This document shows positions 1-64,000 of a stretch of 64,000 nt of DNA, piece after piece; position 1 is the first letter of the stretch; each line of letters starts with the position of its first letter. The position numbers and the translations under genes are program-made. A model generated the notes under the pieces. The model was not told the DNA's origin. It saw nothing but the letters and a program-made list of their open reading frames with translations, and made no database searches. This stretch comes from Centroberyx gerrardi (taxonomy: Eukaryota; Chordata; Actinopteri; Beryciformes; Berycidae): assembly GCF_048128805.1 (NCBI RefSeq), contig NC_136000.1, positions 19,509,946 through 19,573,945 of the forward strand, given 5' to 3'.

Positions 1-1900
1 AAGCGATCTATATATAAATAGAGTCAAAATAGGATGTAGGCTATCTGATGTCACTATCCCTTGTGTTATTACACTAGAAATAAACTTGGCCCATATGCTG
101 GAGTTAAAGGGGGTTACTGAGAGTTGGTGTGTCATTGGAGTTATCCAGTGGGCATTTCCTCTCTCAGATGTTTTATTGAATTAGCTCCACTAGTCTTCCA
201 GAAGCCTGAACAGGAAATGTTAAGCAGAAACATGCTGCACTCGTCACAGATGAGACCGAGACTCAACTGTATAGGAGTTTTGAAAGGAAGATACCTGGAT
301 GTGAAGTATTAGTAACAACTGTGCATGTTAAAGATCATTAAAATTTGATTAGTATGTCAATATTTGTAATCTTCAGTATATAGGCGATCCTGTGGTAAAT
401 TGGTTCTATATTTCTTATGGAACCCAAAAAGAATAATGTGTTATCTTGGGAAATATAGTATCCAAATGAACAAAAGGAAGAGTCGGAGTAATTTAAACCA
501 CACTAAATCTTGGAAACTAAAAACAGAATTATTAATTTCACATCCCAAATATATATGTAGTTAATTAAATAATTCAGCTAGTGTTAAATAAAAACCTATG
601 ATAATAGAGACCTGGTAGTTAAAAAAACAGGCTTTTGCAATGTCAAGTCAAATTGCATTTAGGAAACTTTCTGTTCTACAATGAAAAAGAAATTTCAGAA
701 AATGTTGCCCCTTGCATCATTAGCATGAGTCTGTCTTAACTGTAGATACAATCCAAACCAAAGGTAGGCCTATTCTGAATGAATCCTTGCGTCATACAAC
801 TTTATTCAAAACATTATCTGGGGAAGAAATGGACCATTTGTCACTGGGCAAGTTGAGCCAATACATTTTCAAAAGGAAAAATGTCTATAGCTCCAAATGA
901 ATAAACTAGACATAACATTTCTTTCCAATAATAGATGTTGTTCATAAAGATGGTGATACATCGTAGCCTGCTATAGGCCGGTTTGTGGCACTGATAGCAG
1001 TGTGGGATGTGCTGCCATCTCGGCAACCTGGAAAATAACAGGGTATTTTTTTTTTAGTTTCCCAAAATGTATCCCGGCACAATATGTGGGTCAACTCAAC
1101 CCTGGAACTGAAGGTCAGATCTCACATTTTCTAAATAAAATGTTATTCAGAATATTAGGCTATTTATTTTAGACGATGAGATAAATAGCCTACATGATTT
1201 TTATAATTGATTAATTTATCCAATCTTGTATCTCTTAAGTTATTTTGTGTGACCTTTTATGCATTTATACTGCCGGTAAACGTTAAAAGACGTGAATACC
1301 ATCAGATTGTGAGAATGACCCTAATATTTTCTTCATCGTTATGGTCTCAGTATAATCAAGTTACCGTGTTACCGCTCTAGAAACATTGGCTACTGCCCAC
1401 ACAGATCTAGATTTGGAGGGAACTGCAGCTCAAAACGCGCACCGGGTGTTCACACTATGGACCGAGAAGGACCCCGAAACTCTTGACCGTGGCCCCTGGT
1501 TCTCCATCATCACCACATACAAGCACCTCACATCTAAGATCGTATAGCGAGATAGTTCACATCCTCTTCCAGCCTACGAAAAATCCTTGTCTGCTACACC
1601 GGAACAGCGTAGGGGCGGGAAACCATCTCACGCATGCGTACAGCTGTCCAAGATTAGAATACGAACAAATCAAGTCAAGTAACAGGCTTGCTCGCTAATG
1701 TATACAGCAGCTAATCTATGCAAGGACCTTCATGAATATTCATTAGGCAGACATATGCGCGAAACAGGAGCACCAGCTACATAAACTAGATTTTTTTCCC
1801 ACTAATTTAAATAAGTGTGTGTCTCACGTGGCGATTAGCAGCTTACTAAGACATTAAACATTACGCTTAGCTAATTCAAATACGCCTTTTAATATGTTAG
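1..1900. other. Upstream intergenic DNA
   Basis: This AT-rich stretch precedes the candidate promoter of the miR-9 host transcript. The open frames in it are short, lack plausible splice context and resemble no family I know. A more GC-rich patch at about 1,380-1,660 could be distal promoter sequence. I see no RNA gene, repeat array or transposon end here. Confidence 0.5.
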
Positions 1901-1929
1901 AAGCAGTCCAGGGTCTAGTCTACCTAACG

Positions 1930-2200
1930 GTATCCAAGCGAACCCGGAAGTTTGCAGGAGTGAGGCCTCTCGCTTGACCTGGATACTCACTGCTGCCGCC
2001 GCGCTCTCTGATTGGCCAGCCCGACACCCTGCTACTGGTATGACGTCAGTGCGGGAGAGAGAGTCGCCAGTAGAGGAAGCGCGCAGGCAGGAGGAGAGAG
2101 GCAGAGCCTGGCTGACTGGGGAGGAAAGCGGACTTATCTGGGAGCAGCGCGTCCGTCCAGAGGGGCCCCCGATGTAAGCGCTGAAAAAAAAAAAGATCAT
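1930..2200 (+). promoter_or_regulatory. Candidate GC-rich promoter of the miR-9 host transcript
   Basis: The segment is much richer in G+C and CpG than its flanks. It contains an inverted CCAAT-type motif (attggcca, near 2,012) and a perfect cAMP-response palindrome, tgacgtca, at about 2,041-2,048. A strong splice donor (cacag/gtaaggg) follows at 2,269/2,270, so a transcript starting here on the plus strand would have a first exon ending at 2,269. The transcription start itself cannot be read from the sequence. Confidence 0.45.
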
Positions 2201-4234
2201 CTGGGAAAATTCATCCTGACAAACATTTGAGGACATTTGCCTCCAGATTCTGCACTGGCTCTGACACAGGTAAGGGCGCGACTGGATCTAGACAGCATTT
2301 TGCATTAAAATTTACCAGCAAGGGATCTGCTCTCATGCCATGTCCATGTGTCTAATGACGAGAATATACAGGGGCACGGATGATGCCTCTTCAATGATAC
2401 TTTACATTTTATTTTATTTATTTAAAAAAGAAGAAGAGGTAACACATTATTTAATGGTCAGAAATCCCCTTCCATGTCATTTAAGATGAGGGAGTAGCTA
2501 CTTGCGTCCATAAACGGACAAAACCCCATGTTCTCTGAAGTGCCAGAACAATATAACAGGCTCTTCGGCCTATTATTTCGATCAGTAATAAATTGGATTC
2601 TGAAATAGCTTATGGGGGGAGTAGTATCCTTGTGATGTGAAACAGCCTAGTTTTAGAAATAGGCCATTTGCAACTCTCATTAAAAGTAGGGATACATTGC
2701 CCTCAGGAGCACCAAAAAAAGCCAAAAGCAACTTAAAGGCATATAATCAGCTTCTTAAAACCCAATTTAGGTTCAGTTTGGGGTCTCAACGGAGTCAGCT
2801 GTTGATGTTGGAATATGATTTACCTGCTGCACCAAAGGGCCATTTCTTTACTCCCTGCTGATCTGGTTCATGGTCATGGTCATGTCTTCAGGCCGGCCCA
2901 GTCTACTCACACTTTGACGGTTCATGATCACTCCAGTTTGTCTGTGAGGCCTTTGAATATAATAGCATACACAATTTATCCAGCTGACGATTTCATAAGA
3001 ATTGTATTGCTTCATATCACCAACTTCTATAGGCCTAAATACGTGTGTTTAGATTTAAAGACTATTTATTTTTGTATTATAAACGAGCTTTGTAAGCCAT
3101 TCTTGACCATTATAAATGTATAGGACTAAAATAGAGCCAGTCATTCATTCTTCAGTGTTTAAGATGTCATTTAAATTACATTAATTTGATAAAAGCACAC
3201 GGGGTGTAAACCATTAGTCTTAACACTTACCTTTAAATTACCGTAAAATTAAAAAATACAAAACCGTCTCGTACAGTAGGCTAGCGTCAAGAGAATAGCT
3301 GCAGAAATACACAAAATATCTCAATGTTCTCTCTAAAGTGGTAAATATCTTCCAGAATTCAGGTGGATAGGCTATTTTATAGAGTAGCCTAACATGATGA
3401 TAATTGAGGGCAGAGACTAGAGTTTATACGGCCAAAAGCCCATGTGTCCGTACTTGCTTTTGAAATTAGTGAACTGGCATTAATTAATGAGCTGGCAAGT
3501 GAACCTTGCAAGTTTAAAACTAGATTTTTTGAAGTAGTCTCCGGGGTTTAGATCAATAAATATGTTGCTCTTTCTGCGTTTTAAATTAGGCTACTATTTC
3601 CCATTTTCCTTTAAGAAATAATATAATCGGGTGTTAATGATAGCTGACTTTTGAGCAGAGCCTGTGATCTACAGTATAGGCCCCAATACGGTTGGGCACG
3701 TATCCTTAGACCTGTGCAAATACTAAATAATGGTTTCCCTTCCTTACGAAGAAGTAGTAATCCTATAGCCTAATAATTTTTTGAAGGATGCTTCACAAAT
3801 ATCACCGCAAAACTGTGAGTCCCTATGAATTTTACAGGAACATAAAGTGCGATAAGGTCACTATAAACTCACCAGGCCTGCCACAGACACATTATACGGC
3901 CCTATACAGGAATATTATTGAGATTTTTCCTAGGGTTTGAAGGCTGTGTAGTCTTTGGTAATGTGTTAGCCTGCATCAAAATGTTTCATGATTCAAATCC
4001 AAACACATCTAATCAATTAGACCTGAAATCTATTCTACATTCTTTGTCTCATGAGGTTTTTTCGTGCTAGGCTGTTGTTATTCTCCACTGCCTGAGCTCT
4101 TTAGCTGTGACTGTAAAAGTGCTGCAAAATTAGCTGATAATATATAAAGTCTACTAATCTACTGATCCATTTTTACCTCTTTCTAGATGTGTGATGCCAA
4201 CACCAGTAGGCTCCAGTGTGACGGTATGAAATGG

Positions 4235-4320
4235 GGTCGGTTTTTGTCTTTGGTTATCTAGCTGTATGAGTGTTAAATACCTGTCATAAAGCTAGATAAC
4301 CGAAAGTAGAAATGACTTCC
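4235..4320 (+). ncRNA. mir9-3: pre-miR-9 hairpin
   Basis: The 5' arm at 4,247-4,269 is identical to the 23-nt mature miR-9-5p of vertebrates, with seed ctttggt. The 3' arm at 4,286-4,307 is identical to miR-9-3p, with seed taaagct. The arms pair almost perfectly around a 16-nt loop (gtgttaaatacctgtc), and pairing continues into the flanks. miR-9 is a neural microRNA that limits progenitor proliferation and promotes neurogenesis in the vertebrate brain; the 3p strand is also functional. The hairpin sits in an exon of the plus-strand host transcript, between the acceptor at 4,186 and the donor at 4,405. The copy number (9-3) is assigned only from the nearby rhcg gene, because the mature sequence is the same in every miR-9 locus. 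Confidence 0.97.
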
Positions 4321-5118
4321 ATAACGTTGTGTTCAGTCCGTGATGAAATGGGGCCCACAGGCTTTAAACTCACAACACGGATTTTGACTGTAACCCCCAA
4401 AAAGGTAAGGAACACGTTTGCTTTGTATCACCATTTCTACTGTTGGTTCAGAAAAATAGCATAAAAATAACACTCTAATAGGCTATTATAAAACTTAAAA
4501 TAATCTCACTGATTTTGGCTGTTATATTAGGTACAAACATAACCTGCATGCACTAGGCTAGTTAGGCTTCTAGGCCTTTTAGTAGTTTTTTATTTGAAGA
4601 ATAGGTTTACCCGCCTTTTAAAGCTTAATGAGATAAATTCATAGTATAGGCTACATCATAGTAAGTAATACACTCATGTCAGTTATATGCAGATAGGCTG
4701 TTTTACGGGGAAAAAACACATAAATTAACACTCTTCTGACGATTTAATTGTTTTTTGTTGTTTGGTTGGTTGTTGGTCTTTTGTATGATCACGCCCGAAA
4801 GTCATAGTTTACCTCCTATTAATTTACCGAGACACATGGACCGAGACACACCTTGGCTGTCCTTTGATCTCACTTCAGTTTGTTCTGAGGAGTCAAATCA
4901 TTCCTGATTCAGTATAGGAGCTGTGTTAACTCAGTAAGGCCCCCACAGCCCTGTAATTTGCCTTTTTTGGGGCGGTTATCCGTTGAGGCTGCAGGCCGGG
5001 AGCTGTCCATTCAGGCCCTCTGCAACATGGTGCTGAATGTTAAGCAGGTCACCCACTGGGGGGACGGAGCCAGGCTCACTGCCTCTCCACCACAGAGGGG
5101 CCAGCCTGAAGCCTAAAG

Positions 5119-5446
5119 CAGGGAATCCCAAACTTTTTCATGTCACAGACCCCTAAATAGATACGCATGAGTCCACAGACCACTATTTCATAAGAGTTTG
5201 CCCCAAGGAACGTCGTCCAAGAAGATTTTTGTTGATAGATATGATTTAATAAAGAAATATCTAACTGTATTGCAGGTGTATTGAGGTGGAAACAATGAAA
5301 CCTATAATCATTAAGAGGCATCTTTATACAGCCTCTCATTGTGCTGAGCTAACAGTGAAATTAAACTATTCCTCATTGTGCTGAGGACCTCCAGGAATCC
5401 CCTCAAGGATCCCTGCAGGTCCCCAGACCCACTTTGGGAACCGCTG
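5119..5446. mobile_element. hAT-like miniature inverted-repeat element
   Basis: The left end begins cagggaatcccaaacttt. The right end, read on the opposite strand, begins cagcggttcccaaagtgg. These are imperfect terminal inverted repeats of the type seen in non-autonomous hAT elements. The interior carries no transposase. Flanking octamers (gcctaaag and acctgctg) do not form a convincing target duplication, so the copy may be old. It lies in an intron of the miR-9 host transcript. Confidence 0.6.
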
Positions 5447-8117
5447 ACCTGCTGCTCTGCCCAAGACTGTTGTTCACATATATCCTACCTACTGAAGCAG
5501 ATCCTCTAGTTTTATCTTTTTCATTTATAGTATCAAATTTTTATCAGATACTATATTTTCCATTTATTTGTTAAGAAATGAATAATCTTTTTTACATTTT
5601 TAAACAGTGAGGCTTGGTTTATAACTGAAAGAAAAGAGTAGGCCCATCTAATGCTTTGTTCAGGCTCTAACGTCTGCAGGCCTGCTGATAATGAAGTTGA
5701 GTGGTGTAGCACCCTACACATACAGGGTTAAGAAAAACACTTGGCGACTGTATTTAAAGCTGTAGCGAGTCTTAGAGCCTCTAGGATACATTGTGTCCCG
5801 CCTCAATGAGAAGGGCAGGGCCATCCTGAAGACAGGATCTGAACTTTTCAACTTGGTACTTCAGCGCTGTGCATACGCTCCGGCTACAGAATGCCACTCT
5901 GATTGTAAAGCCTAAAGAGCGCTAAAGTGAGATGAGTTTTCATTCACTCAGTTAACTACCTATTGCAGTAGAGCTTACTGTCAAACCGGGCTAATTGCTT
6001 CGTTTCAGAGAGAGATATTGGGTATGTGAAAAGGCCGTTGTCCGAGTCTTTTCCCAAGCTTTTCCCCCTGGTGTAGGTGGTGTGTGAACATGGCGTGCCC
6101 CCTTAATGAATGGGAATAAAAACATTTGAGAGTGTTTATTTATAGGATGGTCAGAAGCGTCCTTGTTTCGTCCTGGTTTCATCTACAATGTGAATGATTC
6201 TTTTCTTCCTCTTATTGCTTTGTAGTAGACACACACACTCACACACACTCACGGTGTACACACACACACATACAAATGCACCAACATCACAAGGGGATTG
6301 TTCTTTGAATGAGCAAAGCTAGCCATAGATTTTGAAAGAGCTTGATTACTCGCTGATTTATCGAAATATATCAACCACGACTCTGCTGGTGCATGTGTGC
6401 GTGCTTGCGTGTTTGTTTGAAGCAAAACAGAATCAATTGTATAATTTAGAATCCAGAATCCAAAGCGCATACTTTTTTTTGAAGAGCGTACTTTGATTAT
6501 TTCTGTTCAACTATAGCGATAACTACAGTGCAAAATGTGCTTTAAGTGTTTTATTCCTCTGTTTTGTCTCCTCCATCTGCTCTTGTTACAGGCTTCCTAT
6601 TCACAACATTGAGTGATCAGGGATCCCTGAAAAGGGGGTAGAACCATCATTAAAAGAAAAACGAGGAGAGGGGGAAAAAAAACGGTCCGGAATTGCCACC
6701 TCCTCCTCCTTCCCCCTTACCCTTTTTACCCAGAAGCCCCTAATGCCATCTGTACTGCCAACGGGAGACACTTTGCCCGTGCCAGGAGGCGGACAAAGAC
6801 CCTGCCGGATCCCTGGAGTATGGGCGCGCTGAGAGGAGCCATCTTGGGAGATGTTGCCGCGGCACCTAAGATGGCTGGGCTGGCACACGAGGTGAGTTGC
6901 ATCATGGTTCTCTGTTGGGTACCAGTGGTGGGGGGAGGTGTGAGCGGTGGGCAGGAGGTAGGGAGGGGGGGGCGGGGGGGCAGGGGGGGGAAGAAGAGTT
7001 TCCCATTTCCTCCCCAGTCACACATGGCCTCTCCCTGCTCTCCTCTATCTTCTGCTCCTGCTAATTAGCAGTTAAGGGGTGATGTGAGGGGGGATGGTGG
7101 GCGAGGAGGGGGCTGGGTAGCAAACAAAATTAATGAGCTGGCACCGGTTGAAGGAAACCTGCCATCCTCTCTTGTCATGGTGCTTCTTTACTCCCCGATG
7201 TACAGCAGGCAGTGCAGAGAGGAGTAAGGTGGGCATATTCACTCTGGATATAATGTGCTGCCACTTGACATAATCGCTTGATTAATTAACGCGACACTGG
7301 TTTTATTATGAAATTCAGACAAGGATGTTTAGTACAATATGGTAAGGATCTTACTGTGCCGAATCCCTAAGGTGACTTTTTGGTGAGAGATGATAGGGGG
7401 AACGAGGCTAATTTAGCATACGAGAAATGACAATATTGATATTACCACTGGAATAATTACGATCTTACTTTTAATTTTCTGTATGAACAAAAGGTACTTG
7501 CCTTATCTAGCTTATCTACAAAGTGATTCTTTTTGTGAAATAATATCAGCATTGGATATTGTCATTTTTTGCCATTGGAATCAATTATTATAGAATGATT
7601 TTCACCAGAACATTTCAAGTGTTTCAGTTTTTTTTTTTTGCTAGCATTTCACTCGTGCTGTCTTTATCATGTTAGAATACAATCTATGATTGTGTGTGTG
7701 TGTGCATGTCTTTGTGTTTGTGTGTGTGTAGTGGATGGGAGTTGCCATAATTAATTTATTTACAATACACAATTGCTACAGCTACTTAATTGCACATAAA
7801 TAATGGCTGGGATAAACTGAATTTGTTGGAGTTCAAATATCCTCTAATGCTTTTCGCCTCAGACATTTAATATTGAGTACAACCCTTTGCTTTTAATATA
7901 GCTTATTTGATACCATCCAGTGGTATCAAATGTGACTGTACCTGTACAGCGCTGCACATGGTTAGGAACTTTATTTGACACACACAGACTCAAAAATGTC
8001 AGGCACAGCTAATACAAAATTGTCACCTAAAGCCAGAGTCTGAATGGGAGCAAACAGAGACAGTATGAAGTTGACTGCCAAAAATCGAAGCCCCAAATCT
8101 TTTCACTTCCATCTCTG

Positions 8118-8119
<2 letters not shown>

Positions 8120-8194
<75 letters not shown>
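8120..8194. repeat. (TC)n followed by (AC)n microsatellite
   Basis: About 48 bases of TC dinucleotides pass directly into about 26 bases of AC dinucleotides, a compound polypyrimidine/alternating tract in the third host-gene intron. Confidence 0.97.
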
Positions 8195-8198
<4 letters not shown>

Positions 8199-9774
8199 TG
8201 AGAACAAGCTTTAGCATGGCGTAACGCTGCCCTGTGCCCCTGGCGGCTCCAGCAGCAACCTGAAGCAGAGAAGAGAGACACGTGAGCATGTGTGTTCAGG
8301 GCCAACATGTGCAGCTGCAGTCCTCGTGTGTTAATGAACAGTGCCCTGCGTTTTCACATTATCATTCAGCCCCACTCTCTCTCCCCCCTCAATAGCTGTT
8401 TAGTCTCCACCCCCGCCCTCCGAAAAAGCATGCTTTCCCACCATTGTGGGAGCCGGTGCTGCGGCGGGCCGGGGCCGGGGGGCAGGGTGGGAAAGACCCT
8501 CCAGACTAGACATGAGCAGATGCCTGAGACATTAGACTGTCGTGCGGATCACCAGGGTCGGGTGAGCCGCTGAGTTTTAATGTGCAAGTGTATGTGTGTT
8601 TGATATGTGTGTGTGATGGGAGGGGGGTGCAGTCCGGGCCCTAGAGTGCCACCTGACTGTTCATTAGTCTATTCAGCCTCCTCTGCATGTCTGAAAGGCA
8701 TGGAGATGCTGTTTTCTGCTAAATGAGAGGGATTTTACCGGCGTTAGAGATGCATTCATACATGATGTGCATGTGGAAGCGTGCGCTCAGGCCTTCACCA
8801 TTTCAGACAGCAGGGCATGGTCTGGCTTCGTAGTGTCAGCGGTGTATTGCAATATTTAGATATATTTTAACACTACGTAACAGTACATTTTCAGATTTTT
8901 GGTATGGGGAATCTGATTTGATTCAGCATTTAAACTTTTGCAGTGTGCCTGTCATCAGGAATGCACTCCTTTACCCCTTTTTCAATTTGCCAGCTGGATG
9001 CATTGGTGGTGTTCTTAGTGCAAACATAAACTGCATATTTGTGTTGCCGGCAGGTTGCAGAAAGACAGACATCATGAAAATCTTACAAGACAGTTGGCAG
9101 TACAGTGTATCGCTGTGAATGACTCAGCTAAGGCGATGGGTGTGCCTAACAAGCCGAATGATGTAACCAGCGGATAATGATTATTAATGAGCCTCATACT
9201 GTACATGTACCTCTATGTGATATGTAAGGCATGTGCAGCCCACATGTCAAAAGACTATTCCCTCTCTTTATTCATATAAAAGACTCGGAGCTGTCTTTAT
9301 AATTGCATTTGTGCTGCTCATCTGTGATATACAGCGCATTGCTTCGGGCAGATTTGATAGAAGAGAGAAAGCAAGGTGAAGGCGAGGAATTAATCTTGAA
9401 GATAGCTTGCTCCTATGGTATGTCTCTGTTAGGAAACTCTGTGGTATGTCTCTCTGTTAGAGGAAACACAGGAGGGAAGGGGGGGGGGGGGGGGAATAAT
9501 GAGATCACTGCTTTTGAAAAGTCAAACTGAAATAAAGATTGTTGCTTATCAAGAAGGGGTTAAAGATAGACAGAGAGTAGGGAAGTGTACGTATGGAGAG
9601 GAGGCAGGAGAGGGAGAGGAGGGATGTGGCACACTGTAGCACATGGGCAGCCATGTTTGAGTTTGAGCCTCTAGTGTCGCCTCTGCATTTACTGATGAAG
9701 TTGGACTTAGATGCTGTGAGCTTGTGCAGTCAGTGCCCCACTAAAGCAAATTGCAGCCTTGGCATGGAGAGCTG

Positions 9775-9786
9775 GTGTGTGTGTGA

Positions 9787-9820
<34 letters not shown>
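9775..9820. repeat. (GT)n microsatellite
   Basis: GT dinucleotides run with two small interruptions (gtgagtgagtg), in the last intron of the miR-9 host transcript. Confidence 0.95.
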
Positions 9821-9821
<1 letters not shown>

Positions 9822-11534
9822 GGAGAAGAGTATGGGGGAGGTCGGTCTGCAACTCTGTGTGATAGCTGCGGCAGTCGACAGAGGCGGTGTGGTCAAAGAG
9901 AGGCGGTGACTGAAGCAAATTTATCAGCCACCTAAATGTATTCATACTCACTCTACCTGCTAGAAGACGAATCTCTCTTTCTTGTATTTGGAGGATGTGA
10001 AAATGAATGACATGCACGCACGCACAAATGAACAGAATATCGCTCCGTCTAATGATTACTAAGACTTATACATCGGAAATTCTCGCTAATTGCAGTATGT
10101 GGAGGAGATAATAAGATCACGAATGAGTGAGAGGGAATCGACACAAAAAATAAAATATGCTAGTGCAAGTGAGCACATCTTGATGTTGATGTGACATTAA
10201 GGTGCTTGAGAGTATTTTAATCAGCTCGGAAACAAAGAGAGTTTTCTATCAAGATTGTCTGCGATCGGACTGGCTGGACAGGCAGGTCAGGGGGTTCGAG
10301 ACTGTCAGGAGGATTTAGGATTTTAATGTCCCCACACTAGAGATACCTCTAGTGGGGATAGTCAACTTAGTCTGAGGATGAACTTGAATATCCATTCATC
10401 AATTCCCTGTACATAACCATGACAGAAAAATACATGTCCCCCCCCAAATATTGATGATTAGCTTGATGCCTCTTCTTTCTGGGCTGAAGCAGTTTGGATG
10501 ATTGTTATTCATTATTAACTATATATGGCGTTGGCTTAGTGCGATGGGAGATTTTCAGTGTGCGAGTGTGACATGATGAAGTGACAGTAGCCTCTGTTCC
10601 ATTCCCATTCTGTGTGAGTGAAGCGGCGTAGCCATAGTAGCGATAAAATGTTAATACAATATAGCTCCTGGGTTACCTCTTTGGATTCTCCTCACTCTGT
10701 GTGGACACTATTAATGTTTTAACGGCTCTACTGTGATATATAAAGCCCGGCTCACGGGCCGCCCATAGTCTTGGATGAGGTCCAATGTGGGTCAAGCAAG
10801 CCTCATCAGGGCTCTTTAATGCAACTTTGGCCGAGACTAATCTAGTACAAAGCCCAACGTTAAGTATCTTAGAGGAAGATGGAGAGAAGTTTCTACATCC
10901 CAGGCTTTTCAGATTATGTCTGTTGGCGGTGGCATCCCTGAGTAGGGGTCCTGTGTGCTCCAATGAAAGTAGAGGAGAATTAGGTGACTGAGCCTTTAAT
11001 ACAGCAGTCCTTTGTAATCATATCAGGAGGAGATGAGGTTTTAGGGTGAGGAGAATTAGGGGGGAATCCTTGGTGTGACCTCTTTTTTTTCCTGTGTTTT
11101 TTTACGGCACAGTAGACGTATTCAGCACTCTATACGGTTTGTGATGATTGTACTCGAACAACAGCTTTCCGAGACGAGAAACAGTGAATAGAAGCAAGGG
11201 GGAGTAAAAGAAAAGTTCAGGAAAAAAAAAAGCGAAAAGTTCCGAGTTGATCCTGATCTTATCCTTATCTCACCGTCCTCGTATCAGACGAGAGGCAAGA
11301 CACACCGGCTCCATCGCTGTCAGGAATCAGTCAAGTTCAAGTTCACGGCTGCAGCCGCTCTGTCTGCGGCCGGGCGGGGAGCGGAGAGCGCCTGTGGCCG
11401 CCCCGGTGTACAGGAGGGGGGCGCGTAGCCTTTGACCTCTGTTAGGGTTGCTAGGGGAAGGAGGCCGGCCCGCTCAGTAATGTACGAGTGAAAAGGCCGA
11501 ACTGTCAGAGCTGTCCAACAGACATCAACCCCCC

Positions 11535-11535
11535 A

Positions 11536-11574
<39 letters not shown>
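11535..11574. repeat. (CA)n microsatellite
   Basis: An uninterrupted CA run of about 20 units. It follows a GC-rich stretch at 11,330-11,480 whose function I cannot assign. Confidence 0.95.
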
Positions 11575-11575
<1 letters not shown>

Positions 11576-12770
11576 TCACACATACTCACAGATGGCACGG
11601 GCCAGCTTGGGAATGTTAGCACTGAGAGAGCGCTTTATGTTCATCAGACACCTATTTACTCTAATTCTCTTTCCAAACCTTTAGAGTTACATATACCCAG
11701 TCTACACCACATACCCTCTTCAATACACCCCTCCCTCAGTCTACCCCCCCTGCACCCCCACTATCCTTTTGGGCCATGTCTAGACTCCTTCTCAACCCAA
11801 GTCTACAACCTCATCCTACACATCTGAACCCCCCAGACTCTGTGGCCCACACTTAAAATTCTGCTGTTTTCATGAGTCTATACGCATAAAATGATATATA
11901 TTGTTATATCTGTTATATCAATCACCCGGCGCCCAGAGTTACACCATATAGTTTGTATGTGTGTGTCTGTTCATTGTACATGTGTCTGTGTTCGCTATTT
12001 GCATCATTGTTTGTCAGAGTGGGCATGCAAATCCACTGATTGTAATATGTGCATGTTTCCATGCCCCTCTGTAAATGTGTGCAAGTGTGGCCTCATTTAA
12101 GGTTGCATTCATTCAGGGGAGGGGTCTTAAGAATAAAAGAGCGTGTATTTGCATACGCTGCATGCCGTCTGCAGAGAGGGAGCAGTCAAAAAAAGATATC
12201 AGAGGTGGACAAAGAGAACGAGGACAAATCCTTCATTGTGGGGTTGGTGGGAGAAAGGGCTCGTCTGAATTGGGGAGTGGGTGAAAATTGACAGAGAAAG
12301 AGTTTGGGCTGGTTCCCTGTGGGGATAAAAGCCTTAAGATCCCTCCATGCATACAGCCTGAAAATGGGAGAGAAGAACAACATGCAGAGCATAGGGGCCT
12401 GTCTCTACAGAGCATGAAAAGGAAGTTTGTATTTTGCAACATTGTCTAGAATGTTTTTTGATGTGTAAAGCTAAAACGTACTGCACATCAAAATAGTAAT
12501 TTTTTACTTTTTTACTCTCACCAACACACTCGGTATTCCCAATGTACTCATCAGCATTGCGCGGATGTTTTATGTATATACTTTTTGACAAGTAAGACTA
12601 ATTTACTTTTGCGCCATATAGCAGATAGTCTCCCTCCATCTCAGGGAAATTCCAGATATAATGAAAATGTCTTCATAATAAATTTATATTTCCAAGTGGT
12701 TTCCAACGCAGTAACACGAAATGATCTGTCAAAGTTTACAGAAGATGGTGATGATATCCTACATCCTCTT

Positions 12771-12786
12771 TCTCTTTCTTTCTTTT

Positions 12787-12834
<48 letters not shown>

Positions 12835-12945
12835 TATTTTGTTCTTTCTTTCTTTTTTCTGTCTTTCTTTGTTTTTCATTCTTTTGTTCTTTCTTTCTTC
12901 CTTTCTTTCTGTACTTTCTGTCTTTCTTTTTTTTTTCCTTTTTTT
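12771..12945. repeat. (TTTC)n tetranucleotide tract
   Basis: TTTC units run almost pure at first, then degrade into mixed TTTC/TTTG/T-rich sequence just upstream of the last host exon. The long Phe/Leu/Ser-rich open frames across it are artefacts of the repeat. Confidence 0.95.
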
Positions 12946-13657
12946 AAATGTGAAATATTACAACTGTCCTGGGTGGAAGAGTTTATGGAGCCAAGCTTAA
13001 TTCTCATGCTAATGATTCCCTCCCATCATTTATCCTCAGGTCTGGATGGGACAGGGTCTGCAGTCTATCTACACTCTTTAGGAACCCACTTGGCACCAGG
13101 AGAGCATGGACCGGACCCAACAAAATGCCACATCAGACTGTTGAGACTCTCACCGGAGCGCTAACACAGGAGATTTCCATCCAGAAGGACTTTCTCAACA
13201 AAATACTGCAAGAGGATTATATAAAAAAAAAATAGCCACAAAGAGATATATTCTTTAAGTCTAAAATGTATGATGCAAGATACTGTATGTCTTTTATCTA
13301 TGAAAATACTGTATCAGTGATGAACCCTGAGCATTTATGATTAAGCCTGTTGTACACAAATTGTGATCTACTGTATTCATAAATATCTCAAAGGTTTTTT
13401 TTTTTAAAGAGCTAAAAAAATAAGGCTTACTTGTTTACTTTTCACTAAATACTATGTGTGTGTTTTCATATGTTCACTGCAAAAAAGCAAGTGCTTGATC
13501 AATTCATTCTCATTGCAGTAGGATGTTTTAACAATATCTTTGCCCCTCCAAGCTCTAAAGTGAAATATTGGTTAACATGATGTAAATGCATTACTGGCAA
13601 AGTTGCACTTGTGTTTTTATAATTTTGTCATTTACTGAAGTGAGACACTTTCTTTTG

Positions 13658-13690
13658 AATAAAAAAAAATTGAAGATATCTTCTTTGTAT
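13658..13690 (+). terminator. Poly(A) signal of the miR-9 host transcript
   Basis: A canonical AATAAA at 13,658-13,663 within an A-run is followed by T-rich sequence (agtctttttttcttgtg at about 13,690). That is a typical cleavage/polyadenylation context, and it closes the terminal exon that opens at 13,040. A second AATAAA near 13,837 could be an alternative. Confidence 0.55.
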
Positions 13691-15176
13691 TAGTCTTTTT
13701 TTCTTGTGCGACTAGAGAAATAGAGTATTTTAGTTTGTAATTTAATAACAGTTATTAGGCAGATGATGAACAGATTGTGACATTGGTCCTGTTTAGCTGC
13801 ATCAGGACCTTGGACAGATCATCATGTCATGCTTAATAAAAGCCTTGACTTAGGCTACTTTTTGGAAAATAACGATATCAAATATATTCGGATATATTTG
13901 GTCTCAACGGCGTTTTGTCTTTGACCTTAAAGGGGGAATTAAAATAAGAGAAAAGCCGTGGCTGTGTTTATAAGCCACAGCCTGCAGGCCAGACCTTGTC
14001 TGGGTTTCTTGATAGATTCACATGGAAATGTGTGAGGATCGTGTGAGAAAGTGTATCGGTGACCCCGCATTAAGTTTTAATTAGGGGGAGCAGACGGAGG
14101 AACGTGTGTTGAATCAGTGTGGGAAAGTTCATCAGCCACACGACTCAGTGAGGAAAATGACCCTTCTCACTATTAAAAAAATCTGAAAGGTTTTGTCCCT
14201 TGCCTTCATATTTTAATTAGCAGTGAAATGAAAACGGGACGATTTGATTTATTTTTGCATTTTATGGTTAGGTTAATGCGGACTATTTGCTGTGCTTTGC
14301 AAAACTAAATAAATTGGCCTAAAAAATAAAATAAAATGAAAATACCATCATCAATAAGCTGATTGAAAAAAAAAGATATATTTGGAGATATACTTTTTTT
14401 AAACTGTGTTGTTTACTTACACTCCAAACTGAAGGCTGCACGCTAAAGGCCTGCTTCTGACATTTAATCATGTTTCAGGATTACACAGCAGAATAAACTA
14501 TCTGTCACCCTGGACCTTAATCAGTGTCCGTCTGATCTGGTGTCCGGAGTCAAACAACAGATGGACACGAGCAAGGTCAAGAGGGGATTATTTCCGACTC
14601 TTTATATTGATGCAATCACAACGTTTAAAGTGACAGGGAAACAGATATGGCCATCAATTATAACAGAGCTGACCCTTTCTAGACATGGCTTCCCTTTAAA
14701 ACGAATAACGTTTTATTTGCAATGGACTAAATAAAAGGGACAGACAATTCTTCTGAGTACCTTTTCTTTTGTTTTGTTAAATTTAATTACAACCAACTAT
14801 TTACATTTAATGCTCAGGTGATATAATGGGCTTCAGTTATAGGCTATAATAATACATTTTACCTTAATTCAGCATTAAAAAAAGCCTTCATGCTTAGTAT
14901 TAGGCCTATTGTTACATAAAGGTGTATGATTGCTGAATATACTAAGCTCTTAATACATTAGAAAACATCAGGCTGAGAAATAATGATAATATTGATTTTT
15001 TTTAAATATGGAATTTGTTTTGTTAAAATTGACAATAATTTTGTTGCATTTGAAATTAGTGAAATGCAAAAGCTTGGCCCTGTCCTCATGAGAGAGACAT
15101 GATTCACTTAAATGTGAATGGAGTGTAAAAGTACTGTGGTTGCACATTTATTTAAAACAAAAATTAGACTTTACAG

Positions 15177-15345
15177 CAGTGGTTCTCCATCATCAAAGAG
15201 ACCCAAGAGCCTGCATGTTTTCATTCACACTACACCTGCTGATTCCAGTGATTAGTCCCCCCCTTTCTGCCTGAATGGGAGCCAATTAGTGAAATCGGCT
15301 TCTGTAGTGTTTGGTTGGAAGTCTGCAGGCTACTGGGGTCTATAG
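15177..15345. mobile_element. Short inverted-repeat element
   Basis: The left part carries agacccaagagcctgca and the right part, on the other strand, agaccccagtagcctgca, separated by about 130 bases. The segment also opens with cagtggttct, a common start of hAT-type miniature elements. No coding capacity. The exact ends and target duplication are unclear. Confidence 0.4.
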
Positions 15346-15737
15346 TTTTTAAATGTTTAAATTATTGTGTAAAAACTGAACTTACACAGTGAAGATACAC
15401 TGATGTGACATTGATCATTAAAGAAAGTATTATATTTTATGGGCTGTACAGTATATATATGCTCTACAAGTATGTGTTTTTTATGTTTTTTCATTAAAAA
15501 AAAATGTCAAAGAGCACTAGACCTAATCATGATAGTGCAAACCTGAGTTATTACAGGCTAAAATGCACGTGACAACATGGTAAACTCACATACTAAGCCG
15601 CGGCTTTATGTATTCAGTATCCTCTCATCCTTCCTCAGAAGTAATTGCCTGAATCGGTTAGTTAGGTTAAGGAGCGCTTTTTGATGAGTGTGTTTTGAGG
15701 CGGGGCAGCTGGTCAGGGACCTGTTGGTCTAGCCCCT

Positions 15738-15845
15738 AGGTCAGCAGGGGTCAGAGGTCACGGTGCGGACAGTCCCCCAGAGGACAATAAACAGGGCCAG
15801 AGAGATGCCGAGGTCAGGAGCCTTCTGAGCCGGAGCCAAAGGTCA
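15738..15845. promoter_or_regulatory. Cluster of nuclear-receptor half-sites (DR1)
   Basis: Five AGGTCA-type half-sites occur within 108 bases: 15,738-15,743, a direct repeat with one-base spacing (gggtcagaggtca, 15,748-15,760), 15,811-15,816 and aaaggtca at 15,838-15,845. DR1 spacing is bound by RXR, HNF4 and COUP-TF family receptors, and aaaggtca is an NGFI-B type monomer site. The island is GC-rich in an AT-rich background. Enhancer function is inferred from the motif cluster only. Confidence 0.35.
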
Positions 15846-17018
15846 AGGGCCACTAATTAAGTGGCTATTTCCTGCTATTCCCCAGTGACCAGTGGACTCA
15901 GAGATGGACAGGCAGAGGCACGGAGATTTTTACAAGAGGAAATGGTTAAAAAACTGAGATTGGAAAATGGCACAAGACAGTTTTTGTTGGATCAAGCCTA
16001 AAAATAATCTATTGCCTGATTTGTCTTTTCTTTTAGTGTAATATGTTTGGCATTAATCTAGACATTAATGCAAGGATACAGATATTAATGAGCATTAATG
16101 AAAGATTTTTTTTGCAAGGTTGGCTTTAGCAGGATATTTTCTAAACATCCTTAGATAAATAATGTCACATCGACACAAATTGCCATTTTAGAGGCTGAGA
16201 GAGAAACGGAGAGGCAGAGCCTTTCTCCTGCATCTCAGCCGTGGAACCTAAACGTTTTGGAGGGAAAGTCAGAAGGAGCTGTTTATGCCTTTCCAGCCAG
16301 TGAACTAGTGTGTGTATATGATCCTTTAGCATAAGAATGGAGATGGGGCCTGTGAACTTCTCTGACACTGACCTTTCTCCCAGGATGTGAATAGTATCAC
16401 TCAAGAGCTGCCCGGCCGCCTTTCAGTCAGACCTGAGCCCTGCCCTTGCCTAAACTCCTAATCAGGCTGATTTAATGTATCCTACAGGCCCCTCCTCATC
16501 ACCCACCCCGCCGCTTCAGAGTCGGCCTTCAGCCATTTACTGAAGGCACACACTCCACACCCCTGCCACTGGGCCCCTGCACTCGGGGAAGTTAGAGGAG
16601 CTGGTCTGAAACAACAGGGGCCCCTTTCTCTCTCCAAAGAGTCTGGGTCTCTTTATAATCAATTGGTTCCTCCTCTAAGGAGCTGATGCTTAATCCAAAC
16701 TATTTTGGTAAGATTTCTGAGATAGTCTAAATGTAGGCTGAAGAAAAAAAAGGGAAAATGCTGCTGTAAAAATGATCCAGTCTAAATGTTGACATCAATT
16801 TAACTGGCTCCCAGACATGCAAGAAATATAAAGAGAAATACGCTTCTCAATTAAGTGAATTGTTTAAAAGCTGTTTCACTGTTACAACTCATTATGGAGC
16901 TGGCTGTAGCAAAGTTATGGCCCAACAATGAAGTCCAGCAGGACAAAGCAAGCAGTGCTGAAAGGACAGCGCCACGTGCACACTTTGATCCTGGAAGAGA
17001 CGAACAAACTCATTGTAG

Positions 17019-17465
17019 TTTACAACCAGGGGTGGAGGGGAAACACACCTAAACTCAGCTCACACACCGGTTTGTTTTTTCTGTTTTTTCCAAATTAGAA
17101 TTTACCCACCTTTCTAGGACATAAGTCCTGTAGTATCAAACTGATGTAAGTTATATGAAGATCAAGTCTTCCCTAAAAAAAAAACGCTATAATATTCCTT
17201 TAGGTATTTATAGTATGTCTCTGGTACTCAATAGTGAGTTTATACTGACTTTATCGTACGTAATGGCCATTTTTTCATTTTTTTTTTTTGACCTATTGTT
17301 TATTAGTTTGCTGTGATATTTGTATGGTGTTGTAAAATATAGCCTATTTTAGGATTGCTGTATTCTTCTCTGCAAGGGGTTTGAGCGCTGGAAAGAATAA
17401 CTTATGCTGCTCATAGGTCAGAGTTTACCCACCTTTTTATTTACCACTACATCACTGTTTACAAC
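17019..17465. mobile_element. Non-autonomous hAT-like element with intact target duplication
   Basis: The element occupies 17,027-17,457. It begins caggggtggagg and ends ccactacatcactg, whose reverse complement is cagtgatgtagtgg, so the termini are inverted repeats. It is flanked on both sides by the identical octamer tttacaac (17,019-17,026 and 17,458-17,465), the 8-bp target duplication expected of hAT transposition. There is no transposase inside. A related copy lies at 44,863-45,114. Confidence 0.85.
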
Positions 17466-17999
17466 AAGGGTATAAAAGCCTCCTTGATTGGTGGGTGATG
17501 CCAACAGTGTAGCCAATCCCGCCTGTGCCCCGCCTCTTGTATGGAGCTCGCTCCCGGGATGATAACTGGGCTGTAATACAGTTAATGGACAGCCGGTGTA
17601 ATGTAGGTCTTCTGAGGGCCAGGCCTCTGGCATCAGGACCGCGTCACCGGCTTTCTCTCATCTATAAATCCTATATTATAGGCTACATAGCACATTAATA
17701 AATCACTGTCAGTTTGGTATAGGCAATAGTCTGAATTGAAAATAAAGAGACATGTTTAAATGTTCTAACAAGCGTTATGAGTCTATTAGATTTCATTTTG
17801 CAGCCTTGACATCTGCAGAAAAGTCTTTGTAAGCTTTCTAATAACTTTAAAATAATTGATAATTTGTACCTTATGACACAGTGAATTGCCACATATATTC
17901 GAGCATACTCAGGCCAAATGGAAAAGAAGAAACTGTGGTGTGTGTGACAGGCGGGCCTACATTTGTGTGACTGAGGCTTATTTCACAATAAGCATGCAG

Positions 18000-18310
18000 C
18001 GGGACGCCGCTGACAGCCCACTTCCCTTTGCATTTCGTTATAACTGTTTTGAGAAAAATTAATTGCTTAATTGTTTATTAATTCGCCATCTGTTTGAATT
18101 CATTTTCATGAAATGTTTAAACGAAAATTGTGGTGCAAACTTGCACGCTCCGAGAGTTTGGAGACGACCCGCTGTGCCCATTATAAAACACTGGAAATTA
18201 CTGGCAGTCCTGACATTAAGAATGACGGTGAGCCATTAAAACATCTCCTCGGAATGAGCGGAGACATAATTTTTATCTGACTTGGTTGCCTCTCAAAAAG
18301 AGCAAGAGAG
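18000..18310. promoter_or_regulatory. Candidate conserved AT-rich regulatory element
   Basis: A compact block rich in homeobox-type cores (attaattgcttaattg, ttattaattc) and POU/SOX-like motifs (ctttgcat). It is free of simple repeats and flanked by balanced sequence. The look is that of a vertebrate developmental non-coding element, but conservation could not be tested. Confidence 0.25.
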
Positions 18311-18710
18311 GCAGCTAACTAAAATAAATCAATACACTATTGTATAATGCTTAGCCTACATAATATAGTTATATAATATACTTATAAAATAACACTCTTT
18401 GTGCTATTCTCTTGACATCTATTTCAATAAGAGCTGTTTCAATTTCGAGCAAGGAGAAAATGTAGAAATTCTGAACAGAATTTTCTCCACACCAAAATCT
18501 AGCACAGTAGGAAGTTTTTGTTCAGAATCAGTATGAAGGCCAAGAGCAATAAAAAGACAATGGAAACAGGTGATAAGCTGCAGGTTTGGGTTATATAACC
18601 CACTAAGGACTGTTGGCACAGGAAGGCACCTTGGTATCTGGACTAGTGGAGGCAGTTATTCTGCTTGTGTGGTCTGAGGCCAGTGTAAAGCCAAACTGAT
18701 GCTCCTTCTG

Positions 18711-18713
<3 letters not shown>

Positions 18714-18751
<38 letters not shown>

Positions 18752-18774
18752 CCGTGTGTCCGTGTGTGTGTGTA
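18714..18774. repeat. (TG)n microsatellite
   Basis: A TG run with two interruptions (cccgtgtgtccg). Confidence 0.95.
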
Positions 18775-19224
18775 GGTGAGAGAAGAGAGGGTGCTTTGTG
18801 TGTGTGTGATTGTTTATGTGCTGTTTGCCAGTGTGCTTATGTTTGCCTGTGTGTATCACTGTCCATGTCTCTATCTGAGGACAAAAGGCACAACGAAATA
18901 ATCCTCTAATTCTACTGCGACTGCTGGCTTTGTCCATGCCACCCTTCCTGTGGTGCAGCACTTTGCTCTCCTCATGCAGGGTGTGGTTGAGGTCCAGAAT
19001 ATCATAGCAAACACTAAAGGAACAGGGCTGTTATGATGCAAAATCTCTTTCACAGACATTGGCTGATTTACATATCTGCATGTATGAGCAGACAGAATGA
19101 TGGAGGCTTCAGTGAGAGAACCTTAGCATGTTTATATCGATAGAGAATGCACAGATGCCAGTCTGTCTATTGATTCAAAGACAAAGGGGTAAAGAGAAAG
19201 GAGGGAAGGAAAGACACAGAATAA

Positions 19225-19227
<3 letters not shown>

Positions 19228-19282
<55 letters not shown>
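19228..19282. repeat. (AG)n microsatellite
   Basis: An uninterrupted AG run of about 27 units. Confidence 0.97.
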
Positions 19283-19286
<4 letters not shown>

Positions 19287-19659
19287 ACTCATATTGAGAC
19301 ACAATCAAATCCATGCGCATGCTCACAGTCAGGCGTAGAGCGACTCATCAGAGCTGCACACTCTGTGGGTTGGCATTTTTCAAAAACCCATGTGAGGCTA
19401 AAGCCAGTCCCCTCTCTCACAAATCTGTCACGACATGCTGGCAGCTCCGCTGTGATTGGCTGAACGGCATGAATCAGCAGTCAAAGGTAAAAGGTGAAAT
19501 GTTTAGCATGGCTGCTTGTAAATAGTATTCATTGTGACTGGAAGCTGATTCTCTGTAAGAGTAAAAGTAGAGGTGTTGTACATTTGTGCTTTAAACACAA
19601 CATTGTGCAAAAACATTTAAAAAAATGATTGCTGCCAAATTGCACACGGTACAAATTGC

Positions 19660-19930
19660 AAATTTATTATTATTTATTTAACCAGGTAAGTCTCACTGAG
19701 ATTAAAAATCTCTTTTGAAAGAGAGACCTGGCCAAGAGGGCAGCATGGAGGACAAAATATACATAAAAGTACCTTACAAGAACAACATAAAAAGACAAAA
19801 CACTTAGGTAAGCACATATATAGCACAAATAAATACAATCAAGATTAATAGAATGAATCAAATACATAAATGTGCAGAATCATTGTCCAATATAATTACA
19901 TTCTAGAACCTTCGTAATAGAAGAAAATTC
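19660..19930. repeat. Dispersed repeat fragment (Kolobok/DNA-type or SINE tail, unclassified)
   Basis: The block starts with tttatttaaccaggtaagtc, followed by cactgagattaaaaatctct and gagacctggccaagaggg. I recognise this motif combination as a very common interspersed repeat in teleost genomes, but I cannot name its superfamily with confidence. Confidence 0.5.
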
Positions 19931-20263
19931 ACCAAATCATTCTGTAGTACATGTGGCAACCATTGACAAAGGGAAATGTTTTTTTTTTTATTAGATTTTA
20001 CTACATTTTACTTCATGTCCATATTCTGGCAGGAAGAAACAGAGAGAGGATAAATGCAGCGAAATCTAAACAGTTGATTTTACAGTTTTCAGAGCTACTA
20101 ACAACGATCGCTAGCCGCCTCCCTGAGGTCTTTGGGTCCATCTCTACAGGAATTCAAAAAGCCACATTCCAACAGGCTGATTTTAGGGTGATTTACCATT
20201 CAGCATTCACACAGACACAGGGGACTCGAACCGTGTCTGATGTGTGGCTGCTGTGTTAGCCTT

Positions 20264-20310
20264 TGACCCCAGCCTGTCTGGAGGGCCACGCTGACAGAGA
20301 GTCAAGGTCA
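20264..20310. promoter_or_regulatory. Nuclear-receptor half-sites with an ERR/SF-1 type site
   Basis: Contains tgaccc at 20,264-20,269 and the extended monomer site tcaaggtca at 20,302-20,310, which matches the consensus for ERR and SF-1 class receptors. It lies in a GC-rich island at about 20,255-20,570. Function is inferred from the motifs only. Confidence 0.3.
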
Positions 20311-20694
20311 AGGGGAAGGGGGAAGGGCGCGGGCCGCATCTGAGGGCTGTAAGGGCTCCTGTCTGGGAGAGCAGAACTCAGACAGTCCCAGACGTCTAAC
20401 CGAGGGGGAGACGGCGCTGGGTGTTGTACCCCTCAGATCCCCACCCCGTCCCCTGTCTGTCCCCGCTCACCTCCATGGCCTGGAGGGTTGGGGTGGGTGG
20501 GTGGGTGGGATCAGGGTGCACTGATGTCTAGAGACTGGCAGGGTGCTGGTTCCCAGACACGAGGGATAGACGGGAGAGACACAAAGAATCAGAAATATCA
20601 CAAATCCATCCCAATGGTTTTACTGAAGATTAAACCACAGCCTTAAATTCCCGTTTAATTTATGATGCACTCTCTGAAGTAGTAATTTGAAATT

Positions 20695-20990
20695 TCAAAA
20701 TATTGTCATGTAGCAGACGCTTGTGCCCAAAGCGGCTTACAATAAGTACATTTTGTCAACAGTAGTCTGACCGTATATCACAGTCTTCATCAGCTAAGCC
20801 TTCAATAGGAATAAGCATTTTTTTAAGTGTAGTTTTTTTCATTAAGAGTAAGGGGAAGAAGATAGATACATGATAGGTTAATTCAAGTAGGATGTAAAGA
20901 GTGTAAAAGATGGGTAGCGATTCAGCCGTTCTGACAGAATGGGGGAGCTCGTTCCACAATTGCAGTGCCAGTCAATTTTTTAATTCATTT
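20695..20990. repeat. Dispersed repeat fragment
   Basis: It opens with tagcagacgcttgtgcccaa and agcggcttacaataagtac, a very common teleost interspersed repeat motif, and ends near gggagctcgttccacaattg. No coding potential of its own. Confidence 0.5.
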
Positions 20991-23307
20991 AATTCAAAAT
21001 GTACGACACAGTCTTTGCTCCTTTAAAGTTTATTTGGAAAAAACAAGCTGCATTCTGAGTTTAGGCACAGAGAGAGACACAGAGGGAGCTTTGCACACAG
21101 CTCTGTGAGGGCACCGGGTTACGGGGGGCACAGAGCAGTGATGGATGTCCTGGTGGGGCCCAGGCATGCAGGCAGACACATCAACACAGGAGACTATTAC
21201 AGGCCGATTCAAAGTCTATCTGCAAATATGAAGCAGAAGGAGCTCCCCCTGCAGGTAATAAACGGCGCCAGCAGATACTCTCCAACCTACTGTATGTCCC
21301 CAACCCCTCCATTCATCCTGCCAACCGACATAACCTGCCGTACTCTTGCCGTTCTCCTCCAGACACATACACACACTTATGCACACACACACACACACAC
21401 ACGGTCACAGATATAAGGCCCCCCAGACCTCCCGGGTGATCCGCACTGGAGCGTGTAGCCACCTGTCAATCACCAGATCCCGCCCGCCTTAAGAGAGACA
21501 TTTCGTCTGGGACAACGGCAGCCCGTCCCTCCCCATACATTCTGCCTCCCCTAGCAACCATGGCTGGATGACTGAGAGGCTTTGTCCCCTCACAACAGGA
21601 GTCCACCATTGAACCCGGGAGCCCGTAGCAACCAGAATTAGAGGGTGCCAGAAAGGGTCTTTTCTGTGAACCGGGTGAAAGCCCTGTTCTTGTCCCTACG
21701 TCTGGGATTCATATCATGGGCCTGAATGGCGTTCCCTCCTCCTTTTAAATGCTGGTGTAACGGAGCGTATGAAGGGGCTAGCGGCGAGCGGATAGGATCA
21801 TGGCTAATCTGCTGTTCCTCTCCACTGTGGTCCGATAGGGACACTTAAGCAGCCTCTGTGGACAGTTAGTGGCGTGGGGAGGCCCGCGGATACCTGGGGC
21901 GGGCAGAGCAGTGAGGTTCATCAGTGGGTTGCAAACAGAGCAGAAAAGGGACGGGAAGGGACGGGACGGGACGGACGGTGGGAAATGCACGCACTTTATG
22001 GTACTCAGAGGGCAAGGATTGGACCAAAATTACCCCAAATTATAGTCCAGATCTGAACTATGTGAAATGTTTCGGAAGTCAGACGCACCTGCTATAAGAA
22101 ATAACCTTTAGGGGACACTGAAGCTGCATAAAACATGTGCAGACTAAATACAGAGGGAGAAGAGTATGGTGCTTGAATAGTTTATGAACAGTTTTATGGA
22201 CTTGTGGATGCTTTCAATAGCGGCTTTTACAAGTCTCTTTATAAGGGAGCGAACATACGTCCCTGAATACTTCTTTAACCCCTGTGGATCCTCAAGCATT
22301 CTCGGATAATTGTAAAGTGAACTCAGTGGAGTTTTATGCAGTTTATGTTACTCCCCTTGGTACCCTAGGCATGATTTAGGGGTCGTAACACAGAGTGATT
22401 GACAAATATCTGTGAGTTTAGAAAGGTCTTATGAATAGGGAAGTCCTACAGCATAATTACTGTCAGAAATATTATTTTGTTTCTTCTGAACAATGGTTTC
22501 ATCTTAAATTGAGTTCCGTAAAAATATTAGTAACAAAAATCCAGATACCCGCAATATAATCAACCAAGAGGTGCCATAACACGACCTCCCACGTAGCCTT
22601 TGGTCTTGTAGTGTTCTGTATATGCTACCTCACGATGTATAGCAGATTACAAACTAATCTCAACTCACAACCAGCATCACTGGCATGCAGAGAAAACATA
22701 CAGTGCCTGGTATGTTCTTTATCATTAATGAGCGTCTCTCTGGCCCCCTGTATGGGAGTATGTTTTGTATAGCTTCCATTCTAAGCTCTCATCCTGAACC
22801 CTCTTTCCCACCCTCTCCTTCCCCGAAGCTGTCAATCAAAGATCTTGATTGAGCCTGGATGGCAGGCAGTCAGTCATCAGCAATGGAAGTGAGGCCTCAT
22901 TCTGTGTCCGGCCCTCCCTCTTTCATGCCCCCTTGCCTCCTCAAGTTCTCCGTCTCACCTTCTCTTCTTCGCTGCGGACTCTGTGTACCCCACTCTGCTC
23001 TTTCAGTCTTTCAGTCTCACTCTCTTCCTCTAAATCCTGACCGCCAGTTTGTGTTTTTTCAGTGGAAGCCATAGCTGTGGTCAGTATGGAGGGTAAAGCC
23101 GGGCGTTCAAACACTTGCTCCTGAACCCAAGGTGTCATGAGCCCATAAGGCCTGGCTCCCTTGACCTCCAAGGGGAAGGCCTGGTATCATAAAAAAAAAA
23201 AGTCTGATTTAGTTTTAACAGGCCTCTGCATATGCCCTTTAAGTGGCTGATGAATAAACATGAGTAGAGTTGGGGCGGGAACTGGGGGGTTGGGTTGAGA
23301 AGGGGCC

Positions 23308-23308
23308 C

Positions 23309-23346
<38 letters not shown>
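23308..23346. repeat. (GT)n microsatellite
   Basis: A pure GT run followed by a G-rich tract (ggggggtgtcgggggcag). Confidence 0.95.
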
Positions 23347-23347
<1 letters not shown>

Positions 23348-23944
23348 GGGGGGGTGTCGGGGGCAGGGAGGGGGACCCTTTCTTCCCAGCAGGGCTGCAT
23401 CTCGTTTAATTGGAGCACTTGTGGCACCATTACCTCCTTTACTCAAACACGTTACTGATGACAAAAGAAAACAGCACTAAGCCTGCCTTTGTTAGACAGA
23501 AGACTAGATGAGGAGATGGATTCCTCGCTGCTACTCATGTGTGGGAATCATCCACACTCCCACCATGAGCTGCTCTCTTAAACCAATGAAATGCCACAAC
23601 CAGGTGAACTGAATACAGAGTACATGTAAATTCCCGGTGGCGCAGCCATCATCAGAAAATGATGGATAGACTGGATACTTATGATATACAGAAATAAACC
23701 GCATAATGAAATGGCATATTTATGGACAAACTAGGCGCCACGTTAATTCATCCTATCTGTTGGAGGGTTGTTTCACTTAAAATAAATCTACTCCTCCATG
23801 TTTCTACCAATCCCTTTAAAAAATCAAGGAGTATAGTACCTCAGTATATGTGAATGCACAGGAATTTATCATACAGTCCTCTCTCTCTCTCTCTCTGTCA
23901 TTTTTAAAATGACGGACTGCAGCGTACGTGTGCAGCCCTGACAG

Positions 23945-24071
23945 TGACCTTGCTCTCTTCCTCCCCTTTGACCCGAGGTCACGATGATGAGGCTGGGGTC
24001 TAGTTTGTTTTTGGCCACACTAGTGTCCCGAGAGAGCGATGAGGGTGTGACCCTTCCCCTTGGTCTGACCC
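23945..24071. promoter_or_regulatory. Cluster of nuclear-receptor half-sites
   Basis: Five TGACC/AGGTCA-type half-sites lie within 127 bases: tgaccttg at 23,945-23,952, tgaccc at 23,969-23,974, aggtca at 23,976-23,981, and tgaccc at 24,048-24,053 and 24,066-24,071. It resembles the islands at 15.74 and 20.3 kb in composition and motif content. Enhancer activity is inference. Confidence 0.3.
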
Positions 24072-25592
24072 CTCTGGAGAGCGGACTGCGGAGGATTCTC
24101 AGCTGAACGAAATATGAAGCCCTTTATACTGCTTCTTATTTTGATTTTAGTAAATCTTGCATTTGTAGTCCATTTTCCTCCTTTTTTTTTTTTTTTTTTT
24201 TTACAAAATGGTAAATATTAAGAATTCACAAAATAGACTTGTAAATATTAAGAATTTACCAAATTGACTTGTTGAATCCAAATCCAAAGAAAATAAACAT
24301 AACATAACTTCTGCAATAATTACAATTTATTAATTTTCACAATTACCTTATCATTAATTAACTGATCAAGATCAATTTTCAAAAGAAGATGATAAAAACA
24401 TTCTGTAAATGTACAGATCTACTATTGACCAAATTATTAATTTTCAGATTGATATGTCATATCTGGATAAAAATATATTTTATGGCATAGCATAACTTAG
24501 TTTCAAACATCACAGTTCTTCATTTTTTTTTCATTCATATTCAGTAACATGCTACTTGACTGTCATTACATCTTAATGTAAAGGTTATCTTTGTTTCTCC
24601 ATGAAGACACACAAAATTAAATCACTGGAGTTGTTTTTCTCAATGTTTCACAATATGAGGAAAAGATAAATCAAACAAAAGTATGCAAATATACAGATAA
24701 CAAAGGAAGTCAACATCTTATCATAATAGTTCATAATGGTAGAATTCTGTGCATTCACTTTTAACTTCACCTGCATTATTACTCCACACAGACGTTTTGA
24801 CAGACACAAATCAAAAGAGGTGAAAAAAGTACGATATGAAAGCTCCATCTGAACATCCTTAAAGTGCAATTCAGATCAAATGAACACAAGTGAGTCTAAA
24901 ACACAGTAAAACACAACCAGGGATCTAAATAGTAGAAGTAAAAAGAACGCTGTTCTTGTTCTGACAATTACAATGAGATTGACTTTCTCTTTTCTAACAG
25001 TGTCACAGTCATTTGTTTTGTTATGGTGCATTTATTATGATTTTGTCTGACGAGTTAAAGTCATGGTTATTGTCCTGCCAAACCTTTTGATATAGGCCTA
25101 TGTTACTGAGGAGTACAAAATAGCTGTGAGTCTACACTGCAAAATATCCATTTTAACACGTCATTTAGTCTAATATTGAGCCTTAAAATCTTGTTTCCCA
25201 TTCCAACAAGTGAAAAATTCTTCAAATGGGGTGAAATAATTTCCTATGCAGTTTCACCTGTTTCACAAAGGACAGTATGTTAAAATAAAGCAGATTACTT
25301 CACTAGTATTAAGATAATGTCACTTGATTTTAAGAAATTCTCTGGTAACATGGAGATTATCTAATTCCATTGGCAGATTATTTCACTTGAGTTAAGAAAA
25401 AGAAGATTTTAAGACTCAGTACTAGACAAACAACTTGTTAACAGTGACTTTTTTTCAGTGTATGGATAATAGCTATTTTTGATGGGTGTAGAATAATTGT
25501 ATTGAATGAATATTTGTGTCCAGCAGGAGAATATACAGAACAGGTGGGCCATGGGATTACAGAGGGAGATCCGTCAGGATCAAGACCTAGCA

Positions 25593-28500
25593 TCAATTCT
25601 GCTCCACAGTGAAATTTGATTCCGCTCTGCAAAAAAAAACAAAACTGTTATTACAAACAATGAAACTGACACAACCATTAAATAGACAGACTAGAGTAAA
25701 TAATAAATATTCCAATATTTATACATTAAACATATCTCAATAAACAGAGTGTGATGCCAAGGTATAACTAAATTAACTTCCTTCTTCCTTCTTCCTTCTT
25801 CCTTCTTAAAATTTTGGGCTGGATATCTCTGTGTGTGACTAGGTAGATGGCACTGAACACATTCTCCCATTCATTATACAATAAAGTATTGTGGAATCCC
25901 TCAATAAATGCATGAAATTCCCTTTTTCTAATAGTATCATTTCCATTTCCAGACCAAGCATGACTTGTGTTGCTGAAGTCCAAGGTCACTTTGAATAGAA
26001 CATGCAGATCTGTGAAAACCCCTATCAACAAACAGCACAGGTGAGCATCACGTGGAAACACAGAGCGTTTCACCCTCGACGCTCACAGGCGTACGTGACA
26101 TTTCTGCCATGCTGACCCCAACCTCTTCTTCACAGTCTGTTCACACTGAATTCAACACTAGGAATGCATATTCCCAACCAGGGACAAGAATTACAATGAG
26201 TCACATGTCGCCACCGCAAATTGGGATCTGCTGCCACCTTGAGGACATTTATCGCAATACATTTCATTTCATAACAACAAAAGGCACATGCATCAGTCGC
26301 GTGGTGTGAGAATATGATATCACCATGACCAGGAGTCCTGTTGTCAGTAGGTCAGATAAGCAAAAGGGACACTTACACCTCTTTGTTCCGCATGTGGTTA
26401 TTGTATTCCAGGATGGGAGGAATGCTCTCTTCATCCTCAGGTAGCTGTGAACAATTAAAATTCAATCATCTTCATTCAGGAAAAAACACAGAACCAACAA
26501 CAAAATGAAAGCACTGTGTTAAAACGTATTATAATTTGTGGTACATATAACATCTGATCCAGAAAGCCATACCACCATCCAAGACAGGAAAATGATGAAC
26601 TGTTTCTTTGTAAATAGTGGTTGGCTGACGTGTGACTGTATGTCATTCAGTGAAGTATGGGTGAGAAACAGCCACAGGCCAACGGCTTTATAAAAACAAA
26701 ACTAAAAATATGTCTACATTATGAATCAAAATTTGATTCAAAAAACTTAAAGGGGCCCTATTATAGGAATTCAATTTTTCTTATATTTATACACACATAT
26801 GATCAAAGATGTTTCATGTAGACATTGCTAAAGTCTGATTTTGTTTGAGTGGTTAAATTTAAAGTTATTGTATTTTCAAAATGTCATCCTTTTTTTACAG
26901 GGCATTTCAGATGAAGTGGAAATCCTCCACTCTGCAGGTTTACCTCATTTGAATTGAAATATTGAAATATTGTGATTGTTCTGCCTGTGAGGACTTAGTC
27001 TTCAAATTCATTCCATAAATACCCTTTACATGAACTAAACTAATTTGCAAAACATCATGAAGAACATTATTCTATCTTGAGCCATTGTAAATTTGAAAAC
27101 AAAATTATGAAAACAGAATAATATGGGACCTTTAAGCAATCTGGTATTAATATAATTTTGCAATGTTTGTGGGATGAAATACTGAAAGAAGGGTGAATTA
27201 ATATCGATATTCCTTTTTCAAACTGGCTTTAAAGATTAGTGTCTCACCTCCCAGTAGGGCTCATCATCAAAGCAATTGTCATCAGCAGCATCTCCCCAGA
27301 TAGGTAATCTTAGGATACAACCTGAGAAGAATACAAACAAATCATAAAGCTGTCAGCCCTATAGACACACACACTGTATTTATATGTATCCTGTACATCC
27401 GTCTTACTAAAACACACTCCTCCTACATCCTCATACATAATTTTTTTAGCATTACCGCCTTTATTAGATAGTTCAAAGTAGAGAGAGATGACATGCAACA
27501 AAGGTCCTGGGCCGGATTCGACCCCAGGGCGTCACATTCATAGGACGCCCCACATATATACATTCTGACAATTTACATGAGCAAACTGAAGAGTGCTTCA
27601 TCAAACCGGTTTTTAAAAATGTGTTTCTCACCGACCAAGATGCCTCCTCCTACACCAAAGCAGATCGCCACACACATCCCAGCGGCCTGGTGACCGCCCT
27701 GCCGCGTGGGCACCATGTTTTTGAAATCACCCTCAAAGTCAAAGGTGTTGATCAGCCTTCAAAACAAAGATTTGGGTCTTGTTTAAAAAAAATGGAAAGT
27801 ACACAGTAGGACAAAAGTTCACATTTGGCCACAAGAATACAAATATCACTCATTTAATTTTCTTTTCCTTAAATGTTGGTTGACAATCTTCTATCCACCA
27901 CGTTTAGAACTTAAAAGCTATCATTCATTTTCATTTAATTAAGCTCTATTTAAGCTCTATTTAAGCTTACAGACCATTTACTGGTGGCCAGGTCATGACC
28001 TCTGACCTCTGTAACAGGTGTCACTTTTGCAAGCGAGGAGAACTCACCCCTCACGGCCGTAAACTGATTCAGTGGCAGCTGCGGCAGTGATGGCACCCAC
28101 GATGCCACCTATGACTCCTGGCATTGCATGGAGGTTATGGATTCCACATGTGTCCTGGATCTTCAGATACTTCTCCATGAATGGCTAAGAGAAGAGAGAC
28201 ACATGAACGAGCTTACTATACAACCCTAACATTTTAAATTAGCTTAGTTTGGTTTAGTTTTGTTTAGTTTTTAATACTCAGACAATTAATAGACAGAACA
28301 GGAACAACAGAGAAAGAGAGACAAAAAGTTTGAATCAAGTGATTACTACGGTTGTAAACATTATACTTTCTTTGTTTCACATATAAGATATAACAAAAAA
28401 AGAATATGAATAATAATAATGATAATAGGGGAAAAACATTTGGTTAAGTTTTTATATGACAGTGAAGTGTCAAAGTGGGTTGTAATTTAATTTAAAGTTT

Positions 28501-30175
28501 TGTAGCTGGATGACTTGATTGATAGACAATTATAGAGCAGGAGACAGTAAGGTTGATAGCTGAATGTAAAAATTCAAAACAAAAAAAAGTTTAGCCTTTA
28601 ATAGTGGAATGGAAAAAGGGGAACACTACCATACCGTGAGGTAGATATATCCCAACGTGGAAACGATGCCACAGCAGAATCCGACTATCAGAGACCCGTA
28701 AGGCATCAGCATGAACTCTGCTGCAGTTCCCACTGCAACACCACCAGCCAGCGTCGAATTCTGGATGTGAACCTGTGGCACAAAATGTTTGTTAATAAGA
28801 GAAGAAATCCAGTGTATCAGTTTGATATTTCTGAAGCATTTATTTGGTGAAGGATGTGTATATCAGGTGAAATAGAAAAAGTACAGCTTCATATCAAGGC
28901 AAAATAAATAACAACACTACTGTCCAGTACCATGTCTAGTTTTCCATGCTTCTGGAAGAGGCTGGAGATGGCCACAGTGGTGAGCACAGTGGAGGCCAAA
29001 GCCAGGTAGGTGTTGATGGCCGCTCTGTGCTGCCCGTCCCCATGGTCTGTGATGGCTGAGTTGAAGCTCGGCCAGAACATCCACAGGAAGAGGGTTCCTA
29101 CACAGACAGGCGGTGGAGGTAGTGGTAAAAGGGCTTCATAAACATTATTTCATAATTACACAATTTGAATTACTACTATAAAAGCAGAATACCACTGGAA
29201 TAACGGGAAGCACTGGATTTTTGCCAAGAGCAGAAAACAATCAAAAGCGATTCTATGTACTATAAATAACCAATGTGCAATTCTTTACTGTATTCTTTAC
29301 TGTAAATCAGGCCCACCGATCATAGCAAAGACGTCCGAGTGGTAGACCGAGCCCTGCAGGCGACTGCTCTGGTCCAGGTTAGGCCGATAAAGCATCCACG
29401 AGATGGCAAGACCATAATAACCACCAAACGTGTGGATCACCATGGAGCCTCCAGCATCTCTGGCCTTTAAAAAGGAAAATATAAACTAGAAAGCTATATT
29501 TCCTGGAGAAAATGTGTGGGCTAGCTGTAAGCTACTGGAGATAAGCAGTAGCAGTAGGAGTTGTAGTAGCAGCAGCAGAAGTAGTACCAGTTGTAATAGT
29601 GTAGTGTTAGTATTAATGGTTGCTAGGATGTTACTAGCTAGTTGCTAAGGGGTTACTGGGTGGTTGCTAGGTGATTACTGGTGTGTTAATAGCTGGTTGC
29701 TAAGTAGCTAGTAAAGTTACATTTTTTAAAAACTATAAAGAGAATCAAAAAGTTGGTTCAGGTTCAGGGTCATACAAAGTACCTGAACATTTTAAAGTTT
29801 GAGCAGAGTGATAGCTGAAAGTATGAAGAAGTAGAGTCAAACTTACATGTATGAGATTGAGGATAATGTACTCCTCCACAGCGAACAAGGTAACCCCAAA
29901 CAGAGTAAGAACCATCAGCTGGACTGGACTGACCTTCCCCAGCACTGCCCCGTAGGCAATTAAACAGCCCGCCACACAGAAGTCTGCATTGATCAGGCTA
30001 AAAGCAAAACAAACACAAGCCAAAATGTAGTATACATAACAAGCTATCTGAGGAGAAATGTGTTTTAATCTGTATTACCCAAATATAAGAGGCAAAATCT
30101 AATCAGTCTGAGGATGCACTGATTCAAGAACATTGATTCAATATGTCATTATGGGCACCGAACCAATGGTAAACG

Positions 30176-30221
<46 letters not shown>

Positions 30222-33200
30222 TCACACACACACACGCACACACACACACCTATCATATCTGTTGACACACAATGTGGCGGCGCTTCAATAGTATCATAAT
30301 GCTTCATTTGCACATATGAGTTTCTGTTTACCATTCTACCGCTGTGTCCACAGACAGCAAATCTCTTTTGCCAGGAAATATCTATGCAGGATAATGTCAG
30401 ACTGGTTTCTCCACTTCCTGTCTATGCCAAGGCTGTTTTTTTTTTTTTCATGCAGGTGGAGACATATTCCCATCAAACATGTTACTTAATAGTTACGCAA
30501 AACAAAATCCTGTTTTTTAAGTTTCTATTGCTTGTGGACAACTAAGTTACCTTGTACTTAAAAATGTGTTTGCTTGTCTTTTTTTTATTTGGCCTTCAGA
30601 AAAAAAGTCAAAGTAAAAAAAAAAAAAATTCATATCAACTATCAATTTTGACCAATTAAGCTTTTGACAGCATGCAAATATGTTATATATATGTATATAT
30701 ATATGTTGTATATAAGTTTTGTGATGAGTACAATTCAGTAACATTACAGGTGAAATGCCTCTTGTTCAATCACATTGCTTATTTGTAATGTTGTAAAAAA
30801 TTATTTGATCAGACTACTACAAAGTTTACTCAAGCATCACGAAATGAAGAAGAAAAAGAAGAGGGGATCATTTTAAAACACTGAGAACAAAATTGAACAT
30901 TTACTTTTCAACTCCAATCTTGATCTTTCCGTCGGTGTAGTCCAGCGAGTGGAACCAGCCCTGCATCAGCAGCGCCCATTGGAGGCCGAAGGCTGCGATG
31001 AGGAAGTTGAAACCCACGGCACCAAAGCTGTAACGCTTAAGGAAAGTCATCAGGAAGCCAAATCCCACAAAAATCATCACATGGACATCCTGGAAACCTA
31101 GGGCAAAAACAGAGGGAGGGAGAGAGGGAGAAGAGTGATAGGAGTTGGGACACAGAGTAGAAGAAGGGAAGAGAAAGGAGTAGAAGGGAGGTAAGTGTGA
31201 GATGGAAGGACCAAAGACATACAAGTCAGGTGGACTGGAGACTCTAAATTGCCCATAAGTGTGAATGCAATTGTCTGTCTATCTGTGGTAGCCCCCAACC
31301 TGTCCATCAAAATGAATGAATGAATAAGTGTGAACAATGGAAGGTGAGAGAGAGAGGGTGAGAGAGGAGGTTTCTGAAATGAGTTGGCTTATGTCAGTCC
31401 AAGTCCAATCACGTTAGAGGCAATTTAAATATAGAAATAAAATGTACAATTGTGACTAAAGGTCATGGGAATTATGAGAGGCATTCAGTTACCCATTGTC
31501 AGCGGGATACATTTTTATGGGCCAAGTTTTACTGGATATATGAAGGGAAGGCTTCCATTCTATGTTCCCCTATCCTGCATTCTACCTTCCTTCTATCATC
31601 TAAGTATGTTGATGTTTCCTCTCTTATTTAAGATGATGTGATTTGATGAGATGCTGTCTTTGTCATGATAACAACATCATGGCTCAAAAGAGCCGATGCA
31701 ATTTGAAAGCAGTTAATCAGTGTGGTGAAAAATATCAATCTCAGCCACACCAGTTTGCTTACTGCATCAAACAGACCGGTCCTTTCCAAACCTCTATGGC
31801 TGATGTTATTTCTGATAACAAATCAGGGTGCAAAAACCAATTTACAAAAACCTATTAAGTTATGAATAAGTACTAAATTAAAAGTACATAATTTACAGTG
31901 AATGGAAATGCCAGTGGAGCGATATCGAAAGTTTGGTTTCACAACATGGCAACACAGTGTAGGGTGACATGCAGGAATGTGGGATGAAAAAGGGGAAATC
32001 ACGTGAACATGAATCAAGGACAGAATGTATTTACTGTTGCTCGCTGATTAGTTGTTGATATGTTATTTTCAAACTACATGCATTCAGAAAACATCTTACA
32101 TCTATCAACAAAGTGTCAAAGTGTCTAAGACTTATAGGAATTAAAGATATGCCTGAAACAACGTGAAACAACATGAAAAAGCTGAAGATTTACAAAAGCT
32201 ATCATGTGGCTGAAGCTTCAACTATTCTAGTATGAATAACATCTGCCCCAAAATCAGTAAGAGAGAGCTTGATCTATTGTAGAAAGTATAAATAAGTCAC
32301 CCAAAAACACCAATCACTGGGACAGATCTCTCTTCAGTACGAGATAGTGTTTAATTTCTGTCGTAACCAGCACACACTCTCTGTGGATACCAGCATCAAC
32401 CAGCCAGTATCATTTACAACAATAAGCAGTCCCACTACTGTAACCGTCTGACACAGCTCGGGGCACAATAAGCTCCTATTGCACTTTGAAACATTATCGT
32501 TTTTATAGGATATGCAACAACAGCCACCTGTACTAAATGTTATATCACATCAGACTGAACAAATGCTTCATAGCTCCACAGACAAAAAGGTTTTAGTTGT
32601 GACTGTACTGTCCTCCTATCAACACAGATGGAGGGCGCTCAGATGATGCTCTCTGAAAGGTGACACAGTCAAAGTGTTGGAAATAAGGTCCCGTGACCTT
32701 TGTATGAGGCCTGATTGGTCTCCAGACAACAAACTGTGTCAGGAAATACATTTATTATCTGACATCCAACACCATAGCAGAGATGGCGTCCAGATAGTCT
32801 GACATTGACACCGTGGGTTGTTGGGGAGTATACAATCAACCACACCCATAGACACGCACGCCCACACACACACACGCGCACACAGACACACACACACGCA
32901 CACACACACACACACACACACAAACTAAAACCAACCCTAGATTAAAAACTAGCAAGCAAATTCTTAAAATTATCAAAATGAAAGAAATCTGTTTTCACCA
33001 GAACAAAGAGGTACACATGTATGGCCTGTATAGATAAGATATGAAACTTGAGGAGAATCAAAACCCAGGGGAAATGTGCACCTGTGTGTCAGAGCCTTGT
33101 CAGCAGTATGGAATAACTGCTGGAAATAATCTGATAATAACTCAAGGTGAAACAGTATTTCACTATAATCAAAACAGCCGATTTATTGACAAATGTTTAT

Positions 33201-33784
33201 AAAGCATCATATAAAATGCAAAGAAAGTAGCCAAATACACATGCATGTATAAAAATATAGGTATTAAGGTTAAAATATGAAGATACAAGATATAGGGCTG
33301 GTTGCTCGGACATGGATAAAGCCTAGTGCTAGACTAAAAACCAATAGAGATTTGTATTGAAAATTAAATCTTAGTCTAGTACTAGGCTTAATCCATGTCT
33401 GATCAACCAGCCCATAAGATATACAAGTGATACAAGTGATATAAAAGTGATCTTTGAGTTAGTGTTTTTCTAATTATCCATTTGGAAAAGAGAATCTATC
33501 CATGAAAAAAACAGAAAAAACACATGTAAAACAGAAAAGGCAGTCACACCAGTTCACTTACTTGGATATCTGAAGTAGAAGTCGTTCTCAATGTCGCTTG
33601 ATATGTTGTTTGCTTTCCTGTGTTCTATCCAGTGTGTATCAGATTCCTCATCATAACGAATAAAAACGCCAAACAAGATGATCATGGCAGTTTGCCACAC
33701 AAAACAAACCGCTGGAAGACTGAGCCGAACATTGGTGTTTTTTGAACGGTCACACAATTCCCTGAAGCTTTGAATACAGCCCAT
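25593..33784 (-). CDS. rhcg: Rh family C glycoprotein, ammonia/ammonium channel
   Basis: Eleven coding exons: 33,562-33,784; 30,905-31,097; 29,847-29,997; 29,317-29,464; 28,931-29,097; 28,635-28,772; 28,048-28,184; 27,632-27,756; 27,248-27,321; 26,377-26,444; 25,593-25,626. All junctions are GT-AG, and the 1,458-nt sum is in frame (485 aa plus stop), close to known Rhcg length. Family marks visible: Asp192 and His200 in the block with motif [15 protein letters not shown], the second pore histidine His359 in [11 protein letters not shown], and the extracellular site Asn60 (NNIS). These correspond to the ammonium-recruiting Asp and the twin-His pore of Rh/Amt proteins; twelve membrane helices are expected. 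In fish, Rhcg proteins export ammonia across gill and skin membranes. Intron 1 carries a palindromic miniature element. The last two exons decide the cytoplasmic tail: reading through the exon-10 donor would instead stop one codon later. Whether this is the rhcga or rhcgb type was not resolved. Confidence 0.96.
25781..25807. repeat. (CTTCCTT)n short tandem repeat
   Basis: Four to five heptamer units in the last rhcg intron. Confidence 0.85.
27425..27560. repeat. SINE-like fragment
   Basis: Contains gagagagatgacatgcaaca, aaggtcctgggccggattcg and accccagggcg. The phrase ggattcgacccc resembles a Pol III B box, and the whole is a familiar teleost SINE-type repeat. It sits in the rhcg intron between exons 8 and 9. 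Confidence 0.5.
29605..29720. repeat. Minisatellite of gttgctag(g/t)-type units
   Basis: Several degenerate copies of a unit of about 20 bases built on agctggttgctaagg / tgattactgg, in the rhcg intron between exons 3 and 4. A CAG/TAG-rich trinucleotide patch precedes it. Confidence 0.75.
30180..30250. repeat. (CT)n followed by (CA)n microsatellite
   Basis: A CT run of about 29 bases passes into interrupted CA repeats, in rhcg intron 2. Confidence 0.95.
31220..31325. repeat. Dispersed teleost repeat fragment
   Basis: The stretch with tggactggagactctaaatt, gcccataagtgtgaatgcaa and ttgtctgtctatctgtgg is a widely dispersed repeat motif in fish genomes. It lies in rhcg intron 1. Confidence 0.45.
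32862..32922. repeat. Interrupted (CA)n microsatellite
   Basis: CA dinucleotides with cgcgca and gacaca interruptions, in rhcg intron 1. Confidence 0.93.
33295..33413. mobile_element. Palindromic miniature element (119 bp)
   Basis: The two halves are near-perfect inverted copies. The left half reads gggctggttgctcggacatg and continues to agtgctagactaa. The right half, reverse-complemented, reads gggctggttgatcagacatg and continues to agtactagactaa. The flanks on both sides read ata, compatible with a short target duplication. It has no coding content and would fold into a long hairpin. It lies in rhcg intron 1, 149 bases from exon 1. Confidence 0.8.
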
Positions 33785-33905
33785 TGTGGATTTTTTATTT
33801 TTTTTTTAAATAAGGAGGGATAAGAGGGCTGTTGGACAGCTGAACTATTTAACTGTCTTCTGCACGTGTGACAGAGAACCTTTAAGGGTCCTGAGCATCT
33901 CAGCC
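33785..33905 (-). promoter_or_regulatory. Candidate proximal promoter of rhcg
   Basis: Read on the minus strand, the 120 bases upstream of the ATG contain an E-box (cacgtg, 33,863-33,868), an AT-rich TATA-like ttaaatag and a short poly(A/T) leader next to the start codon. The transcription start is not determinable from the sequence. Confidence 0.3.
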
Positions 33906-34541
33906 GCAGGTGAAGCTGAGCGGAGGTGTGTTTGCATTAATATGAAGACACTCCCCTGTCACTCCCTCCTCCACTACGGCACGTGGAATACACTAGAACA
34001 CACACAGATACACACTCTGTTCAGGGGGTGATACATCTTCAGTTAACAAGCTGCTCTATTAGTTGCTCATAAGATACTAAGATAAACTAGAAGACAATAT
34101 GAAAAATGGCATTGCATCTACAAATTCTTCTACTACTATTACTATAACTTGCAATAACAGGTGAACAGTGGGAATATGCCTCACATCCTGATTAAAGCGG
34201 AGGAAGATGATCATCAGTTAGTTTACACAAAGGTCGTAAAACAACATCAACTAATAGAGGAATTACATGACCTTAAGAAAGTCTTGGAAACTCCTCCCTC
34301 ACTTCCATGTATGTTAGAAGAAAGACAAACAGTTGCCAGCTGGAAGCTCATCCCTAAACTCCCTAAAACTCCCTAAACTCATCCCTAGACTTGTGCTTCC
34401 GCCTCTCCAACACTACGGACACTCTCTGCTTTGCTCCTGCCTGCTTATCTATTTTTCGGCAATATTTTTCTGTTTTTCCGGCTGCAAAGCACAAAACTAT
34501 GAGTGGGAGTTCCTGTTGACTACTAATTCTACAGGATTAAA

Positions 34542-35719
34542 GTGATCAGAGGTTGTGATCACCTATTTTCAAACTTTTTCACCATTCGGGATTACACGAT
34601 GCCTCCTCACACTCTAGAATCTCTAAAGTGCTCAGAGTGCCATAAACTGCTACAGAAGATTGCTTTACTAGAAACCAGAATTTTTGCATTGGAAAATGAC
34701 AGAGAACTTCATGACACACTTCCAATGTCTTCAGTCGGTGAGTTAAAACAGCCTAGAACTCAGGCTCAGAGTGCTAATGAAGTGCCAGCATTGAATGATT
34801 CCATAACCTTCCCAAAACTTGGTAAACCTGAACCAGTACCAAAGAAACTAACTGAACAGACTGAGTCTGCTACCCACTGGTATACGCTCGGCGCAAAGCC
34901 CAAAAATAATCACACAAATAGACAGCAGACTAATGCAAATAAGAGACTGCAGTCATCCCCGACATTACGGCTGGAAAATAGATTTGAACCACTATTGAAT
35001 CAGAAATGGCGACCACTATTGATCATTTGCACAAGGAAGAACGGCAACGAACTAAGGTGCGCACAGATAAAGGGTTAAAGTCAAAGGCTTGGACGGACAA
35101 GAAACCTGGCCCCCCAGTGGAGCAGACACCTGTGCTGGACATTCTCATTGTTGGAGACGCCGCTATCAGAAACATAAGCGGTAAGATGATCAAAACATGT
35201 TGTTTTCCAAGTGCAACGGTCTGTGACATCAGTGAAAAAATCCCCCAAGTACTGTCTGACCACCCAGAAATGAATCAAATCATTGTACATGTGGGGACAA
35301 ATGATATTCGCAGAGAGCAGTCGGAACTGCTAAAGCTGGACTTCATTGAACTTTTTAACAGACTTGGCAAACTAGAGATTCAATCCTTTATCAGTGGGCC
35401 ATTACCAACAGCTGACAGAGGAATCAATAAGTTTAGCAGGCTACTTGGATTAAATACATGGCTGTCCAAAACCTGCAATTTAAAAGGACTGAACTTCATT
35501 GATAACTTTAACCTCTTCTGGGGGCGTAGAGACCTTTTCAGAGCAGATGGCCGCCATCTAAACGGGTCCGGAGTGAAACTACTAACGGACAATCTCCTCT
35601 ACTCCCTTCATCACCCATCTGCCCCCCTTCCGGATGCACTCAACTCTGACACACTTCAGTCCCAACTTCAACAGCAACCCATAGATGACCAGTCACTCTC
35701 ACCGCAGCCCCAGTCCTAG
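34542..35719 (+). pseudogene. LINE ORF1 with SGNH-type esterase domain, frameshifted
   Basis: The first part (34,542-35,078) is a polar, Gln/Asn/Lys-rich segment with a Cys-containing start (LKCSECHKLL). After a frameshift in the 35,006-35,078 overlap, the second part (to 35,719) is an SGNH/GDSL hydrolase-like fold: block I ILIVGDAAIRNI, block III-like VHVGTNDIRR and block V RADGRHLNGSGVK. Esterase domains of this kind are known in ORF1 of CR1/L2 elements. The residue normally a catalytic serine in block I (GDS) is alanine here (GDA), while Asp and His of block V are kept. Confidence 0.85.
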
Positions 35720-36169
35720 CCTCAGCTTGGAGCTCTCTGTTCCTCCAGATCACCCTCCCCCTCCCCCTCCCTCTCCCTCTCCCCCGCCTCCCCTCTGTTA
35801 GGATTCACAGATAAGATGGAAGAACTGGTGAATGCCAAAGGACTTAAACTCACCCCCCGACCCCTTCCCCGCCCCGTCCTAGCCAGCCCTCAGGCTCCAC
35901 CACCCCCAAAGCCCCGCTCTTCAATTCTCCCCCTCGTCCCCCTCGCCCATGCCCCCCCCTATTCAACTCCCAGACGTCCTCCCTCAACCTTCATCCATCC
36001 TGGAGGCGCCAAGCGCACTGTGTCACACTAGCATTGCTGATATCAACACCGGAGAAGCAAACAACTGATGGCCTTGGGGTCCCCGCTGCAATGTAGCTGG
36101 TATTCATGAAATTTCCCATATCAAGCTGGGACCCAGTACACGTATTGCTGGATCACAACCACCACCAAG

Positions 36170-38711
36170 AGTGGAGGTGTTGCAGCTCTTTTCTCTGATG
36201 TGTTTCAGTGCAAACAGGTGTCTTTGGGGGATTTTACATCTTTTGAATACCTTGCTTTTACTTTGAAATGTACTATTCAAGTTTTATTTCTGATTGCATA
36301 TAGACCACCTAAACAGTCCAACAATTTCTTTGATGAATTTGGTGAACTCCTGTCCAAAATCTCCACAGATTTTGATTGTCTGGCTATATCGGGTGACTTC
36401 AATATTCATGTTGATAATCCAAATGATAACCATGCTAGAGAGCTGACTAGAATGCTAGAGGCTTTTGGTCTGTTTCAGCATGTGTTGGGGCCCACCCACT
36501 ATCGGGTCCATGTCTGATCATTTCTGTGTTTTCTTTGATGTGTCTATAAATCTGGAACTACAAGCTAGGCCAAAAATTGTTAAAAAAAGCTACATCAATG
36601 ATAATACTGCTGCAGCTTTTATGAACGCCATATCTATGTCACAAATGCCCACCGCGCATTGTATTAATGACCTTGTTGAAAATGTTAATTGTCAAATTAG
36701 GAATGCCATTGATGACATTGCACCAGTTAAGGTGAAAATCTCTGGTAAGCAAAAAGCACCCTGGAGAAATGCTATGTCTGTAAAACAACGGAAAAGAGAA
36801 TGCCGAAAGGCTGAACGTAAATGGCGAAAAACAAAATTCCAAGTTCACTATGATATCTACAAAGAGGAGCTTCAAAACTACAACATAGAATTGAGAAATG
36901 CCAGACAATCCTTTTTTGCCAAGATCATTAGTGAAAATACAAACAATGCACGTACACTTTTTACTGCAGTTGTTAGACTGATAAATCCCCCAGCATCAAT
37001 TGCCCCAGAGCTTCTTTCTACTGCTAAATGTGATGAATTTTCCGCCTTTTTCAGTGATAAGATTGTGAGTATCAGACAAACTATCAGTGCTTCCATGTCT
37101 AACATGAAGGTTATGCCTCCATTTCCTTCACGCATAAATAATGTAAGTAATATGGCAAATTTTACTGCTATTGACTACACAACACTTGAGGACACTATAC
37201 AACAGCTTAAGTCGTCCGCCTGCTGCCTTGACCCTCTGCCCACAAGCTTTTTAAAAAATGTTTTTAGCTGTTTGGCGAATGAGCTATTGCAAATTGTTAA
37301 CAGCTCTCTTTGTCTGGTGTTTTCCCAAATGCTTTGAAAACTGCTGTTATTAAGCCTCTGTTAAAGAAGAGTTGCCTGGATGCCTCTGTGATAAGTAATT
37401 ACAGACCTTTTTCCAATCTCCCTTTTATTAGTAAGATCCTGGAAAAAATTGTCTTCAACCAGCTTAACAACTATTTAATTTCAAATGCCCACTTTGACCA
37501 TTTCCAATCAGGATTTAGACCTCAGCATAGTACTGAGACGGCCCTTATTAGAGTTGTGAATGATCTTCGTATGAACACAGATTCAGGCAAGCTTTCTATC
37601 CTTGTACTTCTGGATCTTAGTGCTGCATTTGACACTGTTGATCACACAATATTATTAGATAGACTAGAAAATTGGGTTGGACTCTCTGGCCCAGCCTTAA
37701 ATTGATTCAAGACACTACCTGCAAGGCAGGAACTACTTTGTGTCTATCGGTGACTTTGTCTCTGAAAGGGTCAGTATGACATGTGGAGTTCCACAGGGCT
37801 CAATCCTCGGCCCTCTTTTATTCAACCTCTACATGCTTCCACTAGGACATATCATACAGAAAAATAGCATTCACTACCACAATTATGCAGATGACACTCA
37901 GCTCTATATATCTCTGTCTTCAAGTGACTTTGGTCCTGTAGATTCTCTGATTCAGTGTATTGAGGAAATTAATGACTGGATGTGCCAAAACTTTCTTCAG
38001 CTAAATAAAGACAAAATTGAGGTAATTATCTTTGGTACTAAGGAAAAGAGGCAGGCAATTAGGGCTCACCTTGACTCCCTGTCTCTCAAGAGTAAAGACC
38101 AAGCTAGGAATCTTGGTGTTATTATGGATGCTGATCTCAATTTCAACAAACATATCAATACCATTACAAGATCAGCCTTTTATCATCTTAAACATATAAC
38201 CAAAGTATGGGGTCTTATGTCAAAACCTGATTTAGAAAAGCTGATACACACTTTCATTACCAGCAGGTTAGACTACTGCAATGGTCTTCTCTCCGGTCTC
38301 CCCAAAAAAAACTCTGGGTTACCGCTCATTCAGAATGCTGCTGCCAGAGATCTGACTAAGACTAAGAAAACACAACACATTACACCAGTTCTTAGGTCAC
38401 TGCATTGGCTTCCAGTGTGCCATAGAATTGATTTTAAAATTCTGCTGCTTGTCTATAAAGCGCTAAATGGCTTAGCTCCAATATACATTTCTGACCTGCT
38501 CTTAGGATATGAGCCACCCAGACCTCTGAGGTCATCTGGGACCGGTCTGTTAGTTGTTCCCAGGGTGAAAACTAAATCAGGTGAAGCTGCTTTTAGTAAT
38601 TATGCTCCCAATTACTGGAATAAACTTCCAGAAGCACTGAGATGTGCTCCCACTGTCAGCTCTTTTAAAAGTTGTCTCGAAACATTCCTTTTCTCTGTGG
38701 CCTTCTGCTAA
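36170..38711 (+). pseudogene. LINE ORF2 (endonuclease-reverse transcriptase), frameshifted
   Basis: The remaining apurinic-type endonuclease part begins near GGVAALFSDVFQ (about 36,172) and includes GDFNIHVD and a Pro-Thr block. The N-terminal part that should hold the first metal-binding residues is absent. Frameshifts occur around 36,470-36,517, 37,310-37,337 and 37,705-37,740. The reverse transcriptase core is recognisable: NYRPFSNLPFISKILEK, LLDLSAAFDTVDH, GVPQGSILGPLLF and the catalytic HNYADDTQLY. The C-terminus carries the conserved LHWLPVCHRIDFKIL and WNKLPEALR blocks of L2-like elements. Product inactive as it stands. Confidence 0.92.
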
Positions 38712-38810
38712 ATCATCTGTATGTAGATGTAACATGTGTTATCTTTATTTATTTCTTTTATTTCTTTTATTTATGTTTTACCTATTTTATACAAAATTAT
38801 TCATCAATTG

Positions 38811-39150
38811 GCGTCACAAACAGGACCCCAACAGGAGTCTAGAGGAACTCTGGTGAGTAGTTTATCCGCTCTGACGGGATCCTCAAACCTGTATTGAGAA
38901 TTGAAGGATTTCTTGAAGTTTATAATTGTAATTGTTTGGATGATCTGTGTATTGTTCTACAGGAACATTTACAAGTCCTATAGGGGCTGTGGGGCCTGCC
39001 TATAGGGTGGGGAAAGACCACTGGAAAGACTCTAGGCTCCTTCGAAGAATCCTTCGAAGAATCCTTCAAGATCTCATCTAAATTGATTTCCTTTTGAGAG
39101 GAAAAATTGAGGGAGTCACTCTCAGAGAAGTTATACTGGCTGACCAGAGG
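38811..39150. repeat. Odd insertion-like block within the LINE 3' region
   Basis: The block is bounded by gcgtcacaaacaggacccc on the left and gcgtcaccagtgtaag on the right. The sequence just outside each end is a similar T-rich UTR (ttatctttatttattt versus aatatctttatttctt). Inside is a tandem of the 12-mer cttcgaagaatc. It differs in composition from the surrounding LINE tail and may be a second retroelement fragment. It could also simply be part of this LINE family's UTR. Confidence 0.35.
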
Positions 39151-39313
39151 CGTCACCAGTGTAAGAGTGACTGCTCAATATCTTTATTTCTTTCGTTTTT
39201 AATGCCATTTTATGTATTTTTTCTGTTTTATGTGAAGCACATTGTATTTGCCTTGTGTATGAAATGTGCTATATAAATAAAGTTTGCCTTGCCTTGCCTT
39301 GCCTTGCCTTGCC

Positions 39314-42300
39314 TAAACACACACATGCTAAACATACAGGCAGACTATTACAGCACTGGTTATTGCAGTACTGACTCCTTCATTTGTAGTAGGGGAGACA
39401 GCCATGCTGTCTCCTCGTCTGTATAGTGTTGAACCTGTCAAGCATCAAGTGTAAATAATGTGCATCTGTGCTGGGCCCCCCAAGGTATTAGAAAGATGCA
39501 CGACAGGTTTTACTCAGTCAAGCATCACAGCTCCAGCATACAGGGAGGCAACAAGGGTCCAATTTATAGAAAGGTATATTATTCTTCAGCCTATTTTAAT
39601 AGCAAATTCATAATAGTGGCTAACCAATATGGGGTGATTGAATAATCAAATTCATAAAATGATCTATAGGATCAGTTCTTAAAAAGTGGTCATAAAATTG
39701 GTGGCCTAAGCTTTAAAACCAACAAGATGCACTAGTAGAAGATGGATTCGCTCCAAAACTATCTTGTTATCTCAAGCTTATCTTATCTTGTTATCTTTTT
39801 TTTTGTCCGTAACCATTTTTAGCATATTCATTTTGCCAGAAAAGTTTCATTCAACCTTTTAAAACAATGTGTTCAAGTTATTTAATCATTCAAGTGTACA
39901 TAGAAATTCATAGAAATCAGAAAACACCCCATTTGTGTACATGAATATATTTTGTATTCTAATTAATGTATCCTGCTGGAAAAGCTGTGGCTTTTTGTCA
40001 AAGCTGGGTTGTTCTGGTCTAGGTGTAGCAGACACCTGTAGCTAATAGAAATGTACACTATGCTTGGGAGGTCATTGAAGGTGATTCTATTAATACATTC
40101 AGGCTGTTACTGCACCATTTTACCACTATGACAACTGATTCATTGTTTTTGATATAACACTCTGTTTCAGCAGAACAAGATGCATTGTGCAGATAGCTGA
40201 ACTTGATAAAAAACATGCACAGCATTGTCCCACCTCCATAGTGGCCTATTTCATGAGAGAGAATATGAGAGTTTTGTATTTGTGATTCTCAAGCCTGAGA
40301 AAGACAACAACTTTGAATGAAGGCCATGTGGGTCCATGTAAACATGTGTCCAATGTAAGCCAAAAAGCACCAGTCAGAGTATATCTGACTGGTGGTATAT
40401 ATGACTACAGTCAGTGTGGGAAAATGGTAAATGTATACACACCAACTGGCTATTGTATACAGTGAGGCCAGTCTGGAACTGCCTGTCCTGTAGCTGTGTA
40501 TCATGTGGGCGAGGTCATGTACAAAGGACTCTGGAGAAAATACAGAAGCTCATAAACAGTCGCTCGCTGCCCTTCTGATACACTAGTGTGACTCTGCTAT
40601 GATGATATGATGGTGACAAATGGATACAATGACTAGATATAGTCTGGAACTAATAGAAAAAAAAAACGAGTTACATGTAAAATAGATGTAAAATAATGTT
40701 AAATGTAGCCTAAACATTCTAAATTAAAGTGTTAACTACTGTGCAGCCAGCACTGTTCTGATATTGTTAAATAATTCAACAAAGATGCAATAGTCAGTAT
40801 GATATTTAAACATTAAATAAAGTACAAGCTACATCATGAGTCAAGTAATATCACATTAGTAATTTAATTCAAAATGTTCATACTTCAAAACCCAAGTCCA
40901 CAGTCGATGCTGTGCTCTCGTCTCTTTCATCCCGCTCCACCAAAATACTTCAGCTGAGCCACTGCAGAGATGCATTAAAACATTTATCAGAACTTACAGC
41001 TGCCATAGGAAACTTTGTATGATGGCGGCCCCAAATGGCAGCGAGAGATAACTGTTTGAACTTCAACATCCAGTAATCACGCGACATGATTTATGTAAAC
41101 TGCACACAGCACGCTCATGTTGACCAACACGACCGGTCTGTGATGCTCTAGACCAAAGGAACGAGAGAGGCAAAAGATCTAATGCTGGTGAGTCCAGCTT
41201 TCTCTGGATGGAGCACAGGCTTAGTTTGTATTTCACTCTTAAGTTTCAATTTGTCACTTCCTCTGGGCAGAGAAGTGTACATACCCGACGCCTGAATTTC
41301 ATTTGAATCTATGGAGTCTCAACAGGAGGGGACGCTCTTCTCTGTTGTAGCCCCACTTTGTGATTTAGTCTGATAAAACAGGTGTGTGTTTACAGAAAAA
41401 TCTTGCCTAGTGCAGCTTTAATGGAAACAGCATGTTGAGAATTTAAAAGGTCTGACTTCATCCACATACTTTAGCCTTCGTCATACCTACAACAGACATC
41501 AGTCCACTCATACTAGCTGTAATGTTGATAGCCATATAAGAATACACTAAAATATAGACTAATTCTAAACATGCTGTTAGCCTATTGCTCGGATGTTGTG
41601 TAGTGAGGGGCATGCTGTGCTTTTCCCCATTTAAACTCATTAAGGCTGCAGGAGGCAACTTGTGGCCACAACCAATGTGGAGTATGAAGGTATTTTATAG
41701 CAAAACATCTAAGAAGTCACACGATAGAATTTACATTCAGACAATATTTTAACTAAGCAAACAAACTAAATATGAATATATTATGATAAATGTTGAAAGA
41801 TGATAAAACATACATCACTAGGAACCATAAGGATGAGCATATTTCTAACATTGTGAAGTTTATATGATGTGTTTTCTGATCTCTAGGAGAAAACAGGAAA
41901 AACTGCTTTAAGCAGCTTATCTGATTGGCTACACAATTTCCAAGTTTATCCCTTAAGCAGAAAAAGAAGGGGAGAAGGTTGGGCGGGCAACCTGTATGGC
42001 CATTGACACACACAGTATTTTGCACACATGAGTATACAGTAGTATGCATGTATATGTGAGCATTGCATATGTGTATGTGTGAGTAAATGTGAGCCATGTA
42101 AATGTAATCAATTATTTCATATTCAGGCCACATTAGGTGCTCAGCAGGCACAGCGTGAAGTCAAGCCTGAAGCTATCGATGATGAAGGTTTGTGAGAAAC
42201 AACAAAATCAAAATCATAAAACTCTGCTAAATGTTTGTCATGACAACCTTCCAAAAGCAACTTAAAATCACTATAGAAGATATGTTTATTTTATCAAATG

Positions 42301-43625
42301 TTTAATCTCAATAAGAGGTAATGAGCATGTTAGCGGGTGAACATACAGAAGATCACTGCTCTGGCTGTCTGCTCACCCACAAGGAGCCTCATTAGAGTGA
42401 GTGAGCAGGCAGCCAGGCTCATTGCTCTTATTGCTTGGCTTGGCATTGTTACCTTGGTGATGTCATTCTGGCAGATGATGTGCTCCTCCTCAGTGTTGAT
42501 TTCTCAGGATGTGTGATGTTGATCCCCTTTGCCCTGACAGCCACTGTCATGTTAATCTATGTATCTTTATCTACAGTTTTGTGTAGCTGAAAAAGATTTG
42601 TGTGTGATTTCTTGATCTTGATCATCATGCTGCTCAGCAGTATCACTACACTGCTGTGATTCAAAAGCGCTCTGTGAATAGGAAACTAAATAACTGAACT
42701 GAAGGTAAATTCACTCAGTGGGCTCTTACTCTGCAGGGGAGACAGCAGGTTTTGGGGAAGATGCTGCAGGCCTTCACTTTAAAAATGCTCTCAGTATTCT
42801 GTTCAGGTTCCTGGCTAATAAATCCTTTTGTTTGTTTTCTAGACCACGGGATAGTTGTGTAGAGTCATGTTGTGACGAGCCAGTACTATGAACATTAACG
42901 TTTGAACAACGTATCAGTGCAGCTTGAGTGTACATGTGCTGAGATTAGTAAAAACAGCTGATGATGGTGGGTGACCTAGTCTTGACTAAAGCTTTGTGAG
43001 AGACATGACTACAAAACCTGCTTAATTTTAATCACCTCAGCTGTCAGTTGTGTTATATTTGAAGGAGCAACAGTCAGGGGCGGAGCTTGTCTTTCGTGCA
43101 TATGGGTGCAAGCTCTCATTCTGTCTTTTGTGTTTCTCTGTTGTCTCACTGCATTGAATTTCCCTGTGTGGGATAATAAAGTTTATCTAATCTAATCAAA
43201 TCTATAGCTGTGATCTCTGTCTACCCAACCCTGTTACAGGTCTCAAAGGACAAAAAATAATGACTTGTCAGCATACTAAAATTAGTTAAAATTCATAACT
43301 ATTATGCTACAGAAAATGCTGCACTAATTCTCAGTGAGCTGGTGTGTGTATCTGTTTATTACTGTCACATTGATAAGGAATATACTTATTTGGGTGCCTC
43401 TTCATCTTTTAATGGAGACTATGATACCACTTGACAATTTGTTTATTTCATTGAGGTTTCATCAAACATCAACAACACATTTCAGAATTTGAGCATTGAA
43501 ATGATGAAGGACGTGTAGGTGTAATTGATCAGCCTAACCGAGTCAATTTGTAACTTTAGCACAAAATGGAACAAAGTCGTACTTCAATACAGCAGTTACA
43601 CACACAAGATGGCTTTGGTCATAGG
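39314..43625. other. Intergenic DNA between the LINE and gdpgp1
   Basis: About 4.3 kb, AT-rich, with no reading frame that has splice context or family resemblance. A dispersed LINE/SINE 3' tail is present at about 43,080-43,205 (gaatttccctgtgtgggataat, aaagtttatctaatctaatc). Nothing else recognisable. Confidence 0.55.
43080..43205 (+). repeat. Retroelement 3' tail
   Basis: The phrase ttgaatttccctgtgtggga followed by taataaagtttatctaatct and a repeated taatca is the usual end of a fish LINE or dependent SINE. It is truncated on its 5' side. Confidence 0.5.
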
Positions 43626-44723
43626 TTATGAATCCATTAAATGAGCAGTGAGCTGCTGTTCCAACCTGAGAAACTCTTCATCAGGCAGAAGATACCTCTG
43701 AATGATGTCCATCACGTCTTTTTCAGTTATGTGATCATAGTCCTGCTTGTTCTTGAATGGTAAATGTCCAGCTAGCTCACATAGAGCAACGTTGAAAGCA
43801 GATTCCTCTTTGGCACCAAAGCAGGATACTCTGGGCCATACAGCGATACGCACACCTTTTCTTGAATTGTGCTCCTTTTCATTCTGTATGCAATCAGACG
43901 GCGGGCATCCTCTGGTCAAGAACAGGTTGTGAGCCGTATTACCATCCACAAGGAAGTCTGTGAGTCGACAAACGGCCCTGGAGACTTCCTCCAGACCCTC
44001 AGACTCCGTGTAAAACAAAAAGCCTGCAGGAAAGCCCATTAAGCGATAAAATCCCTTTTCAGGAACCAATGGTTTAACTGGCATAGATTCTATCTTTAGC
44101 TCATGGTCCAGGTAATATCCATGTAGGTGTAAATGATTGACAGATGCAAACGCTCCCAGACTGTTGAATCCCATGCGAAAGCCGGGGTCCGAGCTCAGGA
44201 GCACAGATTCAATTCCAACCTGGATGGAGAACTGGGTCAGGATCTGCGGAAAACAGCGTGAGGGATCTGGAACAAACAGGCAGTGTCCAAACTCCAGAGG
44301 ACTAACATTCACCAACACAATCATCCTACAGTGTCGAGGTAACGGCTCATTCCCACGTACAGCTGAGCCTCCTCCAGTGTGCTTTATCATCTCAAATATG
44401 ATTTCTTCTGGATTGATTTTGTTGAAATTGAACTGCTTGGCATTGAACTGTTGCTGAATGCTCAGTATCTCCTGAGGCTTTCTTCTCTCTATCCCTCTTT
44501 GGATATTCAACTGGGCGACGTAGCCGTGTCGGCCAGGTAGAATACGCGTCTGCAGGTCGCCCAGGTGATAGCGGAGGATCCCCCTGTGCATCCTGTCCGT
44601 CCAGCCGGCTTTTACAGTCTTGTCAAACGTTGTGGGCGGCGATGCCATCCCGGATCCGCTTCCACTGGGCCGACGCAAATCTGTGACAAAGTCCTGGTTG
44701 CTGTATGTAAACTGGAGCGCCAT
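43626..44723 (-). CDS. gdpgp1: GDP-D-glucose phosphorylase 1
   Basis: A single 365-codon coding exon; the human protein is slightly longer (about 385 aa). The product belongs to the HIT-like phosphorylase group and removes mis-made GDP-D-glucose by phosphorolysis to glucose-1-phosphate and GDP, a nucleotide-sugar repair role in the cytosol. The catalytic histidine triad is visible as NHLHLHG with His197, His199 and His201 (codons at 44,121-44,135). Other family-like segments are the N-terminal DRMHRGILRYHLGDL, RYVAQLNIQRG-type block and the conserved GFPAGF. The ATG at 44,723 is followed by the family-type start MALQFTYSNQDFV. A miniature element copy lies just upstream (44,863-45,114), probably in a 5' intron or flank. 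Read-through on the plus strand shows only shadow frames. Confidence 0.93.
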   Translation of the reverse strand: MALQFTYSNQDFVTDLRRPSGSGSGMASPPTTFDKTVKAGWTDRMHRGILRYHLGDLQTRILPGRHGYVAQLNIQRGIERRKPQEILSIQQQFNAKQFNFNKINPEEIIFEMIKHTGGGSAVRGNEPLPRHCRMIVLVNVSPLEFGHCLFVPDPSRCFPQILTQFSIQVGIESVLLSSDPGFRMGFNSLGAFASVNHLHLHGYYLDHELKIESMPVKPLVPEKGFYRLMGFPAGFLFYTESEGLEEVSRAVCRLTDFLVDGNTAHNLFLTRGCPPSDCIQNEKEHNSRKGVRIAVWPRVSCFGAKEESAFNVALCELAGHLPFKNKQDYDHITEKDVMDIIQRYLLPDEEFLRLEQQLTAHLMDS

Positions 44724-44862
44724 GGTTTGTTGATGTTGAAGCAGAGAGGCAGGAGATTCATCAGTACAACTCAGTGTGGTTGGTCAGTGTGGTATCGTCC
44801 TGCTGAATCACCTGGAAACCATCCTGGTCACCTGAAGAGCCAGTGGACAGAAATTGACAAAT

Positions 44863-45114
44863 CAGGGGTGTAGTGGAGGGTAGACCCACCTAAATTCAAC
44901 TTTTTTAGGCTGAAAAATGTTCATGACAGAAATTCATAATCACTGTAAACAGTAGCAAACTGATGTAACTTACATAAAGAGTGGGGAAATGCAAAAATGA
45001 ATACTTTTCCTTAAAATATAGCTGACTTTTACTTTAATTGATGGCCGTTTGCCAAATAATCACCGACTGGAGGTGACAGTTTACCCACCTCTTTATTCGC
45101 CACGACATCACTGA
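44863..45114. mobile_element. Second copy of the hAT-like miniature element
   Basis: It begins caggggtgtagtggaggg and ends gccacgacatcactg, matching the termini of the 17,027-17,457 copy. Internal matches include cccacctaaa, caaactgatgtaa and gtttacccacct. It is shorter by an internal deletion. Flanking octamers (tgacaaat and agtgaaag) do not match. It lies upstream of the gdpgp1 start codon. Confidence 0.7.
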
Positions 45115-45489
45115 GTGAAAGTCGATATCTGGGACCAAACACACTCATCAGGTTAAGTCCCAAGTCAAAGAAAAGGCACGCCGAAGCCCCTTCACAGCCG
45201 CGCACGTTATCCAGCACCGGCCGGTAAGCATGTCAGCTTCCCTAGTTCCGTGCTCTTCTTCATCGGCAGAAATTAAAGTACTTCCGGTTGACTTCTTTTT
45301 CCTCTCCAGAATAAAAGTACGATATTCTTATGAAAACCACCCCCTCAAAAAATCCGTTCATTATATTATGTTACAGAGTGAGTGGGTCACTGGTGGTCCG
45401 CAAAGATTTTACACATCTAGGTCAATGTTGAATTTGATAAAAGTTGGAGGAGGCTTTTCTTATAAAGTCTTTTTTTTTTGAGAGAGTAG

Positions 45490-45600
45490 CCTATTTTGTC
45501 AATCCCTCTCAACCACCTATATTATTATTAGTAGCAAACTATTATTATTATTATTAGTAGTAGTAATATTGTTATTATTATTGTTGTTCATTTATTCAGG
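45490..45600. repeat. (TTA)n / (TAG)n trinucleotide-rich tract
   Basis: Degenerate TTA and TAG units immediately left of the inverted-repeat element. Confidence 0.8.
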
Positions 45601-46116
45601 AGAGGCTGGCTGAGCACAAAAAAATTGGTAATCCTTTATTTTAATTTTAATTTTAATTTTAATTACAGTGTAACTAGTTTGTAGTTATGGGGTACTAATA
45701 AAATAACAATGCTGTAGTTACAGTGTAACAAAACAAGAAGTACGGAAATTAAGGGGTAACAATTTTGTAATTATGAGATATTTATATGGTAGTTATGGCA
45801 TAATTACCAAAACAGTTAACTATTTTCGTAATTACTGCATACTTAAAAAATAATTACAGGGTACAATAACGTAATTACGGGGGACTAAACTAATGTTATC
45901 GGTGCTTAAAGGTTCATGCACTGGGAAAAAGCCATTGTAAAGTGCTACCCATGTTTCTATTAACTACATGGGTTGATGCACAGGTTTTCTGGAAAAAATA
46001 AATTCTACACCTGAAAAGCTGAATTGAAGATTAACTATTTTTATTTTTATTTTTATTTTCCTAAAGTATCCCCTCAGATATGATAGTAGGTAAGATTAGA
46101 ATGAGCTAATTTGTGG

Positions 46117-46160
46117 CTTAAAACAGTGAAAGTGCAATAGTAATTAGCAATTAAATAGAT
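46117..46160 (+). repeat. Direct repeat, copy 1
   Basis: The segment cttaaaacagtgaaagtgca and the following taattag-rich bases recur, in the same orientation, at 47,622-47,665 as cctaaagcagtgaaagtgca. The repeat flanks the unrecognised ORF on both sides. Confidence 0.6.
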
Positions 46161-46483
46161 GTTTACCACATATATATCTTAATTCAAATTCCAAATACTC
46201 AGTTAGTTGTTTTTTAATCATGTGTAGTTTATAAAGCATGTACAAAGCAAGACATCTCTGTCATCAAAGTTTACTGGAGCCTGAGCTTCATCTGATGAAT
46301 CATAATGCAGCTGGACAGAATGCAGCAGAGTTGACAGAATTTAGAATGTCAGTGTCATAAAGGAAGGATTGACCTGAAGACAGACTCAGACTCACAGTTT
46401 CATCTCTGCACATTGAGAAAGAAAACTCACGTTGCATTCATTTGGAGAAACATCAACAACATCTACCTTTTAGGAAGGAAAAC

Positions 46484-46505
46484 ATGGAGAGTGATTTCCA
46501 TCTTG
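46484..46505 (+). CDS. Candidate 22-nt start exon of an unrecognised gene
   Basis: An ATG followed by seven codons plus one base (peptide MESDFHL) ends at a good donor (cttg/gtaagcc). About 100 bases of leader-like sequence precede it. The frame would match the downstream ORF if an acceptor at 47,071 (tttctctggag) is used, giving a 173-aa product that starts MESDFHLVTAELD. This join is a guess based only on splice consensus and phase. Confidence 0.25.
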
Positions 46506-46705
46506 GTAAGCCACATGTATTTTTAATTTTATTATGGAGCAGGAAAAGATTAGTACAGAGGATTTTGCTGAACAGACAAACAAGAGACAGACAGTCAGGA
46601 TAGACTAGTTGTTTGTGTTGAAGGATTTACATTTGTGTCCAGTTCTTCCTTAGTTTGATTTATATTGTAAATTCACAGTTAGATTTGTTGTTGAAACAAA
46701 ACTAT

Positions 46706-46850
46706 GATGAAGGCATAAGATGAAGCAACAAGCGAAATGCGTTGTTCAATCTTTAAGCCTATTTTTGCAAATGTTATAAGAAAAATAAAGATGTGAGTAA
46801 ATTGCCAACAAAGTCTAACAGTGTGCGGTTGGATAATTCCTTTATATGGA
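46706..46850 (+). repeat. Retroelement-like direct repeat, copy 1
   Basis: Contains gatgaaggcataagatgaag, gcgaaatgcgttg, an AATAAA and ctaacagtgtgcggttgga. The same order of motifs recurs at 47,905-47,985 (gatgaaggtctgatgaccga, aacatctta, cagacagtgtgcaggattc). This phrase is a common fish retroelement tail. Confidence 0.5.
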
Positions 46851-46947
46851 CTATGATGAAGCATGTTGACCTTGAATGAAGCTACATCAGGTGGCCTTAT
46901 GGTTATTTGATTATTAAAATGTTGCCATTGCATGTTTTTCTGCATCA

Positions 46948-47571
46948 ATGCAAATGGTCTCTCGACTCAATGCCCTTAATGACGATCGCCATGAAAACAT
47001 CAAATGCATGTTTGCGAAAGTCCTGAAGAAGGAGCATTATCTTTATGCTGAAGCCTCTAGTTTCTCTGGAGTGACTGCTGAGCTCGACTGTGACCTTTCA
47101 CCTCAGTCTGCTGTTGGTCTCGGCTCCAAACCTGCTTGTGGTTTTGAGAGCCTCAATATATGGGAACCAATAGCCAGTGCAGCTTCATCAGCATGCAAAC
47201 TTCTCTTGGATGTGGACAAAGGAGACCTTCCTGCCAGAGAGAAAGAGTCTCCTCTCATGACCCAGGACACAGCGTTAGGTAATGGTGGAACATCCATCCA
47301 CCCAGCTCAGTATGTTGAAGCTCAGTCCAACCTGCTCCGTCTTGTTGAGGCTCCATGCCATGAGGCTCCAATGACTGATGACTTCAAAATCATTGAGAGA
47401 TTGAGGCTGCTTCAGCACTCCCCCAATGGTTTTGATGATGACTACCACCTGGAGGCAGTTGGGAAGAGATACCTCTATGCTCCCCCAGGTGACACATCTG
47501 GATTTGTGGCTGACTGCTGCTCACCCTGTGGATCCACTCTGGGCTGCCTGGATGAGTGGGTACTCTTATAG
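46948..47571 (+). CDS. Unrecognised 207-codon ORF
   Basis: An open frame encoding a mildly acidic, serine/cysteine-containing protein; no Ig, FN3, transposase or integrase motif is visible and I do not recognise the family. The last third is the most protein-like, with the segment FDDDYHLEAVGKRYLYAPP and a cysteine-rich end, DCCSPCGSTLGCLDEWVLL. There are no simple repeats, codon use is ordinary and the frame opens shortly upstream of the ATG (stop at 46,915). It may instead be the terminal exon of a small gene entered by splicing at 47,072. It lies wholly inside the inverted-repeat element, about 1.1 kb upstream of the titin-like gene and on the same strand. A chance ORF of this length in AT-rich DNA is unlikely but not excluded. 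Confidence 0.4.
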   Translation: MQMVSRLNALNDDRHENIKCMFAKVLKKEHYLYAEASSFSGVTAELDCDLSPQSAVGLGSKPACGFESLNIWEPIASAASSACKLLLDVDKGDLPAREKESPLMTQDTALGNGGTSIHPAQYVEAQSNLLRLVEAPCHEAPMTDDFKIIERLRLLQHSPNGFDDDYHLEAVGKRYLYAPPGDTSGFVADCCSPCGSTLGCLDEWVLL

Positions 47572-47621
47572 TGTCTTTGCACATTTCTTTAAAACACACC
47601 TTTATTCCTGCAGTTATGGGT

Positions 47622-47665
47622 AACCTGTAGCCTAAAGCAGTGAAAGTGCAATGGAATTAGTAAAT
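47622..47665 (+). repeat. Direct repeat, copy 2
   Basis: Partner of the repeat at 46,117-46,160, about 80% alike over some 44 bases, lying just 3' of the unrecognised ORF. Confidence 0.6.
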
Positions 47666-47904
47666 ATATGTTGGCCATTAACATTTTCTTTACCTCTATT
47701 ACTAACAATATAATCAATATTTATTCTAAATGTGGTTGTTTTGTTTTTCTGTGAGAGTCTTTTAATATACCACTTGTTTTCTGCAAAAAAAAATAAAAAA
47801 AAATATTATAAGTAAGTACAAGGTGTGCAGGCTTTATTGAATGTTAGATACAGTATATTGAGATGAAATATCAAATATGTCAATTTTATAATATAAAATG
47901 TTTG

Positions 47905-47985
47905 CCTGATGAAGGTCTGATGACCGAAACATCTTATTAAATTATCTTGCAAGTACAGACAGTGTGCAGGATTCTATTCCTCTCT
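47905..47985 (+). repeat. Retroelement-like direct repeat, copy 2
   Basis: Partner of 46,706-46,850: gatgaaggtctgatgaccga followed by cttgcaagtacagacagtgt and gcaggattctattcctct. Confidence 0.5.
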
Positions 47986-48499
47986 TAATATAAAATGTAA
48001 AATAAAAACCTTCATAATCCTTTTATAAAACAATTTAGGGTCTAAATACTTACTCCATAACTACAGGGAACAAGCATAACATTTGTTTTGTCCCCCCTAA
48101 TTACGTTACATTGTACCTTGTAATTATTTTTTAAGTATGCAGTAATTACAAAAAATAGTTACACCATAACTACCTTATAAACCTCTCATAATTACAAAAT
48201 TGTTACCCATTAATTCCGGGACTTCTTGTTTTGTTACCCTGTAACTACAGCATTGTTCTTTTATTAGTACTCTATAATTACAAACTAGTTACACTGTAAT
48301 TAGCGGGCTGTAAAATAAAGCGTTACCAAAAAATGTTATTGGACACCCAAATTATAAAGCCACATAGTAAGTCACCTGTAAATGGAGTGACAGCCTATGT
48401 GTACAATATGTGACAGTAGGCTGAGTAACTTCCCAGTTTTTCCAAGCTGACCTAATATACTATAAGCCAACTTTGCAAGACTGACCAGTTAGCCAATCA

Positions 48500-48651
48500 G
48501 CCATCATGGTTATTTTAGTCACTGCATGCCTTTAAAGATAAAACAGGCAGTGACTGGCAGAGCTGTGTATGTCTGCCACTGAGCTTTGCTTCTCACTGCA
48601 GTAGCTGCATCTTGAATCCACATTAATAAACACGGACAAGCAAGACAAAGG
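48500..48651 (+). promoter_or_regulatory. Candidate core promoter and leader of the titin-like gene
   Basis: A TATA-like tttaaagataaaa lies at about 48,531-48,543, some 110-120 bases before the ATG. Leader-like sequence without upstream ATG triplets in good context follows. This starts only about 170 bases after the inverted-repeat element ends. The call rests on position and base composition only. Confidence 0.3.
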
Positions 48652-51600
48652 ATGGAAGCAAGCAACAATAAAGTAAGTAAGGCTATGTTTCAAATTTAAT
48701 ACTCAGTTCCAAAAATATTTTAAGAGTTTACTTATAGAAAAGAATAATAGTTGATGACTCCTCACAATCAATTTTTGATTCTTATATTTTTCCTCTTTGG
48801 GTCTTTTCGTAAAGTTTCATAAAAGTTTCAGGATATAAGAGCCACCATGAGTCAGATAAAATTAGAGTTTAATCTGTTTGGCAGAACAGTTGGTGGTCTG
48901 GTCTGCCATGCCGTTCTAAAGTTATTTTTAACACCATCAAGAGTTACTACCAATAGACCACACTCACTAGAATATATGATAGCTTGTTTTTAACACTAAA
49001 GTTAGTCTTCAAGTTAAATTTTTGTCAAGATCTTTTATGTATGATCACATTTTTATAGCAAATATTACTATGGTAATAAACATATACTGTCACTGTCCTG
49101 TCTACGAGGACGTAAGGGATGTACTTTTTAGTAAAATGTCCTCTATTTATGTTGATTTCTTTGGGCTGGATGATTATGAAAAACTTGAGTTGTGCTTCAA
49201 GAAGGGAATCTTTTCTGTAGCAGATTTTATTTGCCAAGCTTGGGAGAGAAGGCAGAATATTTTGTTTAAGATCGAGCTGTATAATAATCTGTAATTTTGT
49301 AATGAAATGAAATGTATGACCACTGCAACTGTAACTTTGGTGTCTTGTAAACCCATGAGGGTTGGGCACTTTGTGTGCATGACACGAAAATAAAAGAAAA
49401 TCAATCATAATAAAAGAAAATCAATATACCTCCCAACAGCAAAACAGTCATATCAGTCACAGTACAATAAGGGAGAAAATTGTTTGCCCTAATAAAGTGT
49501 CTGCTACTCTGTTTGATTCTCTAGTCTCTGACAATTTCTTTCTGTTCTTATTTTTCTAGACGGGAACTACAGCTGAGGATAAAGCTCACCCTCCAAATAT
49601 AAATGTGACACCAGATCGAGAGCTCACCCCAAAGGATTCCCAGTCACCCTCTAAACTCATTGTCCATGGTATGTCATACACTCATCTCATCACCATCTAG
49701 TCTAGACTGTAGACATTGTTCTGCTTTAAATTAAAATAAAAAAATATTTGAAATAGGTTCTAAATTGTAACAATTAAAAATACAATAGAAATGCCAGTTT
49801 AAAAACTTTAATAGTTACCAGAAGCATTATAGTATTTTTGAACCAAAAATAATGTCCTCAGAAGTATCTTCTTATGAATTACATGATATATTTTTTCTCT
49901 GAGATGCCAAATACATACTACAGAATACACAAAAGAAATTAAAATATTTCAAATACACGCAGAGCAAATTTAAACTATACTTTTTTTAAATAATTTAATG
50001 TGTAGCCAAACTATTCATAACATCCATGTGTCCAGACAAGGACATTTACAAAATCACATAGATGTCTTTGGTTTGCCATGAAACATATAAATCTTATACA
50101 TTTAGTCTGTACAGTGCGCTCATCCTTTGTTACACTGATTCAATATTTTTGTGTCTTCACACCAGGTCAGCTTGCCAGTTCTCTTGAGAAGGGCAAGCAC
50201 AAACCTAAGCTCCTAGCTGACCCTGTGACAGATAAGGAAAATGCTGTTAAGCCAAAACTCCAGATAAGTTTGAGCACATTCACTGTCAAGTGTGGTGAAG
50301 ATCTGAAAGTAGAGATCCCAGTGACCGGGCTCCCAGCACCGAAGATTGAATGGAAAAAAGATGGTCAGACAATTAAAGAGACATCAAGGCTGGAAGTTTC
50401 AAATACATCATCATCAACAGTTCTTCGTATCAGATATGCTAACAGGGAGAATTCTGGCCAGTACTCTATCACAGCAAGCAACAGTGCTGGAGCAGTTACG
50501 GGAGAAATTACTGTGGTTATTCTTGAAAAGCCTGACCCACCCACAGCGCCTGTGAGGATCGATGAGGTCAGTTCTGACTTTGTCACCATTTCCTGGGAGC
50601 CACCAGAATACACAGGAGGTTGCCAGCTAGACAACTACATAGTGGAGAAACGTGACACTGCAACTACAGAATGGCAGATTGTGTCAGCAACTACAGTAAG
50701 AACCACAATCAAAGTCACCAAGCTGAAGACAGGTAGTGAATACCAGTTCAGGGTTTTTGCAGAAAACAGGTATGGAAAGAGCACTGCAATCAGCTCCCCT
50801 ACTGTTATTGCACAGTATCCTTTCACTGAGCCCTCCGCTCCTGGCACCCCCTTTGTGTCCACAGTGTCAAAGTACAGCATGGTGGTTGAATGGAAACCTC
50901 CTGCCAAAGACGGAGGCAGCCCCATCATCGGCTATCACCTTGAACGCAAAGAGAAGAACAGCATTCTATGGACCAAGCTGAACAAGCTTGTTATAACTGA
51001 CGCTCGCTTCAAAACATCTGGACTGGAGGAAGGCATTGAGTATGAATTCAGAGTGTTTGCTGAGAATATTGCTGGAGTCAGCCCGTTTAGCAAGATATCT
51101 GAATGCTACGTGGCAAGAGACCCCTGTGACCCACCTGGGAAACCTGAAGCTATTGTCATCACTAGGGAGAATGTCACCCTCCAGTGGGCAAAACCCCAGT
51201 ATGATGGAGGAAGCACCATCACAGGTTACATTGTTGAAAAGAAGGAGCTGCCCGATGGCAGGTGGATGAAGGTGAACTTCACCAATGTTATTGAAACTCA
51301 GTTCACAGTCACAGGCCTGACAGGAGGCGAGAATTATGAGTTTAGAATAACTGCCAGGAATGGTGCTGGTGTTTGGAGCACACCCTCTGAGAGTACAACG
51401 ATCATCGCTCAGGATGTTATTGAAGCACCAACAGCATCCATGGATCCTAAATTCAAGAGTGTAACTGTTATTCCGGCTGGTGAGACATTTACTATTGATG
51501 CTGATTACTTGGGGAAGCCCCTCCCCGAGATCAAGTGGTTGAAGGATGGAAGGGAAATTGACAAAGGTACATCCAGAATGGAGGTCAAAACCACCCTCAC

Positions 51601-54600
51601 TCATACTGCTCTGACTGTCAGGGACTGTACACGAGTGGATGGGGGACACTTTGTCTTGAGCCTCAGTAACATTGGTGGAACTACATCTATCCCAGTTAAT
51701 GTGAAGGTCCTGGATAGACCTGGTCCTCCTGATGGGCTGCTGAAGGTGAAAGTTGTCAGTGCAGAGAAGTGCCACCTTCACTGGAACCACCCCTTGAATG
51801 ATGGAGGTGCCAGTGTTTCCCACTACGTCATTGAGAAAAGGGAGACTAGCCGCGTCTCGTGGACCGTGGTTGAGCCTCAAATCCAAGCTGTCAGTTACAA
51901 AGTGACAAAACTGGTGCCTGGCAAAGAATATATATTCAGAATTGCTGCAGTGAATAAATTTGGTGTCGGTGAACCTCTGGAGTCAGACCCCTTTATTGCA
52001 CAAAACCCTTTTACAACTCCTAGTGCACCTTCAACTCCTCAAGCCAGTGCTGTGACTGGAGACTCTATAGTGCTAACGTGGGAAAGGCCTGAGAGTGATG
52101 GTGGTTCAGAAATTGATGGCTACATCTTGGAGAAACGTGACAAAGATGGCGTCAGGTGGACTAAATGCAACAAGAGAAGACTAAACGACCTGCGTTTCCG
52201 ATGCACAGGACTTACTGAAGGACATTATTATGAGTTTAGAGTATCAGCAGAGAATGCTGCAGGTGCAGGTGCACCCAGTGAGCCAAGTGAGTATATTAAG
52301 GCCTGTGAAGCTACTTACCCACCTGGCCCTCCTACCAACCCCAAAGTAACTGACCATTCCAGCACTACTGTGTCTCTGGCTTGGTCAAAGCCCATCTATG
52401 ATGGCGGAGCAAACATCAGTGGATTTGTAGTTGAGATGAAAGAAGCAGCAGAGGATGAGTGGACCACATGTACACCAATCACAGGTGTAGAGGACACAAA
52501 CTACACTGTGAGGAGACTGAGAGAGAATGCTGAGTACAACTTCCGTATACGTGCGATGAACATTGCTGGACTTGGAGAGCATGTGGATTTACCCAGGTCT
52601 GTGACTGCAGCTGAGAAACTGGAGGCACCTGAGATTGAGTTGGATGCTGCCTTGAGGAAGATTGTGAATGTTCGGGCCTGTTCCACACTGCGTCTGCTTG
52701 TCACCATCAGAGGGAGGCCAGAGCCTGAGGTCAAATGGACAAAGGCAGGTGGTGCTCTCAGTGGACGTGCTCAGATTGAGGTTACAAGCTCCTACACAGT
52801 GTTATTGATTGAAAATGTCAATAGACTTGACACAGGAAAGTATGAGTTGACTGTTGAGAACTGCAATGGCTCCAAATCAGCATTCATCAGTGTTCGAGTG
52901 CTGGACTCACCCAGTGCACCAACCAACTTTGAAGTGAAGGATGTAAAGAGAGACTCTGTATTGATCTCATGGGAGGCACCTCTCATTGATGGCGGTGCAA
53001 AGATTTCACACTACATAGTGGAGAAGAGAGAGGAGGCTAGAATGGCATTCGCAAGTGTCTGTAGCAACTGTGTGAGAAACTCATACAAGATTGACAATCT
53101 CCAGGAAGGATGCTTCTATTATTTCCGTGTCCTGGCTGTGAACGAGTTTGGCACTGGACAGCCAGTGGAGACAACTGAGGGTGTCAAGGTTTCTGAGGCT
53201 CCTCTGCCTCCTGGTAAAATCACTCTCAGTGACGTTACTTGCAACAGTGCGACACTCTCATGGGAGAAGCCTGATCATGACGGAGGAAGCAAAATCACAT
53301 GCTATGTTGTAGAAATGCAGGCTAAGGAAGATGACAAATGGACAATATGTTCAGACATTAAAGCACTGGAAGCAACTATTAATGGGCTGACAAAAGGAAA
53401 GGAGTATTTCTTTAGAGTGACAGCCGTGAATGACAAGGGAAAGAGTGAACCAAAGTCCCTATTGGCACCTGTTACTGTAAAGGACATTACTGCTGAACCC
53501 ATCATTAATTTGCTGTGCAACACATTCAGTGTGAAGGCAGGAAATGATTTAAAGATTGATGTTCCATTCAAGGCTATACCACAGCCTGAGGTAGCCTGGA
53601 AAAAAGATGGCAACCTACTGAAGGAGACGAGTAGGGTAAATGTGCAGACATCTGACACATCATCTCAGATCATTATCAAAGATGCCACCAGGGTGGATGT
53701 TGGAGAATATGAGGTGACTTTGACCAACTCAGTTGGAACCAAATCTGCTGAGATCTTTGTTAATGTTTTTGACAGACCCGGACCACCAAGTGACATCACT
53801 GTGGATGAAGTGAGTTCTGACTTTGTGTCTCTGTCATGGCAGCCCCCAAATTATAATGGTGGATGTCAAATCAACAATTATGTGGTTGAGAAGAGAGACA
53901 CAACCAGCACAATATGGCAGACTGTGTCAGCTACAGTTGCCAGAACATCAATCAAAATTTCTCGTCTTACACAAGGCACTGAATATCAGTTCCGCATTGC
54001 TGCAGAGAATCGCTATGGCAAGAGCCACTTTGTTGACTCTGAACCTGTAGTTGCCCAGTATCCCTTCAAGCCCCCTGGTCCACCAACCAACCTCCATGTT
54101 GCCCATGCCTCAAAGTCTGTCATGGTGGCTGCTTGGAGCAAGCCACACAATGATGGTGGCAGCCCTATCATTGGTTATCACATTGAATGCAAAGATCAAA
54201 GCAGTATTCTGTGGACAAAGTTAAATAGGAGCCCAGTGACCGAGAACCAGTTCAAGGTAACAAGCGTTGAGGAGGGCCTGATATACGAGTTCCGTGTCAG
54301 TGCTGAGAACATTGCTGGTGTTGGATCCTGCAGCAAAGCATCTGAGCCTGTAGCAGCCAGAGACCAGTGTGATCCTCCACGCAACCTCACGGTCACCAAT
54401 ATAACTAATAGCTCAGTTTCTCTCTCCTGGGACAAACCAGAATATGATGGCGGTGCCAAAATAACGGGTTACATTGTTGAGTGTAAAGAGCTCCCGGATG
54501 GCTGCTGGCTTAAGTGCAACTTCACCAATTTACTGGACACCTACTTGGATGTGACAGGCCTCACAGAGGATGCTCAATATGATTTCCGGGTTATTGCGAA

Positions 54601-56673
54601 GAATGCAGCTGAACTCTTCAGTGCACCCTCTGAGGACACCGGAGCTGTCACAGTAAAGCATGATGTGGATTCACCCACCATTAGCTTGGAGGACAGATTT
54701 AGACAGGCAGTGGTTGTCAAAGCAGGAGACCTCCTGAGAATAGATGCTGATGTAACTGGCCGTCCCCACCCTACGGTGTCCTGGTCTAAGAATGGTAGAA
54801 AGATTGACACCAAGGGAAGGGTGGAGGTAACATCAACAAAGACGCACACCTCTCTACTTATCAAAGAAAGCATCAGGAAAGACTCGGGACAGTACATTCT
54901 GACCCTACAGAACACAGGTGGTACCAGATGTCAGGCTATCACCTGCAAGGTGCTGGACAGGCCTGGCCCACCTGCTGGACCTCTGGAAGTGTCTGGACTC
55001 TCAGCAGAGAAATGCACCCTGAAATGGGGGCCCCCTCAGGAGACTGGTGGTGCTGAGATCATGCACTACATTGTTGAGAAGTGTGAAACCAGCCGTGTAG
55101 CCTGGACCCTGGTGTACGGAGACATGATGGCAACAACATGCAAAATCACCAAGCTGCTCAAAGGAAATGAATACCTATTTAGGGTGAGGGCGGTGAACAA
55201 ATATGGCGATGGGGAGGCCCTGGAAAGTGAGCCCACCAAGGCCATGGATCCCTTTACTGTCCCATCTGCTCCTACTGATGTTGAGGTCACAAGTGCAACC
55301 GGCGAGGCTATGACCATCTGCTGGAAGAGACCCGAATCTGATGGTGGCAGCAGCATCAGTGGTTACATCATCGAAAAGAGGGAGAAGCAGGGCCTGCGCT
55401 GGGTCCGCGTCAATAAGAAACCCGTCTATGACCTGCGAGTCAAAGCCTCCAGCCTGCGCGAGGGATGCGAGTATGAATTCAGAGTCTTCGCTGAGAACGC
55501 TGCTGGACTAAGTGATCCCAGTGTCCCATGCCCGCTCACCCTGGCAGAGGATCCCAAGTTTCTACCTTCCCCTCCAGCAAAGCCCGCTGTGATTGACTCC
55601 ACCAGGTCCTCCATCACTCTGACATGGAACAAGCCACTGTTTGACGGTGGAGCGGCTGTAACTGGGTACAGAGTCGAATACAGAAAAACAGCAGAGGAAG
55701 ATTGGACTGTCGGCGTTATGAACACAGATAAAACAGAGTTTGCAGTGTTTGGACTCACATCAGGGGTGGAGTATGTGTTTGTTGTCAGATCCATAAACAA
55801 GATTGGTGTCAGCGAGCCCAGCCCTGAGACGGATCCTGAAGTGGCCATGGAACGAGAGGAGGAGCCCATGTTTGACATTAGCAATGAGATGAGGAAGACG
55901 CTCCTTGTTAAAGATGGCAGCTCCTTCACTTTGACTGTGCCCTACAGTGGCAAACCTGTTCCCAGTGTGATGTGGGACAAAGCTGATGTAGATCTGAGAG
56001 TCAGAGGAATGATCAATACCACCAGCAGCGTCACCTCTATCACAGTTGAACGGGCAACGCGTGATGACTCTGGTAAATACACGGTCAAACTGCAGAATAC
56101 CGCTGGGAAAGCCAGTTTGACCCTGAACGTGAGGGTTTTGGATTCCCCTGGTCCTCCAACTCGTGTTGCAGTTAAAGATGTGACCACGACCTCTGCCACC
56201 ATTACCTGGGACACCCCAGAGAACGAGGGAGGAGCTCCTGTTAAGAACTACCTTGTGGACATGCGGGAGATCAGCAAGAAAGGATGGAGCAGGCTCACTG
56301 ACACCTGCCACCGACTGTCCTATAAGGTGTCTGACCTGGAGGAGGGAGGAGTCTACTTCTTCAGAGTCACCGGTGAAAATGAGTACGGCATTGGTGTTCC
56401 AGCTGAGACCAAGGAGGGAACAAAGATGACAGGTACATTAATCTGAAAGAATACATCATAAGTACTTTATGAAAAGGGTTACTGTGTCAAGTAGTAATAA
56501 ATAACCTAATGGGTGTTATGGGATTAGTGTCTAGGTAATGTGAATAGCTGGAGGGAATAGTTAGATGTAAAGCACTAGAATTGCTTCAATGCACATTATG
56601 CTATTTCCTGAGTAACAAAGTTTTGTTTTTCATTTCAGATCAAACAAATTGGGAGTTAGAACTGTCGGCTTAG
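48652..56673 (+). CDS. Free-standing titin-like protein: 21 Ig/FN3 domains of the A-band C-zone type
   Basis: Four coding exons with GT-AG junctions: 48,652-48,672, 49,560-49,668, 50,166-56,432 and 56,639-56,673. They sum to 6,432 nt in frame (2,143 aa). After about 70 low-complexity residues, domains follow in the order Ig-FFF-Ig-FFF-Ig-FF-Ig-FFF-Ig-FFF-Ig-F (6 Ig, 15 FN3), each about 97 aa. This is one full 11-domain titin C-zone super-repeat and ten domains of a second. Period marks: FN3-1 (DEVSSDFVTISW) and FN3-9 (DEVSSDFVSLSW) are exactly one super-repeat apart, as are the two ELPDG(R/C)W segments. Titin-type linkers (DRPGPP, DSPGPP) recur. There is no kinase, PEVK, Z-repeat or signal peptide. 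In muscle, such domains are laid along the thick filament and bind myosin and MyBP-C; whether this protein does is inference. The 6.3-kb exon recalls the giant A-band exon of titin, suggesting a duplicated piece of that gene. Introns are small; intron 1 carries a LINE fragment. Confidence 0.88.
49020..49430 (+). mobile_element. 3' fragment of a LINE ORF2
   Basis: The 49,022-49,294 frame contains CHCPVYEDVRDVLFSKMSS and ends VADFICQAWERRQNILF, typical of the extreme C-terminus of fish LINE ORF2 proteins (Cys-rich CPxYxDxR block, then a Trp-Arg helix). It is followed by a short 3' UTR and a repeated aaaataaaagaaaatcaat tail at about 49,387-49,425. It lies in intron 1 of the titin-like gene, same strand. 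Confidence 0.7.
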
Positions 56674-57041
56674 CAAAGTCACAAAGCTAAGGTCCCTTGT
56701 CTCCTTCCCAACGCCCTGTTTATCACCATCTCTTCCTGTCAAGACTTGGATCCTCATCTATTTCTCATCTTCATCCAGTTTTCTTCTGTTAGATGCATTA
56801 TAAGTATTTGTGAATAGTGTTCAATTCTTGAGATCAATTACAAGATGACTCTATCAATTTAAGTGAATGCACTTTGATTATAATCTTTGGATACATTGCC
56901 AGATAAAGGCAATTATGTTATAATGTTGCCTTTTTAATGTTTGTATACTAGTAACATATTATAATTTTTGATTTGAGAAGAAATTTGCATTATTCTGAGT
57001 TTTTTCTGATTTTTCATTCTATTTGTAAACAAATAATCTAC

Positions 57042-57071
57042 AATAAAGTGAAACTGATAAAAAAAAAAAAA
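57042..57071 (+). terminator. Poly(A) signal of the titin-like gene
   Basis: A canonical AATAAA at 57,042-57,047 is followed 12 bases later by a genomic run of about 13 A (57,059-57,071). The terminal exon would therefore be about 420 bases long with a 3' UTR of roughly 385 bases. The A-run at the cleavage point is unusual for a normal gene end. Confidence 0.65.
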
Positions 57072-57074
57072 TTG

Positions 57075-57486
57075 CTGTTGCTGGGTGTGTTATGTAAAGA
57101 AAGGGTAGCCTCTAACTCCAAATTAAAACCAACGAAAAGACAGCCTATCATCAGCCTAGTCATCATGAACAACAGAAGAGGATGGCAGAGTATCTCACTC
57201 TGTTGACCAAACTGGCCACAGTAACTCAAGCTAACACCCAGGCTGCAGCCAAGTTGTGGGTCCAAGGTCCAAACCTGTTGAGTTGTGCCTAAAAATAGAC
57301 GTCACAAGATATTTTTGCCATCTGTTGCGCTTTATATGCAAATATGTCACTATGGGAACCGGTGCGTAAATACAGGAAAAGGAAGTAGCTAGCAAGTAAC
57401 CGGAACTACCCAACGCAAAAACTTTTCTGTCAACTGAACTGGGAGTAACTTAAACACAAATAACTTTTCGAGCTGAAAATTACAAC
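57075..57486 (+). promoter_or_regulatory. Interval holding the cib1 promoter
   Basis: Only about 415 bases separate the titin-like 3' end from the cib1 start codon, so the cib1 promoter must be here. Visible motifs are a perfect MEF2 consensus, ctaaaaatag (57,289-57,298), immediately followed by gacgtcac, a CRE-like site (57,298-57,305). No TATA box stands out near the start codon. Confidence 0.4.
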
Positions 57487-59139
57487 ATGGGAACAACAGC
57501 AAGTCAACTTGGAAAGGATTTGCTCTCAGAATACCAAGTAAGTTTGTAACGTAACATTGAAAACTCTGTTGACGTCGTTAGCCTAGTGGACTTAATTGGG
57601 AACTAACTACGGTCTACTGTTGGGAGTAGCTCTGTTTACGCTCACTGTATAGCTACAGTAAGTTAGCCAATTTAGCTTAAACTACCTGTAGGCATAGTCT
57701 TTGCTAGAAAACCGAATATAAGTATAACAACAGCTTTGTGGAGCTATAACGTTGTCATCATGCCGATCGCTGATATGTTAATATGATAATATTACCAAAC
57801 CTTTCTTACTGGCTTCCTCACATAGCCAGAGTTGTACAGATGTACCAATATGGACAGAATAAAAAATAACGAGGCACCAACTTGGGCTCATCTGTGATGA
57901 TTATTCTAATGATGCTTATTTGTACTTTCAGGAGTTAACATTCCTAACAAAGCAAGAAATTCTTCTGTAAGTGACCGACTACATGCCATAACGTTACAAT
58001 TAATTTATAGTATAATAATAATAGTACCGTAAGTTCCTAAATATAATTAAGCAATTGAAATAATCTGGCATTGCGTATTGTGATAAATGAGAAATTTTTG
58101 TTTTCTGTTTAGTGCTCACAAGAGATTCACTGAACTGCTCTCCAAAGAGGATAAAGCCCTTCCAAACCCCAGAGTGCCATTGGAGAGTATTCTTACTCTG
58201 CCAGAACTCAAGGTGATAAGAGACTTAACCATGTGAAACAGAGGGAACATTATGTTTTCATTGCTGGAGTAGGATTTCCTTCAGACTCTGTACTTGTCCT
58301 GTGCTTGGTGTGTTCTGGTGATGTACTTGGAGGAAGTGCTGTAAGGACTATCAGACTGATAAGGTGTTACTGACCCTTGTCCTTGTTCTCACCTACTCTC
58401 GCAGTCCAACCCTTTCAGAAAAAGGATCTGTCATGTATTCTCAACATCTGACATGAAGGATGGAAGTCTGACCTTTGAGGACTTCCTGGACCTTCTAAGT
58501 GCCTTCAGCGACTCTGCTACTCTGGAAATCAAATCCCACTATGCGTTCCGCATTTTTGGTAATTAACTTGATAAAATGTTAATGTTGGTTTGTTAACATT
58601 TTGATGCTAATTGATTTGTGTAATAGGCATCGTTTTATTTTGATTTATTCAGACTTTGATGATGATGGCACCCTGGATGGCGGGGACCTGGAGAAGCTGG
58701 TGAACTGCCTGACCGGTGAGACAGATGACACCAGACTAACCTCTGAGGAAATGAGACAGCTCATTAACAATGTGAGTTCAGTGAGGCGTCCCATCTCTAA
58801 CAATTAAACAAGGTGGAGACACACTGGCTGATTGAAGCAATCCTCTATGGTTGCAGCTCGATCTGCAGCGCATAGTGACGTGTCTGTTGGTTTAACAGTT
58901 GTTTTTTTTTCTGCCCATAATTTAGATTCTTGAAGAGTCTGACATCGACAAGGATGGGACAGTGAACCTCTCAGAGTTTCAGCACGTCATTTCAAGATCA
59001 CCGGATTTTGTCAGGTGAATAGTATTCTGATTACTGTTATCATTGAATATTTGTATTATACCTAATACACACAATTTAGTTCATTATGATTGCTATAACA
59101 ATAACATTTCTCCGCAGTTCTTTCAAGATTGTGCTGTGA
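57487..59139 (+). CDS. cib1: Calcium and integrin-binding protein 1
   Basis: Seven coding exons: 57,487-57,537; 57,932-57,966; 58,113-58,212; 58,405-58,558; 58,653-58,771; 58,926-59,014; 59,118-59,139. All are GT-AG, and the 570 nt are in frame (189 aa; human CIB1 is 191). The start MGTTAS fits an N-myristoylation signal (Gly2, Ser6). Two functional EF-hand loops are visible, DFDDDGTLDGGDL at residues 114-126 and DIDKDGTVNLSEF at 159-171. The end SPDFVSSFKIVL matches the family C-terminus that occupies the integrin-binding groove. CIB1 is a small calcium sensor that binds the cytoplasmic tail of integrin alpha-IIb and several kinases; it is membrane-tethered by myristate. The gene runs tail-to-tail with rccd1. 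A poly(A) signal of the ATTAAA type lies at 59,343-59,348. Confidence 0.96.
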
Positions 59140-59534
59140 AGACCTATAGCAGGCTGTGGAAATGGATCTCCTCCCTTTGATTCTCACATTGTGGTTGCTA
59201 TTTTTCAACTAAATTAGAACAATTTTAGATATTTGCCTTAATTTATATTTACCTGTGGATTTTACTGTCTGAACTGTTTTATGTAATATTTGTGAAATAT
59301 AAGAGCTTTCCTACTTTTTAAAGATTTCTATACAGAGGAAAAATTAAAAAAAATGTTGACTTAAACTACTCTCTTACCATGCTTTTTTCTATTATTGATC
59401 TAAGAAGACACACAAATGGGGTAGGCAGAATTCATATACATATCTAAAATATATTTAATCCAAAGGTATTTACAGCTCATGATATGTGCTCCAAAGTCCA
59501 TTGTTCATAAATACCAAGGAGAGTCAGCAATATT

Positions 59535-61595
59535 TTAAGACGGAGCTACTTCCTCCTTGACCACAGCAGCAAAAGTGTTCCATGCCCCACAAACTACATC
59601 CACCACACACATGTTGTTCTCCTTGAAGAACTCCACATGCTGCGGCTCATCGGAGCTCATTAAAGTCTTGTGTCCGAGCTGGCCGTATTCACCTGGAACA
59701 ATAATGCAAGGAAAGATAAGTCCAACCATAGACTGAAGTATATCTTTTCATTACTGATTCATGTGATTGGTGCTGGTGTTTGGAATATTTACAAGTTCTA
59801 TTTACAAAGTTAAAATACATTTGCAAGACAGAAAAAAAAAAATAAGGTGACTTTCAAATACAAACTCTTACCCCAGCCCCAAGTGTAGAGGTCACCTGTG
59901 GCTGAAATATAAAAGGAAATACAAAATAAAGATCACAATGACGTTGACTTGCCAGGAATGTACATCAATGTACACACATTGTAAGGGGAGATTTCTTACT
60001 TGTTACTGCAGCAGTATGTCGGGAGCCACAGCTGACTGCACGGATCTCACATGACTGAGTGATGTCCAGTAGGGCTGGGAATGCCTGGATGGATATGAAC
60101 ACGTCTTCATGTTCCTCTTCCTCCTGCGGCTCTTCGGATGTAGATTTGCTGGCATCTTGGCACAACGCTACTGTCGAGCACAGTTAATGTTTCACGTGGT
60201 TGTTGAACTATCAGTTACCTTAATCACCGCTTTAAACTGACACATCTGCCAGCAGCATTACTGGTCATCTGTATGAAATCCTATTCTTGTTCAATTTATT
60301 TCTTAAATTGTGCATATTTGGTATGGAATAGACTAACCTGGCTGTTGGCTCCTTTGCTGCTCTTTTCTCAGAGCCTGTGATGGAAGTCCAAGCTGGCCAC
60401 TCTCATTCCAGCCCCACATGTACAGATCCCCCCCAGCTGTGGACAAAAGTGTTTTTGAGGTCATTCTTAGCATCATTTGAGGGTATAACCCGCTGTGTTG
60501 CCCTCACGTCTCTATAAGATGCTTACCACTGATGGAGGCGGAGTGCCAGCCCCCAGTAGCTACAGAGCTCATAGGCATCCCCAACAGAGCCTCCACCGCC
60601 CGGGGTTCATCCTCAGAAGTGAGGCCTCCGTGCCCCAACTGACCATGGCTGTAAAATAAACACATGGCCTGTTAAAAATACACATTATAGGTGGTAGTCA
60701 AATCAAACCAAAACACAGATGTCTGAGTATTAACTTTACCTGCCCAGTCCCCAGGTGTACACAGCTCCAGCAGCACTGAGAAGGATGGCATGCTCTGCTC
60801 CCAGTGCTAGACTCACAGCTCTCAGCTGTGGTGACAGGGAGTGGTAGAAGGGAGGTTTTGTGTCTATGTACCCCCCAGGGACTAATGGGAGATTAAGAGT
60901 GGGCCCTAGAGTAGGAAAGCAACAAGGGAGTATAGTGTTGAAACACTGACATTTATCAACACATAATCCTGATAGTTGTCAAAGGAGATTAATACATACC
61001 ATTCTCTGACTGTGTTTTTATTTCCATGCTCCATATCCGTGTCTTCTCATTCTGCCCCTGGCTCCAGGTCTCAACTCTGTCTGGGAAAGCAAGGGTCAGG
61101 TGTCCTTCACTGATCTGAGCATCTCTGCACCCACGGCTCTCTGACACAGAGATGCCACAGCACTCACTGGGGACTCCTGCGCCAAAACCTGCTAAGCATA
61201 CACAGCCATCACCTGAAACAAAAAACAAATAATTATATTCACTTTTAGATATGCTTTCAATAATAGTTTGCATGTCTGTTACAAGCTCTGACACCCTGTG
61301 TAAACTCAATGCAGTCAGGACTTATTTGTTTATATAGTAGTAAAGTTGTGTTCTCTCTGGTAGACTCACCTTCTAAATGTAAAGATGCTCTTCGACTCCA
61401 GCTTGCTGCGATTCGGCTTCTCTTCCTGCAGATACTTTGTTTACAGCCAGTTCCCTCCTCAGATTCATCCACATGACTATTAATATCTGTTGGAATAATC
61501 ACTTTGACGTCTTCAACGGTGCTACCACTCTCTCGTCTTATTAATTTATCACGTATTTGTCCGAAGGCGTTGAAGCCAAATCCAAACCAGTTCAT
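59535..61595 (-). CDS. rccd1: RCC1 domain-containing protein 1
   Basis: Eight coding exons: 61,370-61,595; 61,000-61,212; 60,740-60,905; 60,527-60,648; 60,338-60,436; 60,000-60,170; 59,872-59,901; 59,535-59,692. The sum of 1,185 nt is in frame (394 aa; human RCCD1 is 376). The N-terminus [13 protein letters not shown] is the first RCC1-like strand set. Further propeller repeats show as [15 protein letters not shown]-type (residue AG.VYTWGLG then SHGQLGHG), [13 protein letters not shown] and [15 protein letters not shown]. Exon 7 is only 30 nt. Known role in mammals: partner of the JmjC protein KDM8, affecting H3K36 methylation and mitosis. Just upstream on the same strand is unc45a, as in human. 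Confidence 0.95.
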
Positions 61596-62453
61596 CGGAA
61601 CGACCTACCAGCTGGTTTCTCATGGAGATTCTGAGGCTGTTTTCAAGCAGTTGTTTTCAGCGCGTGCAACGCAGTTGTCCGTAAAGTTTAAACACTCGTG
61701 AACACAGCGGAAAGGATTGCGCATGCGCCACTGCGTTGCTGCAAATGACAGCTCCGTAAAGATGGGTGTGCTCAGTAAGGACAATATTCAGCAGCCACAG
61801 TGGTTTTATTCTTATGCTGATGTTTGAAGTCTAATTTACAAACAATAAAAGACTTGAAATGTAGTGATGTAATAATTAAAAAAAATAAAAGAATAAAAGG
61901 ACACACAACATAAATAGTCCAAGTTATGTGAATGAAATGGTTTTGTGATAGAGCAAAAATCATAATACAAGAAGGTAAATAAAAAAGTAGGGCGTGCAAA
62001 GGAATGGTATTTTTAGGGAAAGAAGGATACAAATAAACAGAATGCTTGCAAAGTTCAAGGAATAACCATCTTCAGTAAAGAATGTATAAAGTACTTGGTC
62101 TCCAAGTTGAGTGATACACTCTTGCTTGATGTGGATTAACGTGCCTCTAATATAGATAAGTACAGTCAATGACAGCAAGTCAAAGCACATTGATTACATA
62201 ACTGTTCTGTCAGAATATGCTGGTTTTCCATAACCACTTTTCAATAAATTCCTCATGAAAATTCAGCTCCTCTGCTTTTCAGGGTTTTTGGTATAATGAT
62301 GTAAAACACAAACATTTCAGAATAAACAGCTTGTACACATCCAAACCAAAACTGATTTCTGGTAAAGGGGAAATGATTTCACTGGTCCCAAGTTTCTAGA
62401 AGTACTTCTACACTCCAATCAGGCGTATCCACACACTGCTACACGGTCCTCAC
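61596..62453. other. rccd1 5' flank and unc45a 3' UTR
   Basis: The interval is AT-rich in the unc45a-proximal part, consistent with its 3' UTR. A minus-strand AATAAA reads as tttatt at 61,805-61,810. The GC-richer 61,690-61,760 portion (gcgcatgcgc) resembles a small NRF1-type promoter motif for rccd1. No other gene is seen. Confidence 0.5.
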
Positions 62454-64000
62454 TCAGGGCTCGGTTCCTTTTCCCATGTCCTTTCCCTCCCTGCTCTTGA
62501 TGATGCCATACTCCATGGCCTGGTCCAGACAGTGCTGGGCTACCTTGGAGACCGGGCCCGACGCTGCCTCTCCTCCCTTCGCCAGGACAGAGAGAATCTC
62601 CAGAGCCTCACTCTCCATGAGCGTCTCAGCCAGACTCTTCTCTGCCTGCATCAAGTTCTGAACGATGACCACCCCGCGATGCCTTAAGTCCACTATTTCA
62701 CTAAGCAGAAGGGCCTGCAGGATCTCCAGCCAGTGGCTCGTCTGAAAAGAGAATGCAAACAAACTTAAAAAAGGGAATCATGCGGGCCTAAATGGAATCA
62801 AGAATCGCTGTTGTATCTGTGAGAGCGCTGCAAACATGTGAGTGTGGGATGATGGAGGTGTAGGGAGAGTGTGCTTACTGTCCCAGGGACGCGGGCGCAC
62901 AGCTCCGGCTGCTCGGCGGTCAGCATGGCCAGAGTCCCTGCAGCAGCTTTCCGCAGCCGCTCATCCTCCTCTCCGCTGTAGAGCACCAGCAGCTTCAGAC
63001 GATCACTCCCTGTGGCCAGATACAGCTCCTGCACCTGAACACCAAGCAAAGGCCCACTGACGTTAGTTTGTTTATATTAATTAATAACTTTTAATAACGT
63101 GAATTTATATAGCACTTTCTAAAAATGGTTTACAAAGTGCTTTACAGACCAGAAATCAAAATCAAACAAGATGCAGTGGCAATAAAACAACAGTAAATAG
63201 AAGCAATGACAACTGTAAGAACAGTAAAAGAAGAAACAAGTAAAAGAAGAAAACAGTGGTAATAAAACAATAGTAAATAAATAAATAAATAAATAAAATG
63301 TTAACTTTGCTATAGCTTTGTGTCACAGAATTTACTTTACTTACCTCTGTGCTCAGAACCATGTTGCACATGCACTCTGTGGCAGCCGCTCGGACCAAGT
63401 CGTGCTCCTCAAACATGTAGCCTTCGATTTTTGCTACGGCCTTCTCCTTTATGATCTTTTGTCTGTGAAACAATTTACTCCATCAATTAAAAAGCAGGTA
63501 CTCTAAACATTTATATCAAAATTGTGTTGTTGGGGAACAGAATCCATGAGGAATCAATGACTTACAAATACTTAAAAACAAATAAATAAATAAGACCTCA
63601 GGATTTTTAGAAGCCCATTATACTGATCACAAATTTTCAAATTTTCAGGACAGTAAAAATGTTTTCACAGCATTTTGGCTTTTGAGAAACCAAACCAGGA
63701 TCCTGTTAGTATTTTTTTATGCAAATCAATGGGGAATGAAACTTCTCTCGCCTCTCAAAATACATTCATAAGACAGCTGCACCTTCCTTTTAGGGCAGTA
63801 ATGTTGCAAGAAGAGTATAACCAAAGAATTAAAATGAGGTTCTAGTTTATGCAGTTAATTCTATACATGTATACACTATAATCAAGTATGTATTTCTGTA
63901 TCATGTTCCTATCACACTTGACTATGTGAATTGTACATCTATTCTTAGGAGAGACTTCCCCCTAGTGGCCGACCTGAGTCTCTCGCTGATGCCAGCCAGG
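62454..64000 (-). CDS. unc45a: Unc-45 myosin chaperone A, C-terminal exons (partial)
   Basis: Four exons are visible: 63,975-64,000 (cut by the window edge), 63,345-63,462, 62,879-63,034 and the last, 62,454-62,741, which carries the stop. Phases agree, and the joined protein runs without a break from [11 protein letters not shown] through [41 protein letters not shown] and [15 protein letters not shown] to [20 protein letters not shown]. This is the end of the UCS domain, which folds myosin heads, and its armadillo-like repeats. UNC45A is the general-tissue form and also an HSP90 co-chaperone; the UCS part binds myosin. The N-terminal TPR part lies outside the window. An interspersed repeat sits in the intron at 63,080-63,290. 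Confidence 0.95.
63080..63290. repeat. Dispersed repeat fragment in an unc45a intron
   Basis: The segment with gtgaatttatatagcacttt, ctaaaaatggtttacaaagt and gctttacagaccag is a frequent teleost interspersed repeat, followed by (taaa)n near 63,277. Confidence 0.6.

Follow-up and report, generated by a model that had tools for sequence, protein, structure and literature searches.

A predicted free-standing gene of titin C-zone domains in a teleost genome and its source in the giant A-band exon

The super-repeat of the titin C-zone has the usual phase Ig-FF-Ig-FFF-Ig-FFF (F, FN3 domain). Smaller titin-like proteins encoded by separate genes are known in invertebrates, namely the mini-titins projectin, twitchin and kettin, and MyBP-H is a stand-alone Ig/FN3 protein of the thick filament. 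Jawed vertebrates have kept one titin, whereas in teleosts a single chromosome carries two paralogs; the available part of the source describing them makes no mention of a third, partial titin gene (PMC12198301). The nearest described shorter form is Cronos, an internal-promoter form of titin, as given in a partial text of PMC4720518. The titin C-zone may template the thick filament only within a continuous chain or also as a separate module. In titin itself the two are difficult to tell apart by experiment, since any cut disrupts the entire molecule.

Here, a gene is described in a 64-kb window of Centroberyx gerrardi DNA (the whole stretch analysed, 64,000 nucleotides) and compared with the two titin loci of the same genome, referred to as T1 and T2. 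An earlier note had described it as a stand-alone gene made only of titin C-zone super-repeats. This observation is confirmed, and the interpretation given with it is supported. Among the papers listed in searches of the open-access PMC literature, none reported a gene of this kind, judging by title and the start of the abstract.

Gene model and domain register

The coding region is predicted to consist of four exons on the forward strand, with a poly(A) signal behind them:

48652..48672, + strand: predicted exon 1, start codon, 7 codons (open frame, GT donor and start context; single genome)
49560..49668, + strand: predicted exon 2, a unique N-terminal peptide rich in Pro/Ser/Thr (AG/GT sites and frame; single genome)
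50166..56432, + strand: exon 3, 21 titin C-zone domains, 6 Ig and 15 FN3 (Pfam, HMMs of its own domains, T1 alignment and codon fits)
56639..56673, + strand: predicted exon 4, an 11-residue unique tail and the stop (AG acceptor and phase match; single genome)
57042..57071, + strand: AATAAA with a genomic A-run behind it (sequence inspection)

The unbroken four-exon model proposed earlier was reproduced exactly: the join is in frame over 2,143 residues without a stop, all three introns have GT-AG borders, and the computed mass of the protein is about 235 kDa. The gene also has, as claimed, its own predicted start in a good context (AAAGGATGG, in which position -3 is A and position +4 is G), its own stop in predicted exon 4 and its own poly(A) signal, with AATAAA at 57042-57047 and 13 genomic A's beginning 11 nt further on. 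The N-terminal 76 residues match nothing but themselves in the same genome at E<=1, and predicted exon 4 has no resemblance by eye to the next exon of T1. To its right the gene is flanked by cib1 (calcium and integrin-binding protein 1), which has an E value of 1e-85 to a solved structure, and to its left presumably by gdpgp1; neither the gdpgp1-like ORF nor a 207-residue ORF could be assigned to a family by Pfam or NCBIfam.

The domain parse of exon 3 gives the order Ig-FFF-Ig-FFF-Ig-FF-Ig-FFF-Ig-FFF-Ig-F. Pfam detected 15 fn3 and 6 I-set stretches in the 2,122-residue ORF containing exon 3, and HMMs built from the gene's own domains detected 6 Ig and 15 FN3 significant stretches, all in one frame, which confirms the earlier count of 21 domains in titin C-zone order. 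Neither kinase, Z-repeats, PEVK nor M-line regions were found by Pfam in this ORF. The earlier description of the series as Ig-FFF-Ig-FFF-Ig-FF once complete followed by ten domains is correct in order, but its phase is better given as starting at position 4. In the usual phase, the gene runs through positions 4-11, then 1-11, then 1-2, and so contains two position-1 Ig domains:

50252..52612, + strand: C-zone positions 4-11, first (partial) super-repeat (domain parse)
52613..55843, + strand: complete super-repeat, positions 1-11 (domain parse)
52613..52903, + strand: position-1 Ig, first copy (domain parse; role from PMC10665226)
55844..56134, + strand: position-1 Ig, second copy (domain parse)
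56135..56431, + strand: last FN3 (position 2), ending at the donor in common with the giant titin exon (domain parse and T1 alignment)

Domains one super-repeat apart had been said to be the most alike. This holds for 16 of the 20 partnered domains, including the first and ninth FN3 (61% identical) and the first and fourth Ig (39% identical), which are each other's best internal matches. It fails for domains 8, 9, 19 and 20, the same-position partner losing by one or two points in domains 9 and 20; domain 11 has no same-position partner. Both order and register agree with the mouse and human thick-filament titin chains.

Source of exon 3 and selection on it

Exon 3 is a copy of the 3' end of the giant titin A-band exon. 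The gene is on contig C4 of the 778.9-Mb assembly. Among the 40 matches listed in a protein search of the same genome, in which 23 of 478 first-look candidates were scored and weaker family members are possible, 39 were other than the gene itself, and all 39 lay in T1 (753-809 kb) or T2 (963-1,015 kb), both on contig C10. Within the six frames of the window, the own-domain HMMs had no match at E<=10 in other open frames of at least 30 codons. T1 and T2 contain giant stop-to-stop open frames of 5,724 and 5,788 codons, respectively. The gene is colinear with the end of the T1 frame, residues 3633-5714, which are the last 2,082 of the giant A-band exon, and is 75.5% identical to it over 2,083 columns with 2 gap positions. 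Identical residues over 2,086 shared columns number 1,573 between the gene and T1, 1,192 between the gene and T2 and 1,284 between T1 and T2. Nucleotide homology to T1 is 75.8% over 6,291 columns (window 50161-56436). Its right edge coincides with T1's own splice donor, the phase also being common; its left edge lies inside the last strand of the preceding FN3, and clear identity begins at EKGK, about 20 bases into exon 3. Scores fell below the shuffle mean when intron 2 was compared with the upstream coding sequence of T1, intron 3 and the 3' UTR with the next intron and exon of T1, and the exon 1-2 region with 4 kb of T1.

In a 10-row tree, the gene and T1 form a clade with a support of 100/100 against T2 and mouse, the branching order of T2, mouse and this clade being unresolved; the end branches of the gene and T1 are 0.22 and 0.10, and the stem is 0.15. 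In the same register, T1, the gene and T2 are 68.8%, 64.9% and 60.5% identical, respectively, to the mouse titin chain (chain I of the thick-filament structure 8q6t, 957 of 1,079 residues used), and identity in the other full-length registers of T1 and T2 is at most 60.0%. The domain order of the gene, together with its identity to the mouse chain over 957 residues, is far beyond chance. The teleost-mammal split is about 430 million years old. If the rate of T1 has been steady since then, a crude estimate makes the copy roughly 170 million years old or less, and orthologues are therefore predicted in a large teleost clade.

Pairwise comparison of exon 3 with T1 gave a dS of 1.23, a dN of 0.148 and an omega of 0.12, and omega values are approximate because dS is near saturation; 405 of 782 fourfold sites differ. 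When exon 3 was divided into 11 segments, every one of them had an omega between 0.07 and 0.16. A three-branch codon model over 2,086 codons, for which repeated fits from several starts reached the same optima, gave omega values of 0.138 for the gene, 0.106 for T1 and 0.201 for T2. With omega of the gene fixed at 1 or at 0.5, the fit worsens by 45.7 or 32.3 lnL units, respectively, and with equal omega on the gene and T1 by 0.6. The dN/dS check suggested for the large exon thus rules out neutrality, with an omega of about 0.14 on the gene's branch. Exon 3 contains no stop over 2,088 codons. Neutral simulation from T1, with 40 runs per branch length in neutral substitutions per site, gave a mean of 66 stops (minimum 49) at 0.71, the fitted branch length of the gene, 19 (minimum 11) at 0.10, the branch fitted with omega forced to 1, and 9.6 (minimum 3) at 0.05. 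A long-dead pseudogene is ruled out by the lack of stops, a dN of 0.15 against a dS of 1.2 and the rejection of omega=1. The gene keeps 236 of the 246 residues invariant across nine other register-matched super-repeats; in a common set of 253 invariant residues, it keeps 240 and T1 keeps 246. Unique changes number 189 in the gene against 97 in T1, indicating that its protein evolves faster. The gene encodes a titin C-zone protein under a constraint not distinguishable from that of T1, and low omega can come from folding alone.

Possible role on the thick filament and rival explanations

Conserved surfaces of the C-zone cluster on the position-1 Ig and the position-7 FN3, the latter bearing the surface motif LPDGR-x5-FTN-xx-D/E, and the counterpart of the position-1 Ig in titin ('first Ig') binds MyBP-C in vitro, according to the available text of PMC10665226. 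The two position-1 Ig domains of the gene are 76% and 75% identical to T1. Its two position-7 domains differ in the motif:

51125..51412, + strand: position-7 FN3, motif intact as LPDGR-x5-FTN-xx-E (domain parse; motif from PMC10665226)
54356..54649, + strand: second position-7 FN3, motif altered to LPDGC-x5-FTN-xx-D, R to C (domain parse)

The T1 counterpart of the intact motif reads HPDTR. CryoET of relaxed mouse muscle has shown titin intertwined with myosin tails, and direct titin–MyBP-C contact was not seen in the available part of that work (PMC10665186).

The explanation that we favour, and consider probable, is that a partial duplication of T1 gave rise to a free-standing C-zone gene that is under titin-like purifying selection and has an accessory role on the thick filament. 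The duplication placed a copy of the giant A-band exon's 3' third, splice donor included, on another contig, presumably as DNA and not by way of RNA. There it would have become free-standing by acquiring new exons 1, 2 and 4. The predicted product is a rod of about 235 kDa whose 21 C-zone domains span nearly two 43-nm super-repeats, and which has been kept by purifying selection like that on titin. It would most probably lie along the thick filament of some muscle without anchorage at the Z-disc or M-line, using the myosin-tail and MyBP-C-facing surfaces of the C-zone. Since the predicted ORF has no anchoring part of titin, the protein could not bear Z-disc-to-M-line tension, and thus it would act as a local filament-stabilising or stripe-setting accessory rather than as a tension bearer. 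Judging from its sequence, the protein could bind myosin or MyBP-C, as the earlier note proposed. Because cryoET saw no direct contact in relaxed muscle, binding to MyBP-C is open to doubt in titin itself, and therefore myosin-tail docking would be the more likely interaction. We infer that thick-filament docking is the likeliest role. Of the two position-7 motifs, the intact one speaks for this explanation and the altered one against it; the faster evolution of the protein than that of T1 and the promoter picture given below also count against it.

The protein may instead be made but have its place elsewhere than on the thick filament, serving in the cytosol or at junctions as an Ig/FN3 scaffold that is selected mainly for folding. 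We regard this as unlikely, although folding constraint alone would also yield the low omega and both tails of the protein are new. A scan of 1.35 kb of upstream sequence detected no MEF2, CArG, MCAT or CAGCTG site and 7 CANNTG boxes, compared with 4.5 in shuffles, and this lack of muscle cis-elements also fits a scaffold. Against it stand the constraint shared with T1 and the retention of the register-invariant residues, core and surface residues being pooled in that count. Less probable still is a competitive regulator, a free C-zone displacing titin or MyBP-C at certain stages or in certain fibres and so setting filament length or MyBP-C occupancy; its register is the same as that of the titin C-zone, and the shorter, separately promoted titin Cronos is stage-regulated in zebrafish, as stated in the available part of PMC4720518. 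The weak promoter picture would also suit a gene that was long under selection and is now unexpressed, recently dead or dying. This is improbable given that a neutral drift of 0.05 already produces several stops in every simulated run, but the intact frame speaks only against a loss older than about 0.05 substitutions per site.

The copy could in principle have come from a processed titin transcript, and the genomic A's behind AATAAA are what such an origin would leave. A spliced mRNA would, however, run into the next titin exon, but here the donor of T1 is followed by an intron. No word of at least 8 bases, such as a target-site duplication would leave, is common to 57072-57120 and 47501-50170, the sequence at 56433-57480 has no second copy in the genome, and the frame is intact over all 2,143 residues. 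The processed retrocopy was dropped as very improbable on the retained donor and intron and the lack of a shared word between these two stretches. An assembly artefact, the outcome named in the earlier note as a misplaced piece of ttna/ttnb, has a negligible probability. About 24% of nucleotides differ between the gene and T1, and T1 and T2 each retain a stop-free giant open frame; misplacement is rejected because the gene is only about 76% identical to T1, which is itself still in place elsewhere.

Comparison with known systems

Evolution appears to have freed one piece of the C-zone and retained it under selection. The gene is a third titin-derived gene beyond the two that the available text of PMC12198301 describes for teleosts, and its product may be an unrecognised muscle-filament protein; automatic annotation of fish genomes may already list it as 'titin-like'. 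We propose, tentatively and from sequence, that some teleosts possess a third titin that is free-standing. It would be a 'ruler segment' of two C-zone super-repeats, lying on thick filaments unanchored at the Z-disc and M-line, and would locally set the order of myosin crowns, the number of MyBP-C stripes or the length of the filament. If this is true, C-zone function is separable from the continuous titin chain, and should muscle express the gene, nature has provided an experiment on the molecular-ruler idea.

The invertebrate mini-titins differ from the gene in being older family members that were not copied from a vertebrate C-zone exon. MyBP-C resembles it as a stand-alone Ig/FN3 thick-filament protein, but the sequence of the gene is that of titin: titin chains rank first to fourth in its search (best 1,634 bits), and cardiac MyBP-C ranks fifth (245 bits). 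Cronos is likewise shorter and separately promoted, and it is a C-terminal titin form according to the available text of PMC4720518; it is an isoform of ttn, whereas the window gene is a separate gene with C-zone domains only. The closest likeness is to the giant A-band exon of titin, with which it has in common the domains, their order and register, the 3' splice donor, the phase and a similar omega, and from which it differs in having its own ends, a separate contig and only 21 domains.

Neighbourhood of the stand-alone titin C-zone gene (W)

34542-38711 (+): several neighbouring ORFs, resembling by eye a broken LINE-type retrotransposon
46948-47571 (+): 207-aa open frame between the gdpgp1-like ORF and W, on the same strand as W

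Reverse-transcriptase-like pieces are seen by eye among the ORFs of the first stretch, which look like a broken LINE-type retrotransposon. The 207-aa open frame has no match in Pfam or NCBIfam, and it may be the last exon of some further gene.

Resident titin loci

G000 contig C10, about 753-810 kb: titin locus T1, the source of W
G000 contig C10, about 960-1015 kb: titin locus T2

The giant A-band open frame is retained in both T1 and T2, with 5,724 and 5,788 codons, respectively. T2 has the longest branch, and within the stretch compared its C-zone FN3 domains are interrupted by two insertions with many acidic residues.

Position-7 motif in W and T1

The surface motif of the C-zone FN3 domain at super-repeat position 7 reads HPDTR at about residue 3997 of the T1 giant frame, whereas W retains LPDGR in the corresponding super-repeat.
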